In this document: piece by piece, positions 1 to 64,000 of the stretch
Layout: the number at the start of each line of letters is the position of its first letter
Position numbering within the stretch: the first letter of the stretch is position 1
Origin: Alphaproteobacteria bacterium
Lineage (GTDB): Bacteria > Pseudomonadota > Alphaproteobacteria > Reyranellales > Reyranellaceae
Length of the DNA stretch: 64,000 nucleotides
Assembly (NCBI GenBank): GCA_016870115.1
Contig: VGCH01000004.1
Coordinates: 1-64,000 of the forward strand
Direction of reading: 5' to 3'
The notes under the pieces: generated by a model
The model's input: the letters and a program-made list of their open reading frames with translations, nothing else
Database searches by the model: none
Told to the model about the DNA's origin: nothing
Position numbers and translations under genes: made by a program

Positions 1-206
1 CGTGCCTGCATTCGCCGCATGGCCGGCTGCGCTACGCCGATCGGCTTCGCCGGCCACGCTCCAACTAGCGCAACGGCCAACTCTGAACTAGCATTCCATC
101 TGGACCACTCGATGGGGGCCGATCAGTCATTTTTGGGCATGAGCAATTCAAGCACTGCCACGGCCGCGTCTGACGCGAAGGCGTCGGGCGATTGGGAGTT
201 CTGCCG

Positions 207-620
207 ATGAGCGCGACCGCAACCTCTCTCCTGCTCTTCATCGGCTGGACGCTGGCGCTCCTGGTCTTGATGGAGGTGGTCCGGTCGTGGGTGGTGGTGT
301 CCGGCCAGGTACCGGCCAACCGGATCGCGCCGGACAATTCAGGCCTGTCGCCCTTCATGCAGCGGCTCGCGCGCGCGCATCTGAATTGCATTGAGGGGCT
401 GCCCGTCTTCGGCGGGCTGATGCTGGTCGCGCTGGTGATCGGCAAGTCCGCCATCACCGATCCCCTGGCCTACTGGCTGCTGGTCGCACGCGTGGCGCAG
501 TCGTCGATCCACCTCGCCTCGACCAGCCCGCTCGCCGTCACAGCGCGCTTCACCGTCTTTGCCGTTCAACTCGGCATCGCGGTGTACTGGACGTGGCGCC
601 TGATCGCGTCGGGTCCCTGA
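207..620 (+). CDS. MAPEG family membrane protein
   Basis: Small integral membrane protein (137 aa) of the MAPEG family, whose bacterial members are mostly of unknown substrate and whose eukaryotic members are glutathione transferases or leukotriene synthases. The family signature is visible as RAHLNCIEGLPVF at residues 56-68. Hydrophobic stretches at about 7-25, 66-82, 88-105 and 112-133 fit the usual four-helix bundle. I start at the ATG because GGGAG lies 8 bases upstream; an in-frame TTG 15 bases earlier has no such site. It sits 3 bases before the phosphatase gene, so the two are probably cotranscribed. The substrate cannot be told from the sequence. Confidence 0.85.
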   Translation: MSATATSLLLFIGWTLALLVLMEVVRSWVVVSGQVPANRIAPDNSGLSPFMQRLARAHLNCIEGLPVFGGLMLVALVIGKSAITDPLAYWLLVARVAQSSIHLASTSPLAVTARFTVFAVQLGIAVYWTWRLIASGP

Positions 621-623
621 AGC

Positions 624-1370
624 ATGTCCGCGCTCCCCCCTGTTCCGCTCGAGGGCGGTTCGAACTTTCGGGATCTGGGCGGCCATCGCACGACCGATGG
701 ACGGCGCGTTCGCACAGGCGCGGTGTTCCGATCGGCGCATCTCGGCACACTGACCGAAACCGATCGCGGCACGCTGCGCCGTCTTGGCATCCGGACCGTC
801 GTGGACCTGCGCGGTGTCGCTGAGGCCGCAGAGACGCCGCACCGCATCGAAGGCACCGGAGCCGAGATCGTCGGCGCGCATATCGAGCCGGGCCTCGGCG
901 AGAAGATCCGTGCGGCCGTCGCGGACGGCACGGCCACGCCCGAGAAGGTCGCCGGTTTCCTGACAGATCACTATCGCGACTATCCGCGCCGCTGCGTTCC
1001 GGGCTTTCGGACGCTGTTTGCGACACTCGCCGCGGAGCCCCGCCGGCCCCTCGTGTTCCATTGCACGGCCGGCAAGGACCGCACCGGCTTCGCCGCCGCG
1101 CTGCTGCTCACGCTGGCCGGCGTGTCGTGGGACGACGTGATGGAGGACTATCTCCGCACCAATGCGCTCTGGACCGGCCATATCGGGCGCTATCCCGAGC
1201 TCGCGCCGGACACCCGCGCGGCCATTGTGGAAGCGCGAGGGCCCTATCTGGAGGCCGCGTTCGCGGTCGTCCGCGCGGATTTCGGCAGTCCGCAGGCATT
1301 CGCCGAGCGCGCGCTTGGTCTGCCGCAGGCCGCCAAGCGCAAGCTGGTCGAGGGGCTGCTGGACGGGTGA
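624..1370 (+). CDS. IphP-like tyrosine-protein phosphatase
   Basis: Predicted protein tyrosine/serine phosphatase of 248 aa. The dual-specificity phosphatase loop HCTAGKDRTG carries the nucleophile Cys147 and the phosphate-binding Arg153 (CX5R). The N-terminus has the conserved opening GGSNFRDLGG followed by GAVFRSAHL, typical of the bacterial IphP-type family. No signal peptide is seen, so it is probably cytoplasmic. It follows the MAPEG gene by 3 bases. Physiological substrates of these enzymes are rarely known, and nothing here indicates one. Confidence 0.88.
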   Translation: MSALPPVPLEGGSNFRDLGGHRTTDGRRVRTGAVFRSAHLGTLTETDRGTLRRLGIRTVVDLRGVAEAAETPHRIEGTGAEIVGAHIEPGLGEKIRAAVADGTATPEKVAGFLTDHYRDYPRRCVPGFRTLFATLAAEPRRPLVFHCTAGKDRTGFAAALLLTLAGVSWDDVMEDYLRTNALWTGHIGRYPELAPDTRAAIVEARGPYLEAAFAVVRADFGSPQAFAERALGLPQAAKRKLVEGLLDG

Positions 1371-1401
1371 CTCCGGCCGGTGGAACGCGGTACGGACGGA
1401 C

Positions 1402-2652
1402 ATGGCCGACCCGCGTTTCGAGACCCCCGAACCCTTCAAGATCGAGATTCCCGAGCATCGGCTGATCGATCTTGATGAGCGCCTGCGGCGCTGGCGCCCG
1501 CCACCCCGGATCGCGGATGCGGGCGAATGGGCCTACGGCACCGATCCCGAGTTCCTGGCCGAGCTCGTCGAGTATTGGAGGCACGGCTACGACTGGGCGC
1601 GCTGCCAGGACGCGATCAACAGCTGGCCCAACTACCAGGTCGATATCGGCCCGCAGCGCCTGCACTTCATCCGCGAACCCGGCACCGAGGTCGACGGCGC
1701 GCCGCGGCCGATGCCGCTTTTGCTCACTCATGGCTGGCCCGGCTCGATCGTGGAGTTCCTCGACCTGATCGATCGCCTCGCCCACCCGGAGCGCCACGGC
1801 GGCGACGCGCTCGATGCGTTCGACGTCGTGGTGCCGTCGCTGCCCGGCTACGGTTTTTCGGGCCCGCCGGTGCGCGGCGACGGCAGCACAGGCCCGATCG
1901 GCCCGCGCGCCATCGCGAGCCTGTGGCACCGCTTGATGCACGACGTGCTGAACTACCGCCGGCCCTACCTTGCTCAGGGCGGCGACTGGGGCAGCGCGAT
2001 CGCGAGTTGGCTCGCCTTCGACCATCCGGCGACACGCGAGAAGGACGACTGGACCTCGGGCGTGCGCGCCCTGCATCTCAACATGATGGTACTGCGCCCC
2101 GGAATCGACGAGCGCGCGCGGCCCCCATCACCCGAGGAAGGCCGGTGGCTGGCCGAGGTGCGCCGCGACCGCGCCGCGACGACCGGATATCAGCGCATCC
2201 AAACAACCAAACCCCAGACGTTGGGCGTCGCGCTGCACGACTCGCCGGTCGGCCTCGCCGCCTGGATCGTGGAGAAGTTTCACGGCTGGAGCGACCGGGC
2301 CGGCAAGGCGCAACCGCCCTTTCCGCTCGACACGCTGCTCGACAACATCATGGTTTATTGGCTGACGGGCACCGCGGCGACCTCGACATGGCTCTATCGT
2401 GGCGTGGTGGAGGAACGCAGCATCGCTCTGCCCGAGGGCCAGCGCGTCGAGGTCCCGACCGCCTTCGCGGCGTTCCCGGCCGATCTCGCGCCGCCACCGC
2501 CTGCGGCCTGGATCGAGCGCGCCTACGATCTGCGCCGCCACACGCCGATGCCGCGCGGAGGCCACTTCGCCGCGCTGGAAGCCCCCGACCTGTTGGTCGA
2601 GGACATTCGCGCCTTCAGCCGACCGCTGCGTTTCGGTGCGGCCAACGACTGA
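1402..2652 (+). CDS. Epoxide hydrolase (EHN plus alpha/beta hydrolase)
   Basis: Cytoplasmic epoxide hydrolase of 416 aa that would open epoxides to diols through an alkyl-enzyme ester. The N-terminal epoxide hydrolase domain begins at FKIEIPEHRL and covers about residues 8-115. Next come the oxyanion motif HGWPGS (His110) and the nucleophile elbow GGDWGS with Asp195. The C-terminal GGHFAALEAPDLL supplies the catalytic His. The ATG at 1402 was chosen because family similarity begins there; the frame is open further upstream but that part overlaps the phosphatase gene. It converges with the dehydratase gene with one base between the stops. Confidence 0.9.
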   Translation: MADPRFETPEPFKIEIPEHRLIDLDERLRRWRPPPRIADAGEWAYGTDPEFLAELVEYWRHGYDWARCQDAINSWPNYQVDIGPQRLHFIREPGTEVDGAPRPMPLLLTHGWPGSIVEFLDLIDRLAHPERHGGDALDAFDVVVPSLPGYGFSGPPVRGDGSTGPIGPRAIASLWHRLMHDVLNYRRPYLAQGGDWGSAIASWLAFDHPATREKDDWTSGVRALHLNMMVLRPGIDERARPPSPEEGRWLAEVRRDRAATTGYQRIQTTKPQTLGVALHDSPVGLAAWIVEKFHGWSDRAGKAQPPFPLDTLLDNIMVYWLTGTAATSTWLYRGVVEERSIALPEGQRVEVPTAFAAFPADLAPPPPAAWIERAYDLRRHTPMPRGGHFAALEAPDLLVEDIRAFSRPLRFGAAND

Positions 2653-2653
2653 C

Positions 2654-3514
2654 TTACGCAAACGTGGCGCTGGCCTGCACGGCAATCGTACCTTGCGGCG
2701 TGAGCGCCCACAGCTCGGCGCCGGCGCCATCGGCGGTCGGCCGACCCACCAGCTCGAACGGCGCGATGTCGAACAGCGGCGCGCGCGCCCGCACCGCCAG
2801 GGTGGCGATGCGCCGGCCCGGCGCGCTGTCGCGCAGCAGATCGATCACGCATTGCTGCGAGTAGGGTCCGTGGACCACCAGTCCGGGGTAGCCCTCGACC
2901 TGCATCGCATAGGGCCGGTCGTAGTGAATGCGATGGGGATTGAAGGTGAGCGCGGAATAGCGGAACAGCGACACCGCGTCGGCCTTGTGCGTGCGCCGCC
3001 AGGGCAGCCCCTCGGGCGGCGTCTCGCGTTTGGGAATGCCGCTCTGCGCGCCCGGCGCCACGGCCTCGCGGAACACGGTGTTGTAGAGCTCGCTGACGGC
3101 GAGCCCGCGCGGTGTGTAAACGCGCCGGGTTTGGGTCGCCACGATCAGCGTGCCGGTCCCGCCGCCGCGCAGCTGCAGGTCCGTGAGTTCGGTCTCGCGC
3201 CGCAGCTTGTCACCCACACGAATGTCGCCCGCGAACGTGAAGGTCGAGCCGGCATACATACGGCGGGGCAGCGGCATCTTGGGGAGAACACCGCCCGACC
3301 GAGGCAAACCGTCTTCCGCCAGCTCGGCCGGACGTGCGTCCGAATTGAAGTAGCAGTAGTGCCAGCCCGCCGGAATCGACTCGCCGTCGACCGGCGCGCG
3401 TTCGGTGCGGTCGAAGGTGGCGATCATGCCGCGCAGGGGCCAGGCGGTTGCCACGTCCTCATCGACGATCGTGCGGCCGATCGCCTGGCGAAGGCTGTCG
3501 ATGTCGATGCTCAT
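2654..3514 (-). CDS. MaoC/FAS1-like (HTD2-type) dehydratase
   Basis: Protein of 286 aa resembling the hot-dog-fold hydratases related to mesaconyl-C4-CoA hydratase and fungal/mitochondrial HTD2. An N-terminal MaoC-like half (with GWHYCYFNSDARPAEL and the RRMYAGSTFTF stretch) is followed by a C-terminal half carrying FRYSALTFNPHRIHYD, where the Asn/His of the second hot-dog motif lie. It would hydrate or dehydrate an acyl-CoA; the exact substrate is unknown. The ATG at 3514 is preceded by a GGAGA site. A divergent partner, the broken GNAT gene, starts 44 bases away. Confidence 0.8.
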   Translation of the reverse strand: MSIDIDSLRQAIGRTIVDEDVATAWPLRGMIATFDRTERAPVDGESIPAGWHYCYFNSDARPAELAEDGLPRSGGVLPKMPLPRRMYAGSTFTFAGDIRVGDKLRRETELTDLQLRGGGTGTLIVATQTRRVYTPRGLAVSELYNTVFREAVAPGAQSGIPKRETPPEGLPWRRTHKADAVSLFRYSALTFNPHRIHYDRPYAMQVEGYPGLVVHGPYSQQCVIDLLRDSAPGRRIATLAVRARAPLFDIAPFELVGRPTADGAGAELWALTPQGTIAVQASATFA

Positions 3515-3558
3515 GGCGCTTTCTCTCCGTCGTGCATGAGCCCATTGTGGGCGGCCAC

Positions 3559-4065
3559 ATGATACGACCGCCGCGCCCATCTGAAATCGCCCTGCTCCCG
3601 CAGATCGAAAACGCCGCCGACCGGCGTTTCGCGTCCGTGGGTCTGCCCCAGATCATCCCCATGCCGCCCGCGTCGGTCGCGGTCCTGACCCGCGCGCGCC
3701 GTGCGGGCCTGCTCTGGGTGGCGGCGTCGCCGCTCGGCCGACCGGTCGGGTTCGCCCTGATGGCTGAATCCGCCGGAGCCGCCTGGCTCGACCAGCTGTC
3801 GGTGCTGGACCGCTGGCAGGGCCGCGGGCTCGGTCGAGCCCTGATCGAGCGCACGGCGCAGGAAGCACGGCAGCGCGGCTATCGGGCGCTGCTGCTCTCG
3901 ACCTAGCGCGATGTGCCGTGGAACGCGCCGTACTACGCCCGCCGCGGTTTCGTCGAGTGGCCACTCGGCGCCTGGGACGGACCGACCCGCCGCCAGATGG
4001 CGCGCGCGAACCCGCACGGCCATCCCTCATGGCGGCGCTGCGTCATGATCCGCGCGCTCGACTGA
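3559..4065 (+). pseudogene. GNAT acetyltransferase interrupted by an in-frame TAG
   Basis: A GCN5-type N-acetyltransferase frame of 168 codons plus stop, broken by one amber codon at 3904-3906. Before it lie the usual GNAT core and the acetyl-CoA loop WQGRGLGRALIE. After it, in the same frame with no indel, the protein continues RDVPWNAPYYARRGF, the expected last strand of this family, and ends at TGA 4063-4065 two bases from the convergent dioxygenase gene. The position hit by TAG is usually Phe or Tyr in relatives, so a TAC or TAT codon mutated by one base is a simple explanation. A sequencing error or readthrough cannot be excluded. As it stands, the 115-residue product lacks the C-terminal strand. 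Confidence 0.85.
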
Positions 4066-4067
4066 CC

Positions 4068-4967
4068 CTACTCGGCGGCGACCGCCAGCCCCATCTGCTC
4101 GCAGGTCGGCGCGACGTCGGAGACGGTGGCGCGCCGCATGTCGCGAGGATAGCGCTGATCGTCGAACGCCATGCCGCGATGCATGGTGCAGCGATTGTCC
4201 CACATCACGAGATCGCCGACGCGCCAGCGATGCGAGTGCACGAACTGACGTTGCGTGGCGTGCGCCGTCAGCTCGGCGAGCAGCGCCTCCGCCTCCTCGC
4301 GCGCCATGCCGCGGATCGCCCCGGCGTGGCTGGCGAGATAGAGACTCATGCGACCGCTGTCGGGCAGTCGGCGTGCAACCGTCTGGGGAACCGGCGCGAA
4401 GACGCGGCGCTCGTTGTCATCGAAATCGCTGAACCCCAGCCGCGCGCGCGAGGTCATCAGCGAGTGCTCCGCAACCAGCCCGTCCAGGCGCCGCTGCGTC
4501 GCCGCCGGCAGCGCGTCCCAGGCCGCGCGCAGATCGGCGAACTCGGTCTGGCCGCCGACCGGTGGGATCGACCGCGCATGCAGCATCGAGGCGTAGGCCG
4601 GCAGGCGCTTGAAGGAGCTGTCGGTGTGCCACAGCCGGTTGCCGAGATTGTAGAGCCGCTGGCGATTGTCGCTCGGCAGGAGCCGGTTCTCGGTGTCCAG
4701 ATTTCCGACATCGGCGAGGTTCTCATGCAGGCGCAGCTTGTGATCGCTGCGATGCTTGAAGACCGTGGTCTCAAGCGGTCCCCAGTGGCGGGCGAACGTG
4801 AGCTGGCTTTCGTCGTCGAGCCTCTGGTCGGGGAACACCAGCACGGCGTAGCGCGTGAAGGCGGCGCGCAGGCTCGCGATATCGCCGGCGGCGAGCGGCG
4901 CCGAAAGGTCGATGTCGCCCACCTCGGCGACGAAGTCTTCGGTCACGGGCTGGACGATGATCGCCAT
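4068..4967 (-). CDS. TauD/TfdA family dioxygenase
   Basis: Fe(II)/2-oxoglutarate-dependent dioxygenase of 299 aa. The metal ligands are visible as HTD in LWHTDSSFK near residue 100 and the distal His in WDNRCTMHRG, and an Arg for 2-oxoglutarate lies shortly after in MRRATVSDV. The family acts on taurine, 2,4-D and other sulfonates or aryloxyalkanoates; the substrate here is unknown. The start at ATG 4967 has a GGGAGGG ribosome site, while the longer frame upstream does not look conserved. It is 72 bases downstream of the luciferase-like gene on the same strand and may share its transcript. Confidence 0.87.
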   Translation of the reverse strand: MAIIVQPVTEDFVAEVGDIDLSAPLAAGDIASLRAAFTRYAVLVFPDQRLDDESQLTFARHWGPLETTVFKHRSDHKLRLHENLADVGNLDTENRLLPSDNRQRLYNLGNRLWHTDSSFKRLPAYASMLHARSIPPVGGQTEFADLRAAWDALPAATQRRLDGLVAEHSLMTSRARLGFSDFDDNERRVFAPVPQTVARRLPDSGRMSLYLASHAGAIRGMAREEAEALLAELTAHATQRQFVHSHRWRVGDLVMWDNRCTMHRGMAFDDQRYPRDMRRATVSDVAPTCEQMGLAVAAE

Positions 4968-5039
4968 GCGGCCCTCCCTTGGGTCGATCGGGTGGATTGG
5001 ATCACTCCGCGCGGCGCCGCGCAACGCGCTCGCGGCCGT

Positions 5040-6074
5040 TCACTCCGCTGCGGCCGGGCGCTCCGCGGCGCCAAGGTCGAAAGCCTTGGCAAGCAGTTCG
5101 TAGCTGCGTTTGCGCTGGGCGAAGTCATGGCAGATCGTGACCGCCATGATCTCGTCGACCTGGTAGTTCGCCGCGTGCTTCTCCAGTCCGGCGCGCACCG
5201 TGGCGGGCGATCCGACGACGGAGCGCCGCCGCAGCGCCGGCAGCCAGCGCTCCGCGGCCGGCTCTCTCGCGGCCTCCAGCGCTTCCTCGACCGAAGGCAC
5301 CGGTCCCGGGTTGCCGGTGGTGCGCAGGCGCATCGCCCAGACCTCGCGGCTCTTGGCCAGCCGATCCGCCTCTTCGTCGGTCTCGGCGCACAAGACCGAG
5401 ATCGCCATCAGCGGCATCGGCTTGTCGTGCAATGACGACGGCTTGAACTGGGCACGATAGGCGCGCGTGACCTGGTCGCCGCCGTCCGGATTGATGAAAT
5501 GGGCGAAGCAGAACGGCAGGCCGAAATGCGCCGCGAGCGCCGCGCTGTCGTCGCTCGAACCCAGCAACCACACATCGGGCGCGCTTTCGCCAACGGGCTG
5601 CGCCACGATGCCGTGACCGGGATGACGGGGCGGCACGGCATCGTGCAGCCATGCCACCAGATCGCGCACCTGGTAGGGATAGCGTTCCGCGCCGTGATCG
5701 ACGCGCCCCTCCTGCAGGATCTGCATCGTGCGCTGGTCGCTGCCCGGCGCGCGGCCGATGCCGAGATCGATCCGCCCCGGATAGAGCGTCTCCAGCATTC
5801 GGAAATTCTCGGCGACCTTGTAGGCACTGTAGTGCGGCAGCATGATGCCGCCGGAGCCCACTCGGATCCGCTCGGTGAGGCCTGCCACTCGCGCGATCAG
5901 CACCTCCGGCGTCGAGCCCGCGAGCGCCTCGCTGCTGTGATGCTCGGCCAGCCAGTAGCGCTCGTACCCCAGCCGGTCGCAGAGACGTGCGAGCTCGAGC
6001 GTCTCGCGCACCGCGTCCGCCGGCGTCCGCCCGCTCGAGATCGGCGACTGGTCGAGGACGCTGAGGCGCAGCAT
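5040..6074 (-). CDS. LLM-class flavin-dependent oxidoreductase
   Basis: Luciferase-like monooxygenase of 344 aa in the MsnO8-like subgroup, recognised from the N-terminal LSVLDQSPI, the RYWLAEHH motif near residue 40 and GGIMLPHYS in the flavin barrel. Members use reduced FMN and oxygen to oxidise small organic molecules. Nothing in the sequence fixes the substrate. It ends 72 bases before the TauD-type dioxygenase on the same strand, so two oxygenases lie in series. It begins 9 bases after accA ends and may be read from the accA transcript. Confidence 0.88.
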   Translation of the reverse strand: MLRLSVLDQSPISSGRTPADAVRETLELARLCDRLGYERYWLAEHHSSEALAGSTPEVLIARVAGLTERIRVGSGGIMLPHYSAYKVAENFRMLETLYPGRIDLGIGRAPGSDQRTMQILQEGRVDHGAERYPYQVRDLVAWLHDAVPPRHPGHGIVAQPVGESAPDVWLLGSSDDSAALAAHFGLPFCFAHFINPDGGDQVTRAYRAQFKPSSLHDKPMPLMAISVLCAETDEEADRLAKSREVWAMRLRTTGNPGPVPSVEEALEAAREPAAERWLPALRRRSVVGSPATVRAGLEKHAANYQVDEIMAVTICHDFAQRKRSYELLAKAFDLGAAERPAAAE

Positions 6075-6083
6075 GCCGGCGCG

Positions 6084-7037
6084 CTACAGCCCCTTCTTGC
6101 CCATGGCGAGGAATTTCTCGCGGCGGCGGCGGCGCAGAGTGTCGGCGTCGAGTGCCGCGAGCTCAGCGAGCACCCGGCCGACCGCGCTGCCGGCGGCATC
6201 GATCGCCTCGTCGGGCGAGCGGTGAGCGCCGCCCATCGGCTCGGCGATCACCTCGTCGATCACATCGAGGCGCTTGAGGTCCTGCGCGGTCATGCGCATC
6301 GCCTCGGCGGCCTCCTGGGCGTGAGTGTTGGAGCGCCAAAGGATCGAGGCGCAGCCTTCCGGTGTGATCACCGAATAGACGGCATTCTCCAGCATCAGGA
6401 TTCGGTCGGCCGAGGCGATGGCAAGCGCACCACCCGATCCGCCCTCGCCGATCACCAGGCTGACCAGCGGCACACCGATCTCAAGACAGGTTTCGATCGA
6501 GCGTGCGACGGCCTCCGCCTGGCCACGCGCCTCGGCGTCGATGCCGGGATAGGCGCCGGGGGTATCGACTAACGTCAACACCGGCAGCCGGAACCGGTCG
6601 GCCAGCCGCATCAGGCGTTGCGCCTTGCGATAGCCCTCAGGCCGCGCCATGCCAAAATTGTGTTTCACGCGGGCTTCAGTGTCGCTGCCCTTCTCCTGAC
6701 CAAGCACGACGACGGGCCGCCCCTGGAAGCGGCCGAGGCCGCCGACAACCGCCAGGTCGTCGCCGAAGGCGCGATCGCCCGCCAACGGCGTGTAGTCCTC
6801 AATCAGGCGGTCGATATAGGCTTGGGCGTGAGGCCGGTCCGGATGGCGGGCCACCTGAACGCGCTGCCACGGGGTCAGCTTGGCGTAGGTGGCGCGCAGC
6901 TGCTTGTCGACCTTGGCCTGCAGACGCAGCACTTCCTCGGCGATGTCGACATCGCCGCTGTTGGGCACATGGCGCAGCTCGGAAATCTTGCTTTCGAGCT
7001 CCGCGATCGGCTTTTCAAAGTCGAGATAAGTGGCCAT
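6084..7037 (-). CDS. accA: Acetyl-CoA carboxylase carboxyltransferase subunit alpha
   Basis: 317-aa alpha subunit of the acetyl-CoA carboxylase carboxyltransferase, close to the normal length of about 319. With AccD it moves the carboxyl group from biotinyl carrier protein to acetyl-CoA in the first step of fatty acid synthesis. The N-terminus starts with the usual [15 protein letters not shown]. The crotonase-like core has [18 protein letters not shown] and the glycine-rich [12 protein letters not shown] that form the CoA pocket. It lies directly downstream of xerD, an order common in alphaproteobacteria. It ends with TAG. Confidence 0.97.
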
Positions 7038-7088
7038 CGCGTCGGATGCGGGTATGACCCCGCTTGTCGCCCGGCCCCGGCGCGGGTG

Positions 7089-8033
7089 TCAACCGGGCGG
7101 CCGCCCGCGACGGCGCGCCAGCGGGTGGCTGCCCGACACCAGCGCGCGCAGGCGATCGTCCTGGATGTGGGTGTAGATCTGCGTCGTGGCGATGTCGGCG
7201 TGGCCCAACATCGCCTGAAGGCTGCGCAGGTCGGCACCACCGGCCAGCAGGTGGCTGGCGAAGGCGTGCCGCAGCACATGCGGCGAGACTCGTGCCGGAT
7301 CGATGCCGGCTGTGATGGCGGTCGCCTTGAGCAATTGCGCAAACCGCTGGCGCGTGAGGTGTCCGAGCGCCCCGCGCGAGGGAAAGAGAAACCGCGACCT
7401 CGCGCCCGCGGATGGCGTCGCCGCGCGCAGGCGCAACCAGCCGGCCACGGCCTGCCGTGCCGGCTGCGACAGCGGGACCAGCCGTTCCTTGTCGCCCTTG
7501 CCGCGCACCAGAAGGAAGGCCGGATCGCGCTCCACGGCGGCCAACGGCAAGGACACGAGCTCGCTGACCCGGAGGCCGGTGGCGTAGAGCAATTCCAGCA
7601 ACACCGCGAGCCGACCGCCATCCTCGCCCCCCACCGTCGCGGCGGCGGCGATCAGTCGATCGACCTCCTCGCGCGCCAGTACCTTGGGCAGCGGGCGACC
7701 GAGCCTAGGCGAGTCGAGAACCGTCGAGGGGTCATCGGCGCGCAGACCCTCGGACAGCAGGAAACGGAAGAACTGCCGCGCGGACGAGAGGCGGCGGGCC
7801 TGGGTGCGCGGCGAATGCCCGAGATGCTCCATCGCCTTCAGCCAGGCGCGCAGCGCCGCGGCGTCGGCGTCACGCGGACCGACGCGCCGCCGCGCGAGAA
7901 AGCGCGAGAGATCATCCAGATCGGCGCCATACGCCGCGCGGGTATTGCGCGACGCGCCGCGCTCGGCCTCGATCATGTCGAGGAACGCGTCGACCTCGCG
8001 CGCGCGGCGCAGCCCGGATGCTGCGCGAGTCAA
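7089..8033 (-). CDS. xerD: Tyrosine recombinase XerD
   Basis: Site-specific tyrosine recombinase that, with XerC, resolves chromosome dimers at dif. The SAM-like N-terminal domain starts around VDAFLDMIEAERGAS. The catalytic domain shows the first Arg in ATGLRVSEL, the Lys in RGKGDKERLV, the HVLRH box, the second His in LGHADIATTQ and the nucleophile Tyr in IYTHI. No ATG or GTG precedes the conserved N-terminus. I place the start at a TTG (8033) whose TTGA overlaps the stop of the upstream gene, giving 314 aa. A CTG at 8012 is the alternative. XerD fits better than XerC because of the accA neighbour. Confidence 0.9.
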   Translation of the reverse strand: MTRAASGLRRAREVDAFLDMIEAERGASRNTRAAYGADLDDLSRFLARRRVGPRDADAAALRAWLKAMEHLGHSPRTQARRLSSARQFFRFLLSEGLRADDPSTVLDSPRLGRPLPKVLAREEVDRLIAAAATVGGEDGGRLAVLLELLYATGLRVSELVSLPLAAVERDPAFLLVRGKGDKERLVPLSQPARQAVAGWLRLRAATPSAGARSRFLFPSRGALGHLTRQRFAQLLKATAITAGIDPARVSPHVLRHAFASHLLAGGADLRSLQAMLGHADIATTQIYTHIQDDRLRALVSGSHPLARRRGRPPG

Positions 8034-9634
8034 AGGCCGTGCGCGATCGCGACTTCGATCGCGAAGAGTCGCGCGGCGTGGTCCTCGCCAACCGCGCGGA
8101 GCGTACGGACAATCGCGCCCACCGAGGCCGGATGCAGTTCCACGAGCGCGGTGTCGCCGGCTGCGATCGCCGCGAGCAGCGACGTCTCGGCCTGCCGACG
8201 CGCGGTCGCGGCACGCGCAAGCGCCTGGAGTGTCGCGGGCTGGGCGGAGACCAGGCGCGCACCGGCGGGTGGCGCCTCGGGCAACTCCGTCGACTGCGGC
8301 GCGATATCGGCGCCGGTCGCACGCAGCAGTTCGAGCAGCAGATGGCCGCGCAGGGGCGCACGGGCCGGGTCGTCCTGGCGGATCACTTCGTACCAGCGAT
8401 TGACTTCGTCGGGAGGAAGGGCGCGGGGCGGCTCGGTGCCGGAAATCGCCACCAGCGGCATCAGCCGGTCGAGCGCCGCCAGCGCACGCGCATTGTTGCG
8501 CGCGGCGAGCAGCGCGAGCCGGGTCCATTCACGAACCAGCCGCGGGTCGCCCAGCAACAGGAATCCGCGCATCGCCTCCTGCGCCACGTCGGCGTGACGA
8601 GGCTGCGGGGGCAAGTTCAGCAAGCCCGCGGCGCTCGCCCGCGCGACGGTCGGAAACAACACCGAGTTGCGCGCGTCGCCGTAGATCGCGGCGATCGAGG
8701 CCATGATCTCGGCGCTGCCTGCCGCTTCGCGCGCCCGCACCACGAGCTGCGCGCGGCGCAGTTGCGGTGGCGGCAGAGCGGCGCCCGCGCGCACAGCATC
8801 GGCGTAGAGATCCGACAGGCGCGCAGCCTCGACAATCGCGAGCGACTCGCCGCGCTCGGCGATATCGACGCGCTGCGCCAGCGGGACGGTGCGATGCCCG
8901 ACGACGGCTCGCACCAGTGGCGGCTGCGTAGCGCGCAGCGCCAGCGGCGGCGGCGGGACATAGGCAAGATCGAGCATCACGAAGGTGGGCCCGTCGAGGA
9001 TCGCCTGGGGTTGCACCGCGGGCGGTCGTGCGCCGGCGGCCATTTCCACCAGCGCCACCAGTGCCGGATCGATGTTGCGCACCTGCGCTGCGCTCGCCAT
9101 CGCGCCGGCGTTGTCGCCGGCCGCCAGCTGACAGGCGAGTGCCGCGCGAAGGCCGAAAGGATCCGGTAGCGCGTGCCGCGCGACGATGTTGCACGCGGCC
9201 TCACGCTCGCCTGCCAACATCAGTGCGTTCACAGTGATCGCCGCGATGGCGGGATCGGCATGGGCACCGGCCGAGCGCACGACCTCGTTGAGGCTTTCGC
9301 CCTCGCCCATCGCGGCCAGCCGCTCGACGCGCTGGCGGAACAGCCCGGGCGGCGGGCTGCCGTCAGGCGCCGGCGGCAAGAGCTCGCTCACCAGGACCTT
9401 GAACTGGAGATCGCGCAACGCGCGGCTGCGCGGCGCGGCCGGCAACGATGCGACCAGCCGTTTGGCGGAAGCCAGCGTCGTGTCGGCCCAGGCGCCCGGC
9501 GGCATGCCGCCGGTGCGCGGCGTGAGAAAGCCGGTCGGCCGGTCGTCGAAAGAGAGCTGCGCCGCCGCGGGCCCGGCGAGCATCACAAGGGCGGCGCACA
9601 GCCCGCCGAGGAGGCTAGCGCGAGAAGCGGTCAT
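8030..9634 (-). CDS. Secreted protein of unknown function, aroK/xerD neighbour
   Basis: Protein of 534 aa with a clear Sec signal peptide (hydrophobic core LLGGLCAALVMLAGPAAA, likely cleaved before QLSFDDRP). The rest is a long Ala/Arg/Leu-rich helical sequence with no motif I recognise; the alternating small helices suggest a repeat-helix (TPR-like) fold, which is inference. It lies between xerD and the short membrane protein, overlapping both (TTGA with xerD; its first 20 bases overlap the end of the small gene). Proteins of this kind occur next to aroK in related genomes as I recall, but no function is known to me. Confidence 0.75.
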   Translation of the reverse strand: MTASRASLLGGLCAALVMLAGPAAAQLSFDDRPTGFLTPRTGGMPPGAWADTTLASAKRLVASLPAAPRSRALRDLQFKVLVSELLPPAPDGSPPPGLFRQRVERLAAMGEGESLNEVVRSAGAHADPAIAAITVNALMLAGEREAACNIVARHALPDPFGLRAALACQLAAGDNAGAMASAAQVRNIDPALVALVEMAAGARPPAVQPQAILDGPTFVMLDLAYVPPPPLALRATQPPLVRAVVGHRTVPLAQRVDIAERGESLAIVEAARLSDLYADAVRAGAALPPPQLRRAQLVVRAREAAGSAEIMASIAAIYGDARNSVLFPTVARASAAGLLNLPPQPRHADVAQEAMRGFLLLGDPRLVREWTRLALLAARNNARALAALDRLMPLVAISGTEPPRALPPDEVNRWYEVIRQDDPARAPLRGHLLLELLRATGADIAPQSTELPEAPPAGARLVSAQPATLQALARAATARRQAETSLLAAIAAGDTALVELHPASVGAIVRTLRAVGEDHAARLFAIEVAIAHGL

Positions 9635-9794
9635 TGGAGATCGGCACCTCGAAAGCCCGCACCTGCGGCGCCGGGTTGAGCACGGCTAGGAGCGCGACAC
9701 CGGCGACCAGGATCGCGGCCGCGACGAGGGCAAGCAGCGGGCCCAGCGGGACGCTTGGCATCCGAATGAATCCGCGGGGACGAAAAGACTTCAC
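9615..9794 (-). CDS. Short single-pass membrane protein next to aroK
   Basis: A 59-codon gene reading from GTG 9794 (or ATG 9761, 48 aa) to TAG. The product has a basic N-terminus (KSFRPRGFIR), one strong transmembrane helix of about 20 residues (LGPLLALVAAAILVAGVALL) and a short tail ending AFEVPISNDRFSR. Its 3' end overlaps the start of the secreted 534-aa protein in another frame, which suggests translational coupling. It is divergent from aroK with about 90 bases between. The hydrophobic design and the tight overlap support a real gene, but I cannot name a family. Confidence 0.6.
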   Translation of the reverse strand: MKSFRPRGFIRMPSVPLGPLLALVAAAILVAGVALLAVLNPAPQVRAFEVPISNDRFSR

Positions 9795-9886
9795 GATGCC
9801 ACCACGTTAGCCGCCGCGCCGCCGAGCGGCAAATGGCCACCGCTTGAAAGCACCGCCGGAATGCGCGAAAGCGATGGCGACGCGCC

Positions 9887-10450
9887 ATGGAAACCGCCCC
9901 TGCCCTGTCGATGCCGCGCACCGTCGCCCTCGTGGGCCTGATGGGCGCAGGCAAGAGCGCGATCGGCAAGCGATTGGCCCAACGCCTCGCCCTGCCCTTC
10001 GTCGACGCCGACACCGAGATCGAGCGCGCGGCGGACTGCTCCATCTCCGAGTTCTTCGAAAAGTTCGGTGAAGCGGAGTTCCGCGCTGGCGAACGCCGCG
10101 TGATCGCCCGCCTGCTCGAAAACCCGCCGCATGTCTTGTCGACTGGCGGTGGCGCCTACATGGACCCCGACACGCGCGCGGCGCTCCGCGCCCGGGCCTG
10201 GACCGTCTGGCTTCGGGCCGATCTCGATGTGCTGTTCGACCGCGTGCGGCGGCGCAGCCACCGCCCTCTCCTGCGCAATGGCGATCCGCGCGAGACGCTC
10301 CGCCGTCTGATGGAGGCCCGCTATCCGGTCTATGCCGAGGCGGACCTGATCGTCGAATCGACGGCCCAGCCGGCCGATGCGACGACCGAGCAGGTGCTGC
10401 TCGCCCTCCGCGACCATCTGGCCGCGAGCTGCACCGGGGCCGCGGCATGA
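9887..10450 (+). CDS. aroK: Shikimate kinase
   Basis: 187-aa cytoplasmic kinase that phosphorylates shikimate at O3 in the fifth step of the common aromatic pathway. The P-loop GLMGAGKS sits at residues 16-23, the substrate-binding DADTEIER follows near residue 43, and the GGGAYM loop and a LID segment with RRRSHRPLL are present. Its TGA overlaps the aroB ATG (ATGA), a standard aroKB arrangement that couples the two enzymes. The gene is divergent from the short membrane protein. Confidence 0.96.
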   Translation: METAPALSMPRTVALVGLMGAGKSAIGKRLAQRLALPFVDADTEIERAADCSISEFFEKFGEAEFRAGERRVIARLLENPPHVLSTGGGAYMDPDTRAALRARAWTVWLRADLDVLFDRVRRRSHRPLLRNGDPRETLRRLMEARYPVYAEADLIVESTAQPADATTEQVLLALRDHLAASCTGAAA

Positions 10451-11574
10451 GCGGTCCCGCAACGGTGCGCGTCGATCTCGCAGGCCGCGCCTACGACATC
10501 GTCATCGGCCCGGGCCTGATTGACCGCGCCGGCGAGCTGGCGCGGCCGGCCATCGCGGGCGGCCGTGCGGTCGCGATCACCGACAGCCAGGTGGCGCCCC
10601 TGTACGGCGAGCGGCTGAAGGCGTCTTTCGCCCGCGCCGGCCTCGCCCTCGATCTCATCACCGTGCCGGCGGGTGAGGCCAGCAAGGAGTTCGGTGCCTT
10701 CGCGCGTCTGATGAACGACCTGCTCGACCGGCGGCCCGATCGCCGCACGGTTCTGGTCGCACTGGGCGGTGGCGTCGTGGGCGACCTCACCGGCTTCGCC
10801 GCGAGCGTTCTGTTGCGTGGCGTCGACTTTATCCAGGTACCGACGACCCTGCTCGCACAGGTCGACAGCTCGGTGGGCGGCAAGACCGGGATCAATACGC
10901 GTCACGGCAAGAACCTTGTCGGCGCTTTCCACCAGCCCCGGTTGGTGCTGGCCGACACCGATGCGCTCGCGACCCTGCCGCCGCGTGAGCTGCTGGCCGG
11001 CTACGCCGAGGTGGTGAAGTACGGGCTGATCGACGATCCCGCGTTCTTCGACTGGCTGGAGGCGAAGGGCGCGGCGGCGCTCGCGGGCGACGCGGACGGG
11101 CGTGTCCGGATGATCGAGACCAGCTGCCGCGCCAAGGCCCGCATCGTCGCCGCCGACGAGCGTGAGACCGGCGACCTGCGCGCACTGCTGAACCTTGGGC
11201 ACACCTTCGGCCACGCGCTCGAGGCCGAAACCGGCTTCGGGCCGGAGTTGCTGCATGGCGAAGGCGTCGCCGCGGGCATGGGGCTCGCGTTCGACCTGTC
11301 GGCGCGGCTGGGGCTCTGTCCCGCGGCCGACGCGGCGCGAGCGCGCCGGCATCTCGCCGCGGTCGGCCTGCCCATGCGACTGCGCGCCATCGGCGGCGAC
11401 AATTCACGCGCCTGGAACGCGGCGCGGCTGATCGACCACATGCGCGGCGACAAGAAGGCGGTTGCCGGCAAGCTCACCTTCATCTTGGCGCGCGGCATCG
11501 GCCGCGCCTTTGTCAGTCGCGAGGTGCCGGAAGACGCGCTCACCGCCCTGCTGAACGAGGCGATCGCGGCCTGA
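10447..11574 (+). CDS. aroB: 3-dehydroquinate synthase
   Basis: 375-aa enzyme turning DAHP into 3-dehydroquinate, the second shikimate pathway step, using NAD and a divalent metal. The NAD-binding GGGVVGDLTGF, the DSSVGGKTGIN loop, the GYAEVVKYG helix and the metal ligands around LNLGHTFGHALE and LLHGEGVAAGM are all present and intact. It overlaps aroK by 4 bases and is followed after 4 bases by the CorC-like gene, so the three are probably one operon. Confidence 0.97.
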   Translation: MSGPATVRVDLAGRAYDIVIGPGLIDRAGELARPAIAGGRAVAITDSQVAPLYGERLKASFARAGLALDLITVPAGEASKEFGAFARLMNDLLDRRPDRRTVLVALGGGVVGDLTGFAASVLLRGVDFIQVPTTLLAQVDSSVGGKTGINTRHGKNLVGAFHQPRLVLADTDALATLPPRELLAGYAEVVKYGLIDDPAFFDWLEAKGAAALAGDADGRVRMIETSCRAKARIVAADERETGDLRALLNLGHTFGHALEAETGFGPELLHGEGVAAGMGLAFDLSARLGLCPAADAARARRHLAAVGLPMRLRAIGGDNSRAWNAARLIDHMRGDKKAVAGKLTFILARGIGRAFVSREVPEDALTALLNEAIAA

Positions 11575-11578
11575 CGCC

Positions 11579-12874
11579 ATGGAAGCCGATATCCAGCTCG
11601 ACATTCCGCTCTACGTCGCCGTGCCGATGGTGCTCCTGTGCCTCGCGCTCGCGGCGTATCTGTCGGCCGCGGAAACCGCGATCACAGGCGCGTCCCGCCC
11701 CCGCCTGCATCGGCTGGCGCTCCAGGGCAACCTGCGCGCGGCGGTGGTGAACGGCCTGCTCGACCGCAAGGACGAGGCCGTGAGCGCCATCCTGCTCGGC
11801 AACAACGTCGTCAACATCTTCTCGGCAGCGCTCACCACCGCCGTGCTGACCGATCTGTTCGGCGCCGCGGGCGTGGTCTACGCCACCCTGATCATGGGCG
11901 TCCTGGTCGTCGTGTTCGCCGAGGTGATGCCCAAGACCTGGGCACTGCTTCGTGCCGATCGTGTGGCGCTCGCGCTCGCCCCCTCGCTGGTGCTGGCACT
12001 CGGCCTGTTGGGGCCGCTCGCGCGTTTCGTGGCTCGGCTCTCGCGGCTGCTTCTGCGGGTGCTCGGCGTCCGAACGGATGCCGGCGCCGATGCGCAGGAG
12101 CATGACGACCTGCTGCGCGGGGCGATCGATCTGCATGGCATAGGACAGGCGGACCACGCGGCGCCGGCCGAGAAGGCGATGCTGCGCTCGGTGCTCGATC
12201 TCGGCGATCTCACGGTCGGCGACGTGATGACCCATCGCGGCAACGTCGCACTGATCGACGCGGAGCAACCGATCGAGCGCATCGTCGAGCAGGCGCTCGC
12301 GACCCCATTCACTCGCATTCCGCTCTATCGCGGCAACCCCGACAACATCGTGGGCGTCGTCCACGGCAAGGACCTGTTCCGCGCGGCACAGGCCTCCGGC
12401 GGGATCGCGGCGATCGAACTCGGCAAGGTGATGGGCCGCGCCTGGTTCATCCCGGAATCGACCACGCTGTTCGACCAGCTCCAGGCCTTCCGGGCACGGC
12501 ACGAGCACTTCGCGATCGTGGTGGACGAGTACGGCGCGCTGCGCGGGATCGTCACGCTTGAGGACATCATCGAGGAGATCGTGGGCGACATCCGCGACGA
12601 GCACGATCGCGTCGTGAAGGGTGTCGAGGTACGCGACGACGGAACCTACGTTTGCCGCGGCGAGGTGCCGATCCGCGACCTCAACCGGCAATTCGGCTGG
12701 ATCCTGCCCGAGGATGTGGCCACCACCATCGCCGGTCTGGTGCTGCACGAGGCGCGCCGTATCCCCGAGGTCGGCCAGACCTATGCGTTCTACGGCTTTC
12801 GGTTCGAGGTGACGCGCCGCGAGGGCACCCGAATCGCCGAATTGCGGGTGCGGCCGCCCGCCACCGCCGCCTGA
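11579..12874 (+). CDS. CNNM/CBS-domain membrane protein of the HlyC/CorC family
   Basis: 431-aa inner-membrane protein. The N-terminal half (about 1-190) is a CNNM/DUF21 domain with helices around residues 8-28, 60-85 and 90-135 and the motif SAAETAITGASR. A pair of CBS domains follows (about 205-335; VGDVMTHRGNVALID and VVDEYGALRGIVTLED), then the C-terminal CorC_HlyC domain. Relatives are linked to magnesium or cobalt resistance and transport; the old haemolysin label is not meaningful. It is placed 4 bases after aroB, which is a common neighbour in alphaproteobacteria. Confidence 0.9.
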   Translation: MEADIQLDIPLYVAVPMVLLCLALAAYLSAAETAITGASRPRLHRLALQGNLRAAVVNGLLDRKDEAVSAILLGNNVVNIFSAALTTAVLTDLFGAAGVVYATLIMGVLVVVFAEVMPKTWALLRADRVALALAPSLVLALGLLGPLARFVARLSRLLLRVLGVRTDAGADAQEHDDLLRGAIDLHGIGQADHAAPAEKAMLRSVLDLGDLTVGDVMTHRGNVALIDAEQPIERIVEQALATPFTRIPLYRGNPDNIVGVVHGKDLFRAAQASGGIAAIELGKVMGRAWFIPESTTLFDQLQAFRARHEHFAIVVDEYGALRGIVTLEDIIEEIVGDIRDEHDRVVKGVEVRDDGTYVCRGEVPIRDLNRQFGWILPEDVATTIAGLVLHEARRIPEVGQTYAFYGFRFEVTRREGTRIAELRVRPPATAA

Positions 12875-12904
12875 AACTCCATCCGATCACGAGAGTAGCG
12901 TTCC

Positions 12905-13564
12905 ATGCCGCTTCCGACTCCTGCCCCGCGTCAGCATCTGCATACTCGACAGGTCGAGTGTCGCGGCTATTTCCGCGACGATGGCCTCTGGGACATCGAA
13001 GGTCGCATCACCGATACCAAGACCTACGCGCATCCCAACGAGTGGCGCGGCGAGCTGCGGCCCGGTGACTTCGTTCACGACATGTCGATCCGCCTCACGA
13101 TCGACCACAAATTCACCATCGTGGATGTCGCGGCGGTGACCGACAGCTCGCCCTACAGCATCTGCGGCAACGTCGCGCCGGACTTCCGCAAGCTGATCGG
13201 CCTGTCGATCCGCGGCGGCTTCCATCGTGAGGTCCGCGCGCGGCTGGGCGGGGTGCATGGGTGCACCCACATCGTGGAGCTGTTGGGCCCGGTCGCAACG
13301 ACTGCGTTCCAGACCGTGTCTTCAGGCAAAGCGCGCGAACTCAATCGCGCGCACCGCGCGCGCACGGGTCAGGCGAAGCCGCCATCGGATCCCACGGCGC
13401 CAGCCAAACCGCGCCGCAAACCCTATGTGATCGATACCTGCCACGCCTGGAGCGCCGACGGCGCGGTGGTGCGGCGCTGGGCGCCGGACTTCTACACCGG
13501 ACCCGACGCTGAAGCGGTGCGCGCGGAGGCCGCCCTCAAGCCGCCGGTCGAGATGGACGGCTGA
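12905..13564 (+). CDS. DUF2889 domain-containing protein
   Basis: 219-aa soluble protein matching the DUF2889 family. Recognisable segments are TRQVECRGYFRDDGLWDIEG near residue 15, the TDTKTY and MSIRLTID stretches, and GVHGCTHIVELLGP with a conserved Cys/His. The C-terminal 60 residues are Lys/Arg/Pro-rich and less conserved, ending with a DTCHAW segment. The biochemical role of the family is unknown to me. It is 30 bases downstream of the CorC-like gene on the same strand and convergent with bolA. Confidence 0.82.
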   Translation: MPLPTPAPRQHLHTRQVECRGYFRDDGLWDIEGRITDTKTYAHPNEWRGELRPGDFVHDMSIRLTIDHKFTIVDVAAVTDSSPYSICGNVAPDFRKLIGLSIRGGFHREVRARLGGVHGCTHIVELLGPVATTAFQTVSSGKARELNRAHRARTGQAKPPSDPTAPAKPRRKPYVIDTCHAWSADGAVVRRWAPDFYTGPDAEAVRAEAALKPPVEMDG

Positions 13565-13568
13565 CCGC

Positions 13569-13850
13569 TCAGCGCTGCGCGTGCTCCGCGGGCGTCAGCG
13601 TAGTGAGCGCGAGCGCGTGCAGCCCGGCGTCGAACTCGGCCTTGAGCGCGGCATAGACCAGTCGCTGGCGCGTGACGCGGTTCTGGCCATCGAATGCCGC
13701 CGACACGATCTCGACGTTGAAATGGGTCTCGCCGCCCTCGCGCCAGCCGGCGTGTCCGCGATGTTTGGACGAGTCATCCACGATCTCAAGCCTCACCGGC
13801 GCGAGCGCTGCCCTCAGCTTCGCCTCGATCGCCGTTGCCACCTTCCCCAT
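13569..13850 (-). CDS. bolA: BolA family protein
   Basis: 93-aa BolA-like protein; BolA proteins pair with monothiol glutaredoxins, bind iron-sulfur clusters and in some bacteria act as morphology or stress regulators. The family core is seen as THFNVEIVSAAFDGQNRVTR followed by QRLVYAAL, with the conserved His in the first half (KHRGH). The ATG at 13850 gives the usual length; the longer frame upstream is not family-like. It is divergent from the J-domain gene with 53 bases between, an arrangement common in alphaproteobacteria. Confidence 0.93.
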   Translation of the reverse strand: MGKVATAIEAKLRAALAPVRLEIVDDSSKHRGHAGWREGGETHFNVEIVSAAFDGQNRVTRQRLVYAALKAEFDAGLHALALTTLTPAEHAQR

Positions 13851-13903
13851 ACCGCCTCCGCACGCGCTTGCCCCGATACCGCAACCGACTTCATAGTGCT
13901 TCG

Positions 13904-14485
13904 ATGGGGCGACGACGGGCAAGACCTCTGGCGACGACCGATGGCGCGACCACCGGCGCGCGGGTGTGCGAACACCCGGGATGTCGTCTCGCGGGCGAGT
14001 TTCGCGCGCCCCTCGCCCGCGACCGGCTGAACGAGTATCGCTGGTTCTGCCTCGAACATGTCCGCGAGTACAATTCCAAGTGGGACTATTTCGCGGGCCT
14101 CAAGACCGAGGAGATCGAGGCCCATATCCGCGCCGACACGGTGTGGCGGCGACCGAGCTGGCGGCTGGGCGATCGCCGGACGGGCGATGCCAAACTGCAC
14201 GACCCGCTGGGGCTCGCCGACGATGCCGGCCTTGGCGAGCGGCCACAGCCGCCGAACCGGGCCGACGGCAGTGAGCGTCTGACGCCCACCGAGCGCGACG
14301 CGTTGGCGGCGCTGGAACTCACCTGGCCGCTCACCCAGGCGGACCTGAAATCGCGCTGGAAAGAGCTGGTGAAACAGCACCATCCCGACGCCAATGGCGG
14401 CGACCGCGAGGCCGAGGAAAAACTGAAGGAAATCAACGCCGCCTATTCCACCCTGCGGGCCTGCGAGCATCTTTCAGCCGACTGA
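13904..14485 (+). CDS. J-domain (DnaJ-like) protein with N-terminal Cys motif
   Basis: 193-aa protein with an N-terminal region holding CEHPGC and [10 protein letters not shown], a possible metal-binding Cys/His set, followed by [10 protein letters not shown]-domain occupies the C-terminal 60 residues, with the catalytic HPD in [11 protein letters not shown] and the helix [15 protein letters not shown]. It would stimulate the ATPase of DnaK-type chaperones. It is not canonical DnaJ: there is no Gly/Phe region or zinc-finger repeat. It sits between bolA and cobS, where such proteins are usual in alphaproteobacteria. A strong terminator follows. Confidence 0.9.
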
Positions 14486-14549
14486 CGGAACGCCGTGGCG
14501 AGGCGAATTGACCGCTTGCCGGCGGGGGGGGCGGCTTGCGAGTATCCCC

Positions 14550-14578
14550 AGCCCGCGATCAGGCGGGCTTTGTTTTTT
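14550..14578 (+). terminator. Rho-independent terminator between the J-domain gene and cobS
   Basis: A 7-bp perfect stem AGCCCGC/GCGGGCT with a 6-base loop, followed at once by TTTG and six T. It ends only 16 bases before the cobS ATG, leaving no room for a cobS promoter after it, so it may act as an attenuator of cobS as well as ending the J-domain transcript. Confidence 0.8.
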
Positions 14579-14594
14579 GCGGGATTTCCACGAG

Positions 14595-15599
14595 ATGGCT
14601 TCTTCACCCAGCGCGGCCCGGCGGGACGCGCCCGACATGCCGGACATCAAGGTTTCCGCGCGGCAGCTCTTCGGTATCGACAGCGACATGGAGGTTCCGG
14701 CCTTCAGCGCGCCGAGCGAGCATGTGCCGCCGGTCGACGAGGCCTATCTGTTCGACCAGGACACCACTATGGCCATCCTGGCGGGCTTTGCCCACAACCG
14801 CCGCGTCATGGTCCAGGGCTATCACGGGACCGGCAAGTCGACCCATATCGAGCAGGTCGCCGCCCGGCTCAACTGGCCGTGCATCCGCGTCAATCTCGAC
14901 AGCCACATCAGCCGTATCGACCTCGTCGGCAAGGACGCGATCGTGCTGCGCGAAGGCAAGCAGGTGACCGAGTTCCGCGAGGGTATCCTGCCGTGGGCGC
15001 TGCAGCATCCGACGGCGCTGGTGTTCGACGAGTACGACGCGGGCCGCGCCGACGTGATGTTCGTCATCCAGCGCGTGCTTGAGGTCGACGGCAAGCTCAC
15101 CCTGCTCGACCAGAGCCGCGTGATCCGTCCTCACCCCGCGTTCCGCCTGTTCTCGACCGCCAACACGGTCGGCCTCGGCGACACGACGGGCCTCTATCAC
15201 GGCACGCAGCAGATCAACCAGGGTCAGATGGACCGCTGGTCGATCGTGACCACGCTCAACTACCTGCCGCACGACCAGGAAGTCGGCATCGTGATCGCCA
15301 AGTCGCGCCAGTACGACAATGACGAGGGCCGCAAGTTGGTGTCCGCCATGGTCGCAATGGCCGACCTTACGCGCGCGGGCTTCATCGCTGGCGACATCTC
15401 GACCGTGATGTCGCCGCGAACCGTCATCACCTGGGCCGAGAATGCGCGCATCTTCGCGGGCGATATCGGGCTGGCCTTCCGGCTCACCTTCCTGAACAAG
15501 TGCGACGAGGTCGAGCGCTCGACGTTGGCCGAGTACTACCAGCGTTGCTTCGGCAAGGAGCTGCCGATGGGCACGGCCAAGCCGCAGAAGCCGCACTGA
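14595..15599 (+). CDS. cobS: Cobaltochelatase subunit CobS
   Basis: 334-aa AAA+ ATPase subunit of the aerobic cobaltochelatase CobNST, which inserts cobalt into hydrogenobyrinic acid a,c-diamide. Walker A is GYHGTGKST near residue 75, Walker [12 protein letters not shown], and the sensor region [10 protein letters not shown]. Normal CobS length is about 330. ATG 14595 gives that length; ATG 14637 ([10 protein letters not shown]) is possible. cobT follows after 25 bases on the same strand. No cobalamin riboswitch box is seen in the short leader. Confidence 0.95.
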
Positions 15600-15624
15600 G
15601 CGGGGCGGCAGGGCCGGTTCGCGC

Positions 15625-17562
15625 GTGTCCAAGGATTCGACCCCTCTCGAGGAGTTCCGCCGCGTCACCTCCACGACGATGCGGGCGGTCTCGCGCAAGG
15701 ACGTGAACGTCTCGTTCGTGCCCGACGGGGGCACGCTGCTGGGCAGCGAGGCGCGGATCTCGGTGCCGGCGCGCGATCTGCCGGCCGAGGATGTCGCCCG
15801 GGTGCGCGGCGAGGCCGACTCGATGGCACTGAAGCTGCGCCACCACGACCGCAAGACCCATCTGCGCCGCGTGCCGCGCGGCGAGGCCGCCCGGGCGATC
15901 TTCGAGGCGGTCGAGCAGGTCCGTGTCGAGGCCCTGGGCGCACGCCGCATGGCCGGCATCGCCGACAATCTGAACGCGCTGTGGCGCCAGCGCTCCGACC
16001 AGCGCGGGCATGCCCGCGTCAAGACCAAGGACGACGCACCGATCGCCGACGTGATCGGACTGATCGCGCGCGAACAGCTTCTGGGCGCGGCGCCGCCTGA
16101 GTCAGCCCGCGCCATGGTCGATCTGTGGCGCGCCGAGGTCGAGAGCGCGGCCGGGCGCGACTTCCAGAAGCTGAGAGAATCGCTCGCCAACCAGGAGGCC
16201 TTCGCGCGCGCCGCACGGCAGCTGATCCGCGATCTGCGACTGGGCGACGAGACCGCCGACCTGCAGGACGAGGATCCGGAAGAGAGCCAGGATCAGGAGA
16301 ACGCCGACGGTCAGTCCAATGAGACCGGCGACGAGCAGAGCGACTCGAGCGAAACCCAGGGCTACGGTGCCCAGGGCGAAGAGACCGAGGACGCCAGCGA
16401 GCAGGACGACGCGTCCGAAACGGTGGCCGACCAGGCCCAGACCGAGATGCAAATGGGTGCCGGCGAGGAAGAGGAGCCGGGTCGCGCCGAGCGCCCGTGG
16501 CTGCCGCCGGGCGCGCTGTCCAACGAGCCGCTCGGCCAGCAGTACCACACCTACACGGTCAAGTTCGACGAAGAGGTCCCGGCCGACCAGCTGTGCGATG
16601 CCGACGAACTCGGACGTCTGCGCAACCATCTCGACCAGCAGCTCGCCCATCTCGGCGGCGTGATCGGCAAGCTCGCCAACCGCCTGCAACGCCGGCTGCT
16701 TGCGCAACAGAATCGCGCCTGGGAGTTCGATCTCGACGAGGGCATGCTGGATGCCGCACGGCTGGCGCGCATCATCGCCAATCCGATGCACTCGTTGTCC
16801 TACAAGAAGGAAAAGGACACCAACTTCCGCGACACCGTGGTGTCGCTGCTGATCGACAATTCAGGCTCCATGCGCGGCCGGCCGATCACCGTGGCAGCGA
16901 TGAGCGCCGACATTCTCGCCCGCACGCTGGAGCGCTGCGGCGTGAAGGTCGAGATCCTTGGGTTCACGACACGGGCCTGGAAGGGCGGCCAGAGCCGCGA
17001 GCAGTGGCTCGCCGCCGGCAAGCCTGCCAACGCCGGTCGTCTGAACGATCTGCGCCACATCATCTACAAGCCGGCCGACGCGCCCTGGCGGCGGGCGCGC
17101 AAGAACCTCGGACTGATGCTGCGCGAGGGCATTCTCAAGGAGAACATCGACGGTGAGGCGCTCTTGTGGGCGCACAACCGCCTGTTGCCGCGGCCCGAAG
17201 AACGCAAGATCATGATGGTGATCTCCGACGGCGCGCCGGTCGACGACTCGACCCTGTCGGTCAACCCCGGCAATTATCTTGAGCGCCACCTGCGCGATGT
17301 GATCGATTGGATCGAGACGCGCTCGCCGGTCGAGCTGATCGCGATCGGCATCGGCCATGACGTCACGCGCTACTACCGCCGCGCCGTGACCATCGTCGAC
17401 GCCGACCAGCTGGGCGGCACCATGATGGAACAGCTCGCCTCGCTGTTCGACGAAGAGGATGAGAGCACCGCCCGCAATGCCACCCAGCAGCGCCGCGGCG
17501 CCCGCTCGGGCGGGGGTGGATCAGGCAAGCCCCAAGGCAAGTCAGGCCGCCGCGCCGCCTGA
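15625..17562 (+). CDS. cobT: Cobaltochelatase subunit CobT
   Basis: 645-aa partner of CobS in cobaltochelatase. A helical N-terminal region is followed by a very acidic linker (about residues 213-290, rich in Glu, Asp, Gln and Ser) and a C-terminal von Willebrand A domain with the MIDAS motif DNSGSM near residue 411. The start is GTG; the conserved N-terminus ([10 protein letters not shown]) begins right there. CobN is not in the window. The 3' 190 bases are overlapped antisense by the open frame of the broken hydrolase gene. Confidence 0.95.
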
Positions 17563-18365
17563 CAGAGGCGCGCGACCCATCCCATCATCCAAAGCTTGCG
17601 CCACAGCCCGATCGAGCGGCGCCAAGCGAGCGTAGCGTCGGGCTTGTCGTACTCCGGCAGACGCGGATTGTAGAAGCCAGGCTGAGCGCGATAGCGGAAG
17701 ATGTGCGGCTCCCGGCCGGCGCGACGCACACGCTCGGCGAGGTCTGCCTGGATAACCGGCCCGGCGAAGGGGTCGCGCTCCGAGCAATGGACGACGAAGA
17801 GTTCGTAGATCGTGTGCAACTCGCGCACGGTGCGATCGATGCGGGCGTTCCATACAGCGACCCCGTTGGCGGCGGTGCTGAGGCTGCCATCGACGGCCCA
17901 TCGTCCGCCATGTCGGCCGAAGCCGAAGGCGCCGACCTGCTGGTTGCCCTCGAGCCGGTTGCGCAGCCAGTCGTACTAGGCGGAGATCACGCCGGGTACT
18001 TCGGCATCGGCCTCCTCCGCGTGCCGCTCGGCGTCGACACCTGTACCTGCGAGTTTGCCGTTCACAGGATCGACGACGAGACCGATGATGCCCTCGAACG
18101 CAAGCGCCGCACCCATCGCGTCGAACTCCGGCGTCAGCCCGAACCCGTCAGGCACGACGATGATCGACGGCGCGGGCTTGCCGGGCGCCGGCAGATGCAG
18201 GCGGGCGCGATGTTCGACCAGACCTGGTAGCACCATCGAGACGGTCTGAGGTGCGGGCCGTTCGACGGTCTGCCGCGACTGCGAGAGTGCCGCAGCCGGG
18301 ACCAGCGAGGCGACAAGGCCGCTCGCGACAAGCCCGCGTCGGCCGACGGGTGGGGGATCGCCCAT
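17373..18365 (-). pseudogene. Dienelactone hydrolase-like gene with an in-frame TAG
   Basis: Reading from ATG 18365, the product begins with a twin-arginine-like signal (RRGLVASGLVASLVPAAA) and continues with an alpha/beta hydrolase N-terminal half (PSIIVVPDGFGLTPEFD). An amber codon at 17976-17978 stops it after 129 residues. The same frame then goes on with YDWLRNRLEGNQQVGAFGFG, a segment like the nucleophile elbow of dienelactone hydrolases, and later HIFRYRAQPGFYN. The usual Cys of the elbow is not seen. The frame does not close where the family normally ends; it runs antisense into cobT to 17373, so the natural stop may also be lost. Nonsense mutation is the simplest reading. Family assignment is moderate. 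Confidence 0.65.
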
Positions 18366-18395
18366 GCGCGACACTATACGTGCTAAGAGCCACGG

Positions 18396-19411
18396 ATGCA
18401 TCGCGCGCTTGTCCTGCTCTGGATTGCGCTCCTCGCCGCGTGCGCGGGCGGTCCGCCGCCCACCGCCATCGCGCAGGCGGGTGGCATCGTCATCCGCGCG
18501 ACGGCCCTGCCATTCAACCTCGAGGATCCGGCGGACCGGCGCACCGGCCGCCTGATCTGGCGCGGCGGCGTGGCGCTCACCGCGTCGAACCCGGCCTTTG
18601 GCGGCTGGTCGGGTCTCCACGTGGCACCGGACGGAAGCTCGCTCTCCGCCATTTCGGATGTCGGGCACTGGCTCACCGCCCGCATCGTCCAGGACGCCGC
18701 CGGGACTCTGACAGGTCTCGCCGATGCCCGTTTCGGTCCCCTGCGCGGACTCGACGGCAAGCCGTTGGGCGACAAGCGCTCGGCCGATGCCGAGTCGCTC
18801 GCGCGCCTCGCCGACGGATCGTGGCTGGTGGCCTTCGAGCAGCGCCATCGCCTCTGGCGCTATCCCGCCGGCGACGAGGCGAACGGCGCGGGCCTGGCCG
18901 GCTTACCGGTTCCCGTCGAGGGACCCGCCGATCTCGGTCGGCAGCCGGCCAATGGCGGGTGGAAGCGCTCGCCGCGCTGCCGGACGGCCGCGTCGTGGGA
19001 CTGAGCGAGGTCTACAGCAAGCGCCCCGGAACCAGTGTCGGCTGGATCGGGGCTCCCTCGGACACCGGCTGGCGCTGGCAGGAGTTCGGCTACACCGCCA
19101 CGCCGGACTACAAACCAACCGCGCTTGCGGTCCTGCCTGATGGCGATCTCGTTGTGGTGGAACGCGCCTTCTCGCCGGCGCTGGGTGTGCGGTGCCGGGT
19201 CCTGCGTCTGGCGGTCGGCGCGATCGCCGCCGGCGCGACAGTTCAGGCGGTCGAGCTGGCGCGCCTCGCCTCTCCGCTGGCCGTCGACAATCTGGAAGGC
19301 GTGGCGGCGACCCGCGGGCCGCGCGGCGAGACGCTGATCTGGCTGATCTCGGACGACAATTTCAATCCGCTGCAGCGGACGATCTTGCTCAAGTTCGAAC
19401 TGGCGCCGTAA
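18396..19411 (+). pseudogene. Lipoprotein, esterase-like phytase family, frameshifted
   Basis: The frame opens with a lipoprotein signal (WIALLAACAGG, lipobox LAAC) and reads as a beta-propeller protein of the 'esterase-like activity of phytase' type (GLHVAPDGSSLSAISDVG; KRSADAESLARL; WLVAFEQRHRLWRY). At about 18955-18959 the frame shifts by one base: the text before reads to N-G-G, and the continuation V-E-A-L-A-A-L-P-D-G lies in the neighbouring frame through NLEGVAA and LISDDNFN to TAA 19411. One extra G in the GGCGGG run would restore it. It is divergent from the hydrolase pseudogene with 30 bases between. Real mutation or a homopolymer error are both possible. Confidence 0.75.
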
Positions 19412-19424
19412 GGCGCCTGGACGC

Positions 19425-19730
19425 TCAGGCTGCGGCCTTGGCGTCCCGACGGGCTTTGGCGGCCACGACGCGGCGCTTCAGCGCCACCATCTCCGGCTCC
19501 AGCCGGCTGTCGTTGGTGCCAAGCAGATAGGCATCGATACCGCCATTGTGCTCGATCGTCTTGAGGCCGCGCGGGGTGACGCGCAGGCGGACGGCGTGTC
19601 CGAGCGCATCGCTCAGCACGGAGGCGACCTGCAAGTTCGACATGAACCGGCGGCGGCTCTTGTTGTTGGCGTGGCTGACGGTGTTGCCGTACTGCACGGC
19701 CTTGCCGGAAACGGCGCAACGACGAGGCAT
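19425..19730 (-). CDS. rpmB: 50S ribosomal protein L28
   Basis: 101-aa ribosomal protein bL28, the usual length in alphaproteobacteria (E. coli L28 is 78 aa). The diagnostic N-terminus MPRRCAVSGKAVQYGNTVSH and the NNKSRRRFMSNLQ stretch are intact. An AGGA site precedes the ATG. A terminator-like hairpin ends 15 bases upstream of the start codon, so expression probably depends on transcription through that hairpin. It is convergent with the frameshifted lipoprotein gene. Confidence 0.97.
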   Translation of the reverse strand: MPRRCAVSGKAVQYGNTVSHANNKSRRRFMSNLQVASVLSDALGHAVRLRVTPRGLKTIEHNGGIDAYLLGTNDSRLEPEMVALKRRVVAAKARRDAKAAA

Positions 19731-19745
19731 GACGATCCTGCTCGC

Positions 19746-19776
19746 AAAAAGACAAACCCGCCCCAAGCCGGGCGGG
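19746..19776 (-). terminator. Terminator-like hairpin directly upstream of rpmB
   Basis: On the minus strand a perfect 7-bp stem CCCGCCC/GGGCGGG with a 6-base loop is followed by TTTGTCTTTTT. It lies 35 bases after the stop of the YcgN-like gene and 15 bases before the rpmB ATG. It can end the meaB-ycgN transcript, or act as an attenuator for rpmB. Confidence 0.8.
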
Positions 19777-19810
19777 AGGCGGGGTGTTCTAGGGGCCGAG
19801 GGGCCCCCCG

Positions 19811-20293
19811 TCAAGCGTACCAGTCGACGATCCGCTCCGAGATGTCCTCGACCTGGTCCTCTGGAATCACCCTGCCGCTGGCCGAAATCCCGGCCTGATG
19901 CACGGTTTCCGGATCGCCCGAGATCAGGGGATGCCACCAGTATAAGTCCTCGCCCTTGTGAACCAGGCGATAGCCGCATGTCCGGGGCAGCCAGTCCATC
20001 TTCGCCACCACCTTCGGCGTCAGCTTGATGCAGTCCGGCACGATCTTCTTGCGATTGGCATAGTCGCGGCAGCGGGCGGTCTTGGGATCGAGCAGCCGGC
20101 AGCACGTGTCGGTCTGGACCAGCTCGCCCGTCTCCTCGTACTCGAGCTTGTTGACGCAGCAGAGCCCGCACCCGTCGCACAGCCGCTCCCATTCGCTCTT
20201 GCTCATTTGGGCGAGCGACTTGCGCTTCCAGTAGGGCAGTGCCTCGGTCGCGCGGGCGCGTCGCGCACGTCCAACCAGGTCGTCAGCGGCCAT
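19811..20293 (-). CDS. YcgN family cysteine cluster protein
   Basis: 160-aa protein of the YcgN/UPF0260 family. Cysteines form the expected cluster: [29 protein letters not shown] and RTCGYRL, consistent with metal or iron-sulfur binding. The end, [14 protein letters not shown] and GRVIPE, is also family-typical. The function is not established. The ATG at 20293 lies inside the last codons of meaB (11-base overlap), so the two are translationally coupled. Confidence 0.92.
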
Positions 20294-21278
20294 GGAACGC
20301 CTCCAGCAATCGTCGTGCCGCTGCGGCAGGCGTTGAGCGACCCGCCTCGACATCCCGCTCCAGCGCCCCCACCCGCCGTCGCACCTCGGGGTGGCGCTTC
20401 AGATCGGCGAGCAACGTCTCACCCACCTCGTTCCACATCCAGGCGCGGGCCTGCGTCGCGCGGCGTCGAGCGATGCCGGCCGGACCGACGGCCTCGCGAA
20501 AGCGCAGCACGGTGTCCCAGACCTCCCGCACTCCGGCGCCCGCGAGCGCCGAGCAGGTCGCGACCTCGGGCGTCCAACCTTCTGTTGGCGAGCGCAGCAT
20601 GCGCAGCGCGTGACGATAGTCGGCAGCCGCGCGCTCAGCGGCGGGCTTCAGCTCCCCGTCGGCCTTGTTCACGACGACGAGGTCGGCGAGCTCAATCACT
20701 CCGCGCTTGATGCCTTGCAGATCATCGCCGCCCGCCGGCAGCAGCAGGACCAAGAACGTGTCGACCATGTCCGATACGGCGGTTTCCGACTGGCCGACGC
20801 CCACCGTCTCCACCAGCACCGTATCGAAGCCGGCTGCCTCGACCAGCAGCATGGCCTCGCGGGTGCGGCGCGCCACGCCACCCAGTGTGGCACCGGCCGG
20901 TGAGGGCCGGATGAAGGCGCCTTCCGCGCGGCTCAGCTCCTCCATCCGCGTCTTGTCGCCCAGGATCGACCCTCCGCCGCGTTTGGAGGAGGGATCGATC
21001 GCAAGAACCGCGAGCCGGCGTCCCTCCGCCAGCAGCGACAAGCCGAAGCGTTCGATGAAGGTGGACTTGCCCACGCCCGGCACGCCGGTGATGCCAAGCC
21101 GCACCGACTTTCCGGTGCGCGGCAGGATCGCGGCCAGCAGGGCGTCGGCGCGCTCGCGATGATCGGCCCGAGTGCTCTCAACCAGGGTGATCGCCTTGGC
21201 CAACGCGCGACGGTCGCCCGCCAGCAGCGGCGCGAGCAGCGGATCGGGAGCGGTGGCGGCGCGGGCGACGGCGCTCAT
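20283..21278 (-). CDS. meaB: Methylmalonyl-CoA mutase-associated GTPase MeaB
   Basis: 331-aa G3E-type P-loop GTPase (ArgK/MeaB) that guards methylmalonyl-CoA mutase by gating cofactor delivery and preventing inactivation. The P-loop GVPGVGKST, the base-recognition NKADGE and the switch region [10 protein letters not shown] are present. Its client, scpA, is in the window 4 kb away on the same strand, with a transporter pair and a divergently oriented gene between. It overlaps the YcgN-like gene and is 16 bases after the MFS gene. Confidence 0.95.
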
Positions 21279-21294
21279 GGCGCGGCGAGAGATA

Positions 21295-22458
21295 TCAGGC
21301 GGCCCGGCGCAAGGCCAGCAACGCCGCAACGCCCGCCAGCGCATAGAAGGCCGCGAAGCTCAGCCCCATCCCCCATGGACCGATCCAGTCCATCGCCCCG
21401 CCCGTGATGGGCCGGCCGATCAAACCGCCGACCACGTAGATCATACTGAAGGCGGCGTTGGCGCGCGCGATGTCGCCACCGCTGAAACGCTGGCCGAGCA
21501 ACGCGAGCCCCACCGGATAGATGGCAAAAGAGACGCCGCCCCACACCAGCAACAGCGGAACGACACTCCACGAGGTGGCGGACAGCGCCGGCAACACCAG
21601 CACCAGCGCCGTGCACACGAACCCGCACGCCGCGAGCACGAGCCGGCGATCCATGTGGTCGGCCGCCCAGCCAATCGGCCACTGCAGCACGATGTTGCCG
21701 ACCACGAACAACGACAGCCAGAGCGCGCCGGTCTCGGCACTGGTCCCCGCGCCGACGGCGTAGACCGGCAGGAAGTTGAAGGCCGTCTGTTCGCCGAGCC
21801 CGCTGGTCAGTCCGGCCAGCATGGCGAGAGGCGCGGCGATCAGGATGGCCCGAAAGCCGCCGCCGGCTTCGGGGACGATCCGCGGCGCGTCGTGCCAACG
21901 CAACAATAGCGGCAACGCGACCGCGAGCCCCAACGCGGCGCAGACCAGGAATGGCAGGGGACCGTAAACGCCGACGACCTGCAGGACCAGAGGGCCGCTT
22001 GCGAGGCCGAGCGCCATCAGTGCGGCATATGCCGCCATCAGCCGGCCCCGCAGACGCTCCTCCACGACCATGTTCAGCCAGATTTCGCTCGCCACCCAGG
22101 GCACGGCGCCGACCGTTCCGCTCAGGAGGCAGATCACGAACCAAGCGGGTGTGCTGTCGGTGAGGGCCAACGCGACCCAGAATCCCGCACCGATCAGAAC
22201 GGACACCAGGATCAACGGCACTGTTCCGAGGCGTTGGGCAAACCACGGCAAGAACGGCGTGCTCGCCAGCATGCCCACGCCCCACACCGCGCCGACGACG
22301 CCGATGGTCAGATTGTCCTCGCCGCGCTTTTCCAGGGCGAGCGAGATCAACGGCATCGCCGCACCACCGTGCAGCCCGGCGAGAAAACAGGCGGTGAAGA
22401 CCGGCCACAACGCCGCGAGTGACGACCCAGTCCGCGTGGGGTTGTCAGTCCGCGCCAC
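21295..22458 (-). CDS. MFS transporter
   Basis: 387-aa major facilitator with about 12 hydrophobic segments, opening LWPVFTACFLAGLHGG and carrying the inter-helix loop motif FAQRLGTVPLILV after helix 2 and GWAADHMDRRLVL in the second half. The substrate is unknown; the group resembles YcaD-like or drug-efflux MFS proteins. GTG 22458 is chosen as start since it overlaps the end of the ABC transporter gene by 14 bases and the protein is family-like from there. Confidence 0.85.
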   Translation of the reverse strand: MARTDNPTRTGSSLAALWPVFTACFLAGLHGGAAMPLISLALEKRGEDNLTIGVVGAVWGVGMLASTPFLPWFAQRLGTVPLILVSVLIGAGFWVALALTDSTPAWFVICLLSGTVGAVPWVASEIWLNMVVEERLRGRLMAAYAALMALGLASGPLVLQVVGVYGPLPFLVCAALGLAVALPLLLRWHDAPRIVPEAGGGFRAILIAAPLAMLAGLTSGLGEQTAFNFLPVYAVGAGTSAETGALWLSLFVVGNIVLQWPIGWAADHMDRRLVLAACGFVCTALVLVLPALSATSWSVVPLLLVWGGVSFAIYPVGLALLGQRFSGGDIARANAAFSMIYVVGGLIGRPITGGAMDWIGPWGMGLSFAAFYALAGVAALLALRRAA

Positions 22459-24313
22459 GAAGATGCCCCTCGGCGCGGAGAGACGGCGTCTCGTTCGCCG
22501 CGCGCTCGGCCTGCAGCGCCGCTTCCTGCTGGCGTCGCCACATGTCGGCGTAGAGACCGCCGCGCTCGAGCAGTTCCCCATGGCGGCCGCGCTCGGCCAC
22601 ACGACCCTTGTCCAGCACCACGATCTCGTCGGCGTTGACGATGGTGCTGAGGCGATGGGCGATCACAACCGTCGTTCGACCGCGACTCACATCCTCGAGC
22701 GAACGCTGAATCTCCTGCTCGGTGCGTGTGTCCAGCGCGCTGGTTGCCTCGTCAAACAGAAGGATGCGCGGGTTCTTGAGGATCGTCCGCGCGATCGCGA
22801 CGCGTTGCTTCTCGCCACCGGACAGCTTGAGCCCGCGCTCGCCCACCATCGTCTCGTAGCCCTTCGGAAGGGCCGCGACGAAGTCGTGGATTCGCGCGAG
22901 CCCGGCGGCGCGCTCGACCTCCTCGCGCGTCGCCTCGGGATGGCCATAGGCGATGTTGTAGTAGATCGTGTCGTTGAACAGGACCGTGTCTTGCGGCACC
23001 ACGCCGATCGCCGCCCGCAGGCTCGCCTGGGTGATACCGCGGATATCCTGGCCGTCGATTGTCACCGATCCGCCCGCCACGTCGTAGAAGCGGAACAGGA
23101 TCCGAGACACGGTGGACTTGCCGGCGCCGCTCGACCCCACGATGGCGACGGTGCGGCCGGCGCCAGCGGTGAAACTGACGCCGTGCAGGATCGGCCGCGC
23201 CGGCTCGTAGTGGAAGTCGACGTCCCGGAAGGCGATCTCGCCCCCACCAACAGCCAGCGCCGGCGCGCCCGGGCGATCGGCGATCTCGGGCGGCACCTGC
23301 AGAAGCCCGAACATCTTCTCCATATTCACCAGCGCATTGCGGATCTCGCGGTAGGCGAAACCCAGCAGGTTGAGCGGCTGATAAAGCTGGATCAGGAACG
23401 CATTGACCGCCACGAAGTCGCCAATGGTGTTGGTGCCCTTCACCACGCCATGGCCGGCCATCACCATCACCACGACAAGGCCGAACGCGATGATCGCGCC
23501 CTGCCCCACGTTCAGGAGCGAGAGCGTCATGGACGATTGGATGGCGGCCTTCTCGTAGCGCCGTCGCCCGACATCGAAACGCGCCGCTTCGTGGCGCTCG
23601 TTGCCGAAGTACTTCACCGTTTCGTAGTTCAGCAGGCTGTCGATCGCCCGCGCATTGGCGTCGGTGTCGGCCTCGTTCATGCGGCGCACATAGGCGATGC
23701 GCCACTCGGAGAGCGTGATGGTCAAAACCACGTAAGCCGCGATGACGCCCAAGGTCACCGCCGCGAAGCGCCAGTCATAGAGGTGCCATAGGACCGCCGT
23801 CACCAGCGCGATCTCAACGGCCGTTGGCACGATGTTGAAGGTCATGAAGCGGATCAGGTACTCCATACCCTGCGTGCCGCGCTCGATGACCCGGCTCAGG
23901 CCGCCGGTCTGACGCTCCAGATGGAAGCGCAGAGACAGCGCGTGCAGGTGGCGGAACACCTGGAGCGCCAGATTGCGGATGGCCCGCTGCGCCACCGGTG
24001 CGAACAGCGCGTCGCGCACCTCGCCCAGCCCCTGCGCCGCCACGCGCGCCACGCCATAGGCGAGAATCAGCAGGATCGGGACGGCGACCGCCTGGGCGCG
24101 CGGCTCGGACAGAGAGTCGACCGCGTACTTGTAGAGCAGCGGCACATAGACGTTGGCGATCTTTGCGGCGACCAGCAGCACCAGCGCCACAACGACGCGC
24201 GCGCGGAGTCCGGGTTCCCCGACGGGCCAGAGATGGGCAAAGAGCGTGCGCACCACGCTCCATGAGCGCGCGGCGCCAATCGAGGCGGGACGACCGTCGG
24301 CGGGAGGGGACAT
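22445..24313 (-). CDS. Atm1-like ABC transporter, fused permease and ATPase
   Basis: 622-aa half-transporter with six membrane helices (about 30-310) and a C-terminal ATPase. Walker A is GSSGAGKST, the signature LSGGEKQRVAIARTIL, Walker B ILLFDEATSALD, and the H-loop VVIAHRLSTI. The permease (NVYVPLLYKYAVDSLSE, EWRIAYVRRMNEADTDAN) is of the Atm1/HMT1 type, which exports glutathione-linked metals or sulfur species and works as a homodimer. Its stop overlaps the MFS gene, suggesting coexpression. It is divergent from the DUF3108 gene. Confidence 0.93.
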   Translation of the reverse strand: MSPPADGRPASIGAARSWSVVRTLFAHLWPVGEPGLRARVVVALVLLVAAKIANVYVPLLYKYAVDSLSEPRAQAVAVPILLILAYGVARVAAQGLGEVRDALFAPVAQRAIRNLALQVFRHLHALSLRFHLERQTGGLSRVIERGTQGMEYLIRFMTFNIVPTAVEIALVTAVLWHLYDWRFAAVTLGVIAAYVVLTITLSEWRIAYVRRMNEADTDANARAIDSLLNYETVKYFGNERHEAARFDVGRRRYEKAAIQSSMTLSLLNVGQGAIIAFGLVVVMVMAGHGVVKGTNTIGDFVAVNAFLIQLYQPLNLLGFAYREIRNALVNMEKMFGLLQVPPEIADRPGAPALAVGGGEIAFRDVDFHYEPARPILHGVSFTAGAGRTVAIVGSSGAGKSTVSRILFRFYDVAGGSVTIDGQDIRGITQASLRAAIGVVPQDTVLFNDTIYYNIAYGHPEATREEVERAAGLARIHDFVAALPKGYETMVGERGLKLSGGEKQRVAIARTILKNPRILLFDEATSALDTRTEQEIQRSLEDVSRGRTTVVIAHRLSTIVNADEIVVLDKGRVAERGRHGELLERGGLYADMWRRQQEAALQAERAANETPSLRAEGHLRGAD

Positions 24314-24371
24314 GCGCGTCCTTCTATATCGACCATCGACGGGACGTAAGCCCTAGGTGTAGGACGGTGCC

Positions 24372-25190
24372 ATGCACCCTTCACCCGCCCTGCTGGCGCC
24401 CGCCCTTGCCCTTCTGCTGCCGGTAACGGCCAGCGCGCAAGGCCGCGCGATCGAGATGGCCTACGAGGTCTCGGTAGCGGGCTTCAACGGCTTTGTGATC
24501 GATCTCGTCGCGCGGTTCGACGGCGATCGCTACATCGTCGATACCAACTCCTACAAGATCGGCGTCCTGCGCATGCTCACCGCGCGCTATGGCGGACGCA
24601 ACCGGGCCTGGGGCACGCTGTCGGACGAGGGCGCCCGGCCGGCGGGCGGTTCGATCGCAGTCGAGAACCGCGATACGCTGCGCTGCTGGGAAGTGCGCTA
24701 TGACGGGTCTCGCGTGGCGCACGAAGTCCATGATCCGAACTACACGCCGAAGCCGGAACACGAGATCGCCGACAGCGACAAGACCGGCAGTTTCGACCCG
24801 CTGACCGCGGGGTTCCATCTCGCGTTCGCGCGCGATGCGTGCGAGCGGCCGATCCCGATCTTCGACGGACGCCGGCGCATCGATATTCTGGTCAAGCGCG
24901 TGGGCACGGAGCCCGCCCGCGACGCGGCCATCGAGGGCGCGCGCGGCGATGCCGTCATCTGCGAGGTGACCTCGCGGCGCGTCGCCGGCGAGTTCCAAGC
25001 GGCGCGACCGGAGACCGAACGGCAGCCGCCGCGCCCGTTGCGCGCCTGGCTCGCCCATCTCGACTCGTCGAACGCGCGCTACATCGCGCGTCTGGAGGCC
25101 GACACCGGCTTCGGGACCTTGCGCGGCCGCGTCACGCGTTTCCGCGAACGCGCCTTCACCGATGAGGACCGCGCCGCGATGGGGCGCTGA
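24372..25190 (+). CDS. DUF3108 domain-containing exported protein
   Basis: 272-aa protein with a signal peptide (LLAPALALLLPVTASAQ, cleaved before GRAIEM). The rest fits DUF3108: an opening MAYEVSVAGFNGFVIDL, alternating beta strands, and a central segment with FDPLTAGFHLA and the C-terminal strand pattern GTLRGRVTRF. Probably periplasmic; DUF3108 proteins may bind lipids or glycans, but function is unproven. It converges with scpA, 12 bases apart. Confidence 0.78.
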   Translation: MHPSPALLAPALALLLPVTASAQGRAIEMAYEVSVAGFNGFVIDLVARFDGDRYIVDTNSYKIGVLRMLTARYGGRNRAWGTLSDEGARPAGGSIAVENRDTLRCWEVRYDGSRVAHEVHDPNYTPKPEHEIADSDKTGSFDPLTAGFHLAFARDACERPIPIFDGRRRIDILVKRVGTEPARDAAIEGARGDAVICEVTSRRVAGEFQAARPETERQPPRPLRAWLAHLDSSNARYIARLEADTGFGTLRGRVTRFRERAFTDEDRAAMGR

Positions 25191-25202
25191 GCGACCGGCC
25201 GA

Positions 25203-27359
<2,157 letters not shown>

Positions 27360-27443
27360 GCCTGACTTTTAGAACAAAGCCCCGCCCTTGCCCACCCCGC
27401 GAGGCGGGCGCAGAGTCCGCGGGAGGACCGACTGGAGGCCCCC

Positions 27444-28409
27444 ATGACGCTCTCTCGCCGTGCGGCACTTGGCGGCGCGCTGATGACCCCCACAGTGGCG
27501 TGGGGCCAAGCATTCCCATCGAAGCCGCTCACCATGGTCGTCCCGTTCCCGGCCGGCGGGCCGGCCGACCTGTTCGGACGACATCTCGCCAAAGGCATCG
27601 GCGAGCGACTTGGCCAGCCCGCCATCGTCGAGAACAAGGCCGGCGTCGCCGGTGTCACCGGCATGGACTTCGTCGCCAAGGCAGGAGCCGACGCGCACGT
27701 AATGGGCCTTATGAGCTCAAGCGCCGGTGCCATCATGCCGACTCTGATGCCTCGCATGCCTTACGACCCGGTGAAGGACCTGGCGCCGCTCACGCTGGTC
27801 GTGAAGGTACAGGAGGTGTTGGCGGTCGATGCGCGGCTCGGCATCGTCGATCTCAAGGCGTTGATCGCGCGCGCCAAGGCGCAACCCGGCCGGCTCACCT
27901 ACGGCTCGGCCGGCACCGGCGGCATCACCCATCTGGCGGGCGAGCTGCTCAAGCGCGAAACCGGCGTCGATATCCTGCACGTGCCCTACCGCGGCGCGGC
28001 GCCGGCGGTGCAGGATCTGCTCGCCGGCACGGTCAACATGGCCATTCTCGACGTGCCGGTGCTGCTCGCGCATATCCGATCGGGCGCGCTGAAGGCGCTC
28101 GCGATCACCTCGCAGTCCAGGGCGGGTCTCTTGCCCGGAGTCCCCAGCATGGCCGAGCTCGGTCTCGCCAACGTCAACTCCGACAACTGGTACGCCCTCG
28201 TCTCGCCCGGCGGCGCGAGCCAGGCGGCGCGCCAGCGCATCCAGACCGCCGCGGTCGAGACGCTGAAGATGCCCGAGACGATCGACGCCTTCGCGAAGGT
28301 AGGCGGCGTCGCGGTAGGCGGGACGCCGGCCGAGCTGGCGGCGTTCCTGCGCGGCGAGACCGCAAAGTGGGCCGCCGTCATCAAGGCGGCCAACGTCAAG
28401 CTGGAGTAG
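27444..28409 (+). CDS. Tripartite tricarboxylate transporter binding protein (TctC/Bug)
   Basis: 321-aa periplasmic substrate-binding protein of the Bug family. The N-terminus has a twin-arginine-like signal (SRRAALGGALMTPTVAWG), then the typical PSKPLTMVVPFPAGGPADLFGR split as PLTMVVPFPAGGPADLFGR, IVENKAGVAG and YGSAGTGGITHL. Substrates are usually carboxylates. No TctA/TctB membrane partners are in the window, as is common for orphan Bug proteins. It is 2 bases upstream of the next hydrolase gene and heads a four-gene run. Confidence 0.92.
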   Translation: MTLSRRAALGGALMTPTVAWGQAFPSKPLTMVVPFPAGGPADLFGRHLAKGIGERLGQPAIVENKAGVAGVTGMDFVAKAGADAHVMGLMSSSAGAIMPTLMPRMPYDPVKDLAPLTLVVKVQEVLAVDARLGIVDLKALIARAKAQPGRLTYGSAGTGGITHLAGELLKRETGVDILHVPYRGAAPAVQDLLAGTVNMAILDVPVLLAHIRSGALKALAITSQSRAGLLPGVPSMAELGLANVNSDNWYALVSPGGASQAARQRIQTAAVETLKMPETIDAFAKVGGVAVGGTPAELAAFLRGETAKWAAVIKAANVKLE

Positions 28410-28411
28410 CG

Positions 28412-29215
28412 ATGGACGTCGTCTTCGATCGCGGGCTGGCCCGGACCTTTGCCGGCCACATCCACTGGCGCGCCTGTGGCGCGGGGCCGGTGGTGATGCT
28501 GACCCACATCAACCAGCAGAGCTCGGCGCTGATGCGCGAGCTGATGACGGCCCTGGCCCCCGACTTCCGCGTCGTCGCCATCGACTATCCGAGCCATGGC
28601 CACTCCGACCATATCGACTGGCAACCCGGCATCGAGGACTACGCGCGCTGCGTCGTGGAGACCATGGACTCGCTCGGCATCGGGCGGGCCATCGCGATGG
28701 GCGAGGCGGTGGGTGCCGCGGTCTCGATCGCGGCGGGCGCGCTGCACGCCGACCGGATCGAGCGCGTGGTGGCGATCAACACGCCGTTCTTCGGCGACGC
28801 CGAGACCGCGCGCAGCGACATCGCCGACATCGCCAAGGTCCGCCCGTCGGACCCGACCGGCTTTCCCGCGCCGCGCAGCATCGGGTACCTGCTGGCCAAC
28901 GATCCGCTGCATGCACCGATGGCGCCCACCCAGGACTGGATGGATCGCATCAATGTCGCGCAGTTCGAGATCGGCCGCGACCGCTGGCAGGCGATGGGCG
29001 CTCTGGCGAAGTTCGACGTGCTGGCACGCCTCGCCGCGCTCCCCAAGCCGCTGCTGATGCTCTATGGCGAGCACTTCATCTATGGCAAGCATCGGGCGCG
29101 GCTCGCCGCCGCCTGCCCGCAGGCGGAGGTGCGGACCGTCGAGGGCGGTCGCTTCTGCATGAGCTGGGAGCGCGCCACCGATATCGCCACCCATCTGCGC
29201 GCCTGGGCGCGCTAG
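28412..29215 (+). CDS. Alpha/beta hydrolase-fold protein lacking the catalytic triad
   Basis: 267-aa protein with clear alpha/beta hydrolase layout (VVMLTHINQQS; FRVVAIDYPSHGHSD; elbow AMGEAVGAA). At the elbow the pattern G-x-S-x-G reads G-E-A-V-G, so the nucleophile is Ala. The acid position reads LYGEHFIYG, with no Asp where relatives have one, and the usual His position in GGRFCMSWERA is Phe. All three catalytic residues therefore appear replaced; the protein may bind rather than hydrolyse, or use another chemistry. It starts 2 bases after tctC and ends 24 bases before the next esterase. Confidence 0.82.
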   Translation: MDVVFDRGLARTFAGHIHWRACGAGPVVMLTHINQQSSALMRELMTALAPDFRVVAIDYPSHGHSDHIDWQPGIEDYARCVVETMDSLGIGRAIAMGEAVGAAVSIAAGALHADRIERVVAINTPFFGDAETARSDIADIAKVRPSDPTGFPAPRSIGYLLANDPLHAPMAPTQDWMDRINVAQFEIGRDRWQAMGALAKFDVLARLAALPKPLLMLYGEHFIYGKHRARLAAACPQAEVRTVEGGRFCMSWERATDIATHLRAWAR

Positions 29216-29239
29216 ACCGCCACCCGACGGAGTCCCGAC

Positions 29240-30187
29240 ATGCTCGATGCCGAAGCCCGCCTCGTTCTCGACCTCATGGAGCAGGCCGTCGCCAACGGGC
29301 GACCCAAGCTCTCCTCGCTGCCGCCGGCCGTCGGCCGCGTCGCGGTCGACAAGATGTCGGAGGAGGGCGAAGCCGATCCGCCCGAGGTCGCCGCCGTCAT
29401 CGACGGCACGCTGCCCGGACCCGCCGGTACGATCCGCTTCCGCCGCTACCGGCCGCTGGGCGTCACGGGCGAAAGCCTGCCGACGCTGATCTACTATCAC
29501 GGCGGCGGTTTCGTGATCGGCAACATCGAGACCCACGATTCGACCTGCCGCCGGCTCGCCAACCGCAGCCGCTGCCAGACGATCTCGATCGACTATCGCC
29601 TCGCACCCGAGCATCCCTTCCCCGCGCCCACCGACGACGCCGTGGCCACGTTCCGGCACATCCGCGACAACGCCGCGTCGTTCGGCGTCGATGCCAGCCG
29701 TCTTGCGGTCGGCGGCGACTCGGCGGGCGGCGCGCTCGCCGCCGTCGTCTGCCAGACCTGCCGCGATGCCGGCGAGGCCGGGCCCGCCTTCCAGATGCTG
29801 ATCTATCCAGCGACCGACTCCAGCCGCGAGAGCGGCTCGCGCCGCGCTTTCGCCGAGGGCTACTTCCTCACCAAGGAGCTGATGGACTGGTTCTGGGCGG
29901 CCTATGTGAAGCCCGGCACCGACCTGTCCGATCTCCGCCTCTCGCCGCTGCTCGCCCGCGACTTCAAGGGCCTGCCGCCGGCCTTCGTGCTCACGGCCGG
30001 CTTCGACCCGCTGCGCGACGAGGGTCGCGCCTACGCCGACCGGCTGATCGAGGCCGGCATCAAGACCACCTACGTCAACTATCCCGGCACGATCCACGGT
30101 TTCTTCTCCCTGACCCGCTTCCTGAAGCAGGGGCTGAAGGCCAACGACGAGGCGGCGGGCGTGCTCGCGGCCGAGTTCGGGACGTGA
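29240..30187 (+). CDS. HSL-family alpha/beta hydrolase (esterase/lipase)
   Basis: 315-aa esterase of the hormone-sensitive lipase (Aes/LipN) group. The oxyanion motif HGGGFVIG lies near residue 90, the nucleophile in GGDSAGGALA near 155-160, the Asp in LTAGFDPLRDEG and the His in GTIHGFFSL. It would hydrolyse short-chain esters. No signal peptide is seen. It follows the triad-less hydrolase and its stop overlaps the GTG of the next gene (GTGA). Confidence 0.92.
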   Translation: MLDAEARLVLDLMEQAVANGRPKLSSLPPAVGRVAVDKMSEEGEADPPEVAAVIDGTLPGPAGTIRFRRYRPLGVTGESLPTLIYYHGGGFVIGNIETHDSTCRRLANRSRCQTISIDYRLAPEHPFPAPTDDAVATFRHIRDNAASFGVDASRLAVGGDSAGGALAAVVCQTCRDAGEAGPAFQMLIYPATDSSRESGSRRAFAEGYFLTKELMDWFWAAYVKPGTDLSDLRLSPLLARDFKGLPPAFVLTAGFDPLRDEGRAYADRLIEAGIKTTYVNYPGTIHGFFSLTRFLKQGLKANDEAAGVLAAEFGT

Positions 30188-31110
30188 GGCACGCGGCCGC
30201 GCTCCTCTTCCTCCTGCTCGCCACGTCCGCCGCCGAAGCGGGCGAGATGCGCGAGCTCGACCATGGCGGCCGCACGCGCTCGTTCTATCTCCACGCGTCC
30301 GCCGCGCTACCGCCCGGCGCACCGCTGGTGTTTGTCCTGCATGGCGCGGGCGGCAATGGTCGCCTCGCGGTCGAACAGTATGGCTGGCAGGCCAAGGCGG
30401 ACACCGAGCGCTTCGCCGTCGTGGGTCCCGACGCCTCGCCCGCCTTCGCCGACCGGCCGCCCGCCTTCGCCACCAACCCGCGCGCCTGGAACGACGGCAC
30501 CGGCCGCGGCTCACCGCACATCCAATCGAGCGACGATGCCGGCTTCATCGTCGCCCTGATCAACCGGCTGGCGGCCGAGCTGCGGCTCGATCGCACCCGC
30601 GTCTACGTCGCGGGCTTCTCGAGCGGCGGCAGCATGACCGCACGGCTGGGCCAGGAACTGCCGACCCGGATCGCCGCCATCGCCCCCTCGGCATCGGCCA
30701 TGGCCGATCTCGGCCGGCCCAAGGCGCGCGCCATGCCGGTCCACTATCTCAGCGGCGATCTCGATCCGCTCAATCCGGTCGAGGCCGGCGAGGTCCGCCT
30801 GCCGTGGGGCGGCTCGATGATGCGCGAGAGCCACCGCACCCAGATCGACCGCTGGCGCCGTCTGGCCGACTGCCCGCCGACCCTCACCGCGCCCCCGCCC
30901 GCCCCGAACGCCCGGCTCGAGATCGCGGGTCCGTGCCGCGACGGCGCCGAAGTCCGCTACCTCCTGATCGAGGGCTTCGGCCACCACTGGCCCGGTCGCC
31001 CGCGCGGCGGGCTGCCCGAGCATCTCGTCGGGCCGTGGAGCGCGACGCTCGATGGCACCGACGCGATCTGGCGCTTCTTCAGCCGCTTCCGCGCGCCGGC
31101 CGCACCCTGA
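30184..31110 (+). CDS. Exported PHB depolymerase/LpqC-like esterase
   Basis: 308-aa secreted esterase of the polyhydroxybutyrate depolymerase / LpqC family. A short signal peptide (AALLFLLLATSAAEAG) is followed by PLVFVLHGAGGNG, the nucleophile elbow VAGFSSGGSM, and a C-terminal His in EGFGHHWPG. Likely substrates are polyesters or feruloyl-type esters. It starts at GTG overlapping the previous stop. The last 32 bases are antisense to the end of the cyclase gene. Confidence 0.87.
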   Translation: MRHAAALLFLLLATSAAEAGEMRELDHGGRTRSFYLHASAALPPGAPLVFVLHGAGGNGRLAVEQYGWQAKADTERFAVVGPDASPAFADRPPAFATNPRAWNDGTGRGSPHIQSSDDAGFIVALINRLAAELRLDRTRVYVAGFSSGGSMTARLGQELPTRIAAIAPSASAMADLGRPKARAMPVHYLSGDLDPLNPVEAGEVRLPWGGSMMRESHRTQIDRWRRLADCPPTLTAPPPAPNARLEIAGPCRDGAEVRYLLIEGFGHHWPGRPRGGLPEHLVGPWSATLDGTDAIWRFFSRFRAPAAP

Positions 31111-32877
31111 CGAAACGCACCGGTTCGGCGAAGCCCTTCAGCGCGACGCTTTCCTCCGACGCCGCCTCGCGCGCGAGCAGCTTCGCCACTTCGGGATCGG
31201 CCGCCACGGCACGCGAGAGCACGATATCGCCGCCCTCGGATTGACCCTGCAGTCGCGCCGCCATGTTCACGGTCGAGCCGAAATAGTCGAGCCGGTCGTT
31301 CAGGTTCACCACGACGCTCGAGCCGCCATGGATCCCGAGCTTGATCACCAGCGCCTCGTCGATCCCCTGCTCGCGATTGAACTCCTCGATCCGCGCCTGC
31401 ATCGCGAAGGCCGCGCGCACGGCGTTGGCGGGATCGCCGAACGCGGCCATCACCGCATCGCCGATGGTCTTCACGACGGCGCCCTCATGGTCGCGCACGA
31501 TGCCGGCGAGAAACGCGAAGTGATCGCGCACCACGTTGAAGGCCTGCGCATCGCCCACCCGCTCGTAGAGCGCGGTCGAGCCGCGCAGATCGGTGAAGAG
31601 CAGCGCAATCTGGCTGACGCCCGCCTCGTCGCCCGGCCGCAAGGTCGCGGCGGCGAAGAGATCGCGGAACGCCTGCAGCGAGATCACCTCGGGCGCGGTC
31701 AGCGCATCGCGCACCCAGCTGCGGTCCTCGATCAGCAGGGCGAGCTCGAAGTCGGCGGCATTGGTGAACCCGACCTTGCCCGCGGCCCCCGCCGGTAGCA
31801 GCTCGACGCCGGCCGCGGTCGCGCGCAGGCCGGGGAACGGACCGCCGGCATGGTCGATGTCGACGACGACGCCCGGATGCAGCGTGCGCAAGCGATAGGC
31901 ACCGGCGGGCAGCTCGAGCTCGACCTCGCGCCGCTCGCCCGGCGCCAGAAGCTGCTGCACCTTCACATGCGGCGTCGCCATCGGGCCGCTGAGGCAGAAG
32001 CCGCCCTCGCCCATCGGCCGGATCGCCGGCGCCGGCGAACAGGTGAGCTCGACATTGCGCTCGAAGTCGCGGCCATAGTCGATGTTGCAGGACGGGCAGT
32101 GCGCGCCGCGCGGCAGCTCCGACAGGGCCGACGCGGTGTACTTGGCGCCGCGGCAATTGGTGCAGAGCAGATCCCACTTCATGGTGAGCAGGCCGGCCCG
32201 CACGCCGGCCAGGCACACCTCGACTCCCTGGCGCTGGGCGATCCCGAGATGGCGCGCCAGCGCCTTGGGCTTCAGCCGCGCCACGTCGGTCGCCATGCCG
32301 GTCAGCACGAATTCGACCAGCTTCGCGCCCTGGCCGTTGCCGTAGGTCGAGCGATCGACCGCCGCGGCCAGCGCGCTGGCCCGCTCGCGCGCGCCCTCGG
32401 GCAGATCGGGCGGCGCGAGATCGAACCAGGTCGCGCGCTCGCCCTTGGCGAAGGCGACCGCCTCCAGGATGCGCTTCCCACGATCGCGCCCGCCTGTTTC
32501 GCCAGCTTGGCCCCGAACAGACGCCCGACCAGCGTGAGCGGCTCCCATTGCAGGGCGTAGCTCACGCGGCTTCCGGTCCCCTCGGGTGCGAGATCGAACA
32601 CCGGACCGAAGCTGCGGAACGGACCGCGCGAGAAGGCGCGCGCCTGGGCGAAGTGCCGGCCCTCGATCCATTCGTAGGGCTTTTCCTCCCACTCCAGCGT
32701 GAAGCCCGCCGCCTTGCCGCGCCCGCGCCGCAGGATGGTGCCGTTGGGCTGCGGTGTCTCCTCCAGCACATAGGGCGTTAGGCCCATCGCCTCGTTGAAG
32801 CGGTTGGTGTCGGCCAGGATCGGCCAAAGCGCGGCCGGCGCCAAATCGAAGTGCCAACTCCAGGTACTGCGCGGCAT
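31079..32877 (-). pseudogene. START/DUF5939/class III adenylate cyclase, frameshifted
   Basis: From ATG 32877 (GGGGGA site upstream) the product begins as an SRPBCC/START-like domain (STWSWHFDLAPAALWPILAD). At about 32477-32481 one base is missing: A-I-V-G in the first frame continues as K-R-I-L-E-A-V-A-F in the next. The rest is a Cys-rich DUF5939-like middle region (LLCTNCRGAKY, HCPSCNIDYGRDFE) and a C-terminal class III nucleotide cyclase. Its metal site is FTDLRGST, followed by VKTIGDAVMAAF and DYFGSTVNMAARL; the Lys and Asp favour ATP as substrate. One extra G would restore about 600 aa. Without it, the downstream frame may still start internally. Confidence 0.8.
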
Positions 32878-32971
32878 GGTTCCCCCGTCCCCTCGATCAT
32901 AACGCGCCGGAACGGCAAGTGGATTTCCCAAGGCTCTTCACAGAACGGTGAGGCGGCGCGACAGTGCGCCC

Positions 32972-33397
32972 ATGACTGCCCTTGCCTGGCGCGCCGCCAC
33001 GCTCGCCGACGTGCCACTGCTGGCCCGCTGGAACATGGAGCTGAACGAAGACGAGGGCCATCCGCCCTGGATGGAGCCGACGGGCTACGCCACGCGCATG
33101 GCGGGCTTCCTCGAACGCGAGGGCTATGCCGCGACCCTCTTCGAGATCGCGGGCACGCCGATCGGCTATGCGCTGCACCGGCGCGAGCCCGAAGGCCAGT
33201 TCCTGCGGCAATTCTACATTGCCCGCGACCGCCGGCGGAGCGGACTGGGCCGCGCGGCCTTCGCCCTGCTGCGCGGCGAGGTCTGGCCGCGGGGCGTGCC
33301 GCTCGGTCTCGATGTGCTGTCCGGCAACGCCCGCGGCTTCGCCTTCTGGCGCAGCCTCGGTTTTCGCGATCACGCCACGCGGCTGGTCCTGAAATAG
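32972..33397 (+). CDS. GNAT family N-acetyltransferase
   Basis: 141-aa acetyltransferase. The acetyl-CoA loop reads RDRRRSGLGRAAF, preceded by the strand QFLRQFYIA and followed by the last strand GFAFWRSLGFRDHATRLVLK, a complete GNAT core. The acceptor is unknown. ATG 32972 is used; a GTG 24 bases upstream would add eight residues. The gene is divergent from the cyclase pseudogene (94 bases between), and a repeat-rich gap follows. Confidence 0.85.
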   Translation: MTALAWRAATLADVPLLARWNMELNEDEGHPPWMEPTGYATRMAGFLEREGYAATLFEIAGTPIGYALHRREPEGQFLRQFYIARDRRRSGLGRAAFALLRGEVWPRGVPLGLDVLSGNARGFAFWRSLGFRDHATRLVLK

Positions 33398-33731
33398 GCG
33401 CTCGTTCGAGCGGATACTTCCGCTTGCAGTGCGGGAGATCGTGAGCCCGGCCAAGACGGACGGACCGGAACGTCGCTCGGGGACGCGCAAGTCTGTTGAA
33501 ACTGTCGAGAATGTCGAGAGTGTCGAGGACACGATTGGATGCCGGTCGAATGGGCTCTTTCGCTCGGCTCCTGTCGTCGAAACCGTTGAGATTCGGCGCC
33601 CTGCCCCTGTCGAAACGCGACACCGCGTCGGGGTCCGACGGATCGGCATCACGGGGGCAGGCAGGTGGGGCTGGAACATAGGCTTTCTATCGGCCTATTT
33701 CCTATAGTTGTCAAGCGGTCGGTCTCGGGAA

Positions 33732-33759
33732 GGATCCTTCGGCTGCGCCTCAGGATGAC
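33732..33759 (+). repeat. REP-like element, copy A
   Basis: 28-base dispersed repeat of the type GGATCCTTCGGCTGCGCC then TCAGGATGAC. The ends (ATCCT..AGGAT) are complementary, giving an imperfect palindrome. Six further copies occur in this window, all between genes. Confidence 0.8.
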
Positions 33760-33783
33760 AAAGCGAGTGGCCCACCCACCGTT

Positions 33784-33811
33784 GTCGTCCTGAGCGTCAG
33801 CGAAGGACCTT
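33784..33811 (-). repeat. REP-like element, copy B, inverted
   Basis: Same repeat in opposite orientation (GTCGTCCTGAGCG...GAAGGACC). With copy C 14 bases away it forms a head-to-head pair, as in BIME-type REP doublets. Confidence 0.75.
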
Positions 33812-33824
33812 GCCTGATCCCGAA

Positions 33825-33852
33825 AGATCCTTCGGCTGCGCCTCAGGATGAC
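33825..33852 (+). repeat. REP-like element, copy C
   Basis: Copy beginning AGATCCTTCGGCTGCGCC, identical to copy A over its last 25 bases. It ends about 30 bases before the stop codon of the SDR gene, where it could also fold in the 3' end of that transcript. Confidence 0.8.
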
Positions 33853-33883
33853 ACTGCGCCCGTCGTGGCGATCCGGCCGCGCG

Positions 33884-34750
33884 TTACCCCAGCACCTTGG
33901 GCGGGGTGTAGAGGGCAAAGCCGTTGTAGGGCGCGGAGCGGTCGTGGTCGGGGACGGTGTAGAACGAGGACCGCGCGTTGTTGTGCAGCCCGCCATCGAC
34001 CCGGACCGCGATACCGGTGATGTAGGCGGCGGCCTCGCTCAGCAGGAAGACGATGGCGGCGGCGATCTCGCTTTCGGTGCCGTGGCGCTTCATCGGCACG
34101 CGGCCCTTCACCGACCGCAGCACCTCGTGCGCGCGCTCGGGATAGCGGTCGAGGCCCGACGAGGCGATGAAACCCGGGATCACCGAATTCACCCGCACCC
34201 CGGCGTGCGCCCACTCGACCGAGGCGGTGTAGGTGAAGTTGGTCTGGCCCGCACGCGCCGCGCCATTGTGGCCCATGCCCGGCATGCCGAGATCGAAATC
34301 GGCGCCGACATTCACGATCGCCCCGCCCCGCGCCTCCATCGCGCCGAGATAGACCTCGCGCGAGACCAGGAAGGTCGCGGTCATGTTGTTGGCGACGACG
34401 GCGTTCCAGCCATTGAGCGAGATGTCGCGTAGGGGCGCGGGGAACTGGCCGCCGGCATTGTTGACCAGCCCGTCGATCGCCCCGCCGCTCCAGTCGAGCG
34501 CCGCGCGCACCATCGCCTTGACCTGACCCTCGTCGCGCAGGTCGGCCGCGTGGGTGAGGGTGTCGGGCCGGCCGAGCTCGGCCTTCACCGCCTCCAGCTT
34601 GGCGTGCGTCCGGCCGACCAGCCCGACCCGCGCGCCGAGGGCCGCGAGCTCATGCGCCGTGCAGCGCCCGAGCCCCGAGCCGCCGCCGGTCACCAGCACG
34701 GTCTTGCCGGCGAAAAGCTTTGGGCGAAAGACGGAACGATAATCGGGCAT
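33884..34750 (-). CDS. SDR oxidoreductase, PECR/AtuG-like
   Basis: 288-aa short-chain dehydrogenase. The Rossmann motif TGGGSGLG lies near residue 20, followed by NNAGG near 100. The catalytic region reads GHNGAARAGQTNFT, i.e. His where classical SDRs have Tyr; this is the pattern of the peroxisomal trans-2-enoyl-CoA reductase / citronellyl (AtuG) group, so activity is expected. The C-terminal PGFIASSGLDRYPE and GIAVRVDGGLHN also fit. The substrate is probably an acyl-CoA or terpenoid. The ATG at 34750 was chosen where SDR similarity starts. Confidence 0.87.
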   Translation of the reverse strand: MPDYRSVFRPKLFAGKTVLVTGGGSGLGRCTAHELAALGARVGLVGRTHAKLEAVKAELGRPDTLTHAADLRDEGQVKAMVRAALDWSGGAIDGLVNNAGGQFPAPLRDISLNGWNAVVANNMTATFLVSREVYLGAMEARGGAIVNVGADFDLGMPGMGHNGAARAGQTNFTYTASVEWAHAGVRVNSVIPGFIASSGLDRYPERAHEVLRSVKGRVPMKRHGTESEIAAAIVFLLSEAAAYITGIAVRVDGGLHNNARSSFYTVPDHDRSAPYNGFALYTPPKVLG

Positions 34751-34870
34751 GGGCAACTCGCGGAGCTCGAACGACGGCGCACGATAGCGCGTCGCCCGCC
34801 CGTCGTCGTCCTGCCTTCCGCCCAATGCGACGTCACGGCGGACGCGCGTCCGCCCAGGGTACGCAGCTGA

Positions 34871-34897
34871 AAGGTCCTTCGTTGCGCTCGGGACGAC
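34871..34897 (+). repeat. REP-like element, copy D
   Basis: AAGGTCCTTCGTTGCGCTCG then GGACGAC. It opens the first copy of the tandemly duplicated transcription unit; copy E is at the matching place in the second. Confidence 0.7.
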
Positions 34898-35027
34898 GGG
34901 AGCGCCCGCAATACAGACGCGACCGAATCGCGGTGTCGGCAACATCGCGACGATACGGAAGCCTGGCATCTTCGCGCCATCGACGGACCGCATCCCGCGG
35001 GCCACAGACAGACAAACGGAGATCATC
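34871..35027 (+). repeat. Duplicated leader, first copy
   Basis: Leader of the first NALTx gene. It aligns throughout with 35596-35754: both start with a REP element and share ACCGAATCGCGG, AACATCGCGACGA, GGCATCTTC.CGCCATCGACG and CCACAGACAGACAAACGGAG before the ATG. It must contain the promoter, but no clear -35/-10 pair stands out. The shared last 40 bases, including the ACGGAG ribosome site, are the best conserved. Confidence 0.75.
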
Positions 35028-35396
35028 ATGTTCAAGACTATCGCTACCTTCATCGTCGTCGCCGCCGCTTTCGCCGCCACCGCTCCCGCCCAGGCGGGCG
35101 CGCTGAACGGCTCCTCGGTCAACGGCATCGCTGCCAACGCGCTGACGCAGAACGCGTTGACGCAGAACGCGCTGACGGACAACGCGCTGACGAGCAACGC
35201 GCTCACGAGCAACGCGCTGACCGCCAACGCGCTGGACTCGAACGCTCTCGACAGCAATGGCATCGGCGCGAACGCGCTGACGGAGAACGCCCTGGGCACC
35301 AACTCGCTGACGACCAACTCGCTCACGACCAACGGCGCGAGCGAAGGCGCCGCCCGCTTCTCGATCGAGGGCATCGAGCTGCCGGTGATGCGCTAA
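35028..35396 (+). CDS. Secreted N-A-L-T-x pentad repeat protein, copy 1
   Basis: 122-aa exported protein. Residues 1-23 are a Sec signal peptide (VVAAAFAATAPAQA, cleaved before Gly24). Residues 27-106 are 16 consecutive five-residue units with Asn at every fifth place (27, 32, ... 102); the commonest unit is NALTQ/NALTS, with NG and NS variants at the ends. The C-terminus is ARFSIEGIELPVMR. The order N-A-L differs from the A-N/D-L of classical pentapeptide repeats, yet a right-handed beta-solenoid is plausible (inference). Ribosome site ACGGAG lies 6 bases before the ATG. A paralogue follows 358 bases downstream and a strong terminator ends the unit. No function can be assigned; I know no named family. 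Confidence 0.8.
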   Translation: MFKTIATFIVVAAAFAATAPAQAGALNGSSVNGIAANALTQNALTQNALTDNALTSNALTSNALTANALDSNALDSNGIGANALTENALGTNSLTTNSLTTNGASEGAARFSIEGIELPVMR

Positions 35397-35422
35397 GCGC
35401 AAGTCTCCCGCCTCCCGCGACG

Positions 35423-35453
35423 CGGCGCCCCTTCGGGGGCGCCGTTGTCGTTT
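35423..35453 (+). terminator. Rho-independent terminator after NALTx gene 1
   Basis: Perfect 9-bp stem CGGCGCCCC/GGGGCGCCG closed by a TTCG tetraloop and followed by TTGTCGTTT. It starts 27 bases after the stop codon. The same hairpin, base for base, follows the second copy. Confidence 0.88.
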
Positions 35454-35472
35454 GGGGGCGGCGAAAACATGA

Positions 35473-35565
35473 CCCTCACCCCACCTCTCCCGCGCCGCGG
35501 GAGAGGAGTCCGAGACCCGCCGTTCTCAGGCTCCTCTCCCCCTTGGGGGAGAGGCGGGGTGAGGG
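35473..35565. repeat. Large inverted repeat, CCCTCACCCC/GGGGTGAGGG type
   Basis: Two 19-base arms (35473-35491 and 35547-35565) complementary at 18 of 19 positions, each next to a smaller CTCTCCC..GGGAGAG hairpin. This is a dispersed intergenic repeat type seen in many proteobacteria. It lies between the two copies of the duplicated unit and is absent after the second. Confidence 0.8.
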
Positions 35566-35595
35566 GGCTGCGCCCGTCCACAAGCGCGCCGGTGA

Positions 35596-35622
35596 AAGGT
35601 CCTTCGCTGCGCTCAGGACGAC
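35596..35622 (+). repeat. REP-like element, copy E
   Basis: AAGGTCCTTCGCTGCGCTCA then GGACGAC, opening the second duplicated unit; it corresponds to copy D. Confidence 0.7.
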
Positions 35623-35754
35623 AGGGGGGACCCCGCGATGCAGACGATACCGAATCGCGGGGTCGGGAACATCGCGACGACATGGAGGTCCGGCATCTTC
35701 ACGCCATCGACGGGCCGCATCCCGCAGGCCACAGACAGACAAACGGAGGACACC
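35596..35754 (+). repeat. Duplicated leader, second copy
   Basis: Leader of the second NALTx gene, colinear with 34871-35027. It differs by scattered substitutions and small indels, with the strongest match in the last 40 bases before the ATG. The divergence shows the duplication is not recent enough to be an assembly artefact. Confidence 0.75.
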
Positions 35755-36048
35755 ATGTTCAAGACCATCGCCACTTTCGCCGTCGTCGCCGCCGCTTTCG
35801 CCGCCACCGCCCCGGCTCAGGCGGGTTGGAGCAACGGCATCGACTGGAACGGATTCAGCGGCAACGGCATCGTGGCCAACGGCATCGTGGCCAACGGCAT
35901 CGGCCCGAACGCGCTGACTCAGAACGCGCTGACGGGCAACGCGATGACGGCCAACGCGCTGACGGGCAACGCGATCAGCCACAACGGCACGTCCAAGGCC
36001 GCCACCCGCTTCTCGATCGAGGGCATCGAGCTGCCGGCGATGCGCTAG
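35755..36048 (+). CDS. Secreted N-A-L-T-x pentad repeat protein, copy 2
   Basis: 97-aa paralogue of the preceding protein. The signal peptide differs at one residue (MFKTIATFAVVAAAFAATAP). There are 11 pentads with Asn at residues 27 to 77; the first five are NG-type (NGIVA, NGIGP) and the rest NALTQ/NALTG-like. The C-terminus is TRFSIEGIELPAMR, nearly identical to copy 1. Start chosen at ATG 35755 after AAACGGAGGA; the longer frame upstream lies in the leader. The difference in unit number between the copies fits slippage of the 15-base DNA repeat. Confidence 0.8.
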   Translation: MFKTIATFAVVAAAFAATAPAQAGWSNGIDWNGFSGNGIVANGIVANGIGPNALTQNALTGNAMTANALTGNAISHNGTSKAATRFSIEGIELPAMR

Positions 36049-36074
36049 GCCCCCGTTCCCCACCTCCCGCGACG

Positions 36075-36105
36075 CGGCGCCCCTTCGGGGGCGCCGTTGT
36101 CGTTT
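36075..36105 (+). terminator. Rho-independent terminator after NALTx gene 2
   Basis: The same CGGCGCCCC-TTCG-GGGGCGCCG hairpin plus TTGTCGTTT as after copy 1. It starts 26 bases after the stop codon and ends 20 bases before the convergent amidase stop. Confidence 0.88.
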
Positions 36106-36125
36106 GGGGGTGGCGAAGCGGGCTC

Positions 36126-37514
36126 TCAGGTCGCGGGGCGCTTGAGGTGCCAGTCGGTGGCGCGCTGGAAGGCGTGGCCGGCGGCCAGCACGTCGGCTTC
36201 GGCGAAGCGGCGGCCGGCGATCTGGAAGCCGACCGGCATCCCGTCGGCGGTAAAGCCGCCCGGCAGAGTGAGCGTGGGATGGCCGCTCATGTCGAGCGGC
36301 GCGGTGTAGCGCATGCGGCGCGCGACGCTGTCGGGCGTGCGCGTCGCGGGTGCCATCTCGGCGAGCTTGTAGGCGGCGGCCGGGATGGCGGGCAGCAGCA
36401 GAAGATCGACCTCGGCGAACAGGCGGTCGAAACCGCCGGTGACGGCGGCGCGGCGCTGGTTCAGGCGGGCGAGATCGAGCGCGCTGAGGCGACGGCCGAG
36501 ATCGAGCAGGTCGGCCAGCACCTGGCCATACTCGCTGGCGCGATGCGGATAGGTCGCCTGGTGGGCGAGTGCGGCCTCGACCGCGCACATCGGCATCCAG
36601 TCGCGGGCGGCATCGTCGAGCGGCGGCAGCGCCACCTCGACGGTGCGGGCGCCGGCGGCGCGCAGTACCTCGGCGGCGCGGTCCAGCGCGCCCCGCACGT
36701 CATCGTCGATCGCCGCGAGATTGGTCGGCAGGCCGACGCTGCGACCCAGCACGCCGCGCGCGCAGGCGCGGGTATAGTCATCGACCGGATGCGGCGAGGC
36801 GGTGGGATCGTCGGGATCGGCGCCGGCGATCGCGCCCAGGACGATGGCGGCATCGAGCGCGGAGCGGGCCATCGGCCCGACATGGTCGAGCGAGTCGGCG
36901 AGCGGCAGCACGCCCGCGCGGCTGACGCGGCCCCAGGTCGGCTTGACGCCGGAGAGCCCGTTCGCCGCCGAAGGGTAGCGGATCGAGCCGCCGGTGTCGG
37001 AGCCGAGCGACGCCATGCAGAGGCCGGCGGCAGTCGCCACGCCGGAGCCCGACGACGAGGAGCCGACCCAGTACGCGTCGTTCCACGGGCTGACCGGCGC
37101 GGGGATCTTGGGATGGTGCGCGCCATAGGCGCCTTCAGTCATTTGCAGTTTGCCCAGCAGGACCGCGCCCGCCTCGGCGAGGCGGCGCGCGACGGTCGAG
37201 TCGCGCTCGGGCACGCGTTGGGCGTGGACCGTCATGCCGCCCGCGGTCGCGATGCCGGCGGTGTCGCAGAGATCCTTGAGCGCGATCGGAATGCCGTGCA
37301 GCGCCCCCCGCCAGCGACCGGCCGCGATCTCGGCGTCGGCGGCCTTGGCGTCGTCGAGGGCACGTGCCGCGGTGACGCGGGCATAGGATTTCAGCGCGCC
37401 GTCGCGGGCCTCGATGCGCACGAGATGCGCCTCGGTCAGCGCGACCGAGGTGAGCGCGCGGCGGCGCAGCTTCTCGCTCGCCTCGGCGATCGACAGCCAA
37501 TGCAGTTCGGACAT
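36126..37514 (-). CDS. Amidase signature family enzyme
   Basis: 462-aa amidase of the Ser-cisSer-Lys type. The catalytic Lys is in GIPIALKDLCD near residue 80, the cis-Ser in VGSSSSGSGVATAAG near 155-165 and the nucleophile Ser in SDTGGSIRYPS. The C-terminal SGHPTLTLPGGF is usual for the family. ATG 37514 has a GGGAGGC site; 21 residues upstream in frame are not conserved. Substrate unknown; GatA is unlikely since no gatB/gatC neighbours are seen. Confidence 0.9.
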   Translation of the reverse strand: MSELHWLSIAEASEKLRRRALTSVALTEAHLVRIEARDGALKSYARVTAARALDDAKAADAEIAAGRWRGALHGIPIALKDLCDTAGIATAGGMTVHAQRVPERDSTVARRLAEAGAVLLGKLQMTEGAYGAHHPKIPAPVSPWNDAYWVGSSSSGSGVATAAGLCMASLGSDTGGSIRYPSAANGLSGVKPTWGRVSRAGVLPLADSLDHVGPMARSALDAAIVLGAIAGADPDDPTASPHPVDDYTRACARGVLGRSVGLPTNLAAIDDDVRGALDRAAEVLRAAGARTVEVALPPLDDAARDWMPMCAVEAALAHQATYPHRASEYGQVLADLLDLGRRLSALDLARLNQRRAAVTGGFDRLFAEVDLLLLPAIPAAAYKLAEMAPATRTPDSVARRMRYTAPLDMSGHPTLTLPGGFTADGMPVGFQIAGRRFAEADVLAAGHAFQRATDWHLKRPAT

Positions 37515-37617
37515 CCAAGCCTCCCGCCCCGACCCTCCCACACTTGCCGCCGCCAACGCCAGCACGGCGAGCGGCACACGTCCGCTGTTGTTGGAAGCAG
37601 CGTTGCTGGTTCGGGAA

Positions 37618-37645
37618 AGATCCTTCGGCTGCGCCTCAGGATGAC
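37618..37645 (+). repeat. REP-like element, copy F
   Basis: AGATCCTTCGGCTGCGCC then TCAGGATGAC, identical to copy C, between the amidase and the GNAT gene. Confidence 0.8.
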
Positions 37646-37673
37646 GGGGGTGTGAACGGCCCAGCGCGGGGGG

Positions 37674-38132
37674 TCAGAGCGTGCGGTCCATCACCTGGAT
37701 GGTCTCGCCGCGATAGTCGCGCGTTTCGAGCGGGCGCCAGCCGAGCGACTGGTAGAGGCGCGGAGCGGTCGACGTGAAGAGGTAGAGGCGGCGGTGGCCG
37801 ATGCGACGCGCGGCGTCCTCGACGGCGCGTACCAGCGCCGAGGCGATGCCGCGCTTGCGATGCGCGGGCGGGACATAGACGCTGGCGAGCCAGGGATTGC
37901 GCGGATCGCCCTCGAGGTCGTCGAGGATCAGGGCGGCGGTGCCGACGGCAGTGCCATCGTCGGCCAGCGCAACAAAGGTGATCGGGATCTGCGCGACGTT
38001 CAGGCTCTCGCGCACATGAGCCAACCGGCTTTCGAGAGTTGAGCCGGGGTCGAAGGGGCCCCACTCGCCGTGACCCCAGACGGCCACTTGGTGGACCAGA
38101 TCCGGGCGCTCGGCGAGCGGGGCGATCCTCAC
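37674..38132 (-). CDS. GNAT family N-acetyltransferase
   Basis: 152-aa acetyltransferase with the acetyl-CoA binding loop HRKRGIASALVRAVEDAA, the preceding strand LASVYVPP and a final strand YLFTSTAPRLYQSLGW. The start is GTG 38132. Acceptor unknown. It lies 12 bases downstream of the cold-shock gene on the same strand, so it may be read from the same promoter. Confidence 0.86.
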   Translation of the reverse strand: MRIAPLAERPDLVHQVAVWGHGEWGPFDPGSTLESRLAHVRESLNVAQIPITFVALADDGTAVGTAALILDDLEGDPRNPWLASVYVPPAHRKRGIASALVRAVEDAARRIGHRRLYLFTSTAPRLYQSLGWRPLETRDYRGETIQVMDRTL

Positions 38133-38144
38133 GCGGTCAGCCGG

Positions 38145-38351
38145 TCAGTCGGCGGCCTTGAGGTTGACGGCGGCGCTGCGGCCGCGCTCGGTGGCAACTT
38201 CGAAGCTCACCTTCTGGCCCTCGTTGAGGCCGCCCATGCCGGCGCGCTCGACGGCCGAGATGTGAACGAACACGTCCTTGCCGCCGCCCTCAGGCTGGAT
38301 GAAGCCGAAGCCCTTGGTGGCGTTGAACCATTTGACAGTACCGGTAGCCAT
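38145..38351 (-). CDS. Cold-shock (CspA-family) RNA-binding protein
   Basis: 68-aa cold-shock domain protein. RNP1 is KGFGFI and RNP2 VFVHIS, with the opening [15 protein letters not shown]. It binds single-stranded RNA or DNA and acts as an RNA chaperone. An AAGGAG site precedes the ATG. The upstream 200 bases hold no gene and probably form the long leader common for such genes; a promoter-like pair is noted at 38508-38536. Confidence 0.95.
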
Positions 38352-38507
38352 AGTCGTCTCCTTGGCGGATGCGGGCGCAGGGATCAATCGCCGAAGGGTG
38401 CGCCCGCACGGGCCGAAGGCGAGTTGGCCGAGAAGTTTGGGAAGAGAGGGTAGTCCGTGACCCGCGAGGGTCGGGCCGCCAAGTCAGGCCAAGTCTCAGG
38501 TGGTCGG

Positions 38508-38536
38508 GATATGCGCGCGAGGCCTGCCCAAGTCAA
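38508..38536 (-). promoter_or_regulatory. Predicted promoter of the cold-shock gene
   Basis: On the minus strand TTGACT (38531-38536) and CATATC (38508-38513) are 17 bases apart, near the alphaproteobacterial sigma-70 pattern. Transcription from here would give a 5' leader of about 150 bases, a size typical of cold-shock mRNAs. Confidence 0.5.
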
Positions 38537-38557
38537 GCCGGGCAGGCACGCCCGACG

Positions 38558-40075
38558 CTACATGGTGGCGCCGATTCTCCAGGGCTCGAACTCGTCGTCG
38601 CCGATGCCGAGCGCCTCGCTCTTGGTCGGCTGGCCCGAGGCGGTGGCCAAGATCAGGTCGAAAATGCGCTGGCCCGACGCCTGCACGCTCTCCTCGCCAT
38701 CGACGATGGTGCCGCAATTGATATCCATGTCGTCCGTCATGCGCCGGTAGAGCGCGCTGTTGGTCGCGAGCTTGATCGAGGGCGCGGGCTTGCAGCCGAA
38801 CACGCTGCCGCGGCCGGTGGTGAAGCAGAGCACATTGGCGCCGCCCGCGACCTGGCCGGTCGCCGACACCGGATCGTAGCCGGGCGAGTCCATATAAACG
38901 AAGCCGCGCGCCACGATCGGCTGGGCGTACTCATAGACATCGACCAGGTTGGTGGTGCCGCCCTTGGCGACCGCGCCCAGCGACTTTTCCAGGATGGTGG
39001 TGAGGCCGCCCGCCTTGTTGCCCGGCGAGGGGTTGTTGTTCATCTCGCCGCCGGTGCGCGCGCAATGCTCCTCCCACCATTTGATGCGCGTCACGATCTT
39101 CTCGCCGACCTCGCGGCTCACCGCGCGGCGGGTAAGCAGATGCTCGGCGCCATAGATCTCGGGCGTCTCCGACAGCACGGCGGTCCCGCCGTGCCGCACC
39201 AGCAGATCGACCGCCGCGCCGAGCGCGGGGTTGGCGGAAATGCCGGAATAGCCGTCGGAGCCGCCGCACTGCAGGGCGAGGATCAGCTCGGAAGCGGGGA
39301 TGGGCACGCGCGTGACGGCATTGACCTCGGGCAGCAGCTTTTCGATGAAGGCCGCGGCGCGCTGCACCGTGCGAGCGACGCCGCCCTCGTCCTGGATCGC
39401 CATCGGGATCAGGCGCGGCCCCTGTTTCAGACCTTCGGCATTCATCAGGCCGGCGAGCTGATTGGTCTCGCAGCCCAGTCCCAGCACCACGACGGCGGCC
39501 ATGTTGGCGTGGCGGGTGTAGCCCGCGAGCGTGCGGCGCAGCACGTCCATCTCCAACCCCGACGCCGCCATACCGCACCCGCCCCCATGGGTCAGCGGCA
39601 CGACGCCGTCGATGTTGGGATAGTTCGCGAGCAGCGGCGCCACGCGGGCAGCGATCATGCGGCTGGTCGCGGCGGAGCAGTTCACGGTGGTGACGATGCC
39701 GATGTAGTTGCGCGTCGCCGCCCGTCCGTCGGGCCGGCGATAGCCCATGAAGGTCGCCCGCGCCGCCTCGGGCACGAAGTCGGTCGGCCGCGCGTCGGCA
39801 CAGAAGGCGTAGTCGCGCTCGAAGTCGCCCATCTCGCAATTGTGGGTGTGGACATGCGCACCGGGTGCCAGCGCCTCGGTCGCAAAGCCGATGATCTGAT
39901 TGTACTTGCGCAGCGGCTCGCCCTTGGCGACGGCGCGGGTCAGGATCTTGTGACCGGGCGGCACGCGACTCGCGGCGGCGACGCCCGGCTCGATCTCGGT
40001 GCCGGGCAGGATGTCCATGCGCGCGACGACGACGTTGTCGGCGGGATGCAGGCGGATCGCGAGCGGGGCGGTCAT
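38558..40075 (-). CDS. UxaA-family sugar-acid dehydratase (altronate/galactarate type)
   Basis: 505-aa enzyme with an N-terminal SAF domain (about 1-95) and the C-terminal UxaA/GarD domain. Visible landmarks are ATRNYIGIVTTVNCSAA, THGGGCGM, LGLGCETNQ, LQCGGSDGYSGISANPA and CGTIVDGEES; the Cys/His-rich loops bind iron. It would dehydrate altronate, galactarate or a similar sugar acid; the exact substrate is unclear. Its ATG overlaps the stop of the EamA gene (ATGA), so a permease and a dehydratase are coupled. Confidence 0.92.
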   Translation of the reverse strand: MTAPLAIRLHPADNVVVARMDILPGTEIEPGVAAASRVPPGHKILTRAVAKGEPLRKYNQIIGFATEALAPGAHVHTHNCEMGDFERDYAFCADARPTDFVPEAARATFMGYRRPDGRAATRNYIGIVTTVNCSAATSRMIAARVAPLLANYPNIDGVVPLTHGGGCGMAASGLEMDVLRRTLAGYTRHANMAAVVVLGLGCETNQLAGLMNAEGLKQGPRLIPMAIQDEGGVARTVQRAAAFIEKLLPEVNAVTRVPIPASELILALQCGGSDGYSGISANPALGAAVDLLVRHGGTAVLSETPEIYGAEHLLTRRAVSREVGEKIVTRIKWWEEHCARTGGEMNNNPSPGNKAGGLTTILEKSLGAVAKGGTTNLVDVYEYAQPIVARGFVYMDSPGYDPVSATGQVAGGANVLCFTTGRGSVFGCKPAPSIKLATNSALYRRMTDDMDINCGTIVDGEESVQASGQRIFDLILATASGQPTKSEALGIGDDEFEPWRIGATM

Positions 40076-41199
40076 GTTGGGACTCCTTCAGCGGTCGACG
40101 GCAACCAAGCACGCGGTCCGGGTGGACGCAAACAGTTCAGGGCCTTGCGCCAGCCGGCCTCGATCGCCTCGCGTTCGCTGCAGAACCAGCGCTCGCCGCG
40201 ACTCGGTTCGATGATTGTGTCGTTGTAGTTGTAGCATCCAGGCACGTGATAGATTCGCTCATTGATCTTCTTGCTGCTGTTGCCCTTGACCGCGCAGGCC
40301 GGGTTCGGCGGTTCACGCGACGGCGCCTGCGCCTCGGCGCGGCCGGCGAGCAGCAGCACGACGCCCAGCACCGTCACGATCACGCCGGCCATCGCCGCCG
40401 GCCCAAGCCGCTCGCCCCGCAGGACCATCGCGCTCATGCCCCAGGCCATCAAGGGATAGGTGGCGACCAGAGGTGCCACCAGCGCGATCGAGCCTAGACC
40501 GAGCGCGGCATAGAGCAGGAGCGTCGCCGTCCCGTTAGTCGCGCCGACAGCGAGGAACCAGGCAACGCCCCGGCGATCGGCCGGTCCCTCGCGCCGGGCG
40601 CGGGCGCCGACGGCCACCAGGATGACCACGAGCGACGTCACGTAGCCGATCAACGCAGCGGCCAGCGGTTCGTGCCAGAGCGCGAGCCCGGTCTTGATCG
40701 CGGGCTGGATCGCGCCCCGCACCAACGCGGCCCCCAGCGGATAGGCCAACACCCAGACCGGCCATTGCCGGTTCGCGGTGCCGCCGCGCAACGCCAGCAC
40801 GGCGACGCCGCCGACCACGAGGGCCAGTCCCGCCGCTTGCGCGAGCGAGAGCCGCTCGCCGAGGAAGAACACCGCGCCCAGCACCGCGAAGAGCGGCGTC
40901 ACATTGGCGGCGGCGCCCGACACCGCCGGACCCAGCGCCTCGTTGCCGCGCACCGTCAGGATCGAGACCGCGACCGGAAAGATGCAGCCCACCGCAGCGA
41001 AGATCGCGACGGCGCGGGAATCGAGGCGGCTGAAATCGACGAACACCGGCGCCGTCACCAGCGCCAGCACCACCGATCCTCCGATGCTGTAGAGCGGCGC
41101 GCGCCACACCGGCATATGGCGCAGGCCGAATTGCTGCAGGATCAGCGCCAGCGCAAAGCAGAACGCCGCGACCAGAGCCAGAAGGGCTGCGTTCTCCAT
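40072..41199 (-). CDS. EamA/DMT transporter fused to a C-terminal sunset-like domain
   Basis: 375-aa protein. Residues 1-295 form a ten-helix drug/metabolite transporter with two EamA halves. After a Pro-rich linker (about 295-308) comes a roughly 60-residue soluble domain starting CAVKGNSSKKINERIYHVPG and ending GERWFCSEREAIEAGWRKAL, which matches the sunset-type module normally found in secreted proteins or at nuclease C-termini. Ten-helix DMT proteins have the C-terminus in the cytoplasm, so the added domain may be a cytoplasmic sensor. The gene is coupled to the UxaA-family dehydratase, suggesting a sugar-acid cargo (inference). No frameshift joins the parts. Confidence 0.82.
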   Translation of the reverse strand: MENAALLALVAAFCFALALILQQFGLRHMPVWRAPLYSIGGSVVLALVTAPVFVDFSRLDSRAVAIFAAVGCIFPVAVSILTVRGNEALGPAVSGAAANVTPLFAVLGAVFFLGERLSLAQAAGLALVVGGVAVLALRGGTANRQWPVWVLAYPLGAALVRGAIQPAIKTGLALWHEPLAAALIGYVTSLVVILVAVGARARREGPADRRGVAWFLAVGATNGTATLLLYAALGLGSIALVAPLVATYPLMAWGMSAMVLRGERLGPAAMAGVIVTVLGVVLLLAGRAEAQAPSREPPNPACAVKGNSSKKINERIYHVPGCYNYNDTIIEPSRGERWFCSEREAIEAGWRKALNCLRPPGPRAWLPSTAEGVPT

Positions 41200-41254
41200 G
41201 GCGATCTGCTATCTGGCGGCGCCCGGGCCCCGAAGGCGCGGCGAAAGGATCGGC

Positions 41255-42112
41255 ATGGACACGCTCACCTGGTGGAACGGACAGTGGCACGAGGGCAGCC
41301 CCGCGGTGCTGGGACCGCGCGACCACGCCTTCTGGCTGGGCTCCATGGTATTCGACGGCGGCCGCGCCTTCGAGGGGCTGGCGCCCGATCTCGATCTGCA
41401 CTCCGAGCGCGTCGTGCGCTCGGCCCGGTCGATCGGCCTCAATCCCACCAAGACGCCGCAGGAGATCCTCGCGCTGAGCCACGAGGCGATCCGGCGCTTC
41501 GGGCCCAAGGCCGAGCTCTATGTGCGACCGATGTTCTGGGCAACCAAGGGCGGCGCCGGCCCGATCTCGGTCGATGGCGACAGCTGCCAGTTCCTGCTCT
41601 GCGTCTACACCTCGCCGATGCCCACCGGCCCGGGTCTGGCGCTGGGGCTCTGCCGCACCATCCGCCGACCGACGCCGGAGAGCGCGCCGACCGACGCCAA
41701 GGCGAGCTGCCTCTATCCAAACTCCTCGCGCGGCGTGGCCGAGATGCTGGCGCGCGGTTTCCAGAACGGCGTGGTGCTCGACGCGCTGGGCAATGTGGCG
41801 GAGACCTGCAGCTCCAACCTGTTCCTGGCGCGCAACGGCACGGTGGCGACGCCGATCCCCAACGGCACGTTCCTGGCCGGCATCACGCGCAACCGCACGA
41901 TCCGGCTGCTGCGCGAGGCCGGCGTCACGGTCGAGGAACGCACGGTGCGGCCGGAGGAACTCGACACGGCCGACGAGCTCTTTACGTCGGGCAATGCCGG
42001 CAAGGTGCAGCCGGTGATCCGCTATGAAAGCCGCGACCTGCAGCCCGGCCCGATCGCCCGCAAGGCGCGCGAGCTCTACATGGCCTTCGCGCGGACCCAG
42101 CGCGTGATGTGA
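41255..42112 (+). CDS. Class IV aminotransferase (branched-chain type)
   Basis: 285-aa PLP enzyme of fold type IV. The Schiff-base Lys is Lys149 in TDAKASCLYPN; the phosphate-binding TSGNAGKVQPV is near the C-terminus, and VFDGGRAFEGL near residue 35 is the family start. It resembles branched-chain aminotransferases but could be a D-amino-acid or aromatic aminotransferase. It is divergent from the EamA gene. AAAGGA precedes the ATG. Confidence 0.88.
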   Translation: MDTLTWWNGQWHEGSPAVLGPRDHAFWLGSMVFDGGRAFEGLAPDLDLHSERVVRSARSIGLNPTKTPQEILALSHEAIRRFGPKAELYVRPMFWATKGGAGPISVDGDSCQFLLCVYTSPMPTGPGLALGLCRTIRRPTPESAPTDAKASCLYPNSSRGVAEMLARGFQNGVVLDALGNVAETCSSNLFLARNGTVATPIPNGTFLAGITRNRTIRLLREAGVTVEERTVRPEELDTADELFTSGNAGKVQPVIRYESRDLQPGPIARKARELYMAFARTQRVM

Positions 42113-42151
42113 GCGGCGGACGCGACCCGCGCCGCGTGCTACGCTCGCGTC

Positions 42152-42397
42152 ATGGCCGAGACGCCGTCTCTGATCATGATCCAGTTCCTCGAGTGGGTGG
42201 CCGCGCGGCCGCGCACCCATGTCGAGACGCTCGATGCCTGGCAAAGCTCCTGCCCGCGCTTCCCGGTGTGGGAGGATGCGCGCGATCAGGGGTTCGTGCG
42301 TCAGGTCGGCGGCGAGGCCGGGGGACGGGCGGCGCGGCGGGTCGAGCTTTCGGCCGCCGGCCGGCGCGCCATCACCATTTCTCGGACCACGGCCTGA
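42152..42397 (+). CDS. Small winged-helix-like protein of unknown function
   Basis: 81-aa protein: LIMIQFLEWVAARPRTHVET, then AWQSSCPRFPVWEDARDQGF, a charged loop and VELSAAGRRAI. The arrangement (helices, then a hairpin ending with a Leu-Ser-x-x-Gly-Arg turn) resembles a small winged helix, which is inference. It lies 39 bases after the aminotransferase on the same strand and its last 26 bases are antisense to the end of the SDR gene. Confidence 0.6.
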   Translation: MAETPSLIMIQFLEWVAARPRTHVETLDAWQSSCPRFPVWEDARDQGFVRQVGGEAGGRAARRVELSAAGRRAITISRTTA

Positions 42398-43097
42398 GAT
42401 CGAACTCGAAGCTCCAGGCCGTGCGCGGCTGGCGGTGGATCTGCCAGTAGGCCTCGGCGATGGCGTCGGGATCGAGCAGGCAGTCCGGCCCCGCGGCGGC
42501 GCGATCAGGGAAGTTGTCGCGAATGAAGGCGGTGTCGATCGGCCCGTCGATCACGCTGTGCGCGACATGGATGTTCTGCGGCCCCAGTTCACGCGCCATC
42601 GATTGCGCGAGCGCGCGCAGCGCGTGCTTGCCGCCGGCGAAGGCCGAGAAACCGCGACCGCCGCGCAGGCTCGCGGTGGCGCCGGTGAAGATCATGCTGC
42701 CCCGCCCGCGCGGCACCATGCGCGTCGCCGCTTCGCGCGCGGTGAGGAAACCCGCGAAGGCGCACATTTCCCAGACCTTGCGATAGACGCGCGCGGTGGT
42801 GTCGCGGATGTCGAAGCGCACGTTGCCGCCGATATTGAAGACGAAGACCTCGATCTCGCCCAGCTCGGCCTCGATCGTGTCGAACAGCGCCTTCACCTGG
42901 TCCTCATCGCGAGCGTCGGAGCCGAAGCCGCGGGCGCGGCCACCCGCCGCCTCGATCGCCGCGACCAGCGGCGTGAGCTTGTCCGCGCCGCGCCGCGTCA
43001 CCGCCGCGACGTAACCCTCGCGCGCGAAGCGCCGCGCGATCGCGCCGCCGGTCGCGTCGCCCGCGCCGATCACCACGCACACCTTGTCGCTTGCCAT
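42372..43097 (-). CDS. SDR family protein with Phe in place of the catalytic Tyr
   Basis: 241-aa short-chain dehydrogenase fold. The nucleotide motif is GAGDATGGAIARRF (a variant of TGxxxGxG), followed by NIGGN at the NNAG position. The active-site segment reads GFSAFAGGKHALR: the usual YxxxK is FxxxK. Similar SDRs with Phe here form a recognisable group with IHVAHSVIDG downstream, so this is probably a family trait, not damage. Activity and substrate are uncertain. Confidence 0.83.
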   Translation of the reverse strand: MASDKVCVVIGAGDATGGAIARRFAREGYVAAVTRRGADKLTPLVAAIEAAGGRARGFGSDARDEDQVKALFDTIEAELGEIEVFVFNIGGNVRFDIRDTTARVYRKVWEMCAFAGFLTAREAATRMVPRGRGSMIFTGATASLRGGRGFSAFAGGKHALRALAQSMARELGPQNIHVAHSVIDGPIDTAFIRDNFPDRAAAGPDCLLDPDAIAEAYWQIHRQPRTAWSFEFDLRPWSEKW

Positions 43098-43144
43098 CCA
43101 TCCCTCCCGTTGCCCGCGCAGTCTGCGGGCCGGGCCGGATCGGC

Positions 43145-44080
43145 TCAAGCGGCGGCCGCGCGGTTTTCCGTCAGGGTCGCATGAGTTTGCCGACGGTCCG
43201 CGCCGAGGCCTGCACGGGCGCGCAGCTCCGCCGAGGTCAGCCCGTTGCCGTCCGGCCGCCAGCCCGGCGGTGCGAAGAGGTAGCCCGCGACCTCGCGCGG
43301 CGACCTTGCGGTCCAAAGGTCGCGCGCCAGCGCCACCCAGCCGTGGAAAGCAATGACGAACGGATTGTACGACTTGAGCGGGGTCACGAGGCCATAGTCG
43401 CAGGCCAGCTCGCGGCGCTCCTCGACGAAGGTGCCAAAGAGGCGATCGAAGACGATCAGCACGCCACCATAGTTGGCGTCGAGATACTCCGGATTGCGCG
43501 CGTGATGGACGCGGTGATGCGAGGGCGTGTTGAAGACGTATTCCAGCCAGCCGAGCTTGGGGATCCAGGTGGCATGCAGCCAGAACTGGTAGAGGAGATT
43601 GAGCGCGAAGGCGGTCAGCACCATCTCCGGCGCGAAGCCGAGCAGCGACAACGGCGTGAAGAAGAGCGTCGCGCCCGTGACCCGCCCGGTCCAGCCCAGC
43701 CGGTAGGCCGCCGACAGGTTCAGCGACTCCGGCGAGTGATGCACGGCATGCGTCGCCCAGAACCAGCGCACGGTGTGGCTGGTGCGGTGGTACCAGTAGT
43801 AGAGGAACTCGAGCCCCACAAAGAGCAGCAGCACCGGCCCCATGCCATCGAGCGCGATGGTGAAGAAGCGGTACTCGTAGGCCAGCGCAAAGACCGGCGA
43901 CGCGAGGCTGATGGGCAGGAAGGCGAGCAGGCGTCGACCGATCAGATCAGCGACCGAGGCCGCGAGCGCCTTCCAGTCGTAGCCGCCCGGAGTGCGGCGC
44001 CCCAGCCACCAGCCCTCAAGCAGCGACATCGCGATCACCGCGGGCAACGCATAGAGATAGATGAAGGCGATATTTTCCAA
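43145..44080 (-). CDS. Sterol desaturase/fatty acid hydroxylase family protein
   Basis: 311-aa membrane di-iron enzyme. Four or five helices alternate with the three histidine boxes HRTSH, HAVHHSPE and HHRVHH, all intact. The family hydroxylates or desaturates sterols, fatty alcohols or carotenoids. The start is TTG 44080, preceded by a strong GAGGAGG site at 44088-44094; there is no ATG nearby. It is divergent from the TetR gene with an AT-rich palindromic region between, so it is the likely target of that repressor. Confidence 0.88.
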   Translation of the reverse strand: MENIAFIYLYALPAVIAMSLLEGWWLGRRTPGGYDWKALAASVADLIGRRLLAFLPISLASPVFALAYEYRFFTIALDGMGPVLLLFVGLEFLYYWYHRTSHTVRWFWATHAVHHSPESLNLSAAYRLGWTGRVTGATLFFTPLSLLGFAPEMVLTAFALNLLYQFWLHATWIPKLGWLEYVFNTPSHHRVHHARNPEYLDANYGGVLIVFDRLFGTFVEERRELACDYGLVTPLKSYNPFVIAFHGWVALARDLWTARSPREVAGYLFAPPGWRPDGNGLTSAELRARAGLGADRRQTHATLTENRAAAA

Positions 44081-44105
44081 GGCGGAGCCTCCTCGCAGGT
44101 GCAGC

Positions 44106-44134
44106 TTGAATATATGAGCATTATTCAGATATTC
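44106..44134 (+). promoter_or_regulatory. Promoter/operator between sterol desaturase and tetR
   Basis: AT-rich island in GC-rich DNA. TTGAAT (44106-44111) and ATATTC (44129-44134) are 17 bases apart and could be the tetR promoter. GAATAT (44108-44113) and ATATTC (44129-44134) form an inverted repeat over it, fit for autoregulation by the TetR protein. Confidence 0.55.
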
Positions 44135-44162
44135 TACTCGCCTTCGGATCCCGGAGCCGCCC

Positions 44163-44819
44163 CTGCCGGCCAAGCGCCAAGACCTTGAAACTAAACGGCG
44201 AACTCCGCGCCAAGCCCGCGCCGAAGCGACCGTGCGGGCGATCCTGGACGCCACCGCTCAGATTCTGGAGGCAGGCGGGATCGCGGCTCTCACGACCAAC
44301 GCCGTCGCGGCGCGCGCGGGCGTTAGCATCGGCACGCTCTATCAGTACTTCGCCGACAAGGACGCCCTGCTGGTCGCGCTGGCCCGGCGCGAGATCGACG
44401 TCACGATCGCCCAGGTCGCCCACGCGCTGCAGCGCGCCGACACGCCTTCGCCCGAGGACCGCGTTCGCGCGATCGTGCGGGCATTGATCCATGCCTTCGG
44501 CGGCCGGCGACGCGCGCGGCGCGCGCTGCTGCATGCCCTGTTCGGACTGGGCGTCGGCCCCGAGCTGATGCTGCCGGTGCTGGAGTTCGCAGGCCGGCTG
44601 GGCAGCGGCGGCGCCGCCGGCACGCCGCTGCCGACGCTCACGCGCGAGGCGGTCTTCGTGCTGACCCGCGCCACCATGAGCACCATCCGCTCGGCGGTGC
44701 TGGAGGATCAGCCCTTCCTGGCGTCGCGCGCCTTCGAGGACGAGTTGGTGCGGCTCAACCTCGCCTATCTCGCCGCGCTCGGCATCGATCTCAGCGGTGC
44801 CCGTCCAGCCAGAGCTTGA
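44163..44819 (+). CDS. TetR family transcriptional regulator
   Basis: TetR repressor. The HTH is AVAARAGVSIGTLYQYFADK; before it RRTPRQARAEATVRAILDAT is the conserved first helix. No ATG, GTG or TTG precedes this part: the only in-frame GTG (44232) would cut it away. A CTG at 44163 has GGAG 6 bases upstream and gives 218 aa, so I place the start there, with GTG 44232 (195 aa) as alternative. The C-terminal ligand domain is of unknown specificity. It is divergent from the sterol desaturase, and its end overlaps the marR gene antisense by 29 bases. Confidence 0.8.
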   Translation: MPAKRQDLETKRRTPRQARAEATVRAILDATAQILEAGGIAALTTNAVAARAGVSIGTLYQYFADKDALLVALARREIDVTIAQVAHALQRADTPSPEDRVRAIVRALIHAFGGRRRARRALLHALFGLGVGPELMLPVLEFAGRLGSGGAAGTPLPTLTREAVFVLTRATMSTIRSAVLEDQPFLASRAFEDELVRLNLAYLAALGIDLSGARPARA

Positions 44820-45240
44820 GCCGGTCGAGGAAGCCGAAGAACTTGCGCAGATCGGCCTCCGACCAGTCGGTGAAGGCGCCCGCGAGGCCGGGCATCAGCG
44901 TCTCGATGGCCGCGCGATGGCACTTGAGGCCGGCCGGCGTGATGGTGAGCAGCTTGGACCGGCCATCGACGCCGTGATCCTTCTCCGCGAGCCAGCCGCG
45001 CGCCACCAGCTTCTGGACATTCTTGGTGACGCCGGGCTGGGGCTGTTGCAAAGCGCGAGCGATGCCGGTGACCGTCTTGGGCTCGCCCGGCCGGTGGCTG
45101 AAATGGTTGAGCAGGACAAACAGCGGCATCGGCAGCTCAAGCGGCCGAAGCACGCGGTTGGCCTCGGCCGTCGCCAGTTGCTCGACGATGCCGATCCAGT
45201 TGACGATTCGAAAGGGAAGCGGCGGCGCGGGATCGGTCAC
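44791..45240 (-). CDS. MarR family transcriptional regulator
   Basis: 149-aa winged-helix regulator: LELPMPLFVLLNHFSH, the recognition region TGIARALQQPQPGVTKNVQK and the wing EKDHGVDGRSKLLTITPAG. GTG 45240 overlaps the nitroreductase stop (GTGA), so it is cotranscribed with that gene and probably represses the shared promoter at 46425-46453, where three copies of ATTC-N4-GAAT are found. Confidence 0.87.
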   Translation of the reverse strand: MTDPAPPLPFRIVNWIGIVEQLATAEANRVLRPLELPMPLFVLLNHFSHRPGEPKTVTGIARALQQPQPGVTKNVQKLVARGWLAEKDHGVDGRSKLLTITPAGLKCHRAAIETLMPGLAGAFTDWSEADLRKFFGFLDRLKLWLDGHR

Positions 45241-46394
45241 GCGGTGATGAAACTCGCAAGCGCCCGTCGCGGTGACGGGCCGGGGTCGCGAGCATAGCCC
45301 AGACGGAAGAACATCTGCAGTGTCCGATCCGCCGCCGTCGCGGTTTCGCGGCGCATCGCGGCCATGAGATCCGCCATCTCGGGATATTCCTGCAGGGTCT
45401 GGCTGTGCGGCTGGAGGGCGACGCCCAGCGACGTCGCCTGCAACTGGAGCCGCACATAGGCCCGGCCCACCGTGATCTGGCTCGCCCGATCGTTGGCGGC
45501 GCTGGTGAGCCAGCCGAAGGCGCGGGCCGAGGCATAGCCCGCCAGCGCATAGTCGCGGCCGCCCTGGAACGCCATGGTGCCTGGCGTCATCGCCTTCTCC
45601 GGGGTCATGACACCGGCATGGCGCAGCGCCCACATCATCGGCCCTTTCAGCGAAATGCCATCGCGGTGGCGCGCGATCTCGGCCGCGCCCACACGCACCA
45701 CGTCGATGCTCTCCTTGTGGGTGCGCGGGAGGTTCATCTCGAGATCGCTGCCGGCAACGCCCAGCGCCCGGAGCCTGTCCACATGCGCGGGTTCATCGGC
45801 GATCGCGATCGCGAGACCGGCCGGCGGCGCGCCGCCCGACAGCGCGGCGCGATGCGCGGGATCGAGCGGGCGCGCCTCGAAGGCGGTCTTGACCGTGCGC
45901 CGGCGCGGTACCTCGGCGAACAGCGGATCGACCGCCAACCCGGGCACCCGGCGCAGCACAATTCGCGCGACCGGCCGACCATCGACCGACGTCGCGTCGA
46001 AGGCGCCGTCGGGAAACAGCGTCACCTCGCTTGCGAAGCCGTCGGCCGCCGCCGCCATCGCGAGAATCTCGAGAAAGCAGCCATGCCCGATCATGATCTG
46101 ACGCGAATAGGGATCGGTCTGCGGCAGGAGCCGCGTGCGATCCACGTACAGCTGGATCGTGTCGGGTACGGATAGATCGACCGCCCAGGATTGGAGATTG
46201 TGCGGATTGGGCGCCAGCAGCGCCCAGGCGAGCGCGCGGCGACGCGGGTCCTTTTCCTGCGATGCCGGCCCGCTCCAGCCCTCGATCGCGACCGCCGGCA
46301 TGGCATCGAGGCGCGGCAGCGCGAACGCCGTCCCGGCCGCGACTACCGCCCCACCCCCCAGCACCCGCAGAAACGATTTGCGCGACATCAACAT
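45237..46394 (-). CDS. Tat-exported nitroreductase/Acg-like flavoprotein
   Basis: 385-aa protein. The N-terminus has a twin-arginine-type signal (SRKSFLRVLGGG then VVAAGTAFAL), so it is probably a periplasmic FMN protein. The body fits the Acg/nitroreductase-like fold: RRALAWALLAPNPHNLQSW at the start of the domain, DPYSRQIMIGHGCFLE, and the C-terminal ATSLGVALQPHSQTLQE. Likely an NAD(P)H-independent or quinone-linked oxidoreductase; the substrate is unknown. ATG 46394 has GGAGAGG upstream. It leads an operon with marR. Confidence 0.85.
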   Translation of the reverse strand: MLMSRKSFLRVLGGGAVVAAGTAFALPRLDAMPAVAIEGWSGPASQEKDPRRRALAWALLAPNPHNLQSWAVDLSVPDTIQLYVDRTRLLPQTDPYSRQIMIGHGCFLEILAMAAAADGFASEVTLFPDGAFDATSVDGRPVARIVLRRVPGLAVDPLFAEVPRRRTVKTAFEARPLDPAHRAALSGGAPPAGLAIAIADEPAHVDRLRALGVAGSDLEMNLPRTHKESIDVVRVGAAEIARHRDGISLKGPMMWALRHAGVMTPEKAMTPGTMAFQGGRDYALAGYASARAFGWLTSAANDRASQITVGRAYVRLQLQATSLGVALQPHSQTLQEYPEMADLMAAMRRETATAADRTLQMFFRLGYARDPGPSPRRALASFITA

Positions 46395-46409
46395 GGCCCT
46401 CTCCGTTAC

Positions 46410-46474
46410 ATTCTCTGGAATGCAGATATATTCGTTGGAATATGTCTGTGCAAGCGGAATATATTCTCGGGAAT
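46410..46474 (-). promoter_or_regulatory. Promoter with triple operator, nitroreductase-marR operon
   Basis: On the minus strand TTGCAC (46448-46453) and TATATC (46425-46430), 17 bases apart, form a good promoter. Three copies of ATTC-N4-GAAT lie at 46410-46421, 46430-46441 and 46463-46474; the middle one fills the spacer and its arms extend to ATATTC/GAATAT, and a perfect GAATATATTC palindrome is at 46457-46466. Repression by the operon's own MarR protein is inferred. Confidence 0.65.
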
Positions 46475-46548
46475 GTTCACGATCCCGTGAGCCGGCCGGC
46501 GGGCGCCCTGCGGCGCTCACGATGATTTCGGGGCGGGAGCGCGCCGCG

Positions 46549-47205
46549 TCAGGTGAGCGCGACGTCGAGCAGCAGGCCGTGTTCGGCGGCGAGGTCGCAG
46601 CTCACGCGGGCATGAACGCGGCTCTGCTTGTCGAAGAACCGACCGGTGGCGCGGGTCGGGAAGACGCCCTCGTGCCAGATGCCGGGATGGATATAGATTC
46701 CGAAGGTTCCGTCTGAGGCGAGCGCCACGAAGCGCGCGGGATCGAGATCGTCGCCGGGCGGCGCCACCGGCACGACAAACGGCTGTCCATCCAGCGGCCA
46801 GAAGAGCTGGCCGCCATCGGGATGGTAGTTGCAGTGCCAGAGAAGCACGCGGTCCTGGCGCAGCGCGACACCGGGGCGGACCGCGGCGGGCGGTTCGCGA
46901 AAGCCGATGACATAGTGTCCGCCGACCGCCTCGTTGCGGCCGAACAGGCGATTGTCGCGCCACTCGCAGGCGAAGACGCCCTCGGTCGTGCCGCCCTCGT
47001 CGCCCGTGCCGGCATCGAGCGGGCGCCAGCCCTGGACCGGCCACGGCACGATCTCGATGCGGTGGGCGTGCGGATCGCGCACGATCTCGCCCAGTCCCCT
47101 CACCGTCTCCGGCGTCGCCGCGACTCGCGGCACGGCGAGCAGCCGCACGCCGTCAGGCACCTTCGGATCGAGATAGTCGAAGACCCGCGGCGCCGCGGTG
47201 CTCAC
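46549..47205 (-). CDS. allA: Ureidoglycolate lyase
   Basis: 218-aa cupin-fold protein of the AllA family, which splits ureidoglycolate to glyoxylate and urea in purine breakdown. The cupin landmarks are HYVIGF in the middle and FGIYIHPGIWHEGVFP near residue 170, the conserved family core. The length is above E. coli AllA (160) but usual for proteobacterial relatives. GTG 47205 overlaps the lysK stop (GTGA). No other allantoin genes are in the window, so its role in purine use is not supported by context. Confidence 0.78.
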   Translation of the reverse strand: MSTAAPRVFDYLDPKVPDGVRLLAVPRVAATPETVRGLGEIVRDPHAHRIEIVPWPVQGWRPLDAGTGDEGGTTEGVFACEWRDNRLFGRNEAVGGHYVIGFREPPAAVRPGVALRQDRVLLWHCNYHPDGGQLFWPLDGQPFVVPVAPPGDDLDPARFVALASDGTFGIYIHPGIWHEGVFPTRATGRFFDKQSRVHARVSCDLAAEHGLLLDVALT

Positions 47206-48800
47206 GCGGCGCGCCCGAGGTCTTCGCCCGCCAGCGCGCGCTCGATCAGACGCACGACGTTGTCGCGGCCATAGAGCTTGATAAAGGCGCCCATGCGCGG
47301 GCCCTGGCTGCTGCCCAGCAGCACCTCATAGAGCGCGGCGAACCACGACCGCAGCTCTTCCTTGGCGAAGTGCCGCTTGCCCGCCTCGTAGACCTCGTTC
47401 TGGATCGTCTCGGCTGTCGCCTCCGGCGGGAGGGCGCGCAGCACCGCGGCGAGATCGTCGAGCGCCGCGCGCTCTGCGTCGCTGGGCAGGCGGAACTTCT
47501 TTCCGGCCTTCACGAAGTCCTGGTAGTAGGCGATTGCATTGCCCAACAGCCGGTCGAGATAGGGCGCGGTCTCCGCGCTGGCGCCTGGCACGTAGCGCCG
47601 CAGATAGCCCCACAGCACGTCCTTGCTCTCGGTGTTGGCCACGCCCGCAAGGTTCAGCAGCATGCCGAAGCCCAGCCCGGCGGCGCCGTTGGCGGGCGCG
47701 GTGCCGCCGTGGATATGCCAGGCGGGATTCTCCAGCGCGCGGGCCGGCTCCTCCGCCGGCAGCTTGTCGACCGCGGCGAGATAGTCGTCGACGGCGCGCG
47801 GGATCACATCGAAATAGAGCCGCTTGGCGCGACGCGGTTGCTGGAACATGTAGAGCGCCAACGATTCAGGCGGCGCGTAACGCAGCCATTCCTCGACCGA
47901 GAGTCCGTTGCCCCTGGACTTCGAGATCTTCTTGCCCTCATCGTCGAGGAAGAGCTCGTAGTTGAAGCCCTCGGGTGGGCGGCCGTCCAGCACCTTGACG
48001 ATGCGCGCCGACAGCTCGGCCGAGGGGATCAGGTCCTTGCCATACATCTCGTAGTCGACGCCGAGCGCGAACCATCGGCCCGCCCAATCGGCCTTCCACT
48101 GGAGCTTCACGTTGCCGCCGGTCACCGGCGTCTCGACCAGCGCGCCGTCGGTGTCGCGATAGACGATCGTTCCCGCGCCGGCGTCGGTCTTCACCACCGG
48201 CACCTGCAGCACCCGGCCGGTGCGACGGCAGATCGGCAGGAAGATCGAGTAGGTGGCGCGACGCTCCTCGCCCAGGGTCGGCAGCATCAGCGCCTGGATC
48301 TCGTCGTAGTGCGCCAGCATCGCCCGCAGCATTGGATCGAAGCGGCCGGACCGGTACCACTCGGTCGCCGACTGGAACTCGTACTCGAAGCCGAAGGAGT
48401 CCAGGAACGCGCGCAGACGGGCATTGTTGGCCGCGCCGAAGCTCGGATGCTCGTTGCTGAACGGATCGGGGACCGAGGTGAGCGGCTTGCCGAGATGCGC
48501 CGCCAGCATCTCCTTGTTGGGCACGTTGTCCGGGACCTTGCGGAGCCCGTCCATGTCGTCCGAGAAACAGAAGAGTCGCGTCGGAACGTCGCTCAGCTGC
48601 GCGAATGCGCGGCGAACCATCGTGGTGCGCACCACTTCGCCGAAGGTGCCGATATGCGGCAAGCCCGAGGGTCCATAGCCGGTCTCGAACAGCACGTGGC
48701 CCTTGGATGGCGGCGCGCCCGCCAGTCGCTCGACAAGCTTGCGGGCCTCCTCGAAAGGCCAGGCCCGGGCGGCCGCGGCAAGAGCACGATTGTCAGTCAT
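47202..48800 (-). CDS. lysK: Class I lysyl-tRNA synthetase
   Basis: 532-aa class I LysRS, the archaeal type found in alphaproteobacteria instead of the class II enzyme. The Rossmann catalytic core has the HIGH-like HIGTFGE near residue 48 and the KMSKS-like KISKSRGNG near 297; a Leu-rich helical anticodon domain follows. It charges tRNA-Lys. A short GCGCC/GGCGC hairpin lies between it and the amine oxidase gene upstream. The allA gene is coupled to its 3' end. Confidence 0.95.
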   Translation of the reverse strand: MTDNRALAAAARAWPFEEARKLVERLAGAPPSKGHVLFETGYGPSGLPHIGTFGEVVRTTMVRRAFAQLSDVPTRLFCFSDDMDGLRKVPDNVPNKEMLAAHLGKPLTSVPDPFSNEHPSFGAANNARLRAFLDSFGFEYEFQSATEWYRSGRFDPMLRAMLAHYDEIQALMLPTLGEERRATYSIFLPICRRTGRVLQVPVVKTDAGAGTIVYRDTDGALVETPVTGGNVKLQWKADWAGRWFALGVDYEMYGKDLIPSAELSARIVKVLDGRPPEGFNYELFLDDEGKKISKSRGNGLSVEEWLRYAPPESLALYMFQQPRRAKRLYFDVIPRAVDDYLAAVDKLPAEEPARALENPAWHIHGGTAPANGAAGLGFGMLLNLAGVANTESKDVLWGYLRRYVPGASAETAPYLDRLLGNAIAYYQDFVKAGKKFRLPSDAERAALDDLAAVLRALPPEATAETIQNEVYEAGKRHFAKEELRSWFAALYEVLLGSSQGPRMGAFIKLYGRDNVVRLIERALAGEDLGRAA

Positions 48801-48831
48801 GCTTCCGGTCTAAGAGCGCCTTCAGGCGCCG

Positions 48832-50145
48832 TCAACGGACGCGCTTCAGGAACTCCTGCGCCTCGCGCGCGGCGCGCAGGCCGGACGCATAGGCCCCGCC
48901 GACCCGCGCTGCCCAGACCGGATCGGTCGCCTCGCCGGCGAAGAACACGCGATCATGGTGCGGACGCGCGAGCTGGCGGCGCTTGTCGACATGGCCCGGC
49001 AGGGCGGCCGAGTAGGCGCCGAGCGCGAGCGGATCCTGGCCCCAGCGCGTGACCTGCGCGCGCGCGAAGCCTGCCCGCACGCCCCCGCCATGGGTTTCCA
49101 CGAGCGCGCCCAGCGCATGAGCGATCGCGGCCTGCGTGCCCTCGCGCTCCATCGCCTGGGCCGTGGCACCGCCCATGAACACAACGGCCATGTCGCGTCC
49201 GAAGGGCCGCAGCACCGCATCGAACGGCACGCCCGCTTTGGTGAGGCCGCTCGCGGTTTGCGACGGGGCGACATCCATCGGCCGGCGGTTGAAGGCGAGA
49301 CCCACTTTGTTCAGCAGCCCCATCGGCACATGGCGGATCGCGTCCTGGCGCGCATCGGAGAGCGCTGGCGCGAAGCGCAGACTGCCCGCCGCCAGCACAC
49401 CGGTCGAGACGGTGACGATCGCGGACCGGGCGCGCACCTCGCCTTGCGCGAGCTGGATCACGATCTCGGGACCCGTCGAATCGAGGCGAAGCGCGCGCGT
49501 GCCCAGTCGCACCGGCAGCCCCCCGCCCCAGCGGCGCACCAGCTCGCCCAGTCCTTCCTCGAAGGCGAATTGCGGCTCGTTCTCCGGTTGGCGCTGCCAG
49601 TCGCGCGCCGAGTGAATCTGAGGCTCGACGCCGGCATCGAGCGGACCCATCAGGGCGAGGGCGAGGCGCTCCAGCGGATCGTTCGCGAACACGGCGCGGC
49701 CGATCGCCATGTCGGGGACCTCTTTCAACACGCTCTCCAGCCGCCGTCCGACGTCGCGGCTGTACTTCTCGAACCGGGCGTAGTCCTCGCGCTCCAGCTC
49801 CTTGCCGTCGAGGTGGAGCGTGCCGGTCTCCTTGTCCTTCACCGGCTTGCCGCCGGCCTCCCGCACCATCGCCATCGCCGGATTGATCCGTCCGGCCTCG
49901 ATCCATTGCGCCCCGAGATCGAACGGCAGGCCGAGCACGCTGCGGTCGGTGACGACGCGCCCGCCGATGCGGTCGCGCGCCTCCAGCACGACGACCCGCA
50001 GCCGCGCGGCGACCAGCGCCCGCGCGGCGGCGAGACCGGCCACACCCGCGCCCACGATCGCGACGTCGACATCGGCCGCCGCCGCCGGCCGTGCGATCGC
50101 AACCGCCGCGGCGCCCGCCAGAACCGTGCGACGGCCGGCCGCCAT
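48832..50145 (-). CDS. Flavin monoamine oxidase family protein
   Basis: 437-aa FAD enzyme with a twin-arginine-like export signal (GRRTVLAGAAAVAIARPAAA). The dinucleotide-binding motif VAIVGAGVAGLAAARAL is followed by LEARDRIGGRV and, at the C-terminus, FFAGEATDPVWAARVGGAY, all hallmarks of the amine oxidase family. It would oxidise a primary or polyamine in the periplasm; the substrate is unknown. It ends 31 bases before lysK and begins 2 bases after the sterol desaturase gene ends. Confidence 0.9.
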   Translation of the reverse strand: MAAGRRTVLAGAAAVAIARPAAAADVDVAIVGAGVAGLAAARALVAARLRVVVLEARDRIGGRVVTDRSVLGLPFDLGAQWIEAGRINPAMAMVREAGGKPVKDKETGTLHLDGKELEREDYARFEKYSRDVGRRLESVLKEVPDMAIGRAVFANDPLERLALALMGPLDAGVEPQIHSARDWQRQPENEPQFAFEEGLGELVRRWGGGLPVRLGTRALRLDSTGPEIVIQLAQGEVRARSAIVTVSTGVLAAGSLRFAPALSDARQDAIRHVPMGLLNKVGLAFNRRPMDVAPSQTASGLTKAGVPFDAVLRPFGRDMAVVFMGGATAQAMEREGTQAAIAHALGALVETHGGGVRAGFARAQVTRWGQDPLALGAYSAALPGHVDKRRQLARPHHDRVFFAGEATDPVWAARVGGAYASGLRAAREAQEFLKRVR

Positions 50146-50147
50146 CG

Positions 50148-51299
50148 TCAGCCCTTCCAGGTGAAGGGGAAGAGCTGCTGACGCACGAAGCCTTCGGGCA
50201 TGTAGTCGCCCAGCACGCCGTAGGTGCCCGGGAAGCGGCGGTCGGACTTCACCGCCGTGCCGAACAGGTGATCAAGAAAGGCGAAGTGGGCGGCGTAGTT
50301 GCGATCGATCGCCTCGCGCTCGGAGCTGTGGTGCCAGTGGTGGAAGTCCGGCGTCACCAACAGATACTTGAGCGGCGCACGATTGAAGAACTCGGGCAGG
50401 CGGACGTTGGCGTGATTGAACACCGCGTGGAAGCCCACGATCACGATGTAGGCGTCCATCGCCTCCTTGGCGAACCCCAGGACATGGAGCACGCCGAGGA
50501 TCGCCACCCGGGTCGTCACCAGTTCGAAGAGATGCAGGCGCGAGCCCACCATCCAGTCCATGTGCTGCGCGCTGTGATGCACGGCATGGAAGCGCCAGAG
50601 GAATGGCACCTCGTGATAGGCGCGGTGCGTCCAGTACTGCACCAGGTCGGCAACCAGCAGCAGGAGCAGAAGCTGCGGCACGAACGGCAGGCCGCCCACC
50701 GCGGCACGCAGCGGCTCCCACACCGCCCAGCCGAGCAGGCGATGGATCGCGAAATTCACCACCAGAAGCGCGAGCCCGACCAGCAGATGGTTCACAATGA
50801 AATGCGTGAAGTCGGTCTGCCAGCCCGGCCTGAACACCGGTTGGTCGCGGCGCAACGGGATCAGCTTCTCGATCGCGATGAAGACGAGGCTCGAGCCCAG
50901 CAGGTCGAGGATGAACCAGTCCAGCCCGAGATAGGGCGTGTTGTCGGGGAAGTCGCCCACCGGCACGCGATGGCCACCCATGGCGGCGGCGAGCGCGATG
51001 AGGCCGAGCGCCATACCGTTCAGCCGGCGATTGCGCCCCCGCACGAGGTTGGCGATCGCGAGCCCGCCCGCCACCACCATGCCGAACAGCAGAACCTCCC
51101 GCAGGATCGCCGGATCGTACTGACGGCGCAGTTCGGGCGTCGTGAGATACTGCGGAAAATGGAAGGCGAGCACCGCCAGCACCGCGAGGATGCCGAGCGA
51201 GAACGCCACGATGCCGGTCGCCCGACCCCGGCCCGGCTCCAGCGGCCCGCTTTGGCGGAACACCGCGGTCAGACCGGCGAGACGCTCGCGCAAGCTCAT
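50148..51299 (-). CDS. Sterol desaturase family protein, second copy
   Basis: 383-aa membrane protein with hydrophobic helices at about 25-50, 65-85, 90-105, 170-190 and 210-225 and the three histidine boxes HRAYH, HAVHHSAQ and HHWHH. It is longer than the copy at 43-44 kb by an N-terminal membrane segment, and the two do not look like recent duplicates. Likely a di-iron hydroxylase or desaturase of a lipid; the substrate is unknown. It lies 2 bases upstream of the amine oxidase gene on the same strand. Confidence 0.87.
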   Translation of the reverse strand: MSLRERLAGLTAVFRQSGPLEPGRGRATGIVAFSLGILAVLAVLAFHFPQYLTTPELRRQYDPAILREVLLFGMVVAGGLAIANLVRGRNRRLNGMALGLIALAAAMGGHRVPVGDFPDNTPYLGLDWFILDLLGSSLVFIAIEKLIPLRRDQPVFRPGWQTDFTHFIVNHLLVGLALLVVNFAIHRLLGWAVWEPLRAAVGGLPFVPQLLLLLLVADLVQYWTHRAYHEVPFLWRFHAVHHSAQHMDWMVGSRLHLFELVTTRVAILGVLHVLGFAKEAMDAYIVIVGFHAVFNHANVRLPEFFNRAPLKYLLVTPDFHHWHHSSEREAIDRNYAAHFAFLDHLFGTAVKSDRRFPGTYGVLGDYMPEGFVRQQLFPFTWKG

Positions 51300-51364
51300 G
51301 GGCGCGATTCTACCCGCAACCGTCGCTCGCTGCATCGACCAAGCCGCCCGTGCTATCCACGGCC

Positions 51365-54148
51365 ATGCCTTCTGCTGCCTGGCCCGCCCTGATCGCGACC
51401 GCGCGCGGCGCGCTGTGGCGCGGCGTCGAGGGCGAGGTCGAGCGGCTCGCGCCGGGCGCCCTTGCCACGCGGCTGGCGGAGGCAACGCCGCTGATCTGTC
51501 ACGCACGCGATACCGCCTTGAGGCTCGGTTTGTCGGATCTCGCGGGCCTCGACGTGTTGGAGCTGTTCGCGTTCGTGCGGCCGGCGCGATTTTGTGTGCC
51601 GACGCCGGTCGGTCTCGCCCGCGCGCTGGAGCTTGCCGAACCGCAGACGCCAGAGCAGGCGCTGGAGACGCTGCAAATCGCCGCGCAGACGCTGCTCGAT
51701 GAACTTGAGGACATGGGCGCGCTCGTCTCGGCCGACACACGCGAGATCGCGCGCGCGATGGCGCGCGGCGGCTGGTCTTGGGGTGAAGCGGTGCTGGCGG
51801 CCTGGGGCCTCTCGCCGGGCGCCGGTAGCGGTGGCCGGCCGCGTCCGGGCGCCGGGCTCGATATCTGGCGCAGCCTGCCGGAATGGGAGGAGCCGCCGCC
51901 GCCCACACCGCCGGGCTCCCAGCCGATCGAACCACGCGACGCGCGGCTGCGCCTGGGACAACTTGTGGCGGCGGGGCCGGGCCTTGCCGAAGCGCGACCG
52001 AGCCAGGGCGACTTCGCCTCGGCGGTGACGCACGCCTTCCAGCCGCGCGAAGAAGAGGATCGGCCGCATGTCGTGCTGGTCGAGGCGGGCACCGGCGTCG
52101 GCAAGACACTGGGCTATGTGGCGCCCGCGAGCCTCTGGGCGGAGCGCAATGGCGCGCCGGTCTGGATCGCGACCTACACCCGCAACCTGCAGCGCCAGAT
52201 CGACGGCGAGCTGGATCGGCTGTTCCGCGACAGTGCCGAGAAACGTCGGCGCGTGGTGATCCGCAAGGGGCGCGAAAACTATCTCTGTCTCCTGAACTAC
52301 CAGGAGGCCGCGGGACGCGTGGCGCTCACGCCCAACAACGCGATCGGGCTCGGCCTGCTGGCGCGCTGGGCGCTGGCCAGCCGCGATGGCGACATGATGG
52401 GCGGCGATCTGCCGGCGTGGCTGCTTGATCTGGTGGGACGCGGCCGCATCGCCGGCCTCGCCGACCGGCGGGGCGAGTGCATCTATTCGGCCTGCGAGCA
52501 CTACCGGAAGTGCTTTGTCGAGCGCACCGTGCGGCGCGCGCGCGAGGCCGACATCGTGATCGCCAATCATGCGCTGGTGATGGTGCAGGCCGCGATGGGC
52601 GGGCTCGACGACGCGACGCGGCCGACGCGCTACGTGTTCGACGAAGGCCATCACCTGTTCGATGCGGCCGACGGCGCGTTCGGCGCGCATCTGAGCGGCG
52701 TCGAGACGGCCGATCTCAGGCGCTGGATCCTGGGTGCCGAGGGGCGCCGCGGCAGTCGCGCGCGCGGCCTGGAGCGTCGCGTGGTCGATCTGCTGGGCGA
52801 TGATGCCGAGGCGGTCGCGGCGCTACGCAAACTCCTGAATCTGGCCCAAGCGCTGCCCGGCGGCGGCTGGGCGGAGCGCGTGGGCGATGGCACCACGAGC
52901 GGGCCGGTCGAAACGTTTCTGGCGCTGGTCCGCCAGCAGGTGCTGGCGCGCGCGGCCGGTGAAGAACAGGGCTTCGGGCGCGAATGCGATATCCGGCCGT
53001 TGGCGCCCGGCGTCGGCGAGGCCGCGACCGAACTGGCGGCCGCGTTGCAGGCGATGCTGGCGCCGGTGCGCCAGCTGCGGCAGGCGCTGCGCCAGCGGCT
53101 GGAGAGCCGCGCCGACTCGCTCGACACCGGTCAACGCAATCGCATCGAAGGCATCGACCGGTCGCTCGCCAATCGCTGCGAGCGGACGCTGGAGGCCTGG
53201 ATCGCCATGCTGCGCGGCCTCGCCGCCGACGCGGATCCCGCCTTCGTCGACTGGTTCGCGCTGGAGCGGATCGACGGGCGCGACGCCGATGTCGGCATGT
53301 ACCGGCACTATCTCGATCCCGCCGAGCCGTTCGTGAACGCCGTCATCCGGCCCTCGCATGGCGCGGTGGTGACGTCGGCCAGCCTGCGCGATTCGCTGGG
53401 CGTTCCGGCGGCCGCCAACGATCAGGCGCCGGGCGATGCCGCGGGCTGGGCCGCGGCGGAGGCGCGGACCGGCTTGCGCCACCTCGAGGTGCCGGCCGTG
53501 CGCGCCGCGATGGCCTCGCCCTTCGACTATGTGGCGCATACGCGCGTGCTCGCGGTGCGCGACGTCGCGCGCGACGACGCCGAGCAAGTGGCGGCGGCCT
53601 ATCGCGAATTGTTCCTCGCGGCGGAGGGCGGCGCGCTCGGTCTCTTCACGGCGATCGGCCGGTTGCGCGGTGTGCACCGCCGGATCGCGCCGGCGCTCGA
53701 GGCGGCCGCGATCCCGCTCTATGCCCAGCATGTCGGCGGAATGGATGCCGCGACCCTGGTCGATGTCTTCCGCGCCGAGGAGCGGTCCTGTCTGCTCGGA
53801 ACCGACGCGGTGCGCGATGGCGTCAACGTGCCGGGTCGGTCGCTGCGGCTGATCGTGTTCGATCGCGTGCCGTGGCCGCGGCCCGACATCCTTCATCGCG
53901 CCCGCAAGACGGCGTGGCGCGCGCTGGGCGGCGGCGCCTCGTCGTATGACGACATGCTGGCGCGGCTGCGGCTGAAGCAGGCCTATGGACGGCTGGTCCG
54001 GCGCGCCGACGATCGCGGCGTCTTCGTGATGCTGGACTCGCGCCTGCCGACGCGGCTCGCCGGCGCCTTTCCGCCGGGGGTCGCGATCGAACGGGTCGGT
54101 CTCGCAGACGCTGTGGCGCAGGTCCGCGCGTTCCTGGGCGAGGGTTGA
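51365..54148 (+). CDS. DinG/XPD-like ATP-dependent DNA helicase
   Basis: 927-aa superfamily 2 helicase. Walker A AGTGVGKT sits near residue 242, the DEGH box (FDEGHHLFD) near 425, and between them GECIYSACEHYRKC (about 371-384) plus Cys in NYLCLLNY supply an iron-sulfur cluster, as in DinG and XPD. The C-terminal RecA domain has LGTDAVRDGVNVPG and KQAYGRLVRR. About 240 residues precede the first motif, longer than usual, with no recognised domain. DinG proteins unwind R-loops and other structures at replication-transcription conflicts. Confidence 0.92.
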   Translation: MPSAAWPALIATARGALWRGVEGEVERLAPGALATRLAEATPLICHARDTALRLGLSDLAGLDVLELFAFVRPARFCVPTPVGLARALELAEPQTPEQALETLQIAAQTLLDELEDMGALVSADTREIARAMARGGWSWGEAVLAAWGLSPGAGSGGRPRPGAGLDIWRSLPEWEEPPPPTPPGSQPIEPRDARLRLGQLVAAGPGLAEARPSQGDFASAVTHAFQPREEEDRPHVVLVEAGTGVGKTLGYVAPASLWAERNGAPVWIATYTRNLQRQIDGELDRLFRDSAEKRRRVVIRKGRENYLCLLNYQEAAGRVALTPNNAIGLGLLARWALASRDGDMMGGDLPAWLLDLVGRGRIAGLADRRGECIYSACEHYRKCFVERTVRRAREADIVIANHALVMVQAAMGGLDDATRPTRYVFDEGHHLFDAADGAFGAHLSGVETADLRRWILGAEGRRGSRARGLERRVVDLLGDDAEAVAALRKLLNLAQALPGGGWAERVGDGTTSGPVETFLALVRQQVLARAAGEEQGFGRECDIRPLAPGVGEAATELAAALQAMLAPVRQLRQALRQRLESRADSLDTGQRNRIEGIDRSLANRCERTLEAWIAMLRGLAADADPAFVDWFALERIDGRDADVGMYRHYLDPAEPFVNAVIRPSHGAVVTSASLRDSLGVPAAANDQAPGDAAGWAAAEARTGLRHLEVPAVRAAMASPFDYVAHTRVLAVRDVARDDAEQVAAAYRELFLAAEGGALGLFTAIGRLRGVHRRIAPALEAAAIPLYAQHVGGMDAATLVDVFRAEERSCLLGTDAVRDGVNVPGRSLRLIVFDRVPWPRPDILHRARKTAWRALGGGASSYDDMLARLRLKQAYGRLVRRADDRGVFVMLDSRLPTRLAGAFPPGVAIERVGLADAVAQVRAFLGEG

Positions 54149-54151
54149 GCC

Positions 54152-55222
54152 TTACCAGTCGCCGCCAACGCCCTTCCGCACGGTCTCGAAGACCAGCTGG
54201 TGGCCACGCTCGTTGAAGTGCACGTCGCCGGCGATGAAATGGCCGCGGATCGTCTCTTCGGCCGCGCCGGTGAAAAACGGCGCGAAGCCATCGACGAAGC
54301 GCGCGCCCCGGCCGGCGGCCCAGTCACGCCAGTGACGCACCTGCACGCTGTCGCGGTCGCCGGCGGCGATGTTGTCGGGCCAAGGATAGACGACGAGCGT
54401 CAGGCGACAGCCCCACTCCCGGCACAGCGCCGCCAGCCGATCCATATTGCCGGTCGCGACTTCGAGCCCGCGCCGGCCCCACTTTTCCATCAGCTTCGGA
54501 TCGTACGCCCAGCGGGCGCGGGCGCGACCTTGCGAGCGCGCGTAGGTGAAGAGCGAGCCGATCACCGCGTGCGCCACCAGCCGCGCCGAGCTGAAATGCG
54601 TCACCACGAACTGGCCGGCCTGGTACTTGAAGCGTGGCCAGCCGCCCCAGCTGCCGCTGCTGACGCGGCCGTCCGCGTCGACACTGTAGATGTTGGCGTC
54701 GTCGTCGATGTCGGACAGGTCGAGAAAGATCACGATCGAGCTTGGCCGCACGCCCAACCGCTCCGCCGCCGCGCGGATCTTCAGGTGATAGATCACCGGG
54801 CTGTAGGAGGCGACGCCCAGATTCCAGGCCTGGCCGCCGGCACGCTCCACATCGCAGGCGATCAGGCCGGGAAAGCTCGTTTCGAACGAGACGCCCAGCG
54901 CCTCGGTGAAGGAATCGCCAATCACGAAGACATGCCGGCCCGCCGGATCGGGCGCGCGCTCCGCGCAGGCGCCGGTGCGAAAGCCGAAGCGGTCGGCCCG
55001 CCAGGGATAGGAGATCGGTCCCCACACGCGCGTGCCCGTGCGGTCGGGGCGGATATCGTGGTCGTAGGGGGTGGTGATGTAGGCGTCGTCGTTGCCGCGT
55101 TCGGCCGCGATCCAGCCGGCCTTCAGATCGGCGAAGACGGTTGCGGTGACGACGAAGTCGAGAGCGAGCGTGATCGCGACGATGGTCAGCGTCTGGCCGA
55201 CGAATCTCAGAACGCGCTTCAT
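54152..55222 (-). CDS. SGNH/GDSL hydrolase family protein
   Basis: 356-aa protein with one N-terminal membrane helix (LTIVAITLALDFVVTATVF). The SGNH blocks are visible: VIGDSFTEALGV (nucleophile Ser), the Gly in NLGVASYSP, and the C-terminal GDVHFNERGHQLV with Asp and His. It is probably anchored in the inner membrane facing outward and acts on an ester or acyl group, perhaps on glycans as in AlgX-like acetyltransferases. It converges with the helicase gene 3 bases apart. Confidence 0.85.
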   Translation of the reverse strand: MKRVLRFVGQTLTIVAITLALDFVVTATVFADLKAGWIAAERGNDDAYITTPYDHDIRPDRTGTRVWGPISYPWRADRFGFRTGACAERAPDPAGRHVFVIGDSFTEALGVSFETSFPGLIACDVERAGGQAWNLGVASYSPVIYHLKIRAAAERLGVRPSSIVIFLDLSDIDDDANIYSVDADGRVSSGSWGGWPRFKYQAGQFVVTHFSSARLVAHAVIGSLFTYARSQGRARARWAYDPKLMEKWGRRGLEVATGNMDRLAALCREWGCRLTLVVYPWPDNIAAGDRDSVQVRHWRDWAAGRGARFVDGFAPFFTGAAEETIRGHFIAGDVHFNERGHQLVFETVRKGVGGDW

Positions 55223-55312
55223 GCCTCTCCCGCCACGCCGCGACGAGGCGGCGCGCGGGCGATCATGTGGTGCCGCCGCGCGATGTCAAATCGCGCCGGC
55301 CGCCCACGCCAC

Positions 55313-55534
55313 TTAGCGCGTGCGGTAGGAGTCGGAGATGTTCTTGAAGCCGCCAGTGGTCTTGTCGGCGATGTCCTTGATCTGGCCGGTGCTCTCGACC
55401 GATCGCTTCACGACATCGGGAACCTTGAAGCCCATGATCGTGTCGGGAACCTTGATGTCGATGCCGGATTGGGTGCCGGCATAGATCAGACCGACGACCG
55501 AAAGTTTGAGGGCCCAGCCCATCAACATGCGCAT
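55313..55534 (-). CDS. Small membrane-anchored protein of unknown function
   Basis: 73-aa protein with a hydrophobic N-terminal segment (GWALKLSVVGLIYAG, acting as an uncleaved signal or a single helix) and a charged C-terminal helix-like tail (VVKRSVESTGQIKDIAD). A GGGAG site precedes the ATG, and AT-rich DNA upstream, including the palindrome at 55605-55627, may hold its promoter. I do not recognise a family. Confidence 0.6.
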   Translation of the reverse strand: MRMLMGWALKLSVVGLIYAGTQSGIDIKVPDTIMGFKVPDVVKRSVESTGQIKDIADKTTGGFKNISDSYRTR

Positions 55535-55604
55535 AGGAATCTCCCGCCTAAATCAGATGTTTATATTGTGAAACGCAGAAAAAGAATGAATTGGACGGAT
55601 GATA

Positions 55605-55627
55605 TTTGTGAAGTGCGCATTCACAAA
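55605..55627. promoter_or_regulatory. Operator-like perfect palindrome
   Basis: TTTGTGAA (55605-55612) and TTCACAAA (55620-55627) are perfect inverted arms separated by GTGCGCA. It lies in an AT-rich island between the small membrane gene (71 bases downstream on the minus strand) and the 3' end of the LysR pseudogene. No T-run follows on either strand, so an operator is likelier than a terminator. Confidence 0.5.
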
Positions 55628-55640
55628 GAAGCGGTTCGTA

Positions 55641-56534
55641 TCAATTGTGTCTCTGACGCTGCAACTTTCGTCCCGCGACCACATGGGCCCGGACATGATC
55701 GGCCAGTTCGCACGCGGCCGGCCCGGCGTCGGGTCGGAGATAGAGATTGATGCGAAACGCAGGCAGCGTTGGCAGCCGGGTGGCGCGTCCCAGCACCGCG
55801 AAGCCACGCGGCACCGAGCGACGCAGCAGCGGTGCGACCGCGAGCCCGGCCTCAATCGCGGCATAGACCGGTTCCATTCGGCTGACCTCGCAGACCGCGC
55901 GCCAGTCACGGCGAGCGCGGGCCAGCGCCTCGATAGCGACTGGTCGGAAGACGCAAGTCTGCGCGCCGAGTGACACCGGCAGCGGATCGCGCCGATGGGC
56001 AGTGCCGCCGGCCCGTCCCACCCACACCAGCCGATCGGTGGCCAGCGCCTCGGCGCCAGCTGGCGTATCGCGCTCTGTGGTGAGCGCGACGTCGAGGTCG
56101 CCTCTGCGAACGGCCTCGGCGATCAGCCGCGAATCCTCGCAGACCAGCGACACCCGCACCGCGGGCCGTGCCGAGGCGAAGTCGCGCAGGATCGGCGGTG
56201 CGAAGCCCGCGATCAGATCGTAGGGCACGCCGAACCGCAGCTCCGCCTCGAACGGCGGCGTGCGCGTGGCGAGGCAGAGTTCGTCGTTCATCGCCACCAG
56301 CCGACGCGCCGGTCCCAGCAGCCGCTCGCCCTACGGTGACAGCGCGAGACCGCGGCCGTGGCGGCGAAACGGCCGGCAGCCCGGCGCGATCTCGAGCCGG
56401 CGGATCTGCTGGCTGATCGCGGCCTGGGACAGGCCGAGCGCCGACGCCGCCCGCCCGACGCCGCCCAGATCGACGACGGCGAGAAAGGCGCGGAGCGCGG
56501 CGATGTCGAGATTTCGGGTTGGCTGAATCTTCAC
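55641..56534 (-). pseudogene. LysR-family regulator interrupted by an in-frame TAG
   Basis: A full-length LysR frame from GTG 56534. The HTH domain is ALRAFLAVVDLGGVGRAASA then LGLSQAAISQQIRRLE. An amber codon at 56331-56333 falls right after GRGLALSP, where relatives read on as P-x-G-E-R-L-L; the same frame continues GERLLGPARRLVAMND and the whole ligand-binding domain (LRFGVPYDLIAGF; VCEDSRLIAEAVRRGDLD) to TGA. A GAG-to-TAG change explains it. As it stands only the 67-residue DNA-binding part is made. It is divergent from dapA with 67 bases between and would have been a local regulator. Confidence 0.87.
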
Positions 56535-56601
56535 GTTTGGCGAACGATATCTTGCAAAACATTCGATTTTCCGAAGATAACGCGCTGCGCATGCTCGCGC
56601 C
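56535..56601. promoter_or_regulatory. Divergent control region between lysR and dapA
   Basis: 67-base AT-rich gap between divergent starts. It contains ATCTTGCAAAACATT and TTTTCCGAAGATAA, sequences in which a LysR-type T-N11-A box is possible but not certain. No other promoter room exists for dapA. Confidence 0.45.
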
Positions 56602-57474
56602 ATGAAGATCCCGTCCGGTCTCTGGGTTCCGCTGGTCACGCCGTTCCGCGACGGCGCGCTCGATCTCGCGAGCTACGAGGGGTTGGTCGACCACTATGTC
56701 CGGCTGGGCGTCGACGCGCTGTTCCCGCTCGGCACCACGGGCGAGGCGCCCACCCTCGATGACGACGAGAGCGAGGCCGTTCTGGCGGCGACCTTGCGGG
56801 CGGCCGCCGGCCGCGTGCCGGTCTTCGCGGGCGTCGGCGGCAATGCCACCGCGCGGGTGGTCCGCACCCTGCGCCGCCTGCAGCGCTACGATCACGCCGG
56901 CATCGTCTCGGTCTGCCCCTACTACAATCGGCCCGGCCAGGACGGCCTCGTGGCGCATTTCCGCGCGATCGCCGATGCGAGCGACCGGCCGGTCGCGATC
57001 TACAACATTCCCTATCGGACGAGCGTCAATCTCGCGAACGACACGCTGCTTGAGCTGGCGGGCTTGCCCGCGATCGCAGGTGTGAAGGACAGCAGCGGCA
57101 GCCTCGCCCAGTCGCTCGATCTGTTGCAGCGCCGGCCGGCGGACTTCACGGTCCTGACCGGCGAGGACGCGCTTTACTTCACGATGATGGCCCATGGCGC
57201 CGACGGCGGCATCCTGGCGTCGAGCCACATCGCGACCGCGCGGTTTATCGCGGTTCGCGACGCCTTCGCGCGCGACGATCTCGCGGCGGCACGCGCCGCC
57301 TGGGCACCGCTCGCCGACCTGGTGCCGCTCCTGTTCGCGGAGGCGAACCCCATGCCGCTGAAGCACTGCCTGTGGCGGCAGGGGTTGATCGCGTCACCCG
57401 AATGCCGGTTGCCGCTCACGCGCGTGTCGGACGGACTTACCGCCCGTCTCGACACCGCGCTGGACAGACTCTAG
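56602..57474 (+). CDS. dapA: Dihydrodipicolinate synthase family protein
   Basis: 290-aa TIM-barrel aldolase. The substrate motif [13 protein letters not shown] lies near residue 45, the catalytic Tyr in [10 protein letters not shown] near 133, and the Schiff-base Lys in [10 protein letters not shown] near 162. It matches 4-hydroxy-tetrahydrodipicolinate synthase, the first lysine/diaminopimelate branch enzyme. Since it is divergent from a LysR regulator and not with other dap genes, a related catabolic aldolase is possible. Its stop overlaps that of mscL (CTAG). Confidence 0.85.
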
Positions 57475-57917
57475 CCGCGCGCCTTCAGGAGATCGCGGAT
57501 CTCGCCCAGCAGTTCCTGTTCGCGTGTCGGCTTGGGCGGGGCCGGCGGCGCGGCGGGTGCTGCGGACTTGGCCAGCGCGCGATTCATGGCGCGTACCACC
57601 ATGAACAGCACAAAGGCCACGATCACGAAGTTCACCGAGATGGTGATGAACTGACCGTAGCCCAGCGTCGCGCCGGCCTTCTTGGCGGCGTCGTAGGTCG
57701 AAGCCTTGCTGGCCTCCGTGGTGAGGCCGATGAAGTAGTTGGAGAAGTCGAGGCCGCCCAGGATGCGCCCGACGATCGGCATGAAGATGTCGCCGACCAG
57801 CGACTCCACGATCTTGCCGAACGCGGCGCCGATGATCACGCCGACCGCGAGATCGACGACGTTGCCGCGCAGGGCAAATTTTTTGAATTCCTCGAGAATC
57901 GCAGTCCCCCATCCCAC
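57471..57917 (-). CDS. mscL: Large-conductance mechanosensitive channel
   Basis: 148-aa MscL, a pentameric channel that opens under hypo-osmotic shock. The N-terminal helix and pore reads [20 protein letters not shown] then [18 protein letters not shown]; the second helix is [17 protein letters not shown]; the tail has the usual [12 protein letters not shown]. The start is GTG 57917; five residues before the typical N-terminus are extra. It converges with dapA, sharing the bases CTAG as both stops. Confidence 0.95.
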
Positions 57918-57944
57918 GTCGCGTGGGACCCCGAGACTAGACCC

Positions 57945-58883
57945 TCAGCCGACCCGCATCCAGACCAGAAGCGCCGATACCGTGATCACCGAGATCGCGG
58001 TGGAGAGCAAGACGGCTGCGGTGTTCTCCTCGACCGAGATCTCGTACTGCTTGGCCAGCACGAAGGCATTGGCCGCCGTCGGCAGCGCCGCCATCAGGAG
58101 GCCGACCTTGCCCGCCACGCTGTCGAGCGGCACGAAGAAGGGGAGGATCAGAAAGGCGAGCAGCGGCTGCAGCAGGAGCTTGTTCAGCGTCACCAGCCCC
58201 GCCTCGGCGACACCGCTGCCGATCGCCTTGTCGGCGAGAAAGAGGCCGATCGCGAACAGCGCGCAGGGCGCAGCGGCGGCGCCCATCAGCTCGAAAAAGC
58301 GATCGATCGGTCCCGGCAACTTCAGCCCGATCCAGGACGCGGCCAGCCCCGCCAGGATCGAGAGCGGCAGCGGATTGCGCGCGACACCCGACAGCGCCTT
58401 GACGAAACCACGCCACGCCCCCTCGTCCGACGCTTCGCCCAGCTCGATCATCATGACGCCGATCACCATCGAGAAAACCGCGGTCACGATGACCGCCAAC
58501 ATCGCGGGCGGCAGGCCCTCGGCGCCGAACGCAGCGAGTGCGAGCGGCACGCCCATGTAGCCGACGTTGCCCCAGGCGGCGGCGAGGCCGTGCAGGTTCA
58601 TCTCGGCGAGCCCGCCGCGCTTGACCAGCCGGTTCATCAGCATGCCGAAGCCGTAGCTCGCGACAAAAACGAGGCTGAACCCGGCGAGGAAACCGGCGTC
58701 GAACACGGATTGCACCGGCGTGCGCGCCAACGTGCCGAAGAACAGCACCGGAAGCGCGAAGTAGCTCACGAAAGCGTTCAGTGCGGCGGTCGATTCGGCG
58801 CCCAGAATCTTCAAACGCCCGGCGAGGTAGCCGGTCAAGATCATCGCGAAAATCGGGAAGGCGACAGTGAGGATGGCCTGCAC
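57945..58883 (-). CDS. AEC family permease
   Basis: 312-aa auxin efflux carrier-type permease with about ten helices. Landmarks are ILTGYLAGRLKIL at the N-terminus, FVSYFALPVLFFGTLAR with the conserved Pro, and the mid-protein crossover GNVGYMGVPLALAAFG. Bacterial members export or import carboxylates such as malonate or malate. The start is GTG. It lies 27 bases upstream of mscL on the same strand. Confidence 0.9.
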   Translation of the reverse strand: MQAILTVAFPIFAMILTGYLAGRLKILGAESTAALNAFVSYFALPVLFFGTLARTPVQSVFDAGFLAGFSLVFVASYGFGMLMNRLVKRGGLAEMNLHGLAAAWGNVGYMGVPLALAAFGAEGLPPAMLAVIVTAVFSMVIGVMMIELGEASDEGAWRGFVKALSGVARNPLPLSILAGLAASWIGLKLPGPIDRFFELMGAAAAPCALFAIGLFLADKAIGSGVAEAGLVTLNKLLLQPLLAFLILPFFVPLDSVAGKVGLLMAALPTAANAFVLAKQYEISVEENTAAVLLSTAISVITVSALLVWMRVG

Positions 58884-58969
58884 GGGCCGGACCTTACGCA
58901 GGCCCCGCGCCCAGCGTCGAGACGGACTGTGGGGATATCGCCGAACTCATAAAGTACCTACTTAAGAAA

Positions 58970-58999
58970 TTGACATAAACTACGAAAATGAAATAGAAA
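58970..58999 (+). promoter_or_regulatory. Predicted promoter of the secreted Cys-pair protein gene
   Basis: TTGACA (58970-58975) is a perfect -35 box, with TAGAAA or ATAGAA 17-18 bases later in an AT-rich island. It is 50 bases from the ATG of the downstream gene, which has a GGAGAAG site. Confidence 0.55.
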
Positions 59000-59051
59000 T
59001 TAGGCCTGTCTGGAGGGTTAGGCGCGATGGCCGACCCCGGGGAGAAGACCC

Positions 59052-59402
59052 ATGCGACTGTCATCCGTTCTCGCGGCCGCCGCGTTTGCGTTCGCCGCCT
59101 CCGCCCTGCCCGCCGCGGCGCAGACCGCACCGGCCGGCGCCCCGACCGCCAAGGCCAAGCAGGGCACCGTGGCTCATTGCAACAAGATGAAGGACGAGGC
59201 ACGCAAGGCGCAGTGCCTGAAGCGCGTTGAAGCGTCGAGCAAGGCGGCGCCGACCGCGCGCGCCGGCAAGGGCGGCCAACCGCCACGCAAGCCCGAGGGC
59301 GCGCCCAAGACCGATTCCAGCGCGCAGGCAGTGCCGCCGGCCCCCGCGCCAGCGTCGAGCGGTGGCGTGAGCGTCCCGCCGCTGCCGCAACGCACGCTCT
59401 GA
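59052..59402 (+). CDS. Secreted Cys-pair protein with a low-complexity tail
   Basis: 116-aa exported protein. Signal peptide LAAAAFAFAASALPAAAQ; then a short helix with two cysteines (HCNKMKDEARKAQCLKRVE), similar in style to PsiF-type modules; then a Pro/Ala/Lys-rich tail to the end. The Cys pair could form a disulfide in a helical hairpin. No function can be assigned. It stands alone under its own promoter. Confidence 0.65.
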   Translation: MRLSSVLAAAAFAFAASALPAAAQTAPAGAPTAKAKQGTVAHCNKMKDEARKAQCLKRVEASSKAAPTARAGKGGQPPRKPEGAPKTDSSAQAVPPAPAPASSGGVSVPPLPQRTL

Positions 59403-59475
59403 TCCCGCCCGCGCGCCGTTGCAGGCGCGCATCCGGACGTGCAGTCTCGCCGCGTCCTGCGGAGGAGACCTGCCC

Positions 59476-60342
59476 ATGCCGGCACATGCCGCCCATCTGA
59501 TTTCGACCGACGATCTCGCCCGGCGCCTCGGCGCGCCGGCGTTGCGCGTGTTCGATTGCACGACCTATCTCAAGCCGCGCCCCGAGGGAGGCTATGCGGT
59601 GGAGACCGGTCTCGCCAACTACCGGACCGGCCATATCCCGGGCGCGGCCTATCTCGATTTGCACAACGACTTCTCGGTGCAGGGCACGCCGCTTCGCTTC
59701 ACCCTGCCGCCGCTCGCCGATCTGGTTCAACGCTTCGCGGCGGCGGGCATCGGCCATGGCACGCAGGTCGTGCTCTACAGCCACGCATCACCGGTCTGGG
59801 CGACCCGCTTCTGGTGGATGCTGCGGGCGGTCGGTTTCGACGACGCGGCGGTCCTGGACGGCGGCCTCGACAAATGGAAGGCCGAGAACCGGCCGCTCGA
59901 GACCGAGGTGCGCCAGCATCCGGCGGCCACCCTGCAGCTGCGCGCGAGACCGGAGGTCTTCGTCGCCAAGGACGCCATGAAAGGTGCAATCGGCCGGGCC
60001 GACACGCTGACGCTGAACGCGCTCAGCCACGAACAACACAAGGGCACGGGCGGTGTCGCTTACGGCCGCGCCGGTCGCATCGCCGGCTCATCCTGCGTGC
60101 CGGCCGCGAGCCTGATGGGGCCTGACAAGGCGCTGAAGCCGATCGCCGAGCTGCGCGCGGAGTTCGAGGGCGTGGGCGCGACACCGGGCAAACGCACGCT
60201 GGTCTATTGCGGTGGCGGCATCGCGGCGACGCTCGATGCCTTCGTGCTGACGGCCGTGCTGGGCCACACCGATGTCGCGGTCTACGACAATTCCATGCAG
60301 GAATGGTCGAACGACCCGTCGCTGCCGATGGAACAGGGCTGA
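59476..60342 (+). CDS. Sulfurtransferase with two rhodanese domains
   Basis: 288-aa protein with two rhodanese domains. The N-terminal one (about 10-135) has Ser in place of the catalytic Cys (LYSHASPVWATR); the C-terminal one has the active Cys in VYCGGGIAAT near residue 243. This one-active-domain design is normal for thiosulfate and 3-mercaptopyruvate sulfurtransferases, which transfer sulfur to cyanide or thiols. GGAGGAG precedes the ATG. It heads a coupled string of four genes. Confidence 0.9.
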   Translation: MPAHAAHLISTDDLARRLGAPALRVFDCTTYLKPRPEGGYAVETGLANYRTGHIPGAAYLDLHNDFSVQGTPLRFTLPPLADLVQRFAAAGIGHGTQVVLYSHASPVWATRFWWMLRAVGFDDAAVLDGGLDKWKAENRPLETEVRQHPAATLQLRARPEVFVAKDAMKGAIGRADTLTLNALSHEQHKGTGGVAYGRAGRIAGSSCVPAASLMGPDKALKPIAELRAEFEGVGATPGKRTLVYCGGGIAATLDAFVLTAVLGHTDVAVYDNSMQEWSNDPSLPMEQG

Positions 60343-60352
60343 GGAGAGAGCG

Positions 60353-60649
60353 ATGCTGGCCTACATGATCGTCGAGATCGATACCCGGGACGACGCGCTG
60401 ATGGCGGAGTACCGCAAGCACGTGCCAGCCATCATCGCCAAGTTCGGCGGCAAGTATCTGGTGCGGGGCGGCACCACCGAAACCATCGAGGGCGGCTGGC
60501 AGCCCGCGCGCGTGGTGGTCCTCGAGTTCGCGGACATGGCAGCGGCGCGGCGCTTCTACCACAGCGATGAATACAAGCCGGTCCTGGCGCTGCGGCTGAA
60601 AGCCGGCCAGTCGCGCGGCATCCTGGTCGAGGGTCTCGCGGCGTCGTGA
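60353..60649 (+). CDS. DUF1330 domain-containing protein
   Basis: 98-aa ferredoxin-like (dimeric alpha-beta barrel) protein of the DUF1330 type: AYMIVEIDTRD, YRKHVPAIIAKFGGKYLVRG and a C-terminal RFYHSDEYKPVLALRLKA, all in family order. Function unknown. GAGGAGAG precedes the ATG 10 bases after the sulfurtransferase. Its stop overlaps the GTG of the next gene (GTGA). Confidence 0.88.
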   Translation: MLAYMIVEIDTRDDALMAEYRKHVPAIIAKFGGKYLVRGGTTETIEGGWQPARVVVLEFADMAAARRFYHSDEYKPVLALRLKAGQSRGILVEGLAAS

Positions 60650-61710
60650 GCGGCGCGACCGAGGCGGCCACAAAGGGGGTCGCCACGCTCTACAACGCGG
60701 CGATGACGGCCTTCGTGCTGGGGCTGGTGAGCCGGCGCGGGGCGGCGACCGCCGCGGACTATGTCTTTCGCCATTTCCGCCGCCAGCATCTGGAGAAATT
60801 CAAACCGGGCCTCGACAAGCTCGGCATCGCGGGCGAACGCCACGCGCCGGCCTGCGCGCTCTACCACTATCACTCCAACGCGCTCGGTGGCGTGAAGACC
60901 GGCTACCTGCGCGAAAGCGACACGAAGGCGTGGGTGCGCTATCCGCCGCCGCGCTGGATCTGGAAGGGCACGGCGATCGCGGCCATTCCGCACGAGGTGA
61001 ACGTCGCCATGCTGCATGGCTGGCACGGCCACAACGGTGTCTCGCTCGGCAATCCTCGGCTGGGGTTCGTTTGCACCGGCACGACGGTCGAGGGCGATCC
61101 GGGATTGGAGGGCTACTACATCGAGGAGGCTCGTCCGCTCGCCGAGGCGGAGCGCGTGCGCTTCTCGCGCGCCGAGCGCATGCCGCCGATCGACTGGCGC
61201 ACTCAGCCCGCGCTCCCCGGCCGCGATTGGCCCGAGTTGCGCCGCCTGCGCACCTTGCGCGCCTACGCGGCAGAGTATCTGCGCACCCTATTGGTGGTGG
61301 CCGAGGAACTTCTCGGCAGCACGGCGGCGCAGACCGAGATCGGCCGCGCCTGCCGGCTCGTCGGACTTCAGCACCACGAGGAGACGGCGCGCACGCTCGA
61401 CCTGCCCACCGATCTTGAGCGCGGCGATCGCGAGAGCGCGCTGCTGTTCGCGCGCTGGCTCGCGGCCATGCTCGAAGGCGCGGGCGAAGCGGCGGAGATC
61501 GCGGACCGCGGGGGTACGATCGAGGTGCGACTGGACGGCTGGAAACTCGGCGTGGGCCTCTCTCTCGCCGATCGCCGCGCGTCCTTTTCGGCCTGGAGCG
61601 AGCTCTGGATCGGCGCCGCCGCCGCACACGATCGATTTCTGACAGTCGCAACACGGCAGACTTACGATGGGGGTCGTCCGTCGGTCGCTTGGAACATCGT
61701 GCCGCGATGA
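60646..61710 (+). CDS. Conserved-looking protein of unknown function
   Basis: 354-aa protein without signal or membrane helices. It holds motifs such as ALYHYHSNALGGVKTGYLRE, PHEVNVAMLHGWHGHNGVSL, and GRACRLVGLQHHEET, with many His in the first half. I recognise no domain. The start is GTG overlapping the DUF1330 stop and its end overlaps the next ATG (ATGA), so it is translated as part of the string. A metal-binding enzyme is a guess from the His pattern only. Confidence 0.7.
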   Translation: MSGATEAATKGVATLYNAAMTAFVLGLVSRRGAATAADYVFRHFRRQHLEKFKPGLDKLGIAGERHAPACALYHYHSNALGGVKTGYLRESDTKAWVRYPPPRWIWKGTAIAAIPHEVNVAMLHGWHGHNGVSLGNPRLGFVCTGTTVEGDPGLEGYYIEEARPLAEAERVRFSRAERMPPIDWRTQPALPGRDWPELRRLRTLRAYAAEYLRTLLVVAEELLGSTAAQTEIGRACRLVGLQHHEETARTLDLPTDLERGDRESALLFARWLAAMLEGAGEAAEIADRGGTIEVRLDGWKLGVGLSLADRRASFSAWSELWIGAAAAHDRFLTVATRQTYDGGRPSVAWNIVPR

Positions 61711-62195
61711 GAGTTTCGGACGTCGTGACGTTTTGTCGAAGGCTGGAGACGATGGGCGTTCGACTGTGGCTGGACGGCGGCTGGGGCGTCGATGCCCTGC
61801 TCGGCGAGCAGACGCGAGAGCATGGCGATCTCGATATCGTCGTCGAGCAACGACACGTCGATCGCGTGCGCGACATGCTTGAGGCCGACGGCTTCCGCAA
61901 CGTACCGCGGCCGGATACACGGCCATGCAATTTCGTTCTCGGCCACCCGGACGGACGCCTGATCGATTTCCACGTCGTCACATTCGACGCCGAGGGGAAC
62001 GGGCTCTATGAGCCATCCTACACGTTTCCAGCGGCGGTCTTCACTGGCCAAGGTTCGATCGAGGGCTTCGACGTAAGGTGCCTGTCGGCGGCCCATCAGA
62101 TTGCGCGCAACGGCTACGTCTGGCGCGACAGCGACCATGCCGACGTCCGCGCCCTGTGTGCCCGCTTCAACCTGCCCCTCCCCAGGCCCTCCTGA
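61707..62195 (+). CDS. Nucleotidyltransferase, aminoglycoside/lincosamide-type fold
   Basis: 162-aa protein with a minimal nucleotidyltransferase core. WLDGGWGVDALLGEQTREHG then DLDIVV carries the Gly-Gly and paired Asp motif (Asp residues near 40 and 49-51), and LIDFHVV the third acidic strand. It resembles ANT(2'')/LinA-type enzymes that adenylylate drugs, but many chromosomal members have other or unknown substrates, so resistance cannot be claimed. It overlaps the preceding gene (ATGA) and its end is antisense to the NUDIX gene by 29 bases. Confidence 0.78.
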   Translation: MRVSDVVTFCRRLETMGVRLWLDGGWGVDALLGEQTREHGDLDIVVEQRHVDRVRDMLEADGFRNVPRPDTRPCNFVLGHPDGRLIDFHVVTFDAEGNGLYEPSYTFPAAVFTGQGSIEGFDVRCLSAAHQIARNGYVWRDSDHADVRALCARFNLPLPRPS

Positions 62196-62577
62196 TCGCG
62201 GAGAGATAGCCTTTCGGCAATGGATGGCCAGCAATCGTCTCACCAAGGTCGCCGAGCGCAATCCAGCGCTGCTCCAAATGCTCGTCACTCACCGCGCCCG
62301 CGCCTCCAATGAGTGTGCAGCGGTACGCGACGATCCGCACGAACCGGCCCGGCAGCACCTCGAATAGATGTTCGTCGACCCGCGCGCCGGCGCGGACGGT
62401 GAGCCCGGTCTCCTCGCGGACCTCGCGCTCGACCGTGGCGCGCTCATCCTCGCCGGGCTCGGGCCGGCCGCCCGGCAGGTCCCACTCACCGCGTTCATTG
62501 CGCAGCAGCAGCACGGCACCGTCCTGTAAGACGACGGCCTTGATGGAGAGAGGCGGCGGGTTCGTTGGGGTTGTCAT
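62167..62577 (-). CDS. NUDIX hydrolase
   Basis: 136-aa NUDIX protein. The box reads GGRPEPGEDE...REVREETGL, with the catalytic Glu residues of REVREE intact, near residues 38-60. It hydrolyses a nucleoside diphosphate linked to another group; the substrate is unknown. The ATG at 62577 gives a normal N-terminus (LSIKAVVLQDGAVLLL). A REP-like element lies just upstream, and the gene is convergent with the nucleotidyltransferase. Confidence 0.88.
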   Translation of the reverse strand: MTTPTNPPPLSIKAVVLQDGAVLLLRNERGEWDLPGGRPEPGEDERATVEREVREETGLTVRAGARVDEHLFEVLPGRFVRIVAYRCTLIGGAGAVSDEHLEQRWIALGDLGETIAGHPLPKGYLSAIRRAWGGAG

Positions 62578-62589
62578 TCTGCGCGCGCT

Positions 62590-62615
62590 GGATCCTTCGC
62601 TCCGCTCAGGATGAC
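62590..62615 (+). repeat. REP-like element, copy G
   Basis: GGATCCTTCGCTCCGCTC then AGGATGAC, 12 bases upstream of the NUDIX start codon. The remaining 130 bases up to the groL terminator hold nothing I can identify. Confidence 0.75.
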
Positions 62616-62753
62616 ACCGAGCGAGTTCGCGGCCCAGCAGGAACCGCTCACGCGACTCCGTCCAAGTGGGCACAGGCGATTCGCGATGCCGCGTTCGTCG
62701 GCTTCCCCTGCGGCCTATTCCCGCCGGATCGGAACGACTCCAAGATCGCAATG

Positions 62754-62783
62754 AAAAAAGGCCGGGGATAGCTCCCCGGCCTT
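62754..62783 (-). terminator. Rho-independent terminator of groL
   Basis: On the minus strand a perfect 10-bp stem AAGGCCGGGG/CCCCGGCCTT with a 6-base loop, ending in a run of six T. It starts 26 bases after the groL stop. Confidence 0.9.
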
Positions 62784-62808
62784 CGTTCGTTCGATCGGTG
62801 CGACCGGA

Positions 62809-64000
62809 CTAGAAGTCCATGTCGCCGCCGCCCATGCCGCCGCCCGGAGGCATCGGCGGGCCCTTCTTCTCGGGCTTCTCGGCGACCATAGCTTCGGTCG
62901 TCACCAGCAGACCGGCCACCGAGGCAGCATCCTGCAGCGCGGTGCGCACGACCTTCACCGGGTCGATGATGCCCGACTTGATCATGTCCACGTACTCGCC
63001 CTTCTGGGCGTCGAACCCGAAGTTCGCGTCCTTCTGGTCGAGCATCTTGCCCGCCACGACGGCGCCGTCGAAGCCGGCGTTCTCGGCGATCTGGCGCACC
63101 GGCGCCTGAAGCGCACGACGCACGATCTCGACGCCGACCTTCTGGTCGTCGTTGCCGACGCGCAGCTTGTCGAGCGCCCGCAGCGCGTAGAGAAGCGCGC
63201 TGCCGCCGCCGGCGACCACGCCCTCTTCCACCGCCGCCTTGGTGGCGTGCATGGCGTCGTCAACCCGGTCCTTCTTCTCCTTGACCTCGACCTCGGTGGC
63301 GCCGCCGACCTTGATGATCGCCACGCCGCCGGCGAGCTTCGCCAGGCGCTCCTGAAGCTTCTCGCGGTCGTAGTCCGAGGTGGTCTCCTCGATCTGCGCG
63401 CGGATCTGGCCGCAGCGGGCCTGGAGGTCCGCCTTCTTGCCCGAGCCGTCGACGATCGTGGTGTTCTCCTTCTCGACGATGACCTTCTTGGCCTTGCCGA
63501 GCATGTCGAGCGTGACGTTCTCGAGCTTGATGCCGAGGTCCTCGGAGATCAGCTGACCACCGGTCAGGATCGCCATATCCTCCAGCATCGCCTTGCGGCG
63601 ATCACCGAAGCCCGGCGCCTTCACGGCGGCGATCTTGAGGCCGCCGCGCAGCTTGTTCACGACCAGGGTCGCGAGCGCCTCGCCCTCGACGTCCTCGGCC
63701 ACGATCAGCAGCGGCTTGCCCGACTGCACAACCGCCTCGAGGACCGGCAGCATCGCCTGCAAGCCCGAGAGCTTCTTCTCGAACAGCAGGATGTACGGCG
63801 AGTCGAGCTCGGCGATCATCTTGTCGGCGTTGGTGATGAAGTAGGGCGAGAGGTAGCCGCGGTCGAACTGCATACCCTCGACCACGTCCAGCTCGGTCTC
63901 GAGGCTCTTGGCCTCTTCCACCGTGATGACGCCCTCGTTGCCGACCTTCTTCATCGCCTCGGCGATCATCTTGCCGATCGACTTGTCGCCGTTGGCGGAG
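62809..64000 (-). CDS. groL: Chaperonin GroEL, C-terminal part (cut by window edge)
   Basis: The last 396 residues of the 60-kDa chaperonin. The frame is open to the window end, so about 150 N-terminal residues lie outside. Landmarks are [10 protein letters not shown], the apical-domain [11 protein letters not shown], the [23 protein letters not shown] segment read as [20 protein letters not shown], and the Gly-Met-rich tail [11 protein letters not shown]. GroEL with GroES refolds proteins; groS would be expected upstream, beyond the window. It ends with TAG and a strong terminator. Confidence 0.97.

Follow-up and report, generated by a model that had tools for sequence, protein, structure and literature searches.

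Two tandem genes for asparagine-pentad proteins

The stretch of DNA that was analysed (the window, 64,000 nucleotides) comes from a draft genome of the Reyranellaceae and carries, between an SDR-like and an amidase-like open reading frame (ORF; both so named by sequence), two small genes on the forward strand with the following features.

34960..35002, + strand: promoter/5'UTR element of copy 1, a −10-like GGCATCTT and then CCATCGACGGACCGCATCCCGCGG (covariance model R1, 53.8 bits; exact pattern match)
35028..35396, + strand: copy 1 (P0001), N-pentad protein of 122 residues (ORF list and translation)
35028..35096, + strand: predicted Sec signal peptide of copy 1, MFKTIATFIVVAAAFAATAPAQA (sequence reading; conserved family-wide)
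35106..35345, + strand: array of copy 1, 16 unbroken N-[A/G/S]-x-x-x pentads (16/16 Asn in the same phase)
35355..35393, + strand: C-terminal tail of copy 1, RFSIEGIELPVMR (a tail with IEL-P is conserved in the family)
35422..35445, + strand: intrinsic-terminator-like hairpin 3' of copy 1 (sequence)
35687..35729, + strand: promoter/5'UTR element of copy 2 (covariance model R1, 46.1 bits)
35755..36048, + strand: copy 2 (P0002), N-pentad protein of 97 residues (ORF list and translation)
35755..35823, + strand: predicted Sec signal peptide of copy 2 (sequence reading)
35833..35997, + strand: array of copy 2, 11 unbroken N-[G/A]-x-x-x pentads (11/11 Asn in the same phase)
36007..36045, + strand: C-terminal tail of copy 2, RFSIEGIELPAMR (sequence; family tail)
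36074..36097, + strand: terminator-like hairpin 3' of copy 2, identical to that of copy 1 (sequence)

Both proteins begin with MFKTIATF[IA]VVAAAFAATAPAQA, followed by an uninterrupted pentad array. An Asn is followed by another at +5 in 15 instances in P0001 and 10 in P0002, far beyond what 20,000 shuffles gave (means 2.3 and 1.4, maxima 8 and 6), and none of the 27 Asn of the arrays slips out of phase. The original prediction, made by reading the sequence, had placed a pair of secreted proteins at 35028-36048, with Asn at every fifth position in 16 and 11 units; it was right on coordinates and phase, and a signal peptide could be recognized by sequence in both copies. The near-identical cap that it described, RFSIEGIELPxMR, was confirmed as well, the tails RFSIEGIELP[VA]MR differing in a single residue. 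Its description of arrays built only from N-A-L-T-x was too narrow, since NG and NS units are present: the repeat unit is N-[G/A/S]-hydrophobic-x-x, five N-G units open P0002, and P0001 includes NG and NS units. Position 5 of the unit is for the most part small or polar in the window proteins, and neither translation contains Cys.

Both genes come with a promoter/UTR element of their own, and the terminator-like hairpins behind them are identical, so that the pair looks like a monocistronic unit duplicated in tandem. On this reading of the sequence, the genes are orphan copies, each with a putative promoter and terminator of its own. An antisense ORF overlapping copy 1 (33884-35374) was dismissed as an upstream extension of the SDR-like gene.

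The pentad family and the selection acting on it

The two genes are not an isolated pair, as had been supposed, but part of a multi-copy family. The search for paralogues that had been proposed turned up further members, so that the source genome holds at least five intact ones: the window pair and one each on contigs C2, C13, and C39. Contig C13 carries an additional promoter/UTR element that is truncated by the contig end. A search with a 13-row profile (E 0.01 or better) detected pentad homologues in 22 of 75 Reyranellaceae genomes, a weak match in a 23rd (G005, E 0.006) being left out of this count. The Reyranellaceae contain about 40 members, and 43 were read in all. Outside the family Reyranellaceae, one further likely member was found (L089), which looks genuine; two other matches of the class-wide search (L088 and L090) look like chance arrays and were discarded.

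Like the other members, the window proteins combine a Sec signal with an Asn at each fifth residue, Gly/Ala coming next, and with an IELP-like tail strand. Across the family, the number of units per array varies from about 3 to 16, position 3 of the unit is mostly L/I/V, and position 5 is mostly L/W. One polypeptide (L074:1977-2435, on G001:C220) runs signal peptide, array, tail, array, tail, and this double architecture suggests that an array plus its tail behaves as a module.

Divergence by position was computed on 23 pairs of members that are 55-97% identical. Amino acids differed at 12% of Asn positions, 14.5% of the positions that follow them (N+1), 16% of signal peptide positions, and 20% of tail positions, and at 53% of the array positions other than these. 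All position classes also showed silent changes, and the Asn codons comprised 61 AAT and 335 AAC. Selection thus acts on Asn, N+1, and the tail. The original prediction would have fallen if relatives were absent and the pair showed no sign of purifying selection; relatives exist, and Asn and tail are conserved while the other array positions drift. At four loci (L101, L185, L195, and L196) the small ORFs that follow the UTR element are short, degenerate, or unrelated in some other way, which gives the impression that part of the family copies have decayed.

A shared promoter/5'UTR element and an OmpR-type regulator

Most Reyranella members have in common a 21-base element (CATCGACGGACSGCATNNCGC) about 50 nt before the ATG, and both window copies carry it, 50 nt from the ATG (53.8 and 46.1 bits). 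With a covariance model of 43 columns, 58 sequences were among the matches listed at 34.8 bits or above, the next scoring 31.1 and below; a search of Rfam yielded no family at its gathering score. Within the UTR, a small hairpin (CGGC-AUCCC-GCCG) has 96.7% of its cells paired and one pair with double changes (5 sequences). This covariation is modest and no more than suggestive, and the sequence could just as well be a DNA site. An anti-Shine-Dalgarno helix (CUCCC/GGGAG) was considered and set aside without claim, because the transcription start, which like the others is inferred, may fall after CUCCC.

The same UTR element is also found 5' of genes for GG-leader peptides. Those that go with C39 ABC exporters in Reyranella resemble the pentad genes in element and in regulator type, and differ from them in having another export route and no pentads. 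One locus (L158; G082:C158:353000-362000) has the element at four GG-leader peptide genes in tandem, which adjoin genes for an HlyD-like protein, a C39-peptidase ABC exporter, and an OmpR-type regulator. Four further loci (L105, L107, L109, and L143) encode small Pro-rich Sec peptides (MF[AT]KFAIA...) with the identical 21-base element, near the same type of regulator.

An OmpR-type response regulator adjoins many of the pentad, ADYC (see below), Pro-rich, and GG-peptide loci, and falls into two subtypes that are 65% identical. Boxes in the upstream regions of these loci matched the subtype of the adjacent regulator in all 16 decidable cases, with 3 ties: GAYAC accompanied one subtype (7 cases) and GMAAC the other (9 cases, four of which come from one locus, so that the cases are not all independent). 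That the box type tracks the regulator subtype supports, without proving, the binding of the regulator to these boxes. CAAGG repeats form a third type of upstream box, for which no regulator is in hand. ChvI was rejected as the regulator, its published motifs failing to match the GATAC or GCAAC boxes.

Pentad genes are linked to genes for secreted ADYC proteins

The first case was found in genome G008, where the secreted protein encoded after the pentad gene matched Pfam ADYC (PF20032) with 139 bits. ADYC was detected in 21 of the 75 Reyranellaceae genomes; 20 contained both families, 2 pentad genes only, 1 ADYC only, and 52 neither (Fisher p=6e-15). The three with a single family are drafts, in which contig ends can split gene pairs. 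Upstream of 24 of the 32 Reyranellaceae ADYC domains lies a pentad gene on the same strand, at a distance of 145-1612 bp (the position of one pentad gene, G004:C1:1125603-1125800, is an estimate based on its UTR element), and 17 of these 24 pentad genes are within 320 bp of the start of the ADYC domain.

The arrangement recurs in a second class of Pseudomonadota, represented by G587 together with nine relatives: in 10 of 10, the gene just upstream of ADYC encodes a pentad protein. In some of them the ADYC start codon lies 3 nt past the pentad stop, and the pentad tails of the group read like LxxVxVRLPxxR. At two loci of this second lineage (L250:5611-6180 and L251:7492-8076) a gene for an ECF sigma factor (PF07638) is divergent from the pentad-ADYC pair, and at L251 a protein kinase gene (PF00069) is also nearby.

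A third lineage is the Rhizobiaceae. In Rhizobium sp. WSM4643, WP_222295222.1, annotated as hypothetical, is a NAITA-pentad protein with the tail VDDVISVELPSGK, encoded directly downstream of the ADYC protein WP_222295223.1; in Neorhizobium sp. EC2-8 the pentad gene likewise lies directly downstream of ADYC. Pairing was thus seen on 2 of the 2 plasmids read, two other ADYC-bearing Rhizobium plasmids being left out of this comparison. The proteins have NAITx/NALSx units and ISVELP/IGVELP tails. The order of the genes is reversed relative to the other lineages, a difference that speaks against one arrangement having simply been inherited.

In the source genome, the single ADYC gene detected lies on contig C8, and no pentad gene was found upstream of it within the 8 kb listed. 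Neither the window pair nor the other pentad copies of this genome adjoin an ADYC gene. Taken over the three lineages, these results show a strong genetic link between pentad genes and secreted ADYC-domain proteins. This partner had escaped the original prediction, as had the common UTR element and the regulator. Adjacency alone could reflect co-regulation instead of binding between pentad and ADYC proteins.

ADYC proteins, like pentad proteins, carry a signal peptide, and start with a VEGTEF..DGR.LRS.ELVGA.L stretch, the last part of which (ELVGAxL) looks like two ordinary pentads; the window proteins differ from them in having no ADYC domain. In certain myxobacterial proteins, NG pentads are presumably fused to ADYC. 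A PDB sequence search with one ADYC protein as the query gave nothing significant, and a search confined to open-licence papers found none on ADYC or NG repeats. As far as that literature shows, neither the ADYC link nor the shared regulon has been described, and an earlier description elsewhere is possible.

Comparison with known repeats and predicted structures

That the proteins belong to no named family was upheld by the proposed profile searches, in which neither window protein reached the cut-off of any Pfam or NCBIfam family. Searches of Pfam, NCBIfam, PHROGs, and PDB sequences returned only weak low-complexity matches to the window proteins. The GLTT repeat (PF01744) gave a weak match to the repeat letters, at 14.5 and 14.3 bits, below its cut-off of 21. 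The repeats of mycobacterial PPE-MPTR proteins (Pentapeptide_2, PF01469) have Asn and Gly recurring every five residues, though not adjacent; the window proteins have neither a PF01469 match nor a PPE domain.

Pentapeptide repeat proteins (PF00805) share the five-residue periodicity with the window pair, and some of them are exported. They also share hydrophobic residues at two of the five positions with many relatives of the pair, in which positions 3 and 5 of the unit are hydrophobic and Asn-Gly falls between units. The window unit, N-[G/A/S]-hydrophobic-x-x, differs from the PF00805 consensus A-(D/N)-L-x-x with its Leu/Phe centre, and the IELP tail and the ADYC partner are found on the pentad side only. 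PF00805 did not match either window protein even at E 10, whereas one relative of the second lineage, at 27.6 bits, exceeded its cut-off of 20.2, and several others reached 12-18 bits. The different register that had been proposed is only partly right. The window proteins have no A-(D/N)-L and no PF00805 score, but in many relatives the two hydrophobic positions are open to being read as i-2 and i of a classical pentapeptide repeat, pointing inward, with N-G as the turn residues i+1 and i+2. As a type, the repeat varies a kind that is already known. In the secreted pentapeptide repeat protein YjbI of Caulobacter, conserved Cys pairs flank the beta-helix (PMC12864828); the window proteins have no such pairs.

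A mini beta-solenoid had also been suggested. AlphaFold2 predicted the mature forms as helical, with pLDDT of 59.9 and 52.3 from alignments of 4 sequences each, a low-confidence helix rather than beta structure. The prediction neither shows nor excludes a solenoid, and lends support neither to that fold nor to a rod.

A possible exported repeat module that works with ADYC

Hydrophobic positions 3 and 5, the relative that passes PF00805, and the pentad-like N-terminus of ADYC led us to favour, as the most likely reading, a pentad protein that is exported as an extended repeat module and acts together with ADYC on the cell surface or beyond it; we give this reading about an even chance of being correct. 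Each window protein would be exported by Sec and belong to an N-[G/A]-pentad family that has no name. Its mature form would make an extended repeat rod, either a coil of divergent pentapeptide type or a looser fibre rich in Asn, and the short hydrophobic tail strand would dock a partner, most likely the ADYC protein. In Reyranella, an OmpR-type two-component system probably switches on the pentad genes together with other small exported peptides. Extra pentad copies would supply this same system, on the cell surface or beyond it, with rods that vary in length and surface. This molecular function is inferred. A more specific proposal, which we make tentatively and hold to be somewhat doubtful, is that N-[G/A]-pentad proteins and ADYC constitute an unrecognised two-part exported system: a variable-length Asn-ladder rod would dock an ADYC head via the tail strand, and in Reyranella a two-component regulator would govern this system and, by way of one conserved promoter/5'UTR element, Pro-rich and GG-leader exported peptides as well.

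Among the alternatives, the proteins could be divergent classical pentapeptide repeats that form a right-handed quadrilateral beta-helix, with positions 3 and 5 of the unit inside, Asn-Gly in the turns, and an ADYC link that is incidental or lineage-specific. The score of the second-lineage relative (27.6 against 20.2 bits, with several others at 12-18) and the family preference for L/I/V at position 3 and L/W at position 5 agree with such a helix. The window proteins agree with it less well, as they lack A-(D/N)-L and any PF00805 match at E 10 and as position 5 of their units is mostly a small or polar residue, and AlphaFold2 gave a low-confidence helix; moreover, recurrence of the ADYC pairing in three lineages misfits an incidental association. 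We regard this alternative as unlikely, although it deserves more weight than the two that follow.

An Asn-rich spacer or hydrophilic coat peptide without structure, free to drift in its number of units and functional through its tail alone, would account for the low-confidence structure predictions and for the spread of array lengths, from about 3 to 16 units; disorder is possible in repeats rich in N-G. Such a peptide is hard to reconcile with Asn and N+1 being conserved like the signal peptide while the other three unit positions drift, or with 27 of 27 window Asn holding phase, and we consider it improbable. Much the same standing is given to bacteriocin-like or signalling peptides, that is, a quorum- or stress-controlled exported set that acts on other cells; the array would be its variable active part, and ADYC would serve in processing or delivery. 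The multiple, variable, and dispersed pentad copies would suit this role, as would the UTR element 5' of GG-leader peptides, four of which lie beside an HlyD-like protein and a C39-peptidase ABC exporter. The pentad proteins themselves, however, carry a Sec signal and not a GG leader, the signal peptide of ADYC speaks against a cytoplasmic immunity protein, and the pentad composition is unlike that of known membrane-active bacteriocins.

Through the ADYC link, an unnamed secreted repeat class gains a conserved genetic partner, so that the functions of both become testable as a pair. The shared element in turn ties unrelated exported peptides, with Sec signals or GG leaders, to one promoter/UTR element and one type of regulator.

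Other features of the window

On the − strand, positions 38183-38417 gave a sub-threshold match to the cspA thermoregulator (31.8 bits, below the cut-off of 78), over a cold-shock-like ORF. Similar intergenic repeats (GGTCCTTCG[TC]TGCGCTC[GA]GGACGAC-like) lie 5' of both pentad genes, at positions 34870-34920 and 35595-35630 of the window.
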